The position numbers were made by a program, and so were the translations under genes. From positions 496,001 through 560,000 of the forward strand of contig JAIVFJ010000004.1 of the NCBI GenBank assembly GCA_025765615.1: DNA of 64,000 bases, written 5' to 3'. The notes below the pieces were generated by a model, which was not told the origin of the DNA, ran no database searches, and saw only the letters and a program-made list of their open reading frames with translations. Shown in pieces: positions 1 through 64,000 of this stretch; position 1 is the first letter of the stretch; each line of letters begins with the position of its first letter. This DNA comes from Zopfochytrium polystomum. Lineage: Eukaryota > Chytridiomycota > Chytridiomycetes > Chytridiales > Chytridiaceae.

Positions 1-570
1 GAGTCCGCCGCCTTCTCCGAGTAGTGCATTGGTGCGCCCGCGTCCCTCCACCACTGCAGCACCGCCACCCGCCCGAGCCGGCTGGCCTCGTCGATTGCCA
101 GCCGCGCAAAGTCCGAGGCGCTCCGCGACCGTCGCTGCTGCTTGTGCTTGGTGGCGTCCGAGTCCCAAATGTACGCCACGGGCAGCCTTCGCGCCTTGAG
201 CCACTCCAGGACAAGGATGTTGCCCTCCATGATGGCGTTCCACGCCGCGTCCAGCCACCGCAGCTTGGGTATGTCCCGCTCCCGCCCGTGCGCCAGCCGA
301 AAGTCGAGCTGCGCGACGTCGCCGCGGTGCGCGGCCTTGAGCAGCGATCCTGGCGACGAGTTGAGGGCGGCGGCTTGGATGCGCGGCAGTCGAAAGAGAG
401 CGGCGAGGAGAAGGCGATCTCGCAGGGGCAGGAATGCGCAGACTGCGGAGGCGGCCGCCCACGGGAGGACGGCGCTGGCATTGGCGCTGAGAAGCTGCTC
501 CTTGTCGCTTGCGTCGTCGATTCCGCCGCCGGAGCTGCTGGGTCCTGGTTTGTGTGGGTGGCGCGGCCAT
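1..570 (-). CDS. F-box/ankyrin-like repeat protein, N-terminal part (runs off the window)
   Basis: On the minus strand an ATG at 570-568 opens a reading frame that changes by +1 within about 30 codons. After that it is continuous to the window edge. The product has an Asp/Ser-rich leader, then an F-box-like hydrophobic helix (LPWAAASAVCAFLPL followed by RDRLLLAALF), then ankyrin-like units. Recognisable pieces are LLKAAHRGDV, WNAIMEGNILVLEWLKARR and ASRLGRVAVLQWWRDAGAPM. The alternating 'GH/GN-hxVLxWWK' pattern is typical of the large ankyrin-like families of chytrid fungi, which usually act as protein-interaction scaffolds. Seen: the repeats and the frame change. Inferred: one extra base between about 510 and 560, since no in-frame ATG precedes the repeats otherwise. 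The C-terminal part lies outside the window. A T-rich tract (599-624) lies just upstream of the start. Confidence 0.6.
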   Translation of the reverse strand, partial: MAAPPTQTRTQQLRRRNRRRKRQGAASQRQCQRRPPVGGRLRSLRIPAPARSPSPRRSLSTAAHPSRRPQLVARIAAQGRAPRRRRAARLSAGARAGAGHTQAAVAGRGVERHHGGQHPCPGVAQGAKAARGVHLGLGRHQAQAAATVAERLGLCAAGNRRGQPARAGGGAAVVEGRGRTNALLGEGGGL

Positions 571-787
571 GATAACTGACAAGCCAGAATTTTCTTCCTT
601 TTTTTTTTTTCTTTTTTTTTTTTTCTTTCTGGAACTTATCAAATCTCGAGGATGATCCCTCTCCCTCATCTTATTTTATTACGATCGTGCAATCACAGAT
701 ACCTGGCGAAGGACGACGCGTTGTTAAACCGCATACACAAAAAGGAAAATTGGCAGATAAAGGGAAAGAGAAAGAGAGAGATGCCAC

Positions 788-3700
788 TTACAAACTGGCC
801 GCAAAGACAATGTCACGTTTTATCTTATTGATGCCTACACAGACAGGGAAGCAAAAGTGGAAATTAGGCCGCGCATCGAATAGGGAATCCCAAAAAATTA
901 TTCTAAAGATTTCGACAAACGCTAAAAAGCTAACCTTCCGAGAACTTGGTCTCCAACTCAGAGTTCCCGATGCACTTGGCCGCGTTCACCATTTCCCGCA
1001 GCAGCTCCTCGAGCATCCGGAACATGCGGATAATGCTGCCTTCGTACACGTCCGTCTTTTTGCAAATGTCGGCAAACTTTGCGCCCTTCGCCCACGCGTA
1101 AGTGATCGCCATCAACTCCATCCGGAACGACTGCACGTATTCGCCCTCGTCCACGGCCATCTTGCACTCGACCGCAATGCGCGCCACCTCTCGCGCCGCA
1201 TTTTGCATCGCCTTGTAAGGGATGCTGAGCTCCTCCGGCAGCGGCGCCGTGTTTTCTTCCTGCGGTTGATTTTTTGCCGTGAAACGGTAACCCGGGGGGA
1301 AATGGCGAGGGGGTGAGATTCATGTGCAAAAAAGCGAAATGCGAGCAGCGTGCCTAGGACCCGAACCTTTTCTCCGTGACAGAAGCAGCTCAGCACCGCG
1401 ACGCATTGCTCGACAGACAAATCGCCAAAAAAGCCATTCAGGAGCATCTCCGTCAGCAAAAGCTCATCGCCTGCGCTGATCTCGCACGCGACGCGGCCCT
1501 TCATTTCAATGACGTCGTTCACCGACGTGAATCCTAGTCTCCGCAGGACTCTCCGCCGATTCTTGAGATCGTCCAGCTGCAGAACGCTTTCGATATCTTT
1601 CATCCCTTTCTTCAACTGCTTCATCTTTTGGATCAGCTTGATCTTGGCGATGTAAGCGTTGTAGATTTCAGGAAGATCTGGCCGATTGCAGAGAGGGTTG
1701 CTACTGAGCTTCGATTCGAGAACTTCAATTTTCTGAGAGGAAACTTTTGATAAACACAAAGACATCCCTTTAACTGTTGTAGTAAACAAAGACTCACCCG
1801 AATCAACTTCTTAAAGCTCTCGTCCTTGATTCCCATGTCCTCGATCGGGTCCAGCCGTCCGATTCCGTCTGGGAATCGCTTTTCCACCTCCTTGAGTGTT
1901 TTCTTCATCTGGTTCCGTCCATCCGCCGACTTTAAATCCTTCGGAGGGAACACCCTTACCACACTCAGGCCATCCAAAGCCGATAGATCGCACGAAACAA
2001 CGACCATCTCCCCGCCGCCCGGTAGGTCCTTCGGACACGGTTTCAGCGTCGCCCGGTCCCCACGTCCAGCAGCCTGCGCATCAACCCCAGGGGCAGCGTG
2101 AACCAGCACATCGACGATATACTTTGGGCCCTGGTACTCTTCTGGTTGTTGCCGAGACTGCGCGATGCGCTTTTGGAAGCCGACGACGATGCCCCAGCCA
2201 AAATCTTCGGCGGCGGATGCTGCCATGTCGTCGATGATTTCTGTTTCCTCCTCCTCCTCCGCACCTGCAACTGCAGTCTTGCTGGTGGTCTTCGACTTTG
2301 GATCTGTCGTGGCAGGAGTCGGCTGCCGTGGAGTTGCCCCTTCGGGTTGAGAATTTCACGCGGACGAGCCGCCCTGACTGTAAGAAGGGAAGGCAGTAGG
2401 CTTCGTGGTTCACGACATCTCGGAAATCCTGCTTGTAGTTCTCCAGCTGGGCACGAATGTTGTAGTACGCTGCAATGTGTTCTTCTTCGGGGACCTTTAA
2501 AGATGCAAGTCGCCTTTCATAGATTTCGTAGTCTATTGCAAATCATTAGCTTCGAGCTTTTCTGGTTTCAGTGAACGATTTCTACCTTTTTGGAGGGCCG
2601 GGATTTTCGCCAAGCTTTGGAACTGATAAAAGCTACGTTCTAGCATGTATTCGCAACTGATTCCTTCGATTCGCATTAAGTTTAATATCATGTTATAGTT
2701 GAGGTGGAAGGCGGAGTTCAGCCGATCACTAACACCCTTGAGCATGCCCTTGGCGACTTCCGGCTCCAGCTTTTCGTCGACCATGACGACAACGATTCCA
2801 CGATCATCCAATCCACGCCGTCCAGCACGACCGCTCATCTGGATGTACTCTCCACCCGTCAGCCAGCGATTTTTCGCTCCGTCCCACTTTTTCACGGCAG
2901 TAAACACGACTGTCTTCGCGGGCATATTGAGACCGATCGAGAATGTCTCTGTGGCGAAGAGGACCTTAAGGAGTCCCTCTTGGAAGAGAATCTCAATAAC
3001 CTCCTTCAAAATAGGCAAGAGACCAGAGTGATGGATTCCGATTCCTCGTTTCAGAAGCGGCAAAATATGTGCGATTTGTGGAAGCGATCGATCATCCTCG
3101 CTCAACGACTGAATCGCGTTCTGGAACACCGAAGAGATCATTTCCTTTTCGGTTTGGTCGTTGAAGTCGAGTTTGGAGAGTTGCAACGCATTCTTCTCGC
3201 ACTCTCGTTTAGAGAAGGAGAAGACAATCACGGGATGATAGTTCCTCATCATAAGCATTTTTATAAGCTTAGACAAGTCCTGCTGCGCGACTGTTACGAA
3301 CTTTTTTGTGAGCTTTCTTCACCCTCGATCCATCTCAAGAAACAAAATCTAACCTTGTTTCTTGGGATCTCCACGGTTTCCGTCTCGGGATCGCTTTGGT
3401 GCGTTGTCGTAATCGGCCAGATTTCCAACTGCCCGCTGAAAGTTATCTTCGCGAAATACGCTCTTCTCGTCGACGACGAGATGGATGCCTTCTGCACCGG
3501 CTGGGAACAAGTAATGCTGAAGAGGAGTTGGGCGGTAGTCGGTATACACGATATGACAGGGTTGTTGGTGAATGTTGCAAATCCATTGCGCGAACTCCAT
3601 TGCATTCGGAATTGTGGCAGACAGAAAAACATGGTGGACTTGGTCTGGTAAAAGAATAATCGTCTCCTCCCAGACAACACCACGAGCTGCAAATGATTTG

Positions 3701-4803
3701 TAAGTGTTATACTCGCCACGTAACAAAATCTTGCTGAACCCACATAGATCGCGCATGTAGTGAACTTCGTCGAATATGACCCAACCCACTTCGCGCATCA
3801 TTTCGCTACCGCGGTACAGCATGGACCGTAGAATCTCAGTCGTCATCACAACGCATCCGGCGCCTGGATTGATTGTAACATCGCCTGTCATGAGACCCAC
3901 GTCGCCGAATTCTGCCAGAAGCTCACGGTACTTCTGGTTTGACAAAGCCTGGACAACACGCGTTACCTATTGCAAGTGCAAAAAATGACAGCTTGCCGAG
4001 TGCCTCTGACCTTGATCGGACTGGTGTAAATAACCCTTTGCCTCTCCTTCAAACTCTGCGCAATCGCGTACTCTGCGACGACTGTTTTGCCAGCGGACGT
4101 GTGCGCAGCCACCAGCACGGATTCGTTCCTCTGAATTGCATGAATTGCCGTGGTCTGAAACGGATCCAGAGTGAAGGGGTATGTTCTTGCTGGAACCGCA
4201 GGCGGAACGTGCTCGGTAATTGGAACGTAGTCGTAGTCTGGCGGAATCGCTACTTGGTGCCGAACTGAGTGCCGGATGCTCATGTTCACTTTCCCCCCGG
4301 CCGCCGGAGTAGGCGCTGAGGATGCCGACGGGTCTACGGCTGCCGCACCGTTCGATTCCTTCGCTCCCTGCTGCGCCTTTTTCCCTTGCTGCTGCTGTTG
4401 CTGCTGTGCTGGTGGCTTCTGAGGCTTTGAGGGAGCAGAGTTGCCTCCAAGAGTGTCGGCTGCCAAGGACGAACTCTTTCTCGACACCCTGGACAGTCTC
4501 GTCCGTCACCCGCACTTGAGCCGCCAACGTTTTGAGGGAGCGGAAGTTGTCAACTCCGGAAGGTAGATCTGTTCTGATCTTCTTGTTCGAAGTTGAGGGC
4601 TTGCCGGAGGCGGAAGAGGATGCGGATGCACCAGGTTCGCCATCGAGATTCCGCTTCGGCTTGGATGGCGGTTGCTTCGACGCCGACGACGACGACGAGG
4701 ACGAGGAAGGCAGCGCGTAGGGTACGGACACGGGCATGTCGACGTCGTCCTCCTCATCGCCGAATCCGGCGAAAAGGTCGTCCGTTCGGCGCCCAGCAAA
4801 CAT
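788..4803 (-). CDS. MTR4: ATP-dependent RNA helicase Mtr4 (Dob1), exosome/TRAMP cofactor
   Basis: Ski2-like DExH RNA helicase that feeds nuclear RNAs to the exosome in the TRAMP complex. Starts at ATG 4803 with an acidic/Ser-rich leader, then the near-invariant Mtr4 core: [39 protein letters not shown] (Walker A), [14 protein letters not shown], the DEVH box, [44 protein letters not shown] and [12 protein letters not shown]. The arch region ([26 protein letters not shown]) and the C-terminal helical domain ([20 protein letters not shown]) follow. The last small exon ends in [13 protein letters not shown] at 788. Several introns are clear, for example after SPIK and before the last exon (GT...TGTGTAG). 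Two frame changes of +1 fall in poorly conserved stretches: one near 4490 in the N-terminal leader, one near 2350 between GRLVRVK and the acidic linker. Both could be extra bases. It shares a 149-bp gap with divergent MTD1. Confidence 0.95.
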
Positions 4804-4952
4804 TGGGGTGTCGGTGACAGTGGCAGGTGAAGAGGGGTCCTTGGAATAGGAAACCGCCGCGTTGAGAGCCGATGTTCGACTTTCTTTCTTTCTTTCTTTT
4901 CTTTGCTTTTTTTTCTGGTGTCCATCTTGTCAGCCGTGATCCCTCGCTCAAG
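4804..4952. promoter_or_regulatory. Short divergent intergenic region MTR4/MTD1
   Basis: Only 149 bp separate the ATG of MTR4 (minus) from the ATG of MTD1 (plus), so both core promoters must lie here or overlap the 5' ends. It holds a pyrimidine-rich run on the plus strand (about 4880-4915, CTTT units). No TATA box or named factor site is recognised. Confidence 0.5.
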
Positions 4953-6234
4953 ATGCCAACCGTGATAAGCGCTGCAACTGTTTCCGCTCAGTTCATGTAA
5001 GAGAACAAGAGACTTTTTCGGCGTGGACGCGCTGCTGACGCGAAGGTCATTCGTAGCGAGCAACTGAAGGCCGACGTGGCTCTCCGGGAACCGATCCCGC
5101 TCCTGGTCGGCTTCCTCGCCAACGAGGATCCCGCCGGTAACCAACCACCGACTCTTCCCACCGGAAATCGGAATGCTTGCTGCTGACGATTCCACTCCCC
5201 CAAATGCGTTGACACTCTCATGATTTCCTCGCTTCACACAACGGAAAGCGAAGCGATACGCGGAGTGGACGGCCAAAACTTGTCGCGACGCGGGGTTTCG
5301 TTTCGAACTCAGAGAATGCAGCAAGAACGAGCTTGAAGACAAGCTGTTTGAGGCGAACAAGGATCCCAACGTCAATGGGATTATGATCTACTATCCCGTG
5401 TATGGCGGAACCCAGGTTTGCCATTTCGCTTCGGGAATCCTTTAGTCGTGCTGTCCGATACTCATTCTTTCTTCTCGAAACAGGATCAGTACCTTCAGAA
5501 CAGCGTCAGCGTCAAAAAGGATGTTGAGGTTGGCGAAGCTTCGCTGCTTTCATCACTCTCGGCCGCTGACAGCTCCATTCCCGCAGGGGCTCTGCCACAC
5601 ATACCGGTACAACATGTATCACAACATCAGATTCCTTGATGACGAACAGAAGTTCAAATGCATAATTCCTTGCACACCTCTTGCTGTTGTCAAGGTATGA
5701 GCTTTGGGCGTTGATTGTTTTAGTTCCACTTGCAGTAACTCCTGTAAGATTCTTGAGCACATTGGCGTCTACAACCCAATTCTGCCGTACGGCAACCGTC
5801 TCCACGGCCGTACCATCACGATCATTAACAGGTCGGAGGTAGTTGGGCGCCCGCTAGCCGCTCTCCTCGCCAACGACGGCGCCAAAGTGTTCTCGGCTGA
5901 CGAAAACGGGCTCGTGGAGTTCCACCGTGGGGCCGGCATCGCGCTCCGAAAGCACGAGGTTTTCGATACTGCGGCAACCCTCAATGACGCGCTTGCCGCT
6001 TCGGACGTCGTGATTACGGGCGTTCCAAGTCCAGCGTTCAAAGTGAAGACCGAGCTCCTTAAAGAAGGCGTCGTCGCCATCAACTTTTCGACTGCGAAGA
6101 ATTTCGAGGAATCGGTCAAGGAGAAAGCGTCGATTTACGTTCCATCTGTTGGAAAAGTGACCGTCGCAATGCTGTTGCGGAATTTGCTAAGGCTGCAAGA
6201 GTACCAGCAGAAAGGGATTGTGCCGAGCCTATAA
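4953..6234 (+). CDS. MTD1: NAD-dependent 5,10-methylenetetrahydrofolate dehydrogenase (Mtd1 type), 6 exons
   Basis: Cytosolic one-carbon enzyme oxidising methylene-THF to methenyl-THF with NAD, the monofunctional fungal type. Exons fit exactly at 4953-4996, 5057-5136, 5249-5415, 5484-5528, 5587-5694 and 5749-6234, with GT-AG boundaries and matching phases. They give 309 aa, against about 320 in yeast. Motifs in order: LLVGFLANEDPA, KRYAEWTAKTCRDAGF, DPNVNGIMIYYPVYGGTQ, IIPCTPLAVVKILEHIGVY, then the Rossmann domain (INRSEVVGRPLAALLANDGA), DVVITGVPSPAF, NFSTAKNF and VPSVGKVTVAMLLRNLLRL. The start is the first ATG and is followed by a short hydrophobic leader as in the yeast protein. The final ORF is undisturbed and shows no frame problem. 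It could only be confused with bifunctional DHCH enzymes, which differ in the INRSEVVGRP region. Confidence 0.95.
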
Positions 6235-6383
6235 CAGTATCTGCCTTCCTTCAAAATTTGTTGTTGCATCGCCCTCTTTTCCACTATTGAACAAGCATTT
6301 GACACTTTCGGGCAACAAAAAAGTACAGTTTTTATCCCCTTATCCATTTGTCGCGCTGCTCCGCCCCCTTATGGCGCTAACTC

Positions 6384-7019
6384 TCATCGCGCCTCGTCCC
6401 CAAACAACTTCTGCACGCGTTTCAAGACGGAATCTGAAAGTAAGAGTTATGACCCTAGCGATGACGGTGCGATAAGTAACGATGGCAACATACCTTTCGC
6501 GGGGTCATAAGGATGATCCTTCGAAGGGATTTCCAAGATTGTTGGGAATGCCGCGTGGTGGTCATCAATTAACGCTCTTATGTCCTCTGCAATCTAAAAA
6601 GATGCGCGCAGAGTGAGTTTTCAGCATAAATTGGGCATGATTGATATCTTACGTGCTGGTTAATGAGAATGATTCCAATATCTTTTCGTTTCAAGAAGTC
6701 CAGGAAGGATTCTTCCAGCTTGGCCAGGGGCGTCTCTAATAGTTAACATGCGGCTTCAGCCAAAACGCGCCAATAAACGGAAACCACAACTCAACTAGCG
6801 TCAACGACCAAAAAGTTCGAGTTCTGCTTTGCATCGATGTGGCCAACGCCAGCAAGTAAGAGTCCTGTCACGGTGTCCTGTCATAAAACGCGCAACGAAA
6901 GCACAGGAGCGTCAGGCTCATTTTTGCCGATGAAGGGACGTCGCAAACATAAGGCGGCTGATTTCGATTACCTCATCGCCGATGACGGCGATCAGCGTCC
7001 TGTCCTTCTGGTAAGCCAT
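6384..7019 (-). CDS. VMA7: V-type proton ATPase subunit F (Vma7), 5 exons
   Basis: Central-stalk subunit of the V1 sector of the vacuolar H+-ATPase. Exons on the minus strand are 7019-6972, 6877-6796, 6735-6653, 6593-6494 and 6433-6384. All boundaries are GT-AG and phases join cleanly to 120 aa, the usual family length of about 118. Signature segments: [75 protein letters not shown] and the C-terminal [16 protein letters not shown]. The protein was invisible as one ORF because every exon is under 100 nt. It is convergent with MTD1 (about 150 bp between stops) and divergent from the CDP-alcohol phosphotransferase gene. Confidence 0.96.
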
Positions 7020-7504
7020 TCGCGTTCGGAGTCGCGGAGTGTTGGGGAGCTTGGGGGTGGCGGCGGTTTTGTCGGAGCAGATCTCCAGCCCTCGACAAGT
7101 CGAATCTTTGTGGCTTTGAATACAAACCCTGGGCTCTTGGGCCACATAGTACGCCATTCGGACGGAAAACGTTGAACACATGTACCGGCTCTCTGCCGTT
7201 AGCTGTTGCCTTAAGGTCTTCCTGGGGTCAAATGCTGCATTTGGACTGGTGAAGTTTGGTGACCAAGGGAGAGCGCGGCTCTTTTTCTTCTTCAAACTAG
7301 CAGAAGCTCTTTCGCTCCGGGTTGAACGAAGCCCTGCCTCCCTCAATAGTTGCCCTGCACCTTGGTTGTTCGTCTTGAAGTAGTGGTATTTGCAAATGGA
7401 GAGAGAGTGTGTGTGTCTGAACGGCTGGAGGGGATGTTGGTGGGAGTGGGAGATCCCAAAAAGTGGGGAGCAAGTCTTGACTTGGACAAAAAACCGATCG
7501 AGAG
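7020..7504. promoter_or_regulatory. Divergent intergenic region VMA7 / phosphotransferase gene
   Basis: This 485-bp stretch must contain both promoters. Open frames here on both strands carry no recognisable domain. A T-rich/pyrimidine tract (7279-7290) and a GTGTGTGT run (about 7408) are present; no named element is recognised. Confidence 0.4.
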
Positions 7505-9588
7505 ATGGGCCGGCCAGAAGGGTCGTACTTCATTGACTCAGATGTGCTCGGTCTTCGCAACTACAAATACCACTCCATAGACCAGTCGATCATCGCAAAC
7601 TATATCCTCAACCCGTACTGGTGGTCTCAAGTTATCAAATTGTTTCCATTATGGGTTGCGTGAGTATGAGTTGTGCTTGTAAATCCATTCTTTCTTTTTT
7701 TGCACCATCTTGACTGCCTGTTCGCTCATCACAGACCAAACCTGATAACCCTAATCGGGTTCCTTTCCGTCGTTGTCCATTTGGTGGCTCTTCTCTTTTT
7801 CTCGCCCGCTCTCGAAACGCCATGTCCAGACTGGGTATACTTGAGGTTTGTTTCGACCGTGATCAGGCTGATCGTTGTCTAAAACATTGGACAGCTGCGC
7901 GATCGCGTTCTTCTTTTACCAAACCATGGATGCCATCGATGGCAAGCAGGCGCGCAGGACGGGAACCTCAGGACCGCTCGGGGAGCTCTTTGATCAGTTC
8001 GGTGTTGTTCGGACTTATTCAGCTTGTGTCTGACACTTTTCATACTTAGCGGATGCGACGCATTGAACTGTGGACTGTTGAGTATCCTGGGACTGCATAC
8101 GTTTTGCGTTCCACAGTCCCCGTTTTTCATCTTCTCCACGTTCTGCAGTTGAGTTTATGTTTGAAGGATCTAGTACTTGAGCATGAACTCATTTCGCCAT
8201 AGCCCTCTCCAGCTTCTACCTGAACACGTGGGAGGAGTACCACACCGGCACCCTGTTCTTGAGTGTGCTGAGTGGGCCCATCGAAGGACTCTTTGCGACC
8301 ATCGCATTCTTCTTAATTCGCTACGCGTACGGCCCGGATGTGTTTACTATGTCTCTGCGGAAAGGGTTCCCGGATTGGGCTGTGCAATACGTCGGTGGCC
8401 GTGATGCTGTCCCTGACGTCCCATTTTTCGTTATTATGTTTGGAATCGGCATAATTGTTGTAATTTTCAACGCCATTGGCAGGTTCGTTGGCTTCAGTTT
8501 CCACGCGCGATTGAAAACTTCTAATTCGAGCTTGTTCTAGCACCTACAATGTAGTTGTCGCTGCTCGTGCGCGTGGGAAAAGCGTCCTGGCGCCTTTTGC
8601 TGGAGTGCTGCCCCTCTTGCTTACCATTAGCGGAGCCATTCTTTGGCTTTCAGTATCGCCAACTATTGTCACGACCCACCTTGTCCCGTTTTCGCTGCTG
8701 ATGACCCTGCTTCTTGGGTACCATGTCGGCCTAATCATCCTTGCACATGTAGCGAAGCGTCCCTTCCCATACTTTTCTTTCCCGTCCTCGGTAGTCCTTC
8801 TCGGAATTGCAGTTGCTGCAAGTCTCCAAGCTTGGGACGGAAGCGTCAGCTTCCGGGCAGTTGTCAGCGGTGTCGGCATTCAGGATGGCCGCGAGCCACC
8901 TTTACTTTCCATTTACGCCGCCTCGCTATCTGCGGCTGCACCCCAATGGCTGAAGACGGCTTGGAACATCTGGTTCTGGGAGAATCAGTGGGTCTCCGAC
9001 CTGATCGCCCCTATTACTTTGTTAAACCAGCGGTACAGCAACAGCAAGGCCTTCGCAAAAACGTTTTGGGGCCAACTGAGCGCAGCCGGTGCCTCTTTCA
9101 GCAAACCGTGGTGGCCGCAAGTCGTTTCGGCTATTCAAACCTTCGACTGGACTTTCCTCGGTCCGCCAGCCGCCCGACCTCGTGAACTGTCTAACCTAGC
9201 CTCGCTCCGAGCTTCAACCATCCTGCTGGCCGACAAGCCAGCGGTTCAAGTCATGGAGGGTATCGCTGTCTGGGGCTTGCTGTGGATATCAGCCGTCTTC
9301 TACCTTTGGCTAGCAGCCACCGTCATCACGGAAATGTGCGACATTTTCGACATTAACTGCATCACCATCAAGAAAAAGAAGGCTGCCTCCCCCGCTCAAG
9401 CGAAAGAGACCGAAGCGGCGCAGTCGGAAAACAGAACTCACGCGGACAACTCGAAACCCCAGAAGTCGAAAAAGAGCAGTCAGAAGCAAGAAACGAAGGA
9501 CGGCGGTATAGATGTGGCGCAAGTACTGAATTCCGGCGTCTCACGTCGCAGTCGTTCGGGCATTGGGATGTCAGATCCTTCTGAGTAG
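7505..9588 (+). CDS. Choline/ethanolamine phosphotransferase (CDP-alcohol phosphotransferase), 6 exons
   Basis: ER or Golgi membrane enzyme of the Kennedy pathway that transfers phosphocholine or phosphoethanolamine from the CDP-alcohol to diacylglycerol (CPT1/EPT1/CEPT family). Exons 7505-7659, 7735-7845, 7895-7996, 8050-8147, 8203-8482 and 8541-9588 join in frame to 597 aa. The N-terminus [12 protein letters not shown] and the full catalytic signature DG-x2-AR-x8-G-x3-D-x3-D are present, read across the exon 3/4 junction ([12 protein letters not shown], then GELFDHGCD). Then come [14 protein letters not shown] and many membrane helices. The C-terminal catalytic-membrane part ends in [19 protein letters not shown], as in yeast Cpt1/Ept1, followed by a Lys/Gln/Ser tail of about 70 residues. 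It is longer than the usual 390-410 aa because of an extra segment of about 100 residues (8830-9200) between membrane helices. CPT versus EPT specificity cannot be decided. Confidence 0.93.
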
Positions 9589-9960
9589 GCCACTGGGCCT
9601 TTTGCTTGCCGGGAACCTCGAGTTCGATGATGATGAAGTCTCGTCCAGTTTTGTTTTCTTCTCCTCTTTTATCTTGTTGCAGTCCCGAGGTTGCAAACGT
9701 ATTCAAGTTCTACTCTGGTTTTTTATCTCCATAAGTTGTTGGCCATTTACTTTCGTTCGTTCCATGGCCAATTGTGTCAGTTATTCAATGTAGAGGTAAC
9801 AGTTACGGCCTCACAAATTCCAATGGCTGAGCCACTGCCGTACACACCTTCCGTGACCCCAGACGAGAAACTGGGCCGTCTTCGGTGTCTCAGCCATGCT
9901 TGAACGTCTGCTCAAAGCCGAACAGCTTGAGATTGTCGACGCGCTTATAGATGTCAACTG
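9589..9960. other. Intergenic, no gene seen
   Basis: 372 bp between the phosphotransferase stop and the first BTB gene. Short frames only, moderately AT-rich. Nothing recognisable. Confidence 0.5.
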
Positions 9961-10839
9961 ATGACGGCAGATCGGACCCAGCTCAGTCCCCCGTCATTGC
10001 GCAAACTGTTCGGCATTCCCGAGCCGCCACCCCAAGCCGCCAGCTGGATCAACGATATCCGGACTGCCGATGTGATCGTGCAGATCAAACCATCTCATCA
10101 AACCCTTTACCTTCACAAAGCCGTTCTCGCTGCTGGAAGTGCTTTCTTTGAAGCGGCATTCAAATCTGGATTCAAGGATGCCACGTCCGGTTTCTTGACA
10201 TTAGACATAATGGCCAGCGACATTGCGATACACGCTTGTATCCAATTTATGTACGACGAAGCCAGGAGGATTGACCCGAAAGACAACCCAAAGGGACCTC
10301 GGCTTGTTCAGTCGGTTGAGTTTGTTGCTAGGAGCGATACAATTGGCGTGCTGCGCTGTGCGGACTACTTAGGCATGCCCTCTTTGGCCGAGGTTTGCCA
10401 CAAATGGTAACTACAATGTAAAGAGTTGGCCTCCAACCGCTGAGCAAGTTACCTCCAGTTTTTCGTCCCAATGGCGGCGCATCGTGGAAGCAACTGGCTT
10501 CAAGAGTGAAAACGTTCCTCAGCATTTGCTTGAGGAGATGTTGCCGCTGATCCCGCAGGTGGTAACAGTTGTTATATATCGTAACACCAGAGCTCATCGA
10601 ACAAGTATTATAAGGAAAATGGAGTCTACTGGCGAGTGTGGATCATACTGCATTGGGGGGCCACCCATAAAGATCCGCGCGCCCTTCGCGCCCTAATCCT
10701 GACGTTCGCGGTACCACTTCGCACCGATGAAGATTATCTCACAGGGAAGGATGCAGAGGAGTTCAATTGGTCATTTGGGGCAAGGGCAGAGAGCGTGTTG
10801 ACCTTGCCGTTGCTAGCGAAGTTGGTTCGACAGACATGA
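9961..10839 (+). CDS. BTB/POZ domain protein A, 3 exons
   Basis: 256-aa BTB-domain protein. Exons 9961-10406, 10459-10558 and 10615-10839 join in frame (phases 2, 0). Residues about 30-120 hold the BTB fold: TADVIVQIKPSHQTLYLHKA, then VLAAGSAFFEAAFKSGFKD and a later LRCADYLGMPSLAEVC. Behind it is a BACK-like helical tail (VPQHLLEEMLPLIP and WRVWIILHWGA, then AVPLRTDEDYL and LPLLAKLVRQ). BTB proteins commonly recruit targets to Cullin-3 or dimerise; the substrate is unknown. Exon structure and phases are the same as in the downstream paralogue at 11692-12644, which supports the splice choices. The exon 3 acceptor was chosen by alignment with that paralogue. Confidence 0.85.
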
Positions 10840-11691
10840 TGGACATTCGCAACAGCAGCTTTGAATGAAGCGTGTATTTACCATAATTCCTGCGCCGTGA
10901 CCATGCTGAAAACTGGGAGTTTGGTCCCAGCACTATCGTGGAAGACCAGCTAAATGCTATGAACGAACAATGCGCACATCAGAGAGTGACCACCCTTCAT
11001 GCCCATCGCCTGGTTTTCCCTCGTTCAGGAATCCTCGTGACAGTAGAGTCTCATTTTGACTGGGCTTTCCGACGCCCCCCTCTCCCTCAACTGCCTCGCT
11101 CCGAAGTTGGCGGAACGAGGCAACATTCGTCACTGTGCACCTTTTGCCGAAGCAGAGCACGCCCCTCGAATTGTTGCAACTCCCCAGAGAGCGCCTCAGT
11201 CGTCGCAGTCGCTTAGTAAAACGCTGGATCGAACTGAGCGAGCGAGTGGGTCTTTAATGCTTGGCAGAGGCGAATGAGCTACATGAATAAAGTTCTCCGG
11301 GTTTATCCACCTCTCTGTCTTGTATTCTATGGGGTACGGAACGCATTCCGGCACGACGAGTTTCCTCTCGGCGCGTGCATGAAGGTGGCTCGCGAAATTT
11401 GGGGAGAAAAAGTGGAGGGAAATTGACCTTTTCTCTGCTCTCAAAGTTGGTTAAGTAGAGTACTTTCCGGCTTCCATGTCATAATTGGGGCCAAAAGGCC
11501 TCGGGAAGTTGAATCCGTCAAGTGCATCACAAAGTCGAGACGATCGCACCCAAACGTATTGCCAATTACGGATCAATCTGAGCTATGAGCAAGATCAACT
11601 CGATGCTTACTTTTTGATCAGTCGTTGAAGTATGGGTCAATGGAATGAAGGAGAAAAAAAGATAAAAATAAGCCTCGGTGACTGCGCCACC
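10840..11691. other. Intergenic between tandem BTB genes
   Basis: About 850 bp with short frames on both strands and no domain I can recognise. A near-Kozak context (gccaccATGg) marks the start of the next gene at its right end. Confidence 0.5.
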
Positions 11692-12644
11692 ATGGAAGCC
11701 ACTCCGGCTCCCGAATCCCCAGAAAACGAGCCGCCTGCACCAACCTCTGTTTCCTCCCATAAAGGCAATTCATCTGGAGTGGGAACACCCGAAAGGCCAG
11801 ATCTCAGCCCGCGAGCACTGCGCGAACAGCTAAGGATACCCGAACCAGACCCAAAGGCCGCCCGCTGGCCCAACGATCTCCGAACTGCGGATGTGATCGT
11901 CCTGTTCCAGCCCTCCCATCAGACATTTTACCTTCACCGGACGGTGCTGGCGACCGGAAGCGGATTTTTCCAATCGGCGTTTTCATCTGGTTTCAAAGAT
12001 TCCACGAGTGGATATTTTGAAGTGAGCATGAGGAACAGCGATCTCGCGATTCGGTCGTGCATTCAGTTCCTGTACGACGAGTTCTCGGAGAACGAGCCAG
12101 ATGAAGAAGCCCCCCGCCTCGTCCAATCCGTTGGTGCTGGGTCCAAGACGATTGACTTGCTGCAGGCTGCAGACTTCTTCGACATGCCACGACTGATAGA
12201 TGTTTGTTGTGAGAGGTATGTGTGCCGTCGAAAAAAGATCTTACCACCGACGGCTTGAAGGATCGTATCCGATTGGAAAAATATCATGAAGGCCCCTGAC
12301 TTTAACAGTAATACTGTCCCTCAGCATTTGCTTGAGAAGATCATGGCGCAACTCCCAAAGGATGATGTAAGATCTTCGACAGACGAAAACACTGCGTGAA
12401 TCTGATACGTGCGATCGTTTCATTTCAGAAAGCCGGTGTTTACTGGCGAGTGAGGATCATTCTAAACTGGGGCGTGATCGTGGCATCAAGCGACCAGCGA
12501 GAATTGATCGAAAAATTTGTGGTGCCGCTCCGCACCGACGCGGATTACCTTTCGGCGAAGAATGCGCAGCTCCTGTACTCACAATTCGGCCCAAGGATTC
12601 AAAATGTCTTAACATTTTCGATACTCACCAAGTTGATGCGGTGA
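11692..12644 (+). CDS. BTB/POZ domain protein B, 3 exons (tandem paralogue of A)
   Basis: 281-aa paralogue of the preceding gene. Exons 11692-12215, 12261-12366 and 12429-12644 join in the same phases. It has a longer Pro/Ser N-terminal leader (MEATPAPESPENEPPAP). The BTB core is RTADVIVLFQPSHQTFYLHR, then TVLATGSGFFQSAFSSGFKD. Next come LLQAADFFDMPRLIDVCCER and a BACK-like tail with TVPQHLLEKIMAQLPKDD, GVYWRVRIILNWG and LRTDADYLSAKNAQL. The start is chosen at 11692 for its gccaccATGg context, although the frame is open 60 bases upstream. Tandem position and shared exon structure show local duplication. Confidence 0.87.
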
Positions 12645-12765
12645 ATTTGTTGACTTCATGCAAACTGTCGAATTGTGAAATATATCGCTCTTCAGTCCGC
12701 CAAAAGAGGTCAGCATCACGGTCCTTATTTTTTGACTTGTTCGGTTCGGATCGGACAAAAAAATC

Positions 12766-13749
12766 ATGACAGCCGAATCCACGTCGCCGACGTGCACGCA
12801 AGCAACGAAGCCCGCTAACGGCAGCAAGCAGAGACTATTGCGAAGGCGCCCAGCCCCTCTCTTTCGGATCCTTCAACGGATGCGCTCTTGTTCAATGTCG
12901 TTCGCACACCGCCGATCTGATCCATGCACTCAAACCCTCCGACGAGACCTTGTTCTTACACAAGAAGGTTCTCTCCTGCTTACTTCAAAAAGCCTTTGAT
13001 TCGAAATCTTTCTGGAAGCAACATCGGGCTCCTTCGAGCTCCAGACGCCAAAGCGACGATTGCTTGTCTATGGCATATCTGCGATAGAGCTTTAATGGTC
13101 GGACTCTGCGACGATCCATCACAGGAGTGACTCTTCGTTAGCTGTTTAAATCCAGTCGGCGAATCACTGCTGTCAGAGACTGTGAGCTTGCTGGTGACGG
13201 CTGACTACTTTCAGCTGCACGAGCTCTTCTCGCAGTGCAAAACAGAGTGAGGTTTGTGCGGTCTCGGCAATCGCCCTCCAACCGATTTTGTCAGATTTGC
13301 CGAAAACTGGATGCAGCTGACGTATTCTGAAAGCTTCAACTACATCGACGTTCCGCGGAACTTGTTTGAGCAGTGAGCAGTGAGCGAGGAATCTATTGTA
13401 GTAATTTGTAGGTACTTAATAGTTCTGGTCCTTCGCTTCATAGGTTCCAAAATTCGAGCGTCAATTGCACACTATGTCGAAGCTTCGGAGGTCGACTGCC
13501 AGGTCCCCTGTCACAGCTTCCTCAGCAAGTGGTGCGCCTGTCCCTGAATCTGATTCTGGCGACGAAGGAGCCCACCGGATTATCTTCACCCTTTTAACCG
13601 TCACTGTGCGTTGGGGATGCGGGGCGGAACCCGGCGACCTTGCCGACATTTTTGATTGGGTCGTGCTCCTTCGGTGCTCTGTTGAGCAGACTCTCGATCG
13701 CAGAGGCTCACTCGTTGCAGAAGTCATTCGGCTCGTTGATGGATCCTGA
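12766..13749 (+). pseudogene. Third BTB copy, apparently decayed
   Basis: Scattered homology to the two upstream BTB genes lies in several frames. A BTB strand/helix fragment (RTADLIHALKPSDETLFLHK) is followed by a frame change and KAFDSKSFWKQ. Then LVTADYFQLHELFSQCKT matches the 'AADFFDMPRLIDVC' helix, an intron-like gap ends in TTTTGTCAG, and FAENWMQLTYSESF, then YIDVPRNLFEQ, matches the 'NTVPQHLLEK' exon. The last frame (13465-13749) reads RIIFTLLTVTVRWGC and lacks the conserved 'VYWRVxIILxWG' pattern. Seen: at least three frame changes and loss of the middle of the BTB domain. It could be a diverged spliced gene, but the order of decaying blocks fits a dying tandem copy better. Confidence 0.6.
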
Positions 13750-14149
13750 TTTCTCCTTCTCATGATGGATGAAGCTCATGCGCTTTACTCGCATGTCTTC
13801 ATATTCATTTCGGCATTTGCAAACTCGAAACACAGAAGAAACCGCACTCCTTATCACTAAAGGTTCGGATCCCGTCTCTTACCCGGAGCCTGAGCGAGAG
13901 CGCGTGAGCGAGTGGAAGTGTGAGAGCGAGAGGCGACACTTCGCACCGTGAGTCATCATGCAGACACCACAGACCCCAATTGAAAAAACAAGAAAAGAGA
14001 AAGCAAGAAATACATGAATAAATACCAAAAACCATTCCCGACCCCAATCTTATCACGCGACAGAGGAAACTCAGAGAGAAAAGAGAGAGCGAGCGCATTT
14101 GCGGATTGGTTGACGACGACGACGAGCAGTAAACGCAGCCAGGCAGCAG

Positions 14150-15191
14150 ATGGGAGCATTCAAGGACGCCAACTTCCCCTTGGACGGCGACGGCCGCACG
14201 TACCACGTCGGGACAAAGGACGGCGAAACCGCAAACAGGGTCCTCACCGTCGGCGACTACGTGCGCGCTGAGCGCATCGCCACCGCCTACCTCGACCCCG
14301 AGCCCGCACCAATCCGAGTCAAGTCCAAGCGCGGGTTCCTCACAATCACCGGCGCCTACAAGGGCGTTCCCGTATCGATCGTCTCCATCGGCATGGGCAC
14401 CTCCATGATGGACTTTTTCGTTCGAGAGGTGCGCGCCGTTGTCGATGGGCCGCTTCACATCATCCGGTGAGTGCGCGAGTCCCTGGAGGCGTTCCCAGGC
14501 GACGTTATTCCTGATGCATCGCTTGCGCCCTCCCCCTCCCTTCCAACCCCCCCGCTGGAACTCGGCAGCTTTGGATCCTGCGGGTCGATCGCGGACCACG
14601 CATCGATCGGTCAGATCACCGTCGCAACCAGCTCAGGTCATGGTCAACCGCAACTACGACTACTTTTTGCCGGGCTCGACCGAGACTGCGCCATACCTCG
14701 TCAGCAAAGCCTTTCTTCCGGACCCGACCCTCACCCAAAACGTGAGTTTCGCCATGCTCCCCTGTCATTGTGCTATTTCAGTAACCACAACCAACCGATC
14801 AGCTTCTCGATGGCCTCACCGAATTCATCGGCCCTGCTGCTGTCGCCAAGGGCATGAACGCCACTGCGGACTCGTTCTATTCTTCCCAAGGCCGAATCGA
14901 CTCACGTTTCCACGGATGACAACAAAAGCCTGGTCGAAACGATCAAAGCGGCTCACGCAGGACGCGACCTCGCTCGAGATGGAGACCGGTATGCTGTTCC
15001 ACCTTGCTCAGTGCTCTAGCGATCCTTCGTCGTCTTCGACGACGCCGACGATTAAAGCTGCTGGCGCCATGATGGTGTTTGCGGACAGAACTGGCGGCGG
15101 GTTTATCACACCCGAGGAAGTCGAACGAATGGAGGGACTGGGCGGAAAGGCGTGTCTAGGAGGCTCTCATCAAGGCTTGATCGTTGATTGA
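14150..15191 (+). CDS. Uridine phosphorylase-like nucleoside phosphorylase, 3 exons, several +1 frame breaks
   Basis: Nucleoside phosphorylase of pyrimidine salvage (uridine + phosphate to uracil + ribose-1-phosphate). Exon 1 (14150-14466) gives ADR-type phosphate-site sequence GDYVRAERIATAYLDP, then TGAYKGVPVSIVSIGMGT and FFVREVRAVVDGPLHIIR. Exon 2 (14569-14741) gives FGSCGSIADHASIGQITVAT, then after a +1 change VMVNRNYDYFLPGSTE. Exon 3 (14803 onward) gives the substrate-site DSFYSSQGRIDSRF, the ribose-binding SLEMETGMLFHLAQCS, and TIKAAGAMMVFADRTGG. Frame changes of +1 are needed near 14637, 14913 and 14960. A fourth near 15158 would give an ending in CLEALIKA and move the stop to 15180. 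The family is commoner in bacteria and apicomplexans than in fungi. The protein is either recently broken or misassembled. Confidence 0.75.
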
Positions 15192-15239
15192 ATGTGGGAT
15201 TCCTTCAAGGCTTGATTATCGATTCACTGTGGAATTCTT

Positions 15240-17200
15240 CGCCTTCTAGGACTATTTCTTCCTCTGATCTTCCCTTTAACCTCAACCTCTGTCGACCTTA
15301 AACTTGAACTTGCGCGTTTTGGACGGGTGGGCGTCAAAGTAATTTTTCTTCTTCGTCGTGGCCTATGTCTAGTGAGCAAGCCTGAACATGGGATCATCAT
15401 CTTTAATCCGTCCTTTTCTTTCGTACCCTTCACATCGAGTGCCACCATTTCTTCATTGTGAAGTCAGCACCTGAACCAGTTGTCTTGCGGGAGATTTACC
15501 TTTCGATGATAAGTCTGCTACTGCCTTCGTCAACTTCTCTCGCTGCTATGCTCGCATCCGGCTTCGATAGCTCCTGATGAAATGCCGGGGCAATAACTAA
15601 CGTTCAGAACATTCAAGTGCTCCTCTGTCGGCATCACCTTGGATTCCTCTTCCGTCTTTCGCTGCTTCCCAAGCGGTCCTACCGGCGGTCAGTGCGGTCT
15701 CCGAGACTGTCATTTTTATGGAAAACTGATGGTCAACATTCTTCGTTTGGCCGCTAGTTTTCGATGTACCAATGTCGCCGACTTTGTCCGCAACAACGTC
15801 CAAACCCTTGTTCGCCATGGCTTCGTTCAAGAATCTGTCAGCCAAGAGCAACGTTTTTGACACTGCAGATTGGTTTCAGCATACCAGAGACGGCATGTTT
15901 TGTCACTGGAACGTTCGATCCTTTTTGACAATCAGGCCAATCAGTGGCGGATTTTGTAACTTCGCTCGTAAATACAGTACCTCCGCCTGGGTCTGAAGAG
16001 CCAATAGCTTGCTTCACCGATTCCTTTGCACCGCCCTTTATTGCGCCTGGTTTGAAAATTGGTATCAGTGGTTAAGCCAGAGCTATGAGGGCCGCTTTTG
16101 CCTTTAATGCCACCGTCTTGAGCTCCTTCCAGAGCTCCCTTGCCAACTTTGGCAACCGCCGCAGATCCGCCTTAGATGGTCGAGTATTAATGAAGCAGTG
16201 CTTTCATGCGAAACTCGCCTGCTGCTTTTGTCCCTTCGATGCCAGCGGTAATCGCACCCTTTTTCAACCCCTCTGCGGTGTCCGATTTAAAACGAAACGG
16301 TCTCAAAGGTCAAAATATACGACCTTTCATGCCAGCTGTGACAGCGGTTTGAGCGGCAACAACACTTGCGTCCCAGACCGGCCCAACAACTTTGGCTGCA
16401 CCCAACGGGTCAGTGTCGGTTCTGAAGGAGGCTCAATACTTAACAGGCTGATACCGAAAAATGCTGCCATCAGCCTTGAATGCTTGCTTCAACAGATGAA
16501 GGATACCGGCCTTTATTCCTCCTGGTATGTGAAAACTAGTGGTCAAAATAGGAGAAAATGATAAGAGAGCGTTGATCGCTTACCAAGGACGCCGCCGTCC
16601 TTTGCCCCTTTCGCAGCCTCTTTCGCGACTCTGAGGGTTGGGTCTGCGAGCGAGTTGAAGATCAATCTCAGGCGGGAACAAATCGCGCGGTACGCCTACT
16701 CTCTGCTGCCCAAAGTTTGTTCAGTGCATCCAATCCTTCCTCCGCTGCCGTCAACGCTGTTCGTTTGAGTGTATCTAGCCCTGCACGGGATAAGTTAGTT
16801 TGCGGATGCAGCAATCCACAATTCAAACGAAGTGATAATCACCAATGCCGCGGCCATCTTGGAGGCCTCTGCGGCGCTTTCCGCCACTCGAACTAGACGT
16901 TCTGTTCAAAATGGCGTCAGTGAGTTCGAGGCAGCATGTCAAACCGACAAAAGCGACGACCTCCTCCTGGCAGTAAAACCTTCAACGTTTCTTTGGCGCC
17001 AGTGGCTGCAACTTGCTTGGCAAATATCTAATGGAGCCCCAAATCAACAAATCAATGGGTTTTCAGGGTGTTGCAAGTCACCTCCTGCCGCAGTTGGATC
17101 CAGTGCACCTTTGATCCTGTCAACGATGTGGAACGTTTTTGGACCTGCCGGCGAGGTGATCGGTACCAGTGACCAAAATGAAGCTATTAACCTACCTGTC
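15240..17200 (-). CDS. Ala/Gly/Lys-rich repeat protein made of many short exons (function unknown)
   Basis: The minus strand carries a chain of at least ten short exons (about 50-100 nt). Each is bounded by plausible GT and AG sites and encodes one amphipathic Ala/Gly/Lys unit. In order from 17190: FHIVDRIKGALDPTAAGG, QVAATGAKETLKVLLPGG, VAESAAEASKMAAAL, LKRTALTAAEEGLDALNKL, RVAKEAAKGAKDGGVL, GGIKAGILHLLKQAFKADGS, AAKVVGPVWDAS then TAVTAGMKG, GLKKGAITAGIEGTKAAGE, VAKVGKGALEGAQDGGIKGK, GAIKGGAKESVKQAIGSSD, and a longer frame with ADKVGDIGTSK and TAGRTAWEAAKDGRG (15863-15597). No known family is recognised; such units resemble lipid-surface or LEA-like helices. The start and the end are not resolved. 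Overlap of its 5' part with the ACT-domain gene on the other strand is unlikely, so the start is probably near 17200-17300. Confidence 0.5.
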
Positions 17201-17522
17201 TTGGGATGATAAGATAGCCGTGTGAGTACTCTCACGTATGCGAGTCGCCGCGCTGGAGCGTGGTCAATGGTCACAAAGTGATTTGCAATTTCAACCATCC
17301 GCTATTTATCTTTCACCTCCTCGCGCGCACGCGTGCAGTATGTCTTCATCACTCGGTCGCCGACCGCAGCCGCGTCTCGCAAGCACTCGTAGCGCGGCGA
17401 TGGCGGCTCGCTGGTGCGAGGTGATCCAAGCGGGAGGCATTTGTATCCAATTTCTGTCCCGTAAAATCCCCATCAACCCTTTCCAAACCCTTTCCCACTT
17501 GTCTCCCACTTTTCCATTGGCA

Positions 17523-18069
17523 ATGAAGTCGAAGAGGAGTGGAAAGAGGCGCCCGCACGCTACCGTAAACGTCTCGCTCTCGGCCGAGTCGTTCTCCATC
17601 TGCAAGATTGGTGCCCCAGCGTCAGCAACGGTCGACGATGAGGCATCGCAACAGATCTCGGCGTTCCTTGCTCGTTGCCTCTCACTCGGACATCATTCGA
17701 CCTCGCACCGCTTGGTTTCAGTCACCCGCACACCGACGGAAACCTCGCTCCTGCTTTTGCCGTCTTATCTCGTTGCCTGAGGCCCAAAGGGACCTCAACC
17801 GCGTCGTCCCCAAGTACAACCGTGGAGAAGACCGGCGAATCCAGGTTGCTGGAGGAGCCTGATTGGCGCATTTTTCGGGACGAAGGCCCGCTGGAGCCAC
17901 GGTCTGGCGTTTGCTTTTGGAGCGACTGGTCCAAGTGTTGAAGGACGCGCGCGTTTCGGTGTTTTCTGTCTCGACGTTCGATACTGATCACATTGCAGTC
18001 AAGGAATGTGATGTTGCTGCGAGCATCGATGCTTTTAAAGAGTTGGAGTGGTGTCAGATATTGACTTGA
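17523..18069 (+). CDS. ACT-domain protein of the CASTOR/ACT_7 type, frame disturbed
   Basis: Plus-strand fragments in two or three frames assemble a small ACT_7 protein. ATG 17523 opens MKSKRSGKRRPHATVNVSLS, then FSICKIGAPA and later VSVTRTPTETSLLL. Next come EEPDWRIFRDEGPLE and, in another frame, LLLERLVQVLKDARVSVFSV, then STFDTDHIAVKECDVAASID, with the stop at 18069. 'SVTRTPxExS' and 'GxSVFxxSTFDTDxxxVKE' are the two signature strands of this family, whose animal members (CASTOR1/2) sense arginine upstream of TORC1. Fungal members are uncharacterised. At least one frame change lies between 17880 and 17920, and an intron is possible between 17765 and 17800. Functional status is uncertain. 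Confidence 0.6.
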
Positions 18070-18134
18070 TAAAGAATTCAGGGTACAGTGACCGTTATGC
18101 ATTCTGCCAGCACGGCTGATCTTCTCGACAACAT

Positions 18135-19420
18135 ATGCGTCCAGAGGGGACACTAAACTTTCCTGGAGTCTTCTCCCAAAGCACCTTCTTCACCGTCGGC
18201 CACGAGGTCCCACTCCTCATAAGTGACCCCGATTTGGAGCCACCGTCCGATGCGCCCGTCGACCGATACGTTTGGAGGAGGCACGTCTTCCTCGCCAAAC
18301 CCAAAGGCCTCTCCAGCTTCTTCCCAGCTGTTGTACTCAACGTCACAGTGGCGATGGGAGCGGTCTTATTCCCCTTGATGGCCGCTCACACTTTCACGCG
18401 CGCTGACGAAGAATGCGAGCCTCCTGTTCGGCGGAGGAGCTGATCTGCAGTTCAGGCACTGCTTTTGACCTGCCCCACCACGGTGGAGAAGGTCCGCAAT
18501 CACAGGAGCGCTGCAGCGTCCACAGAGGGTCCAAATGGACTTCGCTCTTGCGATGGGCGTGGAAAGCACTTGATTAACGGCTTGAAGTACACGCCTACTT
18601 CTTTCTTGGAGCGACTGCTGCCGTGCATCGATTGGTCGCTCCTCAGGCCCGGGTCCTTCGGCCTTGCGCATCGTGCTCGTGTGGGGAGCAGCGGTTTTTC
18701 TCAGAATCCTGTTCGTTTTTCTGTTTCCGTCGGCATTTGTCGGAGGGGCGGATCTATTTGAGCCGTTTGCAGTTAATCTTTCTCTCACTCGAAGTTTTCT
18801 TGTATGTCGAAATAACGCCGACTAAACCTCATCGAGAATCTGTGAAAAACGGCGATTCACTGTATCAGCCTCACCTGTGCATTGAGAACTGCTGAACAGC
18901 CTCAATGCCCCTTAGTTCGCGTTATCTTGTCTCTGACCTCCTGTATCTTTCGCTTACGAGAGGAAACTTTTTCAAAGGAACGATTCTCATAATCATCGTC
19001 TGTGACGCATTCAGCCTTTGTTTTTGCTTCTTCTTACCCGATATTCCACGCTTGAGGCTCATTTTGTTGCGGAACCTCGCGCCAGCTATTGTGAAGCCGA
19101 AGCCCGCTGCACATTTCTAGCCGCAACTTATAGTCGGCAACGACTCGCCCGACTCGCCGATACCCGTCGGAAACGGAGCTGCGATCGGGATCGTACCTCC
19201 CGCGACGTTAATGGAAGTCGGGCTATCGGCGCTTGTTGGCGTGACCGACCTTGTTGTAACCTGCCTTATCGCTTGGTGGATGTCGCGGTGGGGCGGGTTG
19301 TGCTACGGCGGAGATGATGTGGGCTGTACCGTTTTTTTTGGGAGGAAGGGCGGGGCGGCGACTACGCGGTATTGTTTTGCCTTTGGCTGCATTATGCGAG
19401 GAATCGCGGGTCCAATGTGA
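18135..19420 (+). pseudogene. Decayed, internally deleted copy of the downstream multi-spanning membrane protein
   Basis: Block-by-block homology to the gene at 19998-22032. The N-terminal block is RYVWRRHVFLAKPKGLSSFF (18240-18325). Then follow LPCIDWSLLRPGSFGLA, TPTKPHRESVKN, RYLVSDLLYLSLTRG, CFCFFLPDIPRLRLILLRNL and the terminal LIAWWMSRWGGLCYGGD with CIMRGIAGPM. Frame changes and stops separate the blocks. The whole region between LAPAIVKPKPAAHF and IPVGNGAAIGIVPPAT is missing, about 230 codons relative to the intact copy. The deletion joins sequences near 19110-19160. This fits tandem duplication followed by loss of function. Confidence 0.8.
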
Positions 19421-19997
19421 GTTGAGGAATTGCTGGATTGATTGAATGGGTCGAGAAACATTTCAACCATCTCCGGCTAAGCGTCAGGTGCAATCCTTAC
19501 TCGCCCCCGACTACTGCCCGCTTTCGCTCTATGTGCGTTTCGCTACTCCCGGCGTCAACGGAAGGCCCATTGAATTGAGCCGGTCGCAGGAGCTCTCTGG
19601 CCGCATTTGCGACCGGTTGTCCTGCACTCACTCGGCATCGGCATTCGGTGGTGGCTTGCTCCGCTGGTGCCTTTGGCAATTGATACTTCACACTGATAGA
19701 AGTACTCACATACATTTTTGCAGCTGGGAAAATTTTTGGAATTGATGGTTCTCGCGAAGTAGCCCTACAGGTCAACCTGAACAAATGCTATTGCAAGTCT
19801 TAATAGGGTCGTTTTCGACAGAATGCGGCATTATGACTTAGCCTGCGGTGACTGACAATTTTCGAAACTAATGTTGGCACCAACGGATCGGGAGTACACG
19901 CCAGAACGAGCCACCCAAATTGGCCGACAGCGGAGCCTCTTTCAAGGTCAGGTCGCAACACACTCTCCCGTCCGTCCACGAAGCTGACCTAATCCCA
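19421..19997. other. Intergenic upstream of the membrane-protein gene
   Basis: About 580 bp, no recognisable gene. The frame of the next gene is open back to 19920 but only non-ATG codons precede 19998. An out-of-frame ATG at 19871 could belong to an unrecognised 5' exon. Confidence 0.4.
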
Positions 19998-22032
19998 ATG
20001 ATAGATGAGGGCCGAGGCGACAGCCAGCGTTCCCCTTACCGCTTCTCCGGCACCATCTCGCTAGCTGACACCCACGGACTCTCCATCCCCACCTCCGAGG
20101 CCCCGATCGAGGCAGAGACCGACGCGCCTGTCGAAAGATACGTCTGGACGAGACACGTCTTCCTCGCCAAACCCAGGGGCCTTTCGAGCTTCATCCCCGC
20201 CGTTGCGCTCAGCGTCTTTGTCAAGATGGTTGTGGTCTTGTGTCCCGTCATGGGCGCTCAGTTTTTATTCACATGGGGTTCTCATGACAAAAAAAGTGGA
20301 ACCATCATGTTTGCGGCGGGCGCCAACTTGGCGGTCTTGGGCCTTCTGTTGACCTGTCGGACCACGGTTGAGAACATCCGCAAGTACAAGGTTAGCGCCG
20401 CAATGATCGCTGAGGATCCAAGGCATCGGTCTCGTAGTCGGGCTCGAAAGTATCTGGGGACCGCTGGCTTGGAGTACACGCCTTCTTCCGGCTGGGAGAG
20501 AGTGCTGCCGTGCATCGATTGGTCGCTACTCAGGCCCGGGTCGTTTGGCCTTGCGTTTAGTCAAATTGTCCTGGTGTGGACAGCGTCGATTTTTTTCAAA
20601 TTCATCTTGGTTGCCTCCGCACTGTCGGCTTTTGTCGGAGTGGCAGATATCCTCGAAGGAACCTTGCAGCTAGTGTTTCTGTCGGTCTCACTCTTCTTGT
20701 TTGTCGAAAAATCGCCGATTAAACCCCATCGGGAATCAATGAAATCGGCGATTCTGATTTCTCTCATGCTGTGCGTATTCTATCAGGTGCGCGCCTTAGT
20801 CTTTTTGAGCTATCGAAACAACCTGAATACTTCTCACTCAGGCCGCTCGATATCTCTTCTCTGGTCTTCTGTATCTGTCGCTTGCAAGATTGACGTATCT
20901 GGAGCGGACGATTCCCATCATCATCGTGTGTGACACTTTCAGCCTATGCTTTTGCTTCTTCTTGCCTGATATTCCACGCCTGAGGCTCGTTTTGTTGCGA
21001 AGCCTCGCGCCATCGATTATAAAGCCCGCTGCGTTATTCAAACCACAGTTGCTATATGGATACAAGACAACAGTCCATCCCAGCAAACCTCCAAATGTGG
21101 AGCAGACGAGCTGTGAAACGATAGAAGAGCTTGACTATGCGGGACCAGCGCTTGTTAACTACGGCTTGTGTTTACGGATTATATGCTGTGCTGTGTCCAG
21201 GACAGGCGTGTTTATGCCCTTCAATCCGGAGCGCATGTTCAAGGTTGCTCTGACCACGCTCATCGTCAGTTGGACGCTGACCGTCGCGATCATGGCGTGG
21301 ATTCGAAGCCGAATCGGGATTCAAATTGCAAATGCGCGAAGTGGGGAGAAGAAAACTTGGCCGCGTTCAGGACCATCTGATTTCGATCTAGCGCTACCAC
21401 TTGCGCCGTTTGACAGCTTGCTCGCGCTAAAAACGTCTAATCGGACTGCGCAGCTCCGGTCTTCAGACGGCTTGCACCATCGGCTGTGCATTCCCATAAA
21501 ATTGAGGAGGCCGGAAAACACACACACCAACTCGGGGGCAGAAAACATGCCATTCTCGCCATGCGCACGTCTGCAGTTCCTTGCTTTGAGCCACTACGTT
21601 GTTGCTATTGGATACAGCCCCGGCGCCTTTGTCTCAGTCGCGTTCGTTTCTGTCTACGTCTTTTTCACGAGCGGCTCGACAGTCAACTTCCGCTCAACGA
21701 TCGACGAAGACCTGCCCATACCAGTCGGAAACGGAATCGCAGCTGGTATCGTCCCTCCGGCGACGTACACGGCGGTCTCCTTCTCGTGTTTTATTGCATT
21801 GGCAGACATTACTGTTCAATGTGCGATCGCTTGGTGGATGTCACGATGGGGCGGATTGTGTTACGGAGGAGATGCAAGCTTATACCACGTTTTTGGTGGG
21901 CGGCAAGCCAGCGGCGGTGAAAATTGGGATTGCCGGAAGTATCTGTGCGGAGCGGCGACTCTTGTTTTCGTTACCGCTGCAGTGTTTTTTGCCGTTGGCT
22001 GTATTCTGCGAGGAATTGCGGGGCCGCTTTGA
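19998..22032 (+). CDS. Multi-spanning membrane protein, 2 exons, family not recognised
   Basis: Exons 19998-20786 and 20842-22032 (GT-AG, phase 0) give about 659 aa. I do not recognise the family. It has a soluble acidic N-terminus, then roughly 12 hydrophobic helices in pairs. Conserved landmarks shared with the broken upstream copy are RYVWTRHVFLAKPRGLSSF, LPCIDWSLLRPGSFGLAF, FVEKSPIKPHRESMKSA, CFCFFLPDIPRLRLVLLRSL, a middle loop rich in polar residues (21380-21560), LPIPVGNGIAAGIVPPATYT and the C-terminal IAWWMSRWGGLCYGGD with CILRGIAGPL. The paired charged loops suggest a transporter or receptor-like protein, but there is no catalytic motif. The start is the first in-frame ATG; an additional 5' exon is possible. 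Confidence 0.75.
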
Positions 22033-22805
22033 AGCTTTGTGAGCGATTTGATCGAACGCGATTGTGAACGAGTAATGTATCTTTGCGCGATTTCCTCAAC
22101 GCCCTCGCTCCTCCACCTCCACCGGCTCGTATCACTTGCAGTCGCTGCGCTTTGGCGCCATCATGGCCCTTTTCTTCTTCATCCGTCATGCAAGCGCGAC
22201 AACTGGCAAGAACGCGGACAGCGTCCCGCGCGACCCCCCGCGACGAATCTCGGTGTTGCTAGCGCCCCTCGCGAACATCCGGAGGATTGGCGCTGACCTT
22301 TTGCGGGTGGACGGCATCGGGCGAGATATGGAAATACCTGGCCTTCTCCAATCTTGGCGGTGCATGGATTTGGCATTTGGTGGCCCGGATCGTTGAGTAG
22401 AGCGTTTAGGGATGCACTGCTTCGCCGAGCGCGCCGCACCGTGGTTCATCGTCGGAGGAACTCGGCGGGCGTCCGGCTAGCCGATCTGGCGGTGAATTGC
22501 GGCCATTGTGGCCATTGCTGTGGGTCTGGTACTGAGCTGCCTCATCCGGGAAATTAGCGTCGCGGTCTAGGATCTGCCGTTTGGGGGGCAGTGGGGAAGG
22601 AAGGAATGGGGGGGGAAGCGGAGGTCACAGAATTGAGAGCTCCACGCTCTCTTGCGCGAATGGTTTGTTCTACTGGGAGAGAGACAGACAATCAAACCAT
22701 CAGAATCAGTTATTAAACTTCAAGAAGAGCCGCGCGGCGTCGAGCGGACAACAAGGACAACCCCAGCAGTACCGCAGCGCGCCATCGGCATCCACAGCAG
22801 CAGCC
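22033..22805. other. Intergenic, no gene seen
   Basis: About 770 bp. Frames are open on both strands because of GC content, but none shows a domain or clear splice pattern. It includes a G-rich stretch (22580-22620). Confidence 0.45.
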
Positions 22806-23992
22806 ATGGTAACGAACGCGTCCGCGGAGGCCATCGCGAGTTGCCCCTATCCCTGCCCCTCTCACGCTCGCTCGCGGCCTGCCATCGACACCGCTTTCTG
22901 TGCCGTATTGAAGGATCACGCGCCGTTTCGATCTGATCCACACCATGGCGTGGCTCGGCAGCGAGGAGGCAGAGCTCCGCCCGCCGCAAACCCCTATCCC
23001 TTCCAGCTTCCCCGGTTCACCCCACCCACTCACTTCTCCGTCCTCCGCATGCCCCACTTGAAACAGAAACAGAAACACGCGCGCAAATCGAACCCTCCCT
23101 CCTTGTGTTGGGTTGTTAACCCTCTTTTCACTCGCTAACCCACCCCTCCACCCAAACCGTTGCAGAGTATCATGGAGTACAACGGCGGCGCCGTCATCGG
23201 CATGAAGGGCAAAAACTGCGTCGCTATCGCTGCCGACCGCCGCTTCGGCGTCCAGGCCCTCACCCTCGGAACAGACTTTAAAAAGATCTTTTCCGCAACC
23301 GACCGCGTGTACTACGGACTCGCCGGCCTCGCGACCGACGTACAGACTGTGTGAGTCGCACCCCCATTTCCCGCCTCTTCCCTCCCTCCCCCCCCCTCTC
23401 TTCCTCCGGCGTTTTCTGCAGAGCACTAACAGGGATACATTTTTAGGTCAGAGAAGCTCAAGATGAAGGTGGACATGTACGAGCTGAGGGAAGAGCGGAG
23501 CGTCAGCGCAAAGACGTTTGCCCATATTATTTCGTCGACGCTGTACGAGCGAAGGTAACCAGTGCTGTTTTGCTGCGCCCTGTCCCTCGTCCCTCGCTGG
23601 CGGTATCTCACAATGAGCGACGAAAAAAAAAAAAAACAAAAAAAAAACAACCAAAAAACACCCCCAGATTCGGCCCATACTTCGTCGAACCCGTCATCGT
23701 CGGTCTGGACGGACCCAACAAGGATGAGCCGTTCATCTGCTCGGCGGACCTGATCGGCTGCCTCAACTTTGCCAAGGACTTTGTGGTGATTGGCACGGCG
23801 GGCCCGCAGCTGTATGGTATGTGCGAGTCCCTGTGGGAGCCGGACCTCGAGCCCGAGGACCTGTTTGAGACCATCTCGCAGGCGCTGCTGAACGCCGTCG
23901 ACCGCGACGCCATCTCGGGTTGGGGCGGTATCGTGCACGTTATTACGCCAGAGGGCGTCGTGACGAGGACGCTCAAGGGACGCATGGACTGA
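22806..23992 (+). CDS. PUP3: 20S proteasome subunit beta-3, 4 exons with a start-codon-only first exon
   Basis: Non-catalytic beta-ring subunit of the 20S proteasome. Exon 1 is just ATG (22806-22808) followed by GTAACG. Exon 2 (23166-23350) continues as [20 protein letters not shown], which reproduces the typical metazoan N-terminus M-SIM-YNGGAV. Exons 3 and 4 are 23447-23554 and 23668-23992. The total is 206 aa, matching the family (about 205). Landmarks: [102 protein letters not shown] and RTLKGRMD. All introns are GT-AG and phases agree. The ATG in exon 2 (23175) could also serve as a start, at the cost of three residues. Confidence 0.96.
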
Positions 23993-24291
23993 GATGTTGG
24001 CTGTGGTAGTTAGTGGGGGCGGGTTAGGGTTGGTTGGGCCGCTGTGGGACTAGGGGAACGTTGGCTTCAAGTGCGCGCTTTGGTTTTGCAAAAAAAAAAA
24101 AAAAACGAGAAAAATATAAAAAACACGAAAAGAGAACATGTGCAACGAGCAAACTGGGAGTAACAAGTATTCGGGGAGAGTGGGGGGGTGAAGCACGGCC
24201 GGCCAGAGACGACGCGCAGAGGACTGGAGCCGGGTCGCAACAACAAGAAATCTAGCAAGAAAGGCTGCGACTGAAGGGCAGTGGGGGACCG
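23993..24291. other. Convergent 3' region with A-tract
   Basis: 299 bp between the stops of proteasome beta-3 (plus) and the carrier gene (minus). It holds a 15-nt A tract near 24092 and an AATATAAAA motif (24112-24120) that could serve polyadenylation. No gene. Confidence 0.45.
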
Positions 24292-25894
24292 TCACGCCTT
24301 GACCGGCGCGGCCTCGCGCATGCGCAGGAACACGAGCAGCCACACCGCGCTTGTGAAAAGCTGTTTGAAAAATATAAACGCAAACGAACACGAGAGTCAG
24401 TCCACCTGGAACAGTGACAAACCCCAAAGACTCACCTCCTCCTTGAACGCAAACATGAAAGCCGACGCCAGCACGCTCTGCAGCAGCTTCGCCTGCAGGC
24501 CCTTGTACAGCCCCTGCACGCCCTCCGCCTTTGCAATCTTTTGGATCCCGTCCACCACCGACTTGTACCGGCCCGGGTCGTCCTCGTTCTGCTTCAGCTG
24601 CATGCGCGACTTGACGACACTGAGAAAAAAATTGATGAGTAACTTGAGAATTCCCGCCCGCCGTCGCGGCCGCCGGCTCGCCTGAAACAAAAGAATCCCC
24701 CTCCCAACTCACATGTACGGATACGTGACGCCCGTCGCGACCAACTTTGACACAGCGCCGAGCAAGAAAAAGTCCGTCCCCGCCAGCCCCGCGCGACCCT
24801 GCGCCGCGCGCCGCCGCGCCAGCCAGTCCTTCAGCCGCTCAAACACCGTGTACTGGATGATCGGGTTGACCACCAGGATCAGCGCCGGCACGATGCCGCG
24901 CCAGAACCCGCCGGGCCCCTCCTCGCGCAGGATCTTGCGCACCGTCGCGAGCGTCGAGAGCGGCGCGGTAGAGGTGGTCGAGGAGGTGGACGCGTTGGGG
25001 TCGGCGAGGGTGGTCTTTTTCACGGTTTGGCGGGTCTGTGTTTTGGTGGGAATGAGAGAGGTGGTGGGAAGGCTGAAGGGAAAAAAGGACTCACGTTGAC
25101 GACCCAGATGGGGTTCGTGATGACGACGGTCGCGGCGCCGGCGACGGCGCCGGCGGACATGCTCTCGAGGGTGGTCATGGCGCGTTTCACCCCCGCGGCC
25201 TTTTCGAACGCGGCCTTGACCAGCTCGTACCAGTAGTAGTACACGCCCTGCGTCACGGCGATGCCAAAGAGCGCGGACTCAATGCCGCTATGATTTTTGT
25301 TTTTTTTTTTTTTGGGGGGTGATAAAAGATGAGAGGAGGGCGGGGTTTAGTTCGAGGTTGGGGCAGATCCCACGGACAGCTTGGACCGCAGACGGGTCCA
25401 GCCACAACATCTACACCCCCCGATCGCCGATCGCGCAAAAGCAAAGCTCGCGCCCGAGGCACCCCCGCGGCCGATCCAGCCCCCCCCACCTCCGAGATCG
25501 CCCTCCTCACTCTTCCCTCTCACTTACGAGTACAATCCCTGCACGCCCTCCTCCCTGATTATCTTCCTGAACGCGTCGAGCTGGCCCGCGGGCGGCGTCT
25601 TCTTACCGTCGGACGCGGTGGCGGCGGCGGCGGGGGTTTTGCTGACCTGCGAGCGGGTCGAGACCGTGACGAGCGGGTACGTGAGGGTCATGCTGATCAT
25701 GCCGCCGCCGGCGCCTGTTGGTGGAGGTGGAGGTGGGATATGGGGTGGTCAGGGTTACCCGAGCAGACGTTCATATGGAGGTGTGTTGTGTGGCAAGCTG
25801 TGGAGGTAGATCGCGCGGGCCGCGTGAAGGAGGTGAGGTGGGTGGGTGAGTGCACGTTACCGGCGAGGGCGTGAGCGACCGAGTCTGAGGCCAT
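24292..25894 (-). CDS. Peroxisomal adenine-nucleotide (ATP) carrier, mitochondrial-carrier family, 6 exons
   Basis: SLC25-family transporter, closest in pattern to yeast Ant1 / human SLC25A17 (PMP34), which bring ATP and cofactors into peroxisomes. Minus-strand exons 25894-25861, 25714-25528, 25287-25095, 25035-24713, 24619-24436 and 24360-24292 join exactly to 329 aa. The three carrier repeats have the P-x-D/E-like signatures in the peroxisomal form: TYPLVTVSTRSQV, TNPIWVVNTRQTV and TYPYIVVKSRMQL. They are followed by helix pairs GIESALFGIAVTQGVYYYWY, GIVPALILVVNPIIQYTVFE and GLQAKLLQSVLASAFMFAF. The Val/Trp replacements of the usual Asp/Glu in the signatures are characteristic of this subfamily. 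An Ala/Thr/Ser-rich loop follows the second signature. The start is ATG 25894, with a hydrophobic first exon. Confidence 0.93.
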
Positions 25895-25984
25895 CTTCTT
25901 GTTGGTGTTGGTGCAGGTAGCGTGGCGACAACGGGCTGAATCCCTGTGGGATGGGCGGGTCTTGGTGGCGTGTGGGTGATCGTT

Positions 25985-26027
<43 letters not shown>

Positions 26028-26200
26028 GGCCCAACTCGGCTGATCAGCAGTTTGAGCTCGAATTGGTGGGTTAAAAAAATGCGGAAAATGGTGAAAAACA
26101 GAAAAAAAGACGCCGGGATGACGGCAGGCAGCGTGTGACCCCTGCAGCCGCCGCCGCGACGAGAGCGGCTCTGCCTTTCTCTCTCTCTGTCTCTGTCTCT

Positions 26201-26257
<57 letters not shown>

Positions 26258-26705
26258 AATTCGGTACCGCCCACGTCATCACTTCCCTGAATCCGTCGGC
26301 TGCCGTTTGAAGGAGGGTGTAGGTTGAATTGAAATACTGATACCTGGCCTGCACTTCCCTCTCTTCTGCTGACTTGAAATAATCTAAATATCTGCCCCGA
26401 CAGATATGAGTGCAGTTTGGGTTGGCGGAGAAGCTTTGCGAGTGAGAGTCGGGGGGAAAGGAAGATAACAGCCACCCTCGCACTTGGCAGTGAGGCTCTT
26501 TCGACCGTGTGTTATGGAACTCTCTCTCTCTCTCTCTGGCTTTGCCTGATAGCTCCATCTCTCTCCTGCCTCAATTCATCCCCGTCTTTCGAGAAGGAAA
26601 GGAGGCTCACACACGGTTTGTCATTCTTAAATACATTGCAACAACCTTCCACGGCGTCCGCAACAGCCTCCGAGACAAGGGCTCATACTCACTCCCACAC
26701 TAACA
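25895..26705. repeat. Intergenic region with two long (CT)n microsatellites
   Basis: Divergent promoter region between the carrier and CFAP73-like genes. A pure CT run spans about 25986-26024. A second, interrupted CT/TCTG block spans about 26177-26256, and a short CT run lies at 26520-26538. No gene is supported. These polypyrimidine tracts could be GAGA/CT-type promoter elements. Confidence 0.85.
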
Positions 26706-28334
26706 ATGGGCGGCGGAGCAGGCGGCGTCAGCAGCATCGAGGAGTACTTCCGGGTCAACGTCGAAAAGAAGCTATTCATGTAAAGAAAAGGCGGTTCCGA
26801 CCGCCACTCTCACCCTGGTCGCTGATCACAGGCACCCTCCGGTCATTCCACCCTCTGCCCCCATTCACCCACACGAAACCCCCTCCTCCCAGAAAAGTCC
26901 CCGAACAAGAAGATCATGACCTCACACCGGCCACCCGCCTCCTTGAGAAGCGGCGGGAGATGCTCGAGGTCGAAAACGGGCTCACGCAGCAGAAGGAGGA
27001 GTTTTCGATGAAGATGGAGTCCCTGCTCCAGCGCCGCGAGGAGCTCGCGCGCAAGGAGTCGCAGCTGAAGGAGTCGCTGCTCAAGTTTGACAAGTTTTTG
27101 AAGGTTTCGTGTTGGTGGGGTGTGGTGTTCCGACAGTGGGGGTGGTAGCGGGTTTCGACGAATGTGGAACTGTGCGTTTCTCACTCGCCGTCCCGCAGGA
27201 GAACGATGCAAAACGAAACAGGGCCATCAAAAAGGCGATCGAGGAGCAAAAGACGCGCGGGCTGAAGGAGCTGGAGATCCAGCAGCTCAAAGACCAGCAG
27301 GCCGATCTCGTGGCAAAGAAGGAGCGCGGCGCGAAAGCCGTGGACACCAGTTAGTGCTGGCGAGTTTGTTGTTCCTGGAGATTCGGAACTGCTCGGCCAA
27401 CAAGGGAACGGAGAACTGACACCAACTCCCCCTTCCCCTATATTGTCAATATTATCACAAACAATCAAAGACCTGATGTACCAAAAGTACCTCGAATCGA
27501 TCCTCGAAGCCGCCGACGAGTTTGGGGAGGTCAAGGATCTCCTCGCGCGCCACGACACGCTGGCGGCAACCAATCAGGAGCTCCTCGCGCGCGCCAAAGA
27601 GGCGCAGGAACGGACCGAAGCAGATCGCCTCCGGTTTGCCAAGATAACCGAAGTACATCAAACCTGACAAAATGTTGAATACAATTCAATCGCTTCATTG
27701 ACGAGGTTTTCCTTTCCAAAACCAGGAAAAAAACAACATCATCCTCAACTACAACAACGAAATCGCCAAGCTGCAGACCAAGCTGGAAGAATCGCAGCTA
27801 CGCAGCGGAAAGTTTCAGCTCGAGTGGGACTTAACGCTAAAGAACGCGACGGCGAAGACGCTGCTGCTGGGACAGATTAAAATGTGCGTGTGTGCTGGTA
27901 CCGGTGCTTCCGAATCTGCACCCCCTCTGTAACTGAGAAAATGGATCCTCTCTGACGGTCCTTTTCTTATTATTTTCTGCAGGGCAACAAGCAACCTGTT
28001 CAGCCTTGTAAAGGGACACCTCAGCTCGCGTGTCTCAAACTCGGCCGACACGTGCCAACAGCTGGACAAGATTCAGCAGTTTATTATCGGTGGGTAATGA
28101 GCTGGGACAGGCTATGCTCTTCCTCCCTGGATCTTATTTCGTACTGACTATCTGTAACTTCCCGTGTAAAAATATTTACCAGACCTAAGCGACATAACGA
28201 GCTCGTACACAGCCCAGGACCGCATCGCGTACCTGGCGGGCGCACAGTCTGCCGCTGGAGCTTTGAACACGGTGGGCACTGTCGCTGCCGCCGGTGCTCA
28301 GGTCCAAAGCAAAGCGGCGTTAACGGCCAATTGA
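26706..28334 (+). CDS. CCDC42/CFAP73-like flagellar coiled-coil protein (DUF4200), 7 exons
   Basis: Coiled-coil protein of the family that includes CFAP73/MIA2, part of the modifier-of-inner-arms complex of the axoneme, and CCDC42. Exons 26706-26779, 26893-27103, 27199-27349, 27471-27652, 27726-27883, 27983-28089 and 28183-28334 join in frame to 344 aa. The DUF4200 core is clear: ATRLLEKRREMLEVENGLTQ, then KEEFSMKMESLLQRREELAR, KESQLKESLLKFDKFLKEND and AKRNRAIKKAIEEQ. Then follow a second coiled coil (DEFGEVKDLLARHDTL), LNYNNEIAKLQTKLEESQLR and SNLFSLVKGHLSSRV. The C-terminus is Ala-rich. The exon 4 acceptor (27470) is the least certain. Presence of this gene implies a motile flagellum, consistent with zoospore-forming fungi. 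Confidence 0.9.
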
Positions 28335-28571
28335 GGGTTGGGTTTCTTGCCCACGTCCTTTCTTTGTGATGCCGGCCGGGAGTGCTCTGCTTGGAAAGGA
28401 ACCAAACCTCTTGTATTTACGCGCAACAGCTTCACCCCGAATGAAGACTACATACCCGACAGAGTATGGGGAGAACCAAAGAGAGAAAAAAAAAAAAAAA
28501 AAAAAAAAAAAGAAACAACGCGAAACCTCAGGAAGAAAAGAACAACGAACAAAAAAGTTATGCAAGCTGAG
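28335..28571. repeat. Convergent 3' region with long poly(A) tract
   Basis: Between the CFAP73-like and PRI2 stops. An uninterrupted A run of about 25 nt (28487-28511) is read as T on the PRI2 strand. No gene. Confidence 0.7.
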
Positions 28572-30332
28572 TCAACGGTCCAGCTCGATTCCAAGGTCGT
28601 CCACCTGGACAGCAGGCTCCTCTTCAAGGGCCGCCCCATCTTTCAAAGCCTCTCCAGTCTGTCGCGGCGCAGCAGTCTTCCGAGACGTCAGCCGGTAGCT
28701 CATGTCAAACCACTGATTCGGATGCTCAATGATGTCAAAGGGCGCCGAGGCAGCAGCAGCCGCGGCCAGGGCATCCCCACTTCCTCCCTCTGCCGCCGCG
28801 GCCGCCGCCAGCGCCCTCCGCGCCTCGCGCACGGCAGGGCCCCTTACCATCTCAAACACCCTCGTGCACGCAATTTGCGCATGCCCGTCCTTTGCCAGAG
28901 CCAACACCTCGCCCATCATCGGCCCTTCCGCGACGCCAAGCCTCCCGCAAATCCCGCGCACCGCGTCCCCCGACAAGTGCCGGAACGGGCATCCATGCGC
29001 CTCGCCCGCCGCCGCGTTGGGCCCGTGCTCCATGATGATGCGCTGGCACGAGTGCGGCGCGTAATCCCTGCGAGACCCTTCGCGGCCGTAATTGAACCTG
29101 ACATTGTACGCATACGCCTTTGAAAACTGGTCGTCGGTGAGCTTGGAAAACGCCTTGCGCCAGTACACGAGCGCCTCGTCGAGCGGCAGGCCCGCGCCCT
29201 TTAAGAACAGCGAAAACTGCAGCCGCCCCGTGTGCTTCAGGTGCGAGTTTGCCGCGAGGTGCGTCTGCATGTGGAGCATGCACGGCGGGAAATGGCCCTC
29301 CTTTGCCAGGCGGTTCACTTCCGCGGCGCGGATCGTGCCCGCACCGGCACCGGCCGCGGTGTTGTTGGGGTCGTACCCGCCCGTCGCGAGCTGCCGCGCG
29401 ATCGAGTTCAGCACTGGCGCGAGCCGGTCGTCCTCGTCCATGCGCGGCATCGCGCGCGCGGTCGCCTCCAGCGCGTCCCGCAGCCGCTCGCGGAACGCGT
29501 GCGCGACGAGCAGCGGCCGCTCCGCGTCGGGCACGTACGCGAACCCGGCGGCGACCACCACCGCGCGGCGCGCAACGAGCCCCGCGACGCGCTCGAACGG
29601 CACCTTGTAGAACCCGCCGCGCGTCCCCGGCCGTCGCTCCACGGCCGCCGCGGCAACGTCCGCGCCGTGCACGGCGGCCAGCTCCCCCTGAATCGCGCGC
29701 AGCTCCGCCGGCGGCGAGTCGGCGGCGTCGCAGCCGAGCGCGGCGGCGTGTCTGCGGAGGAACGCGTCGCGGTCCGCGGCGGGCTCGGCCTCGAAGCGGG
29801 CGCGGAACAGCGCCGTCTCGGTGCGCAGGAACCACGCGCGGTTGTCTTCGGTGCGGCAGTAGGCCAGCCGCAGGATGTAGTGCGAGCAGTGGTCCTTGAG
29901 CCGCTCGTTCGCCACGCGGGAGGCGCCGGCCGCCGCCGCGAGCGAGTTGGGAGTCAGGCGGAGGTGCTTGTCGAGGAGCGGCTTGAGGGATGCGGCGGTG
30001 GCGGCGGCGGAAGCGGCCGCGGTGCTGTTGCTGGAGGCGGCGGCCTTGGATCGGATGGCGGCGGCGTCGATGGCGCGGAGCACCTTGAGGCGGTCGAGCG
30101 CCCAGAGCTCAAAGTCGTCGACGGTGATTTCGGCGCGCGGCGGGCTGGTGTATGGGCATAGGGCGGTCGGGTAGCGGGAGAGCAACGGGTGGCTGGCAAA
30201 GAGGGCGAGCAGCTGCGGATCGCCACCGGCGATGCCCGCGATGCCGTCGTCGAGGAGGAGGTCGTGGTTCAGGTCGCCGCCCACGCCGCCGCCGCTGGCG
30301 GCTTTGCCCGAGGTCCTGGACTTTTTGAACAT
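28572..30332 (-). CDS. PRI2: DNA primase large subunit (Pri2), single exon
   Basis: Regulatory subunit of primase in the DNA polymerase alpha complex; helps make RNA primers and holds a 4Fe-4S cluster. One uninterrupted 586-aa frame from ATG 30332. The N-terminal half is GC-rich with Ala-rich insertions. Recognisable: SRYPTALCPYTSPPRA, VDDFELWALDRLKVLRAID, DHCSHYILRLAYCRTEDNRA and WFLRTETALFRARF. The C-terminal cluster domain supplies the four Cys ligands: PPCMLHMQ, HSCQRIIMEHGPNA, HGCPFRHL and IACTRVFEM. It also has RLQFSLFLKGAGLPLDEALV and YWRKAFSKLT, then YAYNVRFNYG. The end is EHPNQWFDMSYRL plus an acidic tail. Length fits the family (about 510-530) with small insertions. It is the only long intronless gene in the window, and it stays in frame throughout. 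Confidence 0.95.
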   Translation of the reverse strand: MFKKSRTSGKAASGGGVGGDLNHDLLLDDGIAGIAGGDPQLLALFASHPLLSRYPTALCPYTSPPRAEITVDDFELWALDRLKVLRAIDAAAIRSKAAASSNSTAAASAAATAASLKPLLDKHLRLTPNSLAAAAGASRVANERLKDHCSHYILRLAYCRTEDNRAWFLRTETALFRARFEAEPAADRDAFLRRHAAALGCDAADSPPAELRAIQGELAAVHGADVAAAAVERRPGTRGGFYKVPFERVAGLVARRAVVVAAGFAYVPDAERPLLVAHAFRERLRDALEATARAMPRMDEDDRLAPVLNSIARQLATGGYDPNNTAAGAGAGTIRAAEVNRLAKEGHFPPCMLHMQTHLAANSHLKHTGRLQFSLFLKGAGLPLDEALVYWRKAFSKLTDDQFSKAYAYNVRFNYGREGSRRDYAPHSCQRIIMEHGPNAAAGEAHGCPFRHLSGDAVRGICGRLGVAEGPMMGEVLALAKDGHAQIACTRVFEMVRGPAVREARRALAAAAAAEGGSGDALAAAAAASAPFDIIEHPNQWFDMSYRLTSRKTAAPRQTGEALKDGAALEEEPAVQVDDLGIELDR

Positions 30333-30414
30333 TCTGTTGAGGCGATCGCTTGTCCAGACCCGAACGATTGAATTTCCGTGACAAGGCTGGGTGGTCCTTG
30401 TCAGATCCGCACAA

Positions 30415-33209
30415 ATGTCTCAGCAGCAAGGCGACAAGGCGCGCATCTACTTTGGCTCCATCGAGGACGTGGAGCGACGGCGGCTCGCGGCCGCGGGCGC
30501 CTACGGATCCGCCGATGGCGGCCAGGGTTCTTCGACATCGCAGCAGCAGCAGCAACGATCGAGGGTAAGGGCAGAGGACTGCTACAAAGGCCCCCAACAG
30601 CTGCGCTTTCTTTTTTTTTTTCTTTCAGTCAATCGAAACTTGCTGCTATTTCCTCATCGCTCCGCCCTGGCCCCGCTCACATTTCCAAACTCAGGCCCGA
30701 AACTTTGATGACCTCGACGACGCGGCCGACATTGGCGAAAGCGGTCGGCGGGCCCAGGCGGAGCACCAAGCGGTCTTGGATGACTTTGAGCGCAAGCGGC
30801 TCGCGCGCTCCATCGCGGTCCCGACCGACGACCGCCGCGTCCGCGCCCGTCTCCGCGCGTACGGCGAGCCGCAGACGCTCTTTGGCGAAGGCCCGGGCGA
30901 GCGCAGGGACCGCCTGCGCGACCTCATGACGCAGCGGATGGAGGCCGGGATGGACGTCGAGGCGGAGGAGGCGCTCGACGAGGACGAGAGCGACGCGGAC
31001 GAGGACGACGACAGCAGCGGCGCTGGCGCGGACGATGATGAGAATGAGGAGTTTTACAGTTACGGTCCCGACGGGTTGCTCGAGGCGAGGCACTGGCTCG
31101 CGACGTGGTCCATGCGGAGAGCGGGGAGGCGGCTGGCTGCGCAGAGAGCTGAGTTGGAGGTCCCGCTCACGCAGAGAAAAAAGATGAAGCTGGATTGGTA
31201 TTCCCACCTCAAGGTGAGCGTCTCTGTTTTTGTTTCTTCGATGGGTGAGTTATTCGGGGGCACGAAAAATGACTAAGGAGGCAGTCTTGTTCAAGCCCTG
31301 GCCTGTTTGGGTCTATTTGAAGTGAAGTACACGTTCCAGTCATACGCCGAGCCGAGAGCGAAATATAGCAGTTGCGTTCGGAAGCCGAATCGCAGCGATT
31401 TCGTACAGCGCGGCTGTTCGCGCTTGGGTCGGCAGCCCCACCAAAAGCGCTATTTTGTGTACCTGTCCGCAGGAAAGCACTCACTCGGTCCTTTCCGCTT
31501 CCCGCCCACCCTGATGGTTCCTCCCAGACATTCAGTTTCACTGCGTCCCAAATCGGCGACGACCGTCCACTCAGCTATTGCGCGCTTTCGCCAAACTCGC
31601 GACTGATCGCGACGGGGTCGTTTTCGGGTCTCACGAAGCTTTGGTCCGTGCCGGACTGCAACCACCTGCTCACATTGAAGGGTCAGCGCGACCGCGTCAG
31701 CAGTCTCGCTTTCCACCCTGGCTCGACGATTTCGCAAGATCCTGGTGCTGTCAATTTGGTGACGAGCGGCATGGACGGGACAGTGAATTTGCATAGTTTT
31801 ACGAGGTTTGTGGGCCACAGTTTTGCTTTCATAAATTCCTCCTTGCCTGTTTCACTGGCAATCCAATTTAGAATTCTCATTCCTTCCTTACAGCCCAACA
31901 CCCATCGCTCAGCTTGTTGGTCACGAACTGCGAGTTGCTCGAGTCGCGTTTCACCCCTCAGGTCGCTACATCGGCACTGCAAGGTTTGTAACAAGCGGTT
32001 GCGTTGTTTTCGAAGAAATTTTTTTGTTGCGCTCATTTCTATCGTTCCTCCCTTACAGTTACGATCAAACATGGCGGCTGTGGGACACTGAAACACAAGC
32101 TGAACTATTACTCCAAGATCGACACTCGAGAGAGGTGTTTTGCATCGGTTTCCAGTGTGATGGGTCATTAGTGGCTTCCGCGTGAGTACATTTCATGAGT
32201 TGCCCGTTGCAGGCTCAATCAGAGTTCTCTTTCTGATTCATCGGCATTCCCTCTGACCCCCGAAAACAAACAAACAAAAAAAAAAACAACAACAAAAAAC
32301 GCTAGGGGCATGGACGCGATCGGGCGCGTCTGGGATCTCCGTACCGGCCGCTCCATCTTTGTCCTGCAAGGCCACGTGCGGCCCATCGTCAGCCTGGACT
32401 GGTCCCCGAACGGCTACACCATCGCGACCGGCTCCGAGGACAACCAGATCCGCATCTGGGACGTCCGCCAGGCGCGCTCCACGTATATCATCCCCGCGCA
32501 CACCAACCTCGTCTCGCAGGTCAAGTTTTGGCGCGCCGGTGACGGCTTCGAGTCGAGGAGCGCGGCGGACCGACGGAGGGCCGGTGGCGCGGCCGATAGC
32601 GCTCCCGCAGGGACCGGCGAGGCCCAGGTTGCCGCTTGGAGCTTTACGGACGACCCGCCGTACGGGAGGAGGAGTCGTCGCACTGGGCGCCGGCGGCGCG
32701 CGGGGATGGCGGTTGATTCGGGGTTGGTGGGGAACGGGGCCGGGGACAGCGATGACTCCGACGACGACGATGACGACGATGACGACGACGGCGAGGAGCG
32801 CATGGACGAGGACGGACGACATGGACTTTGACCCCGCGCGCGGGCACCGGCGGGACGACGGCGACTCGAGCACCACGGCGCTGCGGCGGCAGCTGCTGTC
32901 CGGCGGCCACCTGGTCTCGAGCTCGTACGACGGGTCGTGCAAGATTTTCACCGAGGGCGACTGGAAGCCGATCAAGAGCCTCTCGGGGCTGGAGACCAAA
33001 GTCATGGGGTGCGACGTGTCGCAAGGTAAAGTTTGGTTGTCCCTCTTTTATTATTTTTTTTTTTGTTTTTTTTTTTTTGCGGCTTGTTGTCTGATTCATT
33101 ATCGCCGGAAAAACAAAAAAAAAAAAAAACACTCTGACCAGACGGAAAGTACATCGCGACAGCATCTTACGATCGAACATTCAAGCTGTTCTCGCCGGAT
33201 GGGGTGTAA
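30415..33209 (+). CDS. PRP4: U4/U6 snRNP protein Prp4 (WD40), multi-exon, acidic insertion
   Basis: Spliceosomal WD40 protein of the U4/U6 particle, partner of Prp3. Exon 1 (30415-30564) has [20 protein letters not shown] (PRP4 N-terminal motif). Exon 2 (30695-31213) has the splicing-factor motif [38 protein letters not shown] and an acidic stretch. After an unresolved part (31214-31480) the WD repeats follow: [121 protein letters not shown], and the last exon [20 protein letters not shown]. Between the sixth and seventh repeats is an unusual insertion (32540-32870) rich in Arg, Gly and Asp. This exon (32306-33025) carries one base too many, so a +1 change is needed inside the insertion (around 32740-32815). 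Confidence 0.9.
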
Positions 33210-33540
33210 ATGGCTGCTGTGCGGTTCCTCTTCCAGCCATCAGACGGGGGAAAAAATAAAAAATATTAAAAAATAATAAAAATAAGTAACCCTCGCAAAA
33301 TGTGCGATTGATGGGGACTTCGTTGTTAATGCTTTTTGCAACCTTCTCCCTCCGCCTGCTTAGCAAAGCAGCTGCCGCTGGTCACTCAGAACGAGCTCAT
33401 TCCTTTCTTCCCAACTTTTTTTTTTTTTTTTTTTTTGTTTTTTTTGTTTGTTTGTTTCCTGTCCTTGGCGCAGCTCCTCCAGCCCCCCAACCCCTCTCCC
33501 TGGCGGTCCCTCACTCGTAGAGCTTCAATAACTTGCAAGC
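33210..33540. other. Convergent 3' region with T tracts
   Basis: 331 bp between the PRP4 and ETF-alpha stops. A T tract of about 18 nt (33419-33436) is followed by TTTG repeats; AT-rich (TAAAAAAT motifs near 33255-33285). No gene seen. Confidence 0.5.
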
Positions 33541-34954
33541 TCACAGCTTCTCGGTCAGCTCGGGCACCGCCTGGAACAAGTCCGCGACGAGGCCGTAGTC
33601 TGCGACCTGGAAGATGGGGGCCTCGGGGTCCTTGTTGATGGCGACGATGACCTTGCTGTCCTTCATGCCGGCCAGGTGCTGAATGGCGCCGGAAATGCCC
33701 GCGCCAATGTACAGCTGCGGCGCGATGATCTTGCCCGTCTGCCCGATCTGCATGTCGTTCGGCACGAACCCGGCGTCGACGGCCGCGCGCGACGCGCCCA
33801 CCGCGCCGCCCAGCTTGTCCGCCAGCGCGTACAGCAGCGAAAAGTTGTCGCCCGACTTGAGCCCGCGGCCGCCCGCCACCACGATCTTGGCCGACGCCAG
33901 GTCCGGGCGGTCCGACTTTGCGACCTGCTCGCTGACAAAGCTGGACGTGCCGGCCGGCGGGACGGACGAGGCCGCGGCCGTGTCGAGCGGCTCCGGGGTC
34001 GGGGCGGCGGTGTTGCCGTCGGCGGGGGCCGGGGCGAACGCGGTCGGGCGCACGGTGAGCAGCACGACCTTGTCCGAGGAGCGGACGCGGGCGAGGGCGT
34101 TCCCGGCGTAGATGGGGCGGACAAACTCGTTCTCCTTGTCGACGGCGACGACGTCCGACACGGGCGAGACGTCGAGGAGGGCGGCGGCGCGGGGCAGGGT
34201 GTTTTTGCCGAACGCCGAGTGCGCGGCGACGACGTGCGAGAAGCCGTGGGCGGTCGCGGCGGCCGCGATCACGGGGGCCAGCGGCTCGGGAAGCGCGTGC
34301 GCGAGCGCCGGCGACGCGGCCACCAGCACCCGCGAGACGCCCGGGATCTTGGACACCGCGGCCGCCACGGCGTTCGTGGCGTCTGTGGCGGCGCCGGCGA
34401 CGAGCGCCGCGACGGGACCGCCGAGCTTTTGCGCGGCGGTGATCGCGTTGAGGGTCGACGGGTTTACGGCGGCGTCCTTGTGCTCGACGAGGACGAGGGT
34501 CGAGGCGTTGCGGCGGAGGGCGGAGGTGGGGCTGGCGGCCTGTGGAAAAGCGTGGCACGGCGGGGAAGGGTTGGGGGGGATGTGGGACGGCAAGGGAAGG
34601 AGGGAAAACTTGTTAAGAAGTCACTGTCGTTCGCACGCACGGTCGGGGGAATCTCGGCAGAGGCGGAAGGGGTGTGGGGTACTGCGGGTGGGAGCGGATC
34701 AACATGGGGGTTGGCGATCCAGATGGGCGGTAGGCAGGCAGACTATTCAGCGCGCCGATCTTGGCCCGACACGGCCCCCAAACATTTAGCCGTGCGGACT
34801 GAAGAGAGGGGTTGGCACGGTTGAGCTCAAGAGGGCGGGGCGTGTGTGTGTGTAGGTAGGGCAGGGTGGAGGGCGGGGACGTGTGAGCGTAATAATCGGG
34901 GCTTCTTGCCTTCTTCCCGCCGGTGCGGGCAGCCAAGAGCGATCTGGCGAGCAT
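33541..34954 (-). CDS. ETFA: Electron transfer flavoprotein alpha subunit, mitochondrial, 2 exons with a GC-AG intron
   Basis: Mitochondrial matrix FAD protein that collects electrons from acyl-CoA dehydrogenases and passes them to ETF-ubiquinone oxidoreductase. Exon 1 (34954-34910) encodes the targeting leader [15 protein letters not shown]. The donor reads AAG/GCAAGA, a GC donor, and the intron ends in CCACAG (34540). Exon 2 (34539-33541) gives the rest, about 347 aa in total. Motifs: [50 protein letters not shown], then the FAD-binding half: [80 protein letters not shown] and [12 protein letters not shown]. Very GC-rich but in frame throughout. Confidence 0.94.
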
Positions 34955-35451
34955 CGTTGTCGTTGCGGTTGGTGTGGGGGTGGTCGTTGTTGGTGCGGCT
35001 CTTTTCCTTTTCCTTTTTTAATATTTTTTTATTTTTTTATTTTCTGGTTTTTGCGCACGGTCAAGCGTCAAGCGGTTCTTTCACACCGACGTCAGCGCAA
35101 TGTCAGTCGGATCGTGACAAGACATCTTCCCTTCGCGGGGGGTCAGACGCGGCTCGCGTTGAGTGAGGTACGTAAATAAGAGATGTCCTTATGGCGACGC
35201 TATTTCTTCTGTAACTTCTCCGCGTGCAGTGAGCAGAGCACTGAAAATAACACGCAAGTCGGCGGCGTTCGGTGATGTACATACTTGCGGGAGGGCTCAG
35301 CATAATTGTTGGCGTGCACTAAATCGTATTTATGTGAAAGGAAGAAGCGAATACAAGATGAACTGACAAAACATAAGAACAAAATGGTCGTTCGAGTCGG
35401 GCCGATATACACCCTCCACCCACACCACCCGCCACCATACTGCTTAATCAA
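34955..35451. other. Intergenic, no gene seen
   Basis: About 500 bp upstream of ETFA and downstream of the small secreted-protein gene. It contains an AT-rich stretch (35017-35042). Short frames only. Confidence 0.45.
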
Positions 35452-36025
35452 TCAAGCTTTCGACGCGGCAGACAGCTGCTTCAACTGATTCAACGCCTGG
35501 TTGCCGCCTTTCGACGGCTCGATCATCGCCAGCACCCTCTTCAGCTCGCCCAGCGGGCCGTCTTCCGGAAGCGCCTCTGCAAACTTGGCCAAGCCGCCGG
35601 CGTCCGCCTCGGCGATCACCTTGTCCATCAGGCCGCCCAGCTGCAGGGCCGCCAGGAGATGCAGGATCATCTCGCTCTTGAGCGGGTCGGCGAGGGCGGC
35701 GGAGTCGTCGGCCCCAGAGGCGTCGGGCGCGGCGGCAGGAGCGGCAGCGGCGGCCTTGGGCCCGATCTTTCCGTTGCTGGGCTTCGACGGGAGGGCGGAG
35801 GGCGCTCCTCCGTCTGCGAATTGTAGGGTGTGGTTAGTAGGGGAGGTAGTGTAAATTCAACCACTCTCGCTCTGTCTGCCATCGCTCATCATTGAGACCG
35901 GGGTCAACCTCACCATCGACGAGGCGGGCACCGACGGCCCGAGCGTTCGCCGAGCCGACCGTAGTGGCGAGGACGAGGCATCCGAGGACAAAGGCATAGA
36001 AGGCGAACACGGCGGCGACCTTCAT
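35452..36025 (-). CDS. Small secreted or luminal protein, 2 exons, function unknown
   Basis: Exons 36025-35914 and 35813-35452 join in phase 1 (GTGAGG...CGCAG) to 157 aa. The N-terminus MKVAAVFAFYAFVLGCLVLA, then TTVGSANARA, is a clear signal peptide with a likely cleavage after ANA. The mature protein has a disordered Pro/Ala/Ser part (APSALPSKPSNGKIGPK), then a helical C-terminal domain: DPLKSEMILHLLAALQLGGL, DKVIAEADAGGLAKFAEALP, GELKRVLAMIEP and QALNQLKQLSAASKA. No family recognised. The spacing of two Leu-rich helices could form a small helical bundle. Confidence 0.75.
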
Positions 36026-36296
36026 GATGGCTGGAGTTTTGAGGGGGGTTCTGGTTTGCGTGTATGCGGTGGATGTGCTGCCTCGACTGCGTCGTCTGTC
36101 GTGCCTTCGGGGGTGGGTCTACGTTTTATTGCATTGGGCGAACGCACGAGCTGCGGGCTGGGGCTTGTCTCGCGTGTTGTGTGTCTTGTCTCAGTCTCCG
36201 TCCCTTTCTGTCTCTCGCGATTCTTCGTCTGTCTCCCAGCCTGGACAGGACCTTCGTTGGGCTTAGCCCGCGTCCCCAGCCGAAGTGCGGAAACAG

Positions 36297-36377
<81 letters not shown>

Positions 36378-36448
36378 ACGGCGAACGTTCGACTGACTGG
36401 CCATAAATTTTTATTCAGTGCAGGGGTTGCCGCCCCAGCCGAATAAGA

Positions 36449-36488
<40 letters not shown>

Positions 36489-37262
36489 CGCGAAAAAGAA
36501 AAAAGCTCGCTCTCACATATCCGCTCACCACGCAGCAACGGCCAAGTTTGGTAAGAAGAAAGGACTAAGAGGGAACCCTGCGAGAGGCCTTTTCCGCATT
36601 CGAAGACGGCCATAGTGTGTTGTGTTGCAGCTGAGAGATGGCTTACCCAAATTCAATTTCCTCCTCCTGTCGCTTGCGTTATAATGGAAAATGCGACCGC
36701 GAATGGGTCGCGCCACGAACATCTTAACTTAGAGTGATCTGCCCGCAGCAGTTTTTTCACTAACGCGCGAAAATTTTAGCAAAAAGAATGGGAACTGCAA
36801 ACAAGCCATGACGAAGCGGCACTAATGCCAAAATTGCGTTGACATTTGTGCGTTAACCCTTTCAGTGGCTAAGAGTCAGTCCAACGCTACCAGCATGGAA
36901 GTGGTTCCACCATAACACGCAAAGCTACTAGTATCAATCATAGATAAGGAACGAGAAACAAAATGCTTGGTCCATTCATGGTACCAACTTTGCAATATGC
37001 TCCGCAGCCCAATTCTGGGCAATTGTTCTGGCCTTCCCAAGCACAAGTCTTCCAAAGCCTCTTCAAGTTGACAGCATAGGCTGCAGAACCCTAATTTCTC
37101 GATTTCACGGCATTTTCTACTCTTGAAGATCGTTTTTGCGGTTTACGCCTGGCAGAGTGGCCAACGCAAGAAGAAGAATTAAAGAAGAAGAAGAAGAAGA
37201 AGGATAAGATGATTGAACCACGCCCTGCATTCCTATTTCCTCGCCACCGCTCTTGCCGGACT
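36026..37262. repeat. Intergenic with (AG)n microsatellite and poly(A)
   Basis: About 1.2 kb without a supported gene. Holds a pure (AG)n run at about 36297-36373 and a poly(A) run of about 34 nt at 36451-36484. The stretch 36690-37110 is AT-richer, and a GAA/AAG repeat lies at 37169-37202. Confidence 0.85.
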
Positions 37263-39012
37263 TTAAAACCCCTTTCCGCCCGTGTGTCCCTGTCGCTGCT
37301 GCCGCTTCAGCTTGGATGCTTCGCTGTACGCCGCGGCGGCGCCCACCAACACCATCAGCAACAGGCCCGCTACGCAGATCGCCGACGTGACCGAAAACCA
37401 CGTCTTTTGCATCGAAAACACCAGACCGAACGAGAACGGCACGGACAGCGTCACCGTCACACGGAGGAACGCTTGGAGCGCGGCGGATGCCGTCGTGTAC
37501 TTCCATCTGGGTTTTGGTAGTTATTGATGAAAAAGGACAATGCGCGTGAAAAAAATTTGCTTGCTTACGAGTGGAGAGTGTAGCACACCGTTGACGCGAC
37601 GAGCGAGACGAACACGTACATGAAGGTCATCATGATGAATGCGTCCATCGTTGTCAGGTCTGTTTTTTTTTTTTTTAATAAGAAGCATAGGTTGGGTGAG
37701 GGGGGCTCATACATCGAACTTTTGGAAGCTCTTGAGACACGACAACGTTCAAGGTGACCACAGACAGCATCAGCGCAACCATTCCAGTGAAACGTGGTGG
37801 GAACGCGGAGGATTCGATAAAGTATGTTGTGCAACTGACGAGGCAGAGCAGCGCCATTGGAAGACTGTCGGGAGGGGGTTGGGTGGGCGGGCGAAAGGGC
37901 CGCGAACGGTTGTGGTACAATCAGCAAGTGCCAGAAAAGATTTCAGCAGCAACGGAGAGCACTAGCCTTCCACCGCTTCCCGCTCGCAATTCTCTCCTCA
38001 CAAGCTCACATGTATCTGGTGATGTACGAGGACGGCACGCGTGAAATGGAAAATGAGAACAAGGCTTCGCCCGCATCAGTGATAGTGCTTTGGTTGCCGT
38101 CCAACTGGTGGCCAGACAAAACGAAAAAAACAAAGATCAGCTGGACCGAGCAACCCCCCCCAGTTCGAAGTTGGGTGAAGCAAAACATACGGTCCACAGA
38201 GACGAAAAGCCGTCCGTAGTGAAATCGGTGCCGGCCAGGACCAACGAGAGGCGGCCGCTGTCGCCCTTGCCAAGAACGAGGGAGACCGAAAGAGTTTGGT
38301 TGTCATATGGAAATCCGTGGAGGTTGTATTTCGAGGAGAATGGAAGAACGAGTTGCTGGTTTTTTTTTTTGGAATTAGGGTTGCGTCAACGTTGGAATTG
38401 AAAGGTTAGTTGACGAGGACGACCTTACCCTTATCCACGTCACCATCCCGGTGCCATCGGAAAAAATGTAAACGTCTTCATAAATGGGATTGGGCACGTT
38501 GGCCGTGTCGATGGCGAGCTTGGAAAAGTAGATGAACGGAGTCCACACAAGGCCTGGGTCGACTTCCAGCGCCAAGTTGGGGTTGCTGATTGCGAGCCTG
38601 GGGTCGATCCAGGCGAGGGTGACGGTCATGTCGAGCTGGATGGGAGAAAGGGCAAAAATTAAATGTTTAGGTGATCCACGCAGGGGGATGCGCTCTTCCT
38701 CACAATAAACGAGCTGGATTTCGGCTCGACGCCGTAGATTCGATTGACAATGAGCTCCACGGCGATTTTGGTGCGGCCATCGTCGACGACTTCACCCGTC
38801 GAGGAAGAGATGTAGGGCGGATCGAGCTTGTGGTAGGGTCTGTCCGTGTTGTTAAACAGGTACTGCGTCGCGAGGTAATTGGAGGCGGTCGTGTTGATGC
38901 TGAAGCCCTCGGGGAAGGTTGTTGCGGTCGCGTTTGCGGCCTTGATGGTCGTCGCCTGGGCTGCGACCGCCTGGGCGGCAGCGAGGAGTTGAAGACCGGC
39001 GATGGCGCGCAT
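37263..39012 (-). CDS. Pentameric ligand-gated ion channel lacking the Cys-loop cysteines, 7 exons
   Basis: Minus-strand exons 39012-38704, 38635-38429, 38355-38191, 38104-38010, 37864-37713, 37659-37569 and 37506-37263 join with correct phases to 420 aa. Signal peptide MRAIAGLQLLAAAQAVAAQA. The extracellular beta-sandwich has ELIVNRIYGVEPKSSSF, then LDMTVTLAWIDPRLAI (the W-x-D-x-R-L of loop D/beta2), VWTPFIYFSKLAID, GTGMVTWIR, and the signature loop YNLHGFPYDNQTLSVSL. FPYD is the FPxD motif, but both flanking cysteines are replaced (Tyr and Leu), as in prokaryotic members. Pre-M1 is FSFSISRVPSSYITRYI; M1 LPMALLCLVSCTTYFIESSA; M2 RFTGMVALMLSVVTLNVVV, then SQELPKVR; M3 LTTMDAFIMMTFMYVFVSLV; M4 TWFSVTSAICVAGLLLMVLV. 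The M2-M3 LPKV turn is typical. The M3-M4 loop is short. Ligand and ion selectivity are unknown. Confidence 0.9.
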
Positions 39013-41059
39013 GGAAGGGGAAAAGAGCGGTGACTGAAGTGCAATTTGTTTTTGAATTCGGGTCGCGACGAAGGATTCTTCCGGGTCGTCTCGTCTGGAT
39101 CAATCCCGGTCCGCACGGAAACTGCGCGCGGCCAACGCAAAAATTCTCGGCCGCTCCACTGTGAGTGTTTTCGTGAGCGATTCTGGCTCTCGGGCTTTTC
39201 CCGTGACTGCCCCACACACACAAAAGAGCTCAGTCACGCAAAATGTTACAGAGCGAGAGAGAGAGAGAGAGAGACTGATAGAATCTTCACACCCACACGC
39301 TCCGGCGCAGGAAGCCCACCAGACATTCGTGCTTCGACGAGGGGCAATACGTTTTTGGGCTAGACATCGTTCAGGGAAACTAACTCAAATAACAACAAAT
39401 GGTTATGAAAATTGGAATGCTTCAAGTTCCATGTAATGAAAAAGTGTTTACTGCATCAACTGGCTGCCTGGAATTTATATTGTTACTCCTTCGGAGTCTT
39501 TCAAAGTTTCCACACGAAAGTTGGAAGAAATGCCATCACTCCGAAAGAAATCAACGCTTGGAAACACATGCTTATTGCCTAAGCCTAAATTTGCAAGTAA
39601 TTGCGAATAGAGTATCTGATTCCAGAAGTTGCACAATTTTTTTAAGCAGAAGTCAACGAAAAATTCGCGACGGTCAGGAACAGGGCAGGGCAGGACAAGG
39701 CAGACAAGGAACTGAGAGGAGTGATGATTGTACTGGAAACAATAATTCACTTGAGGGATGGGACAGGTCCCCCATCCCCCTTTTATACCTTTTGAGAGTG
39801 TTCCTTGTCAAGACTCAAAGAAAGTTCCAGAAAGAGCAATTAGTAATACAATGATACCAATGATACCAATGACAACAAGACAAGTCAGGAAAGCAAAGAA
39901 GGTTCCAGAGAAGGTTCACGCAGAGTCCGAACAAACGCGACACAAAAGAAGCCCTGGGCGATTACTTCACCTTTCCATCTGTGTTCAAGAGGCACAACAC
40001 AGCTCTGTTCCAATTATGACTTTGGTGCGCTTTGGCACATATTCTTGAGATAATGGATCTGAATTGCGAAGATTATCTGTGTGACTGACTGACCTCTGGG
40101 ATTCCATGGTAAAATTCTAATAGGTCCCCAGGATATCGTTCCTTAACCGCTGTGCTGCCTTGCGGATGGCAGTGCTAAGAACAGATGTGGGGTTGCAAGA
40201 GCTCTCTTACAGGGAATCTTCGTATTGGCATTTGCGGAGAGACACTTTACAAACCTTCTAAGTACCTTGAATTCCTTCGAGGCCACTAAGACGTAATGGA
40301 GTGCCTCAAGAGTGAATCCGCTGCCAGTGGAGAAAATTCCCTGTTTGAAAGTAGGGGACTCTCCGTATACAAAATTGTCGTTGTACACCACAATGGCGCA
40401 ACTGAATTTTTTGAAGGCAGTTTATTCCAATCAGAGTCCCAAATTCAGGTTGTGGTTGGAAACGGTCTCTGTTTTTCTAGGTCTTTCACATGGAATGACA
40501 AATTTTGTAATTGAGACTCAACTGGATGCCAGAGTGAATGTGGCAGTACTGCGGACTGATACATTGATCAGAATCGTTCTCTGACTTTGGCACTGAAGAA
40601 GAAAACCCTTCTCTGGAAGTAGAAGTACTAAACCCAGAACTCGAAGCCTGAAGGTTACATGGGCTTGCTTACGGTCAAAACCACAGATATTGTAAAGCCC
40701 ACAAGGAGAAGAAAACCCCAGTTTTGGCACACTGAGTTTGATTGGTTGGAATAAAAGGATCTTTATTCTTCTGATGCTTGGCGATGCTATGGAAAATGGC
40801 GCGCCGCTCGACCTTTCACTACTTGACAACTCATGTATGTCACTAGATTCAGTAGATTGGGCATGAGCGATCGTCCTATCGTCCCTTCGCCACTTCCCGC
40901 CTGCCGCCATTAAGATGTCATAACTTTCGCCAACGTCAGCGTAACAGAGTAAACACTACAAATCTCAGCCAAAAAGTGCTCCCTCCCAATTAACAGCCCG
41001 CTTCCACCACCCACGCATCACTTCTCCTGCACACAAGCCGCCGCATCGCCTTCCCAACA
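39013..41059. other. Unassigned 2-kb region, AT-richer than its surroundings
   Basis: No gene is confidently supported. 39249-39274 is a short (AG)n run. From about 39390 to 40900 the sequence is visibly AT-richer and CpG-poorer than flanking genes. Open frames with protein-like composition exist on both strands: minus 40910-40518 (MAAGGKWRRDDRTIAHAQS...) and 40391-40143 (DNFVYGESPTFKQGIFSTGS), and plus 40312-40584. They overlap, and I could not join them with convincing splice sites. A diverged mobile-element remnant or a fast-evolving gene are both possible. Confidence 0.4.
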
Positions 41060-42740
41060 TCACTCCCCCAACACGCCCAACCTCCGACACCGCTCGACCA
41101 GCACCGCGACCCTCCCCCTCGCGGTCTCGCACGCCGCCGCCGCCCACGCGACCTCCTCCCTTGCCGCCGCCACTGCGCCGCGGAGCCCCGCCGCGCGGTC
41201 CGCCAGCGCCGCGCGCCGCCGCTCCAGCTGGCCCTGCCTCCGCTTGCTTCCGCCGTCGCCACCGCGCCGACGCCAGTCGGTTTGTGGCGCGGCGCGGCGG
41301 CGGTGGAGGGGGTGGTGATGGTGGCCGTGGCGTCGTCCGCGGGGACGGCGCGGCGGAGCGGGAAGGGGACGGCGGGGATGAGGGCGCGGTAGGGGGTAGA
41401 TGCTGCCGTAAAGTGTTTGAGGGCGGGTCTGGTGGGTCTGGCGGGACTGGGGGCGGGGGCGGCGGAGGTGGGGGAGAAGGCGTGGTGCGAAGGATGGAGG
41501 CCAGAAAGGCGGCGGTGCTGTCGCAGGGCGGGTCGGCGGCGGTGTCGACTGGCCCAGCAGGCCAGATGATGGTCGTGGAGTTGGAGGCGTCGAGTGTTGG
41601 TTGGGTTGGAACCAAGATTGCTGATTGAGTTTTAAAGTGGTAGGGGGAAGGGAGAATGGTAGGAAAGGTCGCGGAATGTGTGAATGGGGTGGACGCCTCC
41701 GACGCGCTGTTGGTGGTAGTTGGATCAAATGATAAGAGTCCTTCCGAACGCGCCAAAGAGGAAATGGTGCCAACGGACGACAGGTTCTCGAGGTAAGAAC
41801 ATGCCGAAATGGACGGTGCGTTCCAGTCTGCTCCTATGCCGCTGGCGCACTTCCGCGCGTCGAGGTGCGGGTCAAGATGCGCGTCAGGAGCGCGAGCAAC
41901 TCTCGATTCGCCCGTGCTCGAAGCGACGGCAGTGTCGCTGGAAGTTCCGCTGTAGTTGGACACTCGTGAGGCGATGAAAACTGGGTGCGGTGTGTACGAA
42001 GTGCCTGCTGGCACTCGCGACCTGTGGCGCCGGCGTTGATGGAGATCGTGCCTCGAACTACCGGGTACAGCCATAGGCGCAGTATGCCTCAGAGAGGAGC
42101 CCTCGGTGGTTCGCTCGCTGGCGTGCAATTCGAAGGCAGGTTCGCGGCCGTCGTTCGTGATTCCTCTTTGCAATCCAAAACCGTCTCCTCGCCTTGGCTC
42201 ATTGCGAAGCGGTTCGCCGGTCCAACTAGTTCTAGGGAATCCGTCAGCAGACAGTCCGAGGACGTGAGCTAGCTCGTCAAGCTCGGCGTCGCTGGGTCCA
42301 CTGTGCGCGGCAGTTCCTCCCAAACCGGAAGTCTCTGTGCGGCTTGCAAGGGCCAGTGGCGAGTACAACTGAAGGTTATCGGAATCGCGCAGAGAATACC
42401 GAGGATGAGCTCCATCGACAGCGCCCGATGGTGTGGTGCCAATAATTTGCCGAAAGGAAGCGTCGTTCTCAAAGGACGGCCGCTCATTGGCATCTAAACG
42501 ATGGTGGTGCGCGAACAAAGTGGCAAAGCGCTGGCTCCTCCGCTTGATCTCGGTGAGAGCCTCATCTACCAGCATATCCACGGAGGTCGTTGCGGCCGGA
42601 GGCGGACCGCGGAGTGGCGCTGTTGTGTAGCCATCGTCTTCGTCATGGTGAGCCAGAAGGTCTTGGGCGGTGGTTGGGCGCGTCCGATCTGTGTCACCAC
42701 CTGCGAGCCGGGCAAGGGAGTGGGTTGTAGCTCTCCGCAT
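41060..42740 (-). CDS. bZIP transcription factor, Ser/Pro-rich, one +1 frame break
   Basis: From ATG 42740 (MRRATTHSLARLAGGDTD) a long Ser/Thr/Pro-rich, probably disordered region leads to a proline run (about 41440-41470) and then a basic region RRATNRLASARWRRRKQAEA, which fits the bZIP consensus N-x3-(A/S)-A-R-x2-R. Directly after it the frame must change by +1 (41215-41260). The leucine-zipper-like helix follows: QLERRRAALADRAAGL, then VAAAREEVAWAAAACETARG and RVAVLVERCRRLGVLGE, stop at 41060. The span 42740-41060 is 560 codons plus one base, exactly as expected for a single inserted base. The uncorrected frame would run on to 40965 through a Gly/Arg tail. Target genes unknown. The N-terminus could start further upstream. 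Confidence 0.75.
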
Positions 42741-43464
42741 CGGCGAAGGGGTTGGAGGAGTTAAGCGGGCCTGTCGTGCACGAGATCCACAGATTAGCGT
42801 ATGAGCGAAAGGGAAGAAGTCTTTAGCGGCGTTACTTTTGTGTGGAGGTCGAGAGCGCCGGGGGAGGAGGGTGACGGCGGGGACGGAACGCGCGTGTGTG
42901 TGTGAATCACACGTGGTACGTCGTAGGTGGACTCGATCAAACTGGAAATGACGGAGAATGACGCGTACGTGAGAAGGAGAAGAAGTACACAAAGCACCCG
43001 ACGATGAGCAACTGCCTGGGAGACAGAGTGCGCGGGATGCAAGCAGACGCCCGCGCTGGCGAGCCCATTTACAAAAGCTGAGAGCTGATTGCGCCAATCC
43101 GCTTAAAATTCCCATCAACAAACAGACACACACACATACAAGCGTTCCTCCCGCACGCACACACACACGCACACACACACACTCACTCTCTCTCTCTCGC
43201 TCTCTCGCTCTCTCTCACTCACTCTCCAACTCACTCTCATGATTTTCTTTGACTCTCTCTTTTATTTTCGCGCGCTTTGAGGCGAAGCGAGAGAGATGAG
43301 CGAGTGTTTGAGTGAGCGAGAGAGATGGAGCCAGTTTTCCAGTTTGTCGTGGCAGCTACCAATCTAAATGACGTCATCATTCGAGCATTTTTGCCGTGGC
43401 TGAGCGCCCACGAAGGATTGCAGAGCTGACCTGACAAGTCACCGCATTTTAAGACCCAGCAACC
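42741..43464. repeat. Divergent intergenic region with AC and CT/CACT repeats
   Basis: Between the bZIP gene (minus) and the ABHD12-like gene (plus). Dinucleotide and near-dinucleotide repeats (AC)n then (CT)n/CTCACT fill about 43128-43225. No gene is supported, although frames are open because of the repeats. Confidence 0.75.
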
Positions 43465-45460
43465 ATGTTCGTAGTCGACCTCGCCTCGGCGCTCCTCAAC
43501 GCCATCGTTCGCCTCGCGTTGGTGCTGGCTACCGCGCTCCTGTGGCCCCTGGTCTTTATATACCCTGTAAGAAAGATGAAATGAATGAGGAGATGGAAGG
43601 GGCATAGGCAGTAGACCACAACCCCTTGTTCGGAGACAGATCTGGACACACAGATACATGTCCCCTACCCAAGCCTCGGCTCCTCCCAAAAAACTAACTC
43701 CTTTCTCGCATCTCTCATCGTTCTATTCGATGGTCCTCCACTCTTGACCAAACCAAGATCATCCTGGGATTGCTGCTGCTCGACGTGCCTCAGCGTGCGA
43801 TCCTATTCCTTCATCATGTCAACTTTGTAAGCTATGCAGCAAACCCACCTCAATCTCACCAATGACTCTCATCGTGCCAGCCCTTCTGGACAGACTTTAG
43901 CAAGCCAGAGGTTTTCGGATTCTCGCGTGGGTATCGATCTCCATTTATAGTTGTTGGTTGATGGATTCTGAACACGAAGTCCGTTTCGTACTTAAAAAGC
44001 CAGCAAAGTACGGAATTTGACACTGCGAACGTCCGATGGAGTAAAGATCGGCGCGTGGCACATCCTTCCGTCCGGCTACTACCGTAAGGTCAACAGCGAG
44101 CTGGAAAAGAAGGCTATCGCGGCGGGCGCGTCGCCGCGAGATCTCCGCAAGAAGGGCTCTATGATCGGGTTGCAAGAGCAGCTGCAAGCGCTGAAGGAAC
44201 GACCAGTCTTTTTGTACTTTCATGGAAACGCTGGTAACCGGGCTGCGCCAAGGCGGATCGACACCTACCGTGTAAGATTTGAGATTGGTTTTTGTGGTCG
44301 GTGGGGAAAATGCAACGCGATTTTGCAGTCCAAACGCCTAACCGATGATCCTGTCCTCCTCGCTGCAGGGCATTTCGGAGCGCTTGAATGCAAACGTACT
44401 AGCGATTGACTACCGTGGTTTTGGTGACTCGCAAGGCACTCCTACCGAGGACGGCCTTGCGAAGGACGCGCGCGCAGCGTGGGACTACCTCACCATCGAG
44501 TGCGGTGTCGCCGCCGACCAGATTATCTTGATTGGGCACTCACTTGGAACCGGTGTTGCTGCTAGGCTTGGCGCGCGATCTTTCGACGGACGCGAAGGCT
44601 GCCAAACCGCGAGGAGTTCTTTTGCAGTCGCCGTATGCATCTATTCCTGATGTGGCGTTCGAGTTCCGCATGTTTCAAGTGGTTCCGATTCTGCAGCCAG
44701 TGATGATGATCCCGGCGCTACACGGTATTGTTCTCCCCGAAACGAAGCGCCTCTATTTTCATTTTTTTCCCTTCTTCTCACTACTTGATCGCGACATAGA
44801 ACTGCTGCGGGCCAAGATTCTCGATCGGTTCGACTCTCTTTCGCACATTGCTCATATCTCGTGCCCCGTGCTCATGATCCACGGCCTGGGCGACCGCGAA
44901 ATCCCCAGCCTCCACTCGCGCATGCTCTTCACCGCGGCGGCCTCGGCACACGGCGTCGCCGAGACCCCCGCGCCCGAGCGCGCGCACATCGTTCACACGG
45001 TCCGCCGCGCGGCGACAGCGCCCGCTGCGGCGCGCGCTGCGGCGGCGGCGGTGGTCGCAAGCAAAGGCCCCGTCGAGACGGCGGGGGTGCGGGACGGCGT
45101 CGCGAAAGCGCAGATGGGAGTCGTCGAGGACGCCGCGACGCTGCAGCTGGCCAAGTTGTTTGCGGCGTGCGAGGAGGACGCGGGTGACCGTTGGGCGTTG
45201 GAAGGGAAGCGGTGGATCAGCACGCAAGGCGCCGCGAGGGGCGACGGCGCCCAGCCCGCGGGACCGGCAAAGGTCATGCTGGTTGAAGCTGATTCATGCT
45301 CACCACAACAACGTGCAGTCACACGGTAAATATCTTGTTGGGGAAGGGCTGCTGTCTTTTGATGATTTCTCTTGAATCCAACTGAATCGTTTTTTTCCCA
45401 CTTGTAGACCTCACGTACGAGTCCATTGAAACGTTCTTTGACATTTCGGTGGACAACTAG
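43465..45460 (+). CDS. ABHD12-like membrane serine hydrolase (lysophospholipase/acylglycerol lipase), 7 exons, two +1 breaks
   Basis: Alpha/beta hydrolase with an N-terminal membrane anchor. Exons 43465-43566, 43758-43826, 43881-43930, 44004-44271, 44369-44724, 44800-45325 and 45408-45460. Exon 1-2 form hydrophobic helices (IVRLALVLATALLWPLVFIY, IILGLLLLDVPQRAILFLHH). Then PFWTDFSKPEVFGFSRG, LTLRTSDGVKIGAWHILPSG, the oxyanion-side FLYFHGNAGNR, LAIDYRGFGDSQGTPTEDGL, nucleophile elbow IGHSLGTG (Ser), LLQSPYASIPDVAFEF, acid LMIHGLGDREIPSLHSRML and His in HAHHNN, ending DLTYESIETFFDISVDN. ABHD12 proteins hydrolyse lysophosphatidylserine and monoacylglycerols. Exon 5 has one base too many just after GHSLGTG (44555-44575) and exon 6 one base too many before HAHHNN (about 45285). 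An Ala-rich, Gly-rich insertion of about 90 residues sits between the acid and His segments. Confidence 0.87.
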
Positions 45461-45738
45461 GAGAGCGGAATATCTTTGTTTTCGTTTTTGGACTGTTTCT
45501 CGTTGACAGGGTGCCGTTCATCCTCCTTTGGTTTCGATTGACTCGGTATTTTTTCGTTCGTTTTGAGAAAAGAATGTCAGGGTTTGCACACTCGTCCGCG
45601 ACTGACAGTATCTGCTGGTGGCTGGTGATGAATTGGGTGGTCTTTTCGTACGCTGGTTCCCGGGTTGAAGTTAGTGGGAGGTGCTATTTTTTTTTATTTT
45701 TTTTTTGGGGGGCGTTGTCTGTCTGCGGGCCTGTCCTG

Positions 45739-45785
<47 letters not shown>

Positions 45786-46356
45786 ACAAACACATCCCGA
45801 CCGTGTCATCGTTGGGTTTTTGTGCCGGCAGCGCGCGCTTGGCGTGACATTCGTGATTATTCGGCCGCTCGGCGATCTCTTCCTGGGCGTGGTCCGCGCC
45901 TCGCTCCTCTGCTCGTGTGCGCACGTTTACTACCACCATTACAGCCACACCCACAGCAACCACAACCACAACCACAACCACAATCCACATCCACAGCAGC
46001 TACGACGTCGACGAGGGAGCCAACAACTGCAGCTGCTCCCTCCTCAGTCACAGCCACCACAGACAGCACTTCAGCGACCACGGAGTCGTCCGCTCGGAAC
46101 ACGGCCGCATTTCGAGCAGTGCCCTATCTGTCGCAGCCGCAGGCGGCTTTCCTACTGCAGATCTACTGGCCCCATCGGTCGCACGGTTGGCTCAGCTTCG
46201 TCCACCCACTCCGTTCCTTCCCCGTAACCGGATCGCCGCCCTGCTGCACGACCTGGAAGCAAACGAACCATCACCCTCTTCCCCCTTTCCTCACCTGGTC
46301 GCTGCAGCTGCCGCCACCCTCCGGCAACCTTCTCCTCCGCCTCCATCCTGCCCACC
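45461..46356. repeat. Intergenic / 5' leader with (CT)n and CAC/ACA-rich tract
   Basis: A pure (CT)n run at about 45741-45781 and a CCACAACCACAACCACA-type tract (45936-46000) that would encode His/Asn repeats. Frames are open on the plus strand but show only low complexity. Probably promoter plus 5' leader of the acyltransferase gene. Confidence 0.7.
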
Positions 46357-48808
46357 ATGGATTTCATACAGCCCCGCACGCTTCTCGCTGAGGACGTGTC
46401 AGATGACGAGGACTCGGAGCTCTCGGAGCCCCTGCAGCCCCACCCGTCCCGGCTCCACCCCAGCAACCGCCCGGACTTTCCAGAGCCTGAGGAGCACGGA
46501 AACTTGAGGGAGATCCTCCACCAGCGCATCGAGGAGTTCAAGGCAGACCGACAGGCTGCCGCCGCCGCTGCGGCAAGGCGTCGCTCAAGGTGGACAAGTT
46601 GCTTGCCGTGCTGTTGTGGAGTGAGTACATATCTCCTGGCCCGTCCCTCGGGTTTCTTACTTTAACCATCTCCAACCCACAGATTGGCGAAGAGAACGAG
46701 ATCGCAGAGCGAGAACAGCTCCTCCCCACAACCCCCGGTAGCTCCTCTTCCACCGTCCACCACTCGCCCAGATCCTCCCGCAACGCCCCCCTCATCGACA
46801 ATGCCGGCTTGTCCATCATCGAGCGCGTTTTTTTCAAATCGGCCCCCGGCCGCCCTCAGGTAATCATGGCCATCCTCCTACGACTCAGCCTCCCCGACTC
46901 CGCCCCCGTCTTCAAACCCGCCCGCGTCGTCGACCTCCTCCGCATCGCCCAGGCGCGGCACTTTCGGCTGTCGAGCTACGTCGACCCAGAAACGATGATT
47001 GCGCACCCTCTCGCGACCAACGCGAGGGACTTGCCGTGTTCGTATCGGTTCGTCAAGAGGACGGCGGACGACGCGTGGAAGGACGTGTACGAGGAAGAGG
47101 TTAACACCAACTTTGATGTGACGGATGTGAGCAAGCCACTGTGGAGGAGTGCAATAATTGTGCCGGAGGATATGATGCCCGTGGATGGACCTGTCGTTGA
47201 CGGGGTGAGTTACCAATTTTGCGGTCTAAGAGACGGCTTACTTTTTTTCACAAGGCATCACCCCTCGTATCGGCGCAAATACCACACCTTGTAACCTCAA
47301 CATTCGACCCAGATGAAGGAAAAGGAAAAGGCCCCGTCAGCGGAAACGGCTCCAGCAGTAGTAGTGGGGTTTCGGTGGAGGATCGCTTCGGGCGCGATGC
47401 GCCCGCGCGGCCTCCTGGCCAACGGAATTTCGAAATAATATTCACCTTCCACCACTGTCTCGGCGACGGGCTCTCCATGTTTGCGTACGCGCGGACTTTC
47501 CTGGAGAAGGCTGACGCCTACCACATGAACGCGGACGAGCTGCATCTGGAGAACGTGCCGGTGACGATGGAGCCGCCGCCTATACTGGATAACTTATTCA
47601 ATCCGAGTATTATTGAAATTGTGCCAGGTGCGCAAAAAAAGTCGTTTAGAAACTTTTACAGTTGAGACGGTGTCACAGGGTGTTCCTGACGTTAGCGCTT
47701 TCTTCAATTTTTATCCTTCGCAGCTGCGATCGGGACTTTTCTGCGAACTTTGGCAAAGAGGGGCAAGCGCTTTAAAGGGCGAAAGCCGGACCACAAGGAC
47801 GAAAAGGGACACGGCGACGATCATCTGTCCGTCGCCTCACAGTCCATGATGGGTCGAGCCCCGTCGCCCAGCCCGTCCCGGTCGTCGGACTCGTCCGGAC
47901 TTAGCATGACCGGCGCGCCGGCGGCGAGCTCGCGGGCGACGACAGTGGCCACGCCAGCGTCGATCCACGACGACATACCGTTCGAAGTCGAGCGGCCCCT
48001 CAAAAAGCAAGCGCACACGCGCGTGCGGTTCTTGTGGTTCGACGAGGCGTTCGTGACGTCTCTCCGCAAAAAGTCCAAATCCGAGGGCACGACGATCGCG
48101 GCGGTGCTCGTCGTGGCGGCGCTGGCGGCGGTGCGCACGTCGTTCGCGTCGCACGCGAAGTACCGCAGCAAGCCCCTGCCGACGCACCAAGGCTGGGTGG
48201 TGACCAACTCGCTGCGGCACATGCTGCCGCAGTCCAAGCTCCTGTCCGGCGGCGCCAAGCAGGATGACGAAGGGCTGAAGCTGTTTGGCGGGTACGCCGG
48301 CTCCGTCACCAACAGCTCGCTCAAGCTCGTCGACGACTCGGACGTCTGGGAGCGCTGCCGCTCCGTCCGCAAGAGTATCGCGTCCGTGTTCCGCGCGTCG
48401 GTGCAGCGGATGAAGCTCATGAACTACTGCTACCGCCACCCGAGCCTGTGGTCGTTCATCCAGGCCAAGACGGACCTGTCGAAGCTGTCGCGTTCGTACT
48501 CGGTCGAGGTCGCGAACCTCGGGGCGTGGGACGAGCCCGCGGCGGGGCCGGCGGCGCCGCGCGACGACCCGCGGCTGCGGCTCGAGCACTTTGGCGGCGT
48601 GGTCAACAGCAGCTTTGACGGCGTGCGCGGGCTGTTTACGCTGGGGGTTATCACGCTCGGCGGGCGCATGAGCGTCGCGGTCGGGTACGACGCCGCGAGC
48701 GTGCACGAGGAGGACGCGGAGCTGTTTGTCGCGTCGTTTTGTAAAGGGCTGTGGAGGCTTCGGGAGGCGCAGGGGAAGGTCACGGTCGCGGATATCAGGC
48801 GGCTGTGA
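46357..48808 (+). CDS. AATase/condensation-type acyltransferase, 4 exons
   Basis: Exons 46357-46620, 46683-47204, 47255-47627 and 47724-48808 join in frame to 747 aa. The catalytic motif HHxxxDG appears as TFHHCLGDGLSMFAYARTFL in exon 3, typical of the alcohol acetyltransferase / condensation-domain superfamily (chloramphenicol acetyltransferase fold). The N-terminal lobe has LSIIERVFFKSAPGRPQVIM and ILLRLSLPDSAPVFKPARVV, then LLRIAQARHFRLSSYVDP. The C-terminal lobe has EGTTIAAVLVVAALAAVRTS, then GWVVTNSLRHMLP, and the closing GGVVNSSFDGVRGLFTLGVI, then RMSVAVGYDAASV. Fungal members transfer acetyl or longer acyl groups to alcohols; the substrate here is open. The first exon is an acidic extension ending in a cysteine cluster (SCLPCCCG) that could be palmitoylated. 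An insertion rich in Ser/Pro (47820-47950) separates the lobes. Confidence 0.85.
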
Positions 48809-51800
48809 GAGAGAGGCGGGAGCGTGGGTGCGTCCGGTGTTCTGGTCTTCCGTGTTGGCATGGGCCCTGTGGTGTGGCCCAAAGGGGATGTTTTCCTCCC
48901 CTGTTAGAAGCCAGCTTTATCGTTTTTTCAATTTTCCTCCGTTTGATGTTGTTGATGTTGTTGTTGTTGTTGTTGCTGTTGGTGTTGTTGGTGTTGTTGT
49001 TGTTGTTGTGGTTGTTTTTGTCACCATTTGCGCTCTTGTCGTTACCCGCCTGGCGGTTTGCGGTGTCGTTGTTTGTTCGATTTTTTTTTTGGAAACGAAC
49101 AATCAACTGCGGTCGGTTTCGGTCAAGCACAAGGAGGGGTTTTTTTCTTTGTTTTTAGTGGGGCCACTTTGAGTCATTCGGAACACCCACCGATGCACGT
49201 TGAATCTCGTCGTGTGACGTCATGGAACACAAAGCCCGAGTGATCTCGAGATCTCCATGACCCCTCGGCAATACGCCGCTCTCTCTCTCTCCTTCACCCT
49301 CTCACACACACTCTCAAATCTCTCTCCCGCGTCGAGCTTTTGGAGGGTGGGTTTGGAAGAAGGCAGGAGGGGAAACAGGATCTGGTTCGGTGCTGTTCAG
49401 GCTCAACATGGTGGGGCTGTGTGTGGCAGGTTGTTTTTTTTTTTTTTTTTTTTTTTTTGTCGAGATCGTCGCAACACCTCTGCAAGAATGCAAGTTGTTC
49501 CCTGGACTTTTCCTTGCCTCTTCTACGTCCGTTTTGCGGTGCTGCTTGCTCGTGAGGGAGGGGGAAATGGGCAAACGAGAGGACGGACGGTGTTTGTTTG
49601 ATCTGCGCATTTCGGCTGGCTGGGGGCAACTTGGGCTGATGTTCGTTTTTCGACCGTCCCACCCCAAACAGTCAAATTTTTGTTCCAGCCTGACAAAGAA
49701 CGGGTCCAACGAAGGCGTGACCGGCCGGATCGAACTGCTGCTGAAGTACGCTTAACCCCGTTCACCCTTTGCCCGCCAATTCTGAAGAACTGGCCCACGA
49801 AGCGGAAGTCGTCGGGCGACAACTTGCCGCTGAGGATCCCAGCCACGGTCCGAACTGACCAACCAGTCCCCGTTTGCCCCCCGCTCGATGTCACTTTTGG
49901 ATGACGGTTGCACGAAGAGAGGTAAGTCGCTTCTGCCCGCATCGTCTGTTTAGTTGCACTAGGACACGTCTGGTTGTCAATTGCTTCAAGCCAGGGCTGA
50001 AGAGCAGCTCCACAACGCTCCACAGTGGCCACGTGTCTGCGACGAGGTACGCAACTCAGAACGCTTCGCAAGCCTTATCCCCAAAATGGCTGGGTTTGGT
50101 TGTGCACATCCGTATCAGAAACCGAGATCAATCATCCTTTCTCAGGTGTTTTCCATCTCCTTGCCGCCGTTGCATGTTGCATGCTAACGGTCGCCATTGG
50201 CGGACAAATGTTCCTCTCATTCCACTTCTCCGCACACTTTCCTCTTCTTCCTTTGTTCCCCTGCAGATCTCCTTGGCAATTTTCGTCATCGAACGGTACC
50301 CGATCCTATTTGACTCAACTCTCCCGAACCACTCCCTCACGGGCAGTTCGTCATTGATGCTTCCACTTCCGTCATTGGTATTCCCACGTTCGTCGTCTGT
50401 CGCAGATTGTGATCCCCGCCTGTTCCGTAGATTTATCTATACGTGGACTCCCCTACGAAAGCGTCGTACCTCTGCTTCAATCCTCTCTTTCGGGAATGCG
50501 CCGCTCTATTTCGTCGGTCGGTCCACTCGGAACTAGGGCGATGGAAGTTATTATCCCCGCCTGGTCCGAAAACGTATCTATTCGTACACCCGCATCTGAA
50601 AGAGCCGCACCTCTGCTTCATCCTTTCTTTCGGGAATGCTCCGCGTGAAATTCGTCGGTCGATCCACTCGGAACAAAAAGTGCGAACGGCCAACGACCCC
50701 CGTAAGTCCGTCCTGAAAATGCTCGGAGTTTTCTTCAATCGTTCTGCACGTTTGCTATCGATCAAGCTCTCGCTACTCTCACCAGGAAAATGGTGTCCGC
50801 GAATTTGGAAGAGGAATTTTGACGGTTTTGGGGGAGAGTCGCTGCCAGTCGTCTACTTCACGGTTTCTGTTGTCCACATCAGCTTTCGGTTCGCATATGC
50901 AACCGAACTTGTCAGCAACCTTTGACGGCCTCAGGTCGAATCGTCGCACATTTCGGCGTTTGATTGTCGCCATTTCGTGGTGCAAGTGGCACTATTCGCC
51001 TGCGCAATCGGTCTATGGCGCCTGGCGGGTTCAAGGTTTGTGAACTAATGTCCGGAAACGCCTGCGTCGTTGGGGTGGGATGGATCATGTGCTTATCTTA
51101 CCTCACTGCATTTTCCCCACCGCACAAGTACGTAGCTGCGTTGGCTCAAGATTCCAAGCATTGATTCACGCCCTCAACGTAAGTTATCTTGAAATGGAGT
51201 ATGCCATCAACAGCTTTGCGAACGTAAGTTGAGTGCAGCTGTTTGCATTTTTCTCCCTGGTCTCCCCAATCTTCGTTTATGCGTCGTTGACAGTATTGGG
51301 GTGTTCCAGCCATTCTTCTTCGTTATCCGTGCCTTGGCTTTCCTCTCCCTCACCCCTTGCTCACCTTGATTTGCGTTTGTGGGTCCTTCGCGGGTATGTT
51401 ACTACGGGCCGCCTGACATCGAAAGTGTGGAGGGTGTTTTCAACTCCGATGTGCCACCGATTCGTTTCGTCAAAAGACTGGGAAAAAAAAATGTTGCAAA
51501 AAAAAAAAAAGAAGTGAAAGTAGGAGGACCCGTTGTGATACCACCCCACCCGCAGGTGCCATACGTATGAGGCAACCGTTTGATCTGGGTTACGAGCCTT
51601 GAACAACAGCTGAGCAGGCAAGGTAGCCCGATTCACATCCATCCAGGTCTCGCGTTGGCTCGGTCACGGTAGCGATCCACACCCTCACGCAACGTGATGT
51701 CACAGGCTTGCGAACGCTCCAACTGCTGGTATCCGAAGGCTTGGCCCCTGGGTTCTCCTTCGGTGGCGCCGACGGCGGTTCCACACCCTATTGGTTGGCA

Positions 51801-53129
51801 CGACGGTGGTCCACTGACTGCATGTCCGATGGCCATGTCGTCAAGTCTCCTCATCCTGGATCAGACTTCCCCCCCGCCACCCCCTCCCCCGCGAAGAGTT
51901 TTTTTATCGAAACAGTTCTGGCCACGTCGTAAAGCTCATGTCGCAGCGACAGGAGATCTACCTGGTAGACCGCGCAACGGTTTCGCTCTGGCAAACGGGT
52001 ATCTCCCTGCCGATGCAACTAACTTCACATAGCACCTTCACCCGCGCCACTCACAGCTCGTCTGAGAGTAGGTCCATCGTGTTGTTCCAGCTGGAGCTGA
52101 CGACCTGTCGTCATTCACAGAAGATGGACCATCACTCTGAGCGGAATCGGATTCTTCTGCTCCGCAAGCCAGTCTCAAGGCTTCCTCCCATGGCGCGTCC
52201 CCCTTCCTCCCGACCCCCCCTGCCCAAACCCTTCCCCACCACGGCCACCACGGCCACCACGGCCACCACCGCTTTCACCACTTTAAATATGGCGGTAGCT
52301 TTCTTGTCGACCTTCTCTGCAAGAGCGAGTTGTTGCGTTAATGTTGCAACAAAGAAGCCTACTGCTGATGCTCTATCTATGAACTAGAAAAGCACGTTTC
52401 TGTCGTCAGCAGTGGCAACCTGCTCCCGCTTTCGATGAACAGCATTCTACTCACCGGGACGGCCATCATGCCCTATCTGTCTTACGGGTAACGTTTTTCC
52501 AGAACTGTTTCCAGCAATGTCTTCAATATCTACTTCACAGCATTATAGTGTTGAATGTGTGAATCTTTTCGTAGCTGGTAGGTTTTCTTCGTTTCATCTT
52601 CTTTCAGTTCTTTCTTTCCCAATTTTCCGGGATGGCGAGGGTAGCCACGTCTTTCTTTTCCGCTCGGCCCATTCTCGTTGAATGAACGGGGATTGCGAGA
52701 ATGGCCAGTGAGCGCTTCGTAGCTGCGTGTGTGCGAGCGAGGTTGCCGTGCAACGAGAAGTCACACCGGGATGAAGGTGGAGCGAGAGGGGAAATTTTGG
52801 TATTTCTTTTGCGTGCCAGTTAAACGGTTGGGCAGCTGTTCAGATCCAATGAATCAACTCTCCTCAAGATGACGCTTTTTTCCCCGTGTTGCTCATCCAC
52901 TGACAGAAGAGAGAGAGACAGAGACAGAGGGCAGAAACGAGTGCGACCGAGTGAGCGAGTCCATTGGACTCTGGACTGGCTGAGAAAATCTCTCTCTCTC
53001 CTCCTGTCCGGAGGCCAAACAACTTTTGAGCGAGAAAAAGGAGAGGCCGCACTCGACCCACTTCATCCCCTCATTTCCTCGCCATCACCCCCCCCCCCTG
53101 ACCTCTTCCCTCCCTGCTGGTCTCGCGCA
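48809..53129. other. 4.3-kb region without a confirmed gene
   Basis: GTT-repeat tract (about 48944-49017) and a long T run (49435-49458) follow the acyltransferase. From 49680 to 52400 many short frames are flanked by plausible GT and AG sites (for example GTAAGTCGC at 49921, CCCTGCAG near 50268), but none matches a family I know. Hydrophobic peptides such as LFAFFSLVSPIFVYASLTVL (51240-51300) hint at a decayed membrane-protein gene. A 126-bp tandem duplication lies at 50409-50674. A CCACGG repeat at 52240-52270 and CT/AG-rich sequence (52905-53010) precede the bZIP gene. Confidence 0.4.
50409..50674. repeat. Diverged tandem duplication, unit about 126 bp
   Basis: Copy 1 (50409-50534) and copy 2 (50549-50674) share ATCCCCGCCTG, CACCTCTGCTTC, TTTCGGGAATGC and TTCGTCGGTCG, then TCCACTCGGAAC in the same order, with scattered substitutions. 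Both can be read in one plus frame (IPACSVDLSIRGLP... and IPAWSENVSIRTPA...), which suggests duplicated coding sequence, now in a region with stops. Confidence 0.8.
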
Positions 53130-55498
53130 ATGGACCACTCCAGCAGTACGAGGAGCGCTCATGGGCGCATCGGTGCCAGGAACAGCAGCAGTGGCGGCGG
53201 TAGCAACAGCAGCACGTGGAGAAGCGAGCTGCCTCCACGGCAGCCGCTGCACGTGCACCCGCACGCCATGTCCCAAGCTTACCGGGACTCTTCAGCGTCC
53301 GCCAGCTCCCACTCCGTCGGCTCGTCGACGGTACCCGCGGCAAACGACCTGTATCCGTCCCCGTGGGTCGATGAAGCCGCCGCGTACTTTGGCGATCACC
53401 CTGGTTTCTTAAACAATTCGCATTACAACTCGCCGCGATTTGGATCTGGCGGAGGATACCCGCCTCCGGAAAGGATCCCTTACGCAGATTTTTCGGCGCG
53501 AAGCAGATCTGCAACGTCACCAACGAGACAGCGGCAGTACTACCAGCACCAAATGGGCCGTTCTATTTCCGCGCCGTTCGCCGACAGCCCTTATGATGAG
53601 TCTTTGGCGGAGGCTGCGTACGCCCAAAGCGCGATGCCGGCGCACCACATGCGTGGGTCGGCCAGACCTCCCAATTTGTCGCCGTTGCGCGACGGCTCGC
53701 TGCTGAACGACGACGATCCGTTCGAAGACGACGATGGTCCAGACCAACATACCTCCCCGTCGCGTGGCAACAACGTGGAGCGAGCCGTCGTTACTCCTCA
53801 GCGGCGCTTGCAGCAGCAGCAGCAGCACCAGCATCAGCCGCCGTTGCAGCGCAACCGGTGGAACTTTGAGGTCTCGGTCCGGGGGGACGATCGCCGGCCG
53901 CCCTTCCCTCAACCCCATTACCCTTACGAACATCCGCGTCACTATCACGAAGACGAGTATCACTATTACAAAAACCCGCAGCACGTTCCGTTCGACGATG
54001 GCGTTTTTGCCCCGGCGGAGGAGGAGGACGCCGATGGGCAGCGCTCGGTGGTGGCGGTGAGGGCGCAAAGGTTTCCCCCCCTGCGATTTGTCTCTTGCTC
54101 TCTGTGTGGTGTGTTGTTGGGTTGTCGCAACTGATTTGTTGGCCAAGCAGGCGTCCCGCCCGCGACATACGCCAGGGCCGCACCACTACGACGGCCGCTA
54201 TTCGCCGCTGCCGCTGCGCCGCTTCGCCCCGACCGGCTCTCACTACTCCAGCGCGTTGCAGCACACTTTTGAGAACGACTCGACCGACCGGCGGCCGAGA
54301 TCTCCATATGACGGCAGCTATGACGGCAGCCATTTACCCGCGGAGCTGCAAGTCCAGGCAAGAGGGTACCCCCGACAGCATCCGCCCGTCTCCCCGAGGG
54401 CTCCCACATCTTCAGGTGGCGGAGCCGCGCGCATTGTCCCTCCTCCCGCCGACCGCGACGAAGAAGCCTACCCAAAGTCAACCGCGTCGCCACCACGCCC
54501 CCCGCCCGCATCATCCTACCCTCAGGTCATCTACGTCCGCTCCCCTTCGCCAGCAGCACCCCCGCAGCGCCGCCAACCAACGCCCTCCGAACCCGGTCAA
54601 CCTCCTCACCCCCAGAAAGCCCCGCCGCCGGTCGACGAGCCCAAAACCGCGCGCACCGCGACCCCCTCGCCGCCCTCTGCGCCGGCAACCTCACACGCGC
54701 CGTCCGCCGCGCCCCCCGGCGGCGTCGGCGTCGTCGGCGACGACGGGCGGCGGCGGCGGCGGCAAGACCTGGATCGGGTGGCGCGGCAAGTCCCTCACGA
54801 CCCGGCTGTCGGCGTCCTCGCCGGGCGTAACCCTTCCAAGTGCCGTGACGGCGGCAGCGATGGCGGCGGCGGCCGCGGCGTCCAAAACGGCGGCGGCCGC
54901 GCCGCAGCCGCCAACTACAACGTCCGGCGAGGCCGAGAGCTTGTCGGACGGCAGCGGCGGCAACGCCACGGCGGCGGCCGCCAAGCGAAAGGGCAGCCTG
55001 GCGCCAGAGGCGGACGAGGACGAGAACGCGGTCAAGCGGCGGCGCAACGCGGAGGCGGCCAGACGGTCGAGGATGAGGAAGCTGCAGACGGTGAGATGGG
55101 GGTTGTGGGAACTGTAGTTGGAGGGAGGAGTCCGTTGAGTGAGCGAGGAGAATTGCACTTGTTCTCCTCCTTTCCACAAGTTGCCTCAAAACCTAACCCA
55201 CTCTCCCCACTTCTCAAACAAAAAAAAAAAAAAAAATTCTGCAACATCGAACCCTCAGCTCGAGATATACGAGTCCCGCTGCGGTTTCCTCGAAGGCGAG
55301 AACGCCCGCCTCGAAAAGCAGCTCGAGGAATACGCCAAAGCCATGCGGACGCTCCAGGGCGAAAACGACGAACTGAGGGCGCGGGTGCGTGAGCTCGAGC
55401 TCGAGCGGGACGGTGCGCATATAGACGATGGTCGGAGAGATCGGGGCGGTGGAGAAGGAGGCGGTGGAGATGGATTAGACTTTGGGCAGGGCGAATAA
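53130..55498 (+). CDS. Gcn4/CPC1-type bZIP transcription factor, 3 exons, one +1 break
   Basis: Exons 53130-54056, 54151-55090 and 55259-55498. A long disordered N-terminus, rich in Ser, Tyr, His and Gln (poly-Gln at 53810-53825), leads to Pro-rich sequence, a short motif GKTWIGWRGKSL shared with two neighbouring copies, and then the bZIP: AVKRRRNAEAARRSRMRKLQ, with N-x3-ARRSR contact residues. After the intron the zipper is LEIYESRCGFLEGENARLEK and QLEEYAKAMRTLQGENDELR. The intron splits basic region from zipper, as in the copy at 60.3-60.8 kb. Exon 2 has 940 nt while both its ends are phase 0, so one extra base lies inside, most likely in the GC-rich run at 54700-54770. The start at 53130 is preferred over an upstream in-frame ATG (52869) that would encode CT-repeat-derived sequence. 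Gcn4-type factors regulate amino-acid starvation genes; the target here is unknown. Confidence 0.85.
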
Positions 55499-57689
55499 GT
55501 AGCCAGGAAGAATAAGTAGCCAGGAAATGGGAGATGAGCCGTGGGCAGGGTAATAGTATTGTAGGGTTATCTAATTAGTTCTTATTGTGGCCAACCCCTG
55601 GGCCAGCACTCGAATAAACTGAGTAGCCGACACGAAACGCTGCAGGATCTGCAGAGCTGGGTTGGAGGTGGGGTTGTTTGCTCAGTTTCAAGGTTGCCGC
55701 TGCGTTCCTACGCAGCCCTTTCAGCGCCAACAAGCCTTCCCTCACACTCGCGACTCCTCCTCCCCATCATCATCGAGATTTGAGAGCTTGGCATCCCCTC
55801 TTGACTCCGTTGAGTGTGGCGGAACAGTCGGGAGCGGGTTCAACGTGACAACGGAAGAAGATTTTCCTTTGATTCGTCAAATTTCAATTGGTAATCATTC
55901 CTCATTCCTCCTCCCGATGGATGAGTGCGTCCCGATGCAATCCACTCCACCTGGTAAGTACCAGCGGGCGATAGCTGAGAGCACGAGGGGTTTGGTGATT
56001 GGGAGGCGAGTGGGCGGGTGTGGACGCAGGAACACCCCCACCTCCGCTCTCCTCGGGATGAATGCAGTGGATTGGGGTGGAGACTGGAGGAAGAACTCGA
56101 TTTGCTGGACGACCAAAATGAGCTGGCTTCCGCCCTCGCTGTGTGAGAAGAAGCTAAGAGCGCGCGGGAGCAAAGATCTTGAGCCTGGAGTTCCATTCGT
56201 ATGTCCTTTTCTTCTGGCGCTCTCTGGTTGGGATGAACCGAAGTGCAATGACCGCCTTTTTTGTGCCTTTGCATGACTTTCACAGTGCCTAACTTCATAT
56301 CCATACACCTCCCTCAAAGGTCCTCTGACCGATCCAAGGTTTACTTCCAGGCCGCGCATCGAGTCCTTATTTTCTTGGTCCGCCGATAGCCTCTTTTCGT
56401 GAATGGACTTTTCACTATCACCGTGTCGACGGGGAAGGTAATTGGGCGGAGCGGTCGATGTACGCCCACCCGATGCCCTTCTCTCGTGTTGAAGGCGGTG
56501 GGGTCCATCTACTTTGACGAGCTCATAGCACCAAGGCATGTGGAATTAAGTTATTCTCGGTGTGAAATTTCCGAGGTAGTTCCATCCGACCCTATTTTCT
56601 ATTATGCTGAGCGATTCAAGCGCCAGCAGGCACCCCTGCCGGCTGTCGCGCACGTAAACTTGAAAGTGTGGGCTAGGCTCGAGTTTTGAGAGGGGAGAGA
56701 ATGATACCCTATTCTCTTTGAATCGGGACGACAAACACGAAGGTCCTGCCGACGATGCCATCCCGGTGTAGAGTATTGTGGATTCGTCTCGCGCACGGGA
56801 TTTGGCTCGGCTCTTGGGCTGTGATGCGAAGGACCTTTGCGTGTTGAATGAGCGCGAATGGAGGTAATCCGTCTCGCTCTCTCTCACTCTCCACACACAC
56901 ACACATGCACACACACACACACACACTCTCTCTCTATCGTTCTTCTACTATTCCCGGCTGTTACTTGTTTTAATCCATCCTATCAGACCTCGCCTCGTCA
57001 TTCGCACTTTTCCTGGTCCGCAATGCACGTGAGGACTCTGACGTTTTTTGTTGTCTTGCTGACAGAGCACACCGCCGATCGACAAATTTGGTGTCGACAC
57101 GCTTGCCAAAGACCAAAGAAAGCATTTGGTGTTGTCTTCACCCGCACCAGGCCGTGCTCCCCCGGCTGACTTCTTGCTCAGCTAACCTTCTGCAGTTTGC
57201 GCAAGGTAAGCTCGGCTGCAGCTCCGGGATCGACGGTGGAGGTCAGCGGCGGACAGCCAGGATGGGCGATGGCGCGCGGACAGCAGCTGAGCAAGTGAGC
57301 GCCTCAAAGAGTGTGATGAGAGCGATGACGAGGATGGGGAGGGGGAGCAGCGAAACGAGGGTAAGGATTTGTTGATCAGGCGCACGCCGCGCTAAGTCTC
57401 TTCCGCAATGTCCACGCCTAGTTGGCTTGGGTCATTTGGGGCTTGGTGGTCGTTCTCGGGTCGTGTTTTTTGCGTTGAATTGTCGACGAGCCAGCCAGCC
57501 AGCCCGCCTTGCCAGCGTCTTCCCCTCCAGGTGCGCGCGGGCAACACTAATAAGCCAAAGAGGAAAGAACAAAGGAACATATAGCTACAATTATATTCGG
57601 CCCTGTTACCGCTGGCGGCGAAGAGGCAGAGCAAGGAGCTGAAACTTGGGAACGTCAAATTTAACAAGTTATGCAAGGCTGGTGGCCTC
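55499..57689. other. Unassigned region between bZIP copies
   Basis: About 2.2 kb with no supported gene. 55662-56276 holds a 204-codon plus frame without recognisable domains. (AC)n and CT repeats lie at about 56889-56935. The last few hundred bases may contain the decayed 5' part of the bZIP pseudogene. Confidence 0.4.
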
Positions 57690-59540
57690 ATCTGCCGGAG
57701 GATGGCCGATCTGCTGACCACCCAGCAACGACCATCTCACCGCCTCCTCGTCCGCGCCCCGAACGGAACGAACAATATCAGCAACAAAAGCAGCATCGCG
57801 AACGCGAATCGCGCCACATCGAGCGCGTCTCCCCTTCGCTCTTACACCCCCACTCCCAGAACACCGCATCGCCTGCATTTCGTTACGCCGCCTCACCGTT
57901 TCCTCGTGCCTACTCCTCCCGCCGTGCTGAGCCAGGCTGCGCGAGGCTACTGTTGTCATTGGGTAGAGCACGAACAGTGGAGATGAATGAGTCGAATGTA
58001 GACTGAACGTATGATGCCGGTGCAATAGCAGGAGCATATGTCCCTGAACCTGAGTCATAGGTACCAGCGACGGGGCGGTCGGACCTTTTGTGGGAGTTTG
58101 GGCAGCGAACCCTCCCCGAATCCCTCCTATCATCAATTACGACGACTTTCGGCAAGATCCGAGCCACACCTTAGGTCGCTCCACGATTCGCTCTGGTGAC
58201 TGTGGTGGGAGTTGGTGGCGCTTCTGCAAGCTCCTGAGCTGCGAGAACAAAGCGACTGCCCGTCACTGAAGGGACTAGGCGACAGATTCCTTGACTATTA
58301 TTCGCTGGATACTCCTTCGCCACGCTTCAACGCCGCCAGTACCCGGCTCAAGATGGCCCAGCTCCCACCGGGTGTTACTTCGAAGACTACCACGTGGATC
58401 AACCATACCCTACTGATTCTTTCACGACAAGAAGCCCCACTGTGTGGAGAGGTGAGGTAACTATGCCTGTTAAATACTTAATCTTTTTCTTGGTTGACCT
58501 GTAATTGTCCAGTACAGCAAGAATGCGGAGGATCGGAGCGCGGTGGAGATGCCTGCCCCAGTGCCTTTTCTGAGCACTCGCCTTTACACCCAGTTGAAGT
58601 ATGTCGAAGGGGGTCAGCCCCCATTGGCGACGAATCACAACCGTCAAACAGCCCACCACAATTCGAAAAGTCAAACCTCACCAAAGCCGTTATCCAACTG
58701 AAACCCAGTCGCCCAGCGACGGCGCCCAACAGCACCCGCCGCTTTTCCACCGTCATGACCGCCGTGCAGTCATTGCTCGACGCCATCCCGACACCGACAG
58801 GCGACGGCGACGAAAACCGCAGAGGAGCAGCAAGCTTTTCCCTCGCCGCCTCCGTCACAAAGCTGCAGGACATGGCAGACCCCGCGACCGGCAAGATCTG
58901 GATGGGCAGGCGGGGTAGTTTGTTCGCCCCGCCGCCGCCGCCATCGCAGCCGGACCGAAGCCGTCGTCGACGGCCGCTGGCCAGTCCGAGGCTGGAGTGG
59001 CTCCTAAGCACCGGTCGAAGACAAGGAAAGAGGGCGACGATGGCGAAGCAGCGGGTAGCGGGGGCCGCGGCGAGGACGGAGCAGAATGTGGGCTCGAGAC
59101 TGTCGAAATTTCCGAGGCTGGAGACGGTGGGACATTTTCCTTTTCTCGTCACGCGGGGGCGGGATAGTACGGTGAGAAGATAGGTTAAGAGCTGCAGGAG
59201 GGAGTTTAAGGGAATGGATGGCGTGAAATCGTGTTATTCCGACTCACTCTCTGCTTGACCTCTCTTTCTGCCTTCTTTGTTCCGACTTTTCCCCTGTATT
59301 TCCCGCAGCTGGAGGCATGTCAAAGCCACTGTAGGCATCTCGAGAGCGTGAACTCCCTGCTGACGGCCAGGCCAATTGTGTTCGGATAGAACTGCAGGAA
59401 AGCCGACGGATGCAGCAATTGCTCATGGAGCGATTGCCAGTACTTGAGACTCGAGCGTCGCGGCAGTGGGAATAGCTCTGCTGAGCTGGTCTGGGAAAAA
59501 TGGAAAGGAGAAGTGGATTGAGTCCTGGCGGGAAGAATGG
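57690..59540 (+). pseudogene. Decayed bZIP copy
   Basis: Pieces match the bZIP gene at 53.1-55.5 kb in order but in different frames. A Gln/Arg/Ser-rich part (QYQQQKQHRERESRH, FRYAASPFPRAYS) resembles the upstream N-terminus. The shared short motif reads TGKIWMGRRGSLFAPP (58885-58930). The position of the basic region reads VAGAAARTEQNVGSRLSKF, lacking the N-x3-ARR contact residues. After an intron-like gap ending CCCGCAG (59310), LEACQSHCRHLESVNSLLTA aligns with the zipper start but a stop follows. Loss of the DNA-binding residues and the broken zipper mark it as non-functional, or at best a truncated relic. Confidence 0.65.
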
Positions 59541-60088
59541 AGACAGACGAAAGAAGCATAGAACATTCCAAATTAGTATTTGAGCAATTATGACAGATCC
59601 GAAGAGTTACTGCGAACGCATGTTCGACCGTGGTGTGAAGTTAGGGCGGCCTGGAGATCGATCAATGTGATTGTCTGGATTTGTCATCTGCCACTTGTGG
59701 ATCTCGGTGCTCGCGCCACGCTGACTCGCGAAGACGTGGCCGTCGCAACAGCCTTGTTTGTGATAACGACCCCACTCTCCTGCACAGCCAACCACAGATC
59801 GCAGGCTTCACTTCGTGGAACTAAAGGTAAACCTTCGTTCTCTTTTTCGGAACATCCGTGTTCGAATGATCCAAAACTGTTTGCGCTTGATTAGAGAGAT
59901 GCGAGAATATCGGAGAGCAAACTCAGATACTGATTCGATGGATCACATCGAACTGCCATAAATTGCCAACTATCCCTCCCCTTCACTCAGTCCCGATCGC
60001 CGATCTCTCTCGTTTGCCAGTGAAGGCACGGTGACAACCCACCGATCTTCGCTTACTATCTTGGGCGCCCCTCGTGACCAAAGAAATC
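59541..60088. other. Intergenic upstream of third bZIP gene
   Basis: About 550 bp, no gene seen. One 104-codon plus frame (59580-59894) has no recognisable feature. Confidence 0.45.
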
Positions 60089-60819
60089 ATGGACCACCGC
60101 CGCCTTCAGTCAGTTTCCTGGTGAGATATTTTTGGTTTTCGCGAAGACATCGGTTGGTTTTTTTTTTTTGCTAAGCGTTGACAGCAGTTCGCTTCACTCT
60201 TTGATCCTGCCGTCGCAATTAGGTTTGCTTCATATCGATTCCTCGAGGCCACCCGCATGAATCCTCATCTCTTCCATCTCGGTGCTCCCGCCTCTACCGA
60301 CGACACGCCGATGCTGCCACACGTATCAAACTAGTGGGCTGGCGGACACGCGGGGGCGCCACCACAAAAGCGGTCAAGCCGGCAGCCGAAAACCAATCGG
60401 CAAAACCGCCGCCTCTCGCAACCAAAACAGCTGGCGCCACGGCAGAGCGTGCCGCTCCAGCAGCGCGAGCTGCGGAGGCCGAGGACGTCCGAGAGGCCAA
60501 GAAACGGCGCAACACCGAGGCTGCGAGACGCTCCCGTCTGCGAAAGCTGCAAACTGTTGAGTGCCTTACACTGCTTTTTCTTCCCTCCGAGACGTCATGA
60601 CCCACTCCTACTCTTCTGCACTCGAACTAGGTTCAGCAGCTTGAGTCCCACTGCCAATTCCTCCAGGAAGAAAACAGCCGACTCGAGACTCAGCTGGAGC
60701 AGTGCCGGGTCGACACTGAGGAGCTCCTGGTCCGCAACCACTCTTTACGGGAAGCTGTGGACAGGTTGGAACGCCGTGAGGCTGGCAAAACGTCTTGTGT
60801 GTCAAAAAGACATAAATGA
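60089..60819 (+). CDS. Small Gcn4-type bZIP protein, about 3-4 exons
   Basis: The C-terminal half is secure. It has RIKLVGWRTRGGATTKAV (matching GKTWIGWRGKSL of the larger copy), Ala-rich linker, then basic region REAKKRRNTEAARRSRLRKL ending QT at 60555. The intron 60556-60630 is GT-AG, and zipper VQQLESHCQFLQEENSRLET, then QLEQCRVDTEELLVRNHSLR and EAVDRLERRE, stop at 60819. The intron interrupts at the same codon as in the larger bZIP gene. The 5' end is uncertain. ATG 60089 (MDHRRLQSVS, similar to the MDH start of the larger gene) with an intron at about 60121-60186 is one option; ATG 60257 is another but lies in a different frame from the basic region. It is the most bZIP-typical of the three copies despite its small size. 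Confidence 0.8.
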
Positions 60820-60974
60820 TTTGGGTTCGTTTGGGAAGCGGTACAAATACATTGCATAGAAGTTTATTTTCGTCCTTCCCGTATGCGTATTTGTTTCACT
60901 TTAAGTGCCTCACATAATGTGCAGGTCATCGTTCCATGCGAATGTTTATGCTACTTGTCGTTCTTTCTTGTTAG

Positions 60975-61400
60975 CGTGAGACTGTGCTCTAAATCCTCAC
61001 CCTGGGCTATGGGTGGCAAATGGAGCAATGACCTACATACCAATCCTGAAAAGTGAAGAAGGGCAAAAAGGAGATGTCTAGGGGTCACTAGAAAGGATCA
61101 TGTATTTGGAGTCTTAAGAAGCCCAAGAAACACAAAAGAAAATCTCTCTTACTACACACACAGAAGACTCTCACACTAAGACCAAAGTGTGAGACTGTGC
61201 TCTCTAAATCCTCACCCTGGGCTATGGGTGGCAAATAGAGCAATGGCCTAAATACCAATCCTGAAAAGTGAAAAAGGGCAAAAAGGAGATGTCTAGGGGT
61301 CACTAGACAGGACAATGTATTTGGAGTCTTAAGAAGCCCAAGAAACACAAAGAAACTCTCTTATTACACACAAAGAGAAGACTCTCACACTCAGACCAAA
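60975..61400. repeat. Direct repeat, two units of about 212 bp
   Basis: Unit 1 (about 60975-61186) and unit 2 (about 61187-61400) are more than 90% identical by eye. Both contain CCTCACCCTGGGCTATGGGT, CAAAAAGGAGATGTCTAGGG and GGAGTCTTAAGAAGCCCAAG, and both end in AAGACTCTCACAC. Differences include G-to-A changes and small indels. No coding potential. Tandem arrangement suggests satellite-like or LTR-fragment origin. Confidence 0.88.
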
Positions 61401-61464
61401 GGCAACTGTGAAAAGGTGGCACACTAGCAAAGAATGTGCAGGGTTCTCTGGTCCATGACACAGA
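61401..61464. repeat. 64-bp block repeated at 63379-63441
   Basis: Shares GGCAACTGTGAAAAGG, GCAAAGAATGTGCA and TTCTCTGGTCCATGACACAG with 63379-63441 in the same orientation. In the distal copy it is followed by TGTGAGACT, the same start as the 212-bp units, so both belong to one dispersed repeat family. Confidence 0.85.
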
Positions 61465-62264
61465 GTGGGCCCAATGGGAGGCAAAAGCCAAAGCCAAAGG
61501 GGACCGGGAAATCCGGTAACAATACTGGAGGTGCAAGATGCAACAAGCTCCAGGGAGCGGCACTAAGTGCAGCACTCCAATCCAACTGAAGAAGACAAGA
61601 GAGTGGGGAGGAAAGTGGCCAGACCCCGGTCTGTTGGAGCCACCACCATGGAGCAAGGCTCCCTCTCTGTCAAAGACAAGCCCTAAGTTGGAGGGGGTTG
61701 GACACAAAGGGCAAACACAAGGAACAGTTAGTGTGCAGAGGTGTCTGTTGAATTAAATCAGAACTGTTTTCCACTTAACAGAACCAGACACAACTTGTCT
61801 CACTCCAAGGAGAAGTTCCAACTCAATCCAAGGAGGGGGCACACAGGGGTGGGAGACAGTGGGACTCTTCTTACTTCATCCTACTAGGACACAGACATCT
61901 GCTTCACCAAGCCAGAGGAATTCCCTATCTTAGAAGCAAGGAAGGTTAACACCCACTCCCTCACCCAAATGTGGCACCATGACATCACAGGCATTAATCT
62001 GAGAGAAAGAGGGTCTGAACCCAGTGAAGACCAGGCCCACCAGAGGCCACAGGAGCCAACAACCAGGGAAGAGGGGGCATACCTGAGAGACCATTCCTGC
62101 AGCAGTACCTGACCAGACAGCTCATTCATATCCCCTTGAGAGACCTGGATTTGACTAGATGTATTGACAGGAACCTAGAGGCACCACCACAGATTTACCC
62201 TCCATCCTTCCATCACCAAGTGGCTCCTACCCAGTCCAACCTAAACAGCATGCAGAATTGGTGA

Positions 62265-62334
62265 GGTGCACTGGGGCTTGAACCCAGCACACTGCCATCA
62301 TGGCCAAGAGGACTTCAACCTCCTGTCACACACC
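62265..62334 (-). repeat. tRNA-like sequence, probable SINE head
   Basis: The minus strand over 70 nt has tRNA dimensions. The 5' end GGTGTG can pair (with G-T wobbles) with the 3' TGCACC. The T arm is perfect: CTGGG-TTCAAGC-CCCAG, containing the RNA polymerase III B-box GGTTCAAGCCC. D and anticodon arms are poor. I read it as a tRNA-derived retroposon rather than a working tRNA gene. Confidence 0.5.
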
Positions 62335-63019
62335 AGGGGACTGCCACCCCCAGCTCTACATACAGTCAGGAAGAAAAGGGCAGGCAAGGGACTTCAGGCA
62401 CAGGTTCTCACAGTCAACAAGATGGGGGGCAGCTGCTTAAATAGGAAAGGGTTGGAATCAGCAGGGTGAAGGAAGAAGGAAGGGAAAAGAGGGGAAAACA
62501 TATACAAAAGAATAAAACAATAAATAAAACAGCAAAGAAGAGAGAGGAGGAGTGAGTCACCAATCAATGGGGCTGAGCCATCAAACAAGTAAGACAGCTC
62601 AGAAAATCATGGAGCATTTCTTGGCATCAGCTGCCAAGAAAGATGGAGGAGATGGAGAGAGCTCGTTGGTGCAAAGAGGAAGACAGTCACTCTCAGCCAA
62701 ACAAGAAAGAAAAGACACAGACAGAGACAACAAGGAATAAATAAAAGAGAAAACAGGAAAAACAGGATAAATTACTAATTGGAAAAATAAGTAAAAATCA
62801 TCAATGAAAAGATAAAGAAAAACCCTGTGATCTCATACCCTTTTTATGAGGCATTACATCATGGTAGCAGGTGGTAGGGCTTGTTAGCTCTGCCATCATC
62901 TTGTTAACTCTGTCCATCTGGGCTTAGCACTTCTCCCACAGAAGTGTTTCAGTCCTAAGTCATTTCCAAAAGTGAGGGGCCATTGGCCAGGCATAGTAGG
63001 ACTTTGCATTTCTGCCCAG

Positions 63020-63094
63020 TCTGTCAACTAGCATGTCTCGAACTTGGCACCTTCCCAATTGAAGGGAGCGCTCTAACCACTGAGCAAGGGAGCC
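63020..63094 (-). repeat. Second tRNA-like sequence, strong A-box, probable SINE
   Basis: The minus strand begins GGCTCCCTTGCTCAGTGG, then TTAGAGCGC, a near-ideal tRNA A-box and D arm. An anticodon-arm-like hairpin with loop TTCAATT follows, then B-box-like AAGTTCGAGAC at the expected distance. The T stem is imperfect and the acceptor stem does not close. Best explained as a tRNA-derived SINE or a decayed tRNA. Confidence 0.55.
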
Positions 63095-63251
63095 TTGTAT
63101 CAGCAATTAGAATCAAGACTGAGTCTTTCTGTCTGCAACATCGCCAATAATAAGTAATAATAGTAGAGCTCAGAGGCAGACATACAGAGCCAGTCGGAGG
63201 CCGTATGGAAACCCAATAAATAATAAGAGAGTAGGAATCCAAGCCTAGTCA

Positions 63252-63269
63252 CGTTTTGCCAGCAAAACG
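63252..63269. repeat. Perfect 7-bp hairpin CGTTTTG-CCAG-CAAAACG
   Basis: Inverted repeat with a 4-nt loop, inside the repeat block. A second hairpin lies about 75 bp away. Confidence 0.8.
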
Positions 63270-63342
63270 CAGGTCGAGACGGGGTGGTAATCCTCACAAT
63301 TACCAGTTAAAAAGTGGGTATACACTTAATTTATTTGAGGTC

Positions 63343-63360
63343 ACAGGCTCGACAGCCTGT
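63343..63360. repeat. Perfect 7-bp hairpin ACAGGCT-CGAC-AGCCTGT
   Basis: Inverted repeat with a 4-nt loop directly before the second copy of the 64-bp block. GACAGGCTGT occurs again at 63724-63733, suggesting a repeated structural element. Confidence 0.8.
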
Positions 63361-63378
63361 CGTCCTCACAAAAGGCAA

Positions 63379-63441
63379 AGGCAACTGTGAAAAGGTTGGC
63401 ACAGTAGCAAAGAATGTGCACGATTCTCTGGTCCATGACAC
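63379..63441. repeat. Second copy of the 64-bp block
   Basis: See the copy at 61401-61464. The sequence downstream (63442-64000) has no coding match. Its AT-rich 'TTTTTTGGTGACCA' (63677-63690) resembles the start of an LTR-element primer site only vaguely. Confidence 0.8.
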
Positions 63442-64000
63442 AGTGTGAGACTACACCAAGGTCTCAGTGATAAAGTCTAGGGATTTTATTCGCAAAAACA
63501 AGTGTACCTGTCATAAAACCACAAGGATCAGGACCCCTATTGTTATTCCCCAGTTCTTTAGTTTCCAAGGCGTTATCAAAGTGTATTTGCAGCTAACCCG
63601 TCTTTATTATTGGGCCTGCTTTTACAACTTTGTCTTAACAGTTTCTGTTGCACCAGGGTTTTCTCAACATATTTTCTTTTTTGGTGACCAATAGAGACTG
63701 CCCGACTGCCTAGGGATGGGGTGCCTGACAGGCTGTACCCCAAGCCTGCTTAATTTATTATTTATTTCGGCCCCTTTACATACACGCATAGGGTTGGGGG
63801 GACTTAAGAGCATTTGTGGTGGATGCTCCAAGTCAGGGGGGTTGACTTGTCAATTTTCTCTCTGTTTTTGGGCCATTTCTCTTTTTCCGCTTTTCTTCAA
63901 TCTGATTTCTGTCCTTTGGCACCAATACAGAGTCCCTTCAAATCCATCTGGCTCACAACAGTGAGGGTAGCGAGAGGTGGTACACACCCAGGTGAGTACA

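Follow-up and report, generated by a model that had tools for sequence, protein, structure and literature searches.

Pentameric channels and the chytrid gene

The usual architecture of pentameric ligand-gated ion channels (pLGICs) has four membrane helices. In glycine receptors, the arginine of loop D (FLRQQW) contacts the agonist, and GLIC, the proton-gated channel of Gloeobacter, passes cations. Eukaryotic pLGICs that lack the Cys-loop cysteines and conserve the Pro-loop, like the protein described here, are described for protists and some invertebrates in passages of the superfamily survey by Jaiteh et al. (2016; PMC4795631) and for diatoms in passages of PMC11085791; in our comparison, the protist forms are represented by only two ENA proteins on long branches. 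An earlier note on this DNA had stated that the superfamily is considered absent from yeasts and filamentous fungi, and the survey found none in fungi, as far as its available passages report (PMC4795631). Titles and abstract starts of the open-licence papers listed yielded no later report of fungal members, and none is reported in passages of PMC5168858, PMC7935092, PMC11085791 and PMC13345962.

The window, the 64,000-nucleotide stretch of Zopfochytrium polystomum DNA analysed here, contains a gene that we read, with a probability of about 0.7, as encoding a subunit of a pentameric ligand-gated channel of the Cys-less kind, whose family has expanded in Zopfochytrium and belongs to a wider chytrid clade. 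Computed support comes from the subunit fold and superfamily membership, from the grouping of the chytrid proteins in one clade with introns in common, from purifying selection and from five predicted helices. Compared with GABA-A and glycine receptor subunits, the protein lacks the Cys-loop cysteines, has a predicted fifth helix and shows hardly any M3-M4 loop; missing in its family are the loop D arginine, aromatic residues in loop B and the full length of loop C. It shares the Cys-less Pro-loop with GLIC, but lies outside the GLIC clade, has P at -2′ where GLIC has E, and continues past M4, where the GLIC homologs compared here end.

Some deposited chytrid proteins already bear domain names or glycine- or GABA-receptor labels, and the genes are therefore known in databases. 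The open-licence literature searched yielded no paper on what they mean for fungi or on a fifth helix. A conserved chytrid clade, if true, would mean that opisthokonts without nerves have relatives of inhibitory neurotransmitter receptors, and would let one ask what role such a channel has without synapses and how old amino-acid-gated anion channels are. Further, chytrids are a group with reported transformation (Spizellomyces; PMC7213984).

Gene structure and locus

Seven exons on the minus strand of the window, from 37263 to 39012, join in frame to encode 420 aa, and the product matches the deposited P0001 (hypothetical protein DFJ73DRAFT_956179, Zopfochytrium polystomum) at 100% identity from end to end. 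The exon structure, phases, length and coordinates given in the earlier note are therefore correct. All exons are placed by splicing, with added evidence from the identical protein P0001 for exon 1, alignment for exons 2, 3 and 5, and the structure model for exon 7; all gene features here and below are on the minus strand. In particular, exon 1 (38704..39012) carries the start codon, a putative signal peptide judged by eye (codons 1-20; 38953..39012) and the first beta strands, followed by the W-x-D-x-R-L strand and loop A region in exon 2 (38429..38635), the Cys-less Pro-loop and loop B in exon 3 (38191..38355), and a short loop C, the last strand and the start of M1 in exon 4 (38010..38104). 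Exon 5 (37713..37864) encodes the remainder of M1, M2 and the LPKV turn, exon 6 (37569..37659) encodes M3, and exon 7 (37263..37506) ends M3 and adds M4, M5, the basic C-terminal tail and the stop codon. The six introns (68, 73, 86, 145, 53 and 62 bases; phases 0, 0, 0, 2, 1 and 2) all have GT-AG borders.

The contig holding the window is 699 kb long within an 80.2-Mb assembly. Its host, an "apparent chytrid" when only the letters were known, is a true one, a fungus of Chytridiomycota, order Chytridiales. GA simple repeats flank the gene on both sides, at about 36300-36370 and 39247-39275. A 615-aa frame (window 28575-30419, minus strand) matches the domain of the large subunit of DNA primase (PF04104, 1.1e-66). 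This gene, part of the core set of eukaryotes and archaea, lies about 7 kb from the channel gene on the same contig; nine further long frames of the window had no Pfam match at 1e-3.

Fold and the Cys-less Pro-loop

The identity as a pentameric channel, proposed from the letters alone, is upheld by Pfam and by structure. The protein matches PF02931 (7.5e-11, 42.3 bits; cut-off 26) and reaches 28.0 bits for PF02932 (3.2e-6), just below the cut-off of 28.1; PF02932 is present in the precomputed Pfam list of deposited P0001. Its best PDB sequence match is GLIC (3.7e-19). A structure predictor was run on the monomer; glycine and GABA-A receptors are the nearest PDB structures to the resulting model, with GLIC close behind in Foldseek (2.1e-21).

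By alignment and coordinates, the Pro-loop SKYNLHGFPYDNQTL occupies codons 180-194 (38290..38334) and includes the FPxD loop that the earlier note had recognised, as FPYD at residues 187-190. The disulphide pair that defines Cys-loop receptors proper is absent, as had also been noted, and serine and leucine stand at the two cysteine places. The protein has four cysteines (266, 270, 335 and 384), all of them within modelled membrane helices, so that the extracellular domain has none. Moreover, the pair is absent in 21 of 21 chytrid-type rows with data, one of which lacks the second place.

A predicted fifth membrane helix

Four membrane helices had been proposed for the window protein; five are predicted instead, and the model of a second chytrid protein agrees. 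The structure model places M1 at residues 251-274, spanning intron 4 (37819..38035), M3 at residues 313-340, spanning intron 6 (37506..37651), and M4 at residues 344-371 (37413..37496). The pore helix M2 (residues 280-304; 37729..37803), located by model and alignment, carries P-P-R at -2′/-1′/0′ and Leu at 9′. The extra helix, M5 (residues 379-418; 37272..37391), is predicted by hydropathy, model and alignment to run into the basic tail. A Blyttiomyces protein, modelled separately, likewise has five helices (249-271, 277-301, 310-337, 341-369 and 376-424). In both models the M5 region is a separate long helix with pLDDT mostly near 90, and the PDB matches (50 listed for each) stop just past M4, at residue 374-378 for the window model and 371-376 for the Blyttiomyces model.

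By hydropathy the window protein has five segments, M5 being the strongest of them (2.42). All five exceed a cut of 1.5 in 13 of 22 chytrid-type proteins, the shortfall coming from a weak M4 in several and from other helices in partial or misannotated records. From the pre-M4 arginine onward, 60-137 residues are left in chytrid-type rows, and a second hydrophobic segment follows in 20/22; the other two are P0004, which has a different deposited end, and a Globomyces protein, in which the segment starts just before the scored stretch. Of the rows from animals, protists and bacteria whose tail can be read, few of them protists, none has such a segment past M4 (0/19). The excerpts of the GLIC, GlyR and nAChR rows stop short of M4 and were left out of this count, which included two near-identical rows (L061 and L062) and one shortened to its last 340 residues (ENA_P22), which has four segments at full length. 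Residues 400-420 of the window protein hold five K/R and one D/E, a basic tail that would suit the cytosol by the positive-inside rule. Overall, the chytrid channels appear from these predictions to carry one more membrane helix than the relatives compared. To our knowledge, a fifth helix would be a new architecture for this much-studied protein class. We do not hold four helices as defining, because hit validation in the survey, as its available passages describe it, required only compatible topology (PMC4795631); in its main text, "fifth" has no match, and the study set sequence ends aside.

Paralogs and selection

A search with the window protein returned at least eight proteins, and the matches listed include seven from Zopfochytrium (itself and P0002-P0007, 60-82% identity) and one distant protein. 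Exon matches to P0001 occur on 15 contigs of the assembly, some of which are near-identical copies (C111/C760, 97%; C62, C589 and C332, 97-99%). Other Zopfochytrium members are clustered on C148, where about four other-family channel genes in both orientations lie within 9.5 kb (L024, at C148:136500-146000, L025, L026 and L027). Copies of this cluster on C193, C360 and C738 share long matching pieces about 91-99.7% alike, with C193 and C360 at 99.7%; judged from sequence, they may be haplotypes, recent duplications, or both. When a C148-type member was used as the query, 15 proteins were found, 11 of them chytrid (Zopfochytrium, Blyttiomyces, Boothiomyces, Terramyces, Globomyces, Podochytrium and Obelidium), together with a mollusc protein, a sea anemone protein and two others. 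An alignment-based search gave at least 11 proteins, at least four of them new (one Globomyces, one Blyttiomyces and two metagenome). The four chytrid genera that were looked up belong to Chytridiales and Rhizophydiales, with one unplaced. Two Boothiomyces proteins named glycine receptor alpha-3 (P0016 and P0017) also carry PF07986; they are probably two genes merged by annotation, and possibly a real fusion.

The places and phases of the six introns are identical in five full-length, exactly spliced window-family genes, with one extra intron in P0004, and the introns of P0009 (4/4) and P0010 (2/2) fall on the same places. Across 10 pairs from these five genes, dN/dS is 0.125-0.271, and synonymous sites have diverged well (dS 0.86-1.90); the count excluded P0005, whose deposited model is not exactly spliced from its locus, and P0006, which has no exon 1. 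Regionally, in two pairs, dN/dS is 0.064 and 0.033 for M1-M3, and 0.66 and 0.40 for M5 and the tail. The channel core is maintained and the C-terminus is looser. Further, the deposited paralog P0004 (locus L067, C143) diverges from its relatives from M4 onward, and its genome region matches window residues 340-383 and 361-410 in separate frames; a genomic or assembly frame change, or a wrong gene model, may account for this ending.

Ligand-binding site, pore and proposed mechanism

The loop D arginine is present in 10 of the 13 other chytrid-type rows with data, versus 0/7 window-family rows. Outside the chytrid clade it occurs in bactJGI_P27, ENA_P8 and cyano_L056, besides the animal anion rows, and because these few rows carry it too, the arginine alone is weak proof. 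Most other chytrid-type rows have an aromatic loop B (such as SYSY); in 7/7 window-family rows it is replaced by GKGDS (codons 201-205; 38257..38271), and loop C is short. As a working model drawn from these residues, the other chytrid members would have an amino-acid-type site, and the window family a rebuilt or silent one. "Other chytrid members" is a working label: their status as one clade apart from the window family is neither shown nor rejected (AU, p 0.289).

M2 can be aligned gap-free with glycine receptors, and Leu 9′ (residue 292) is conserved across six aligned paralogs. Before M2, the motif is P-P-R in 7/7 window-family rows and P-A-R in 12/15 other chytrid-type rows. Relative to the anion-type P-A-R/K motif without an acidic residue, the window protein thus retains the proline and arginine and has the alanine replaced. 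Our best guess, from sequence, is that the window channel is anion-selective. A counterpoint is that its best PDB sequence match is GLIC; moreover, passages of the survey describe P-A-R/K-type motifs as insufficient predictors of anion selectivity outside animals (PMC4795631).

Most likely, the window protein is a subunit of a ligand-opened anion channel in the plasma membrane. Five subunits would surround a pore that M2 lines and the 9′ leucine closes, and binding at the outer domain would open it; the LPKV turn and the Pro-loop would transmit the movement, as they do in relatives. At the inner mouth, P-P-R with no acidic residue would confer anion selectivity, and M5 would return the basic C-terminus to the cytoplasm, where modification or binding is possible. 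The other chytrid members, most with the loop D arginine and an aromatic loop B, may bind an amino acid or like carboxylate; having lost both features, window-family subunits would therefore respond to another ligand or be partner subunits of heteropentamers. An open channel would conduct chloride and thereby alter volume or membrane voltage, most plausibly in the zoospore, which has no wall. More broadly, and at a confidence short of even odds, we suggest that the chytrid clade comprises five-helix, Cys-less, GABA/glycine-receptor-like anion channels from the animal-fungus ancestor, most of them sensing an amino acid at the animal-receptor site; that this site was rebuilt on the Zopfochytrium branch; and that the fifth helix brings a cytosolic C-terminus and a control absent in the relatives compared.

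Ancestry

In a tree of 40 rows, 18 of 18 chytrid-type rows (one a metagenome protein) form one clade with support 97/91, and removal of five long-branch rows (ENA_P8, ENA_P22, cyano_L063, cyano_L065 and bactJGI_P27) raises this to 98/98; the clade also has shared introns and the fifth hydrophobic segment of 20/22 rows. Protists are few, and bacterial rows consist of the last 340 residues only. Partial proteins (P0006, P0019 and P0026), close copies (P0012 and P0017) and L054, the same gene as L053, were left out, and three rows were trimmed (P0016 minus its first 150 residues, P0022 to residue 420, and one spliced model at 418). The six window-family rows group with support of 100/100; their stem is long, at 2.1 to 2.4 changes per column, which makes their position inside the chytrid clade unsure. 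How the chytrid channels branch relative to the two animal groups, anion and cation, is not resolved by the trees, and a clade of chytrids with animal anion channels is not rejected (AU, p 0.244).

Alternative explanations

Contamination of the contig, raised for this locus in the earlier note, is ruled out as far as computation reaches, and the chance that the gene is a contaminant or an assembly artefact is negligible: no supporting point was found, whereas the gene has spliceosomal introns, an identical deposited protein, matches spread over 15 contigs, the primase gene nearby and related proteins in six other chytrid genera. A separate transfer from a bacterial GLIC-like channel, with the Cys-less state as bacterial inheritance, is improbable. 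GLIC is the best sequence match and has Ser and Leu at the same Cys-loop places, but a tree constrained to join the window family with the GLIC group is 39.3 log-likelihood units worse and is rejected (p-AU 0.0033), all chytrid-type rows form one clade, the window family and the other chytrid family have introns in common, and the model is nearest glycine and GABA-A receptors, though GLIC is close in Foldseek. A scan of bacterial contigs with the chytrid alignment also confirmed 0/13 pattern matches, weak evidence because a single short M2 pattern was used. The GLIC match therefore reflects shared old residues rather than descent, and the kinship with GLIC/ELIC implied earlier, tested for GLIC only, finds no support, the Cys-less state being common to the chytrid-type rows. 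Transfer of the ancestral chytrid gene from an animal, alga, other protist or giant virus, rather than inheritance from the animal-fungus ancestor, is a serious contender, if less than an even bet. The fungal matches listed are all chytrid, giant-virus proteins of the same fold exist (A0A5J6VL22), and the survey, in its available passages, suspects several lateral transfers among unicellular forms (PMC4795631); against this, at least two chytrid orders carry the gene, and the chytrid clade excludes the animal rows used. These objections are tempered by the few protists in the tree, the unresolved deep branches and the p of 0.244 for chytrids with animal anion channels.

Two further alternatives concern the protein itself. 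That the fifth hydrophobic stretch is no additional spanning helix, with only one of M4 and M5 crossing the membrane or with the tail forming a re-entrant or amphipathic helix, is unlikely: the window-family M4 has modest hydropathy (0.99-1.79; best 19 residues in the first 30 from the conserved arginine), and M5 and the tail evolve faster, but M4 aligns structurally with animal-channel M4 (model range up to residue 375), no stretch of the protein is more hydrophobic than M5, and both models show M5 as a separate, mostly confidently predicted helix. Somewhat doubtful is the idea that the window family consists of silent partner subunits or decaying copies without a channel role of their own; the loss of orthosteric residues and the departure of P0004 from the others at M4-M5 would fit it, while dN/dS well below 1 in 10/10 pairs and a nearly unchanged M1-M3, with pore and gate, speak against it.

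Farther afield, in the phylum to which the GLIC-like Aphanocapsa MAG belongs, 13 of 292 genomes (this MAG among them) match PF02931, in several deep lineages (L054-L066). In BFVD, two virus proteins match the window model (A0A5J6VL22, 1.3e-20; A0A7S9SUV3, 3.4e-17), one of them from a Megaviridae environmental sample, and giant viruses therefore have channels of this fold.
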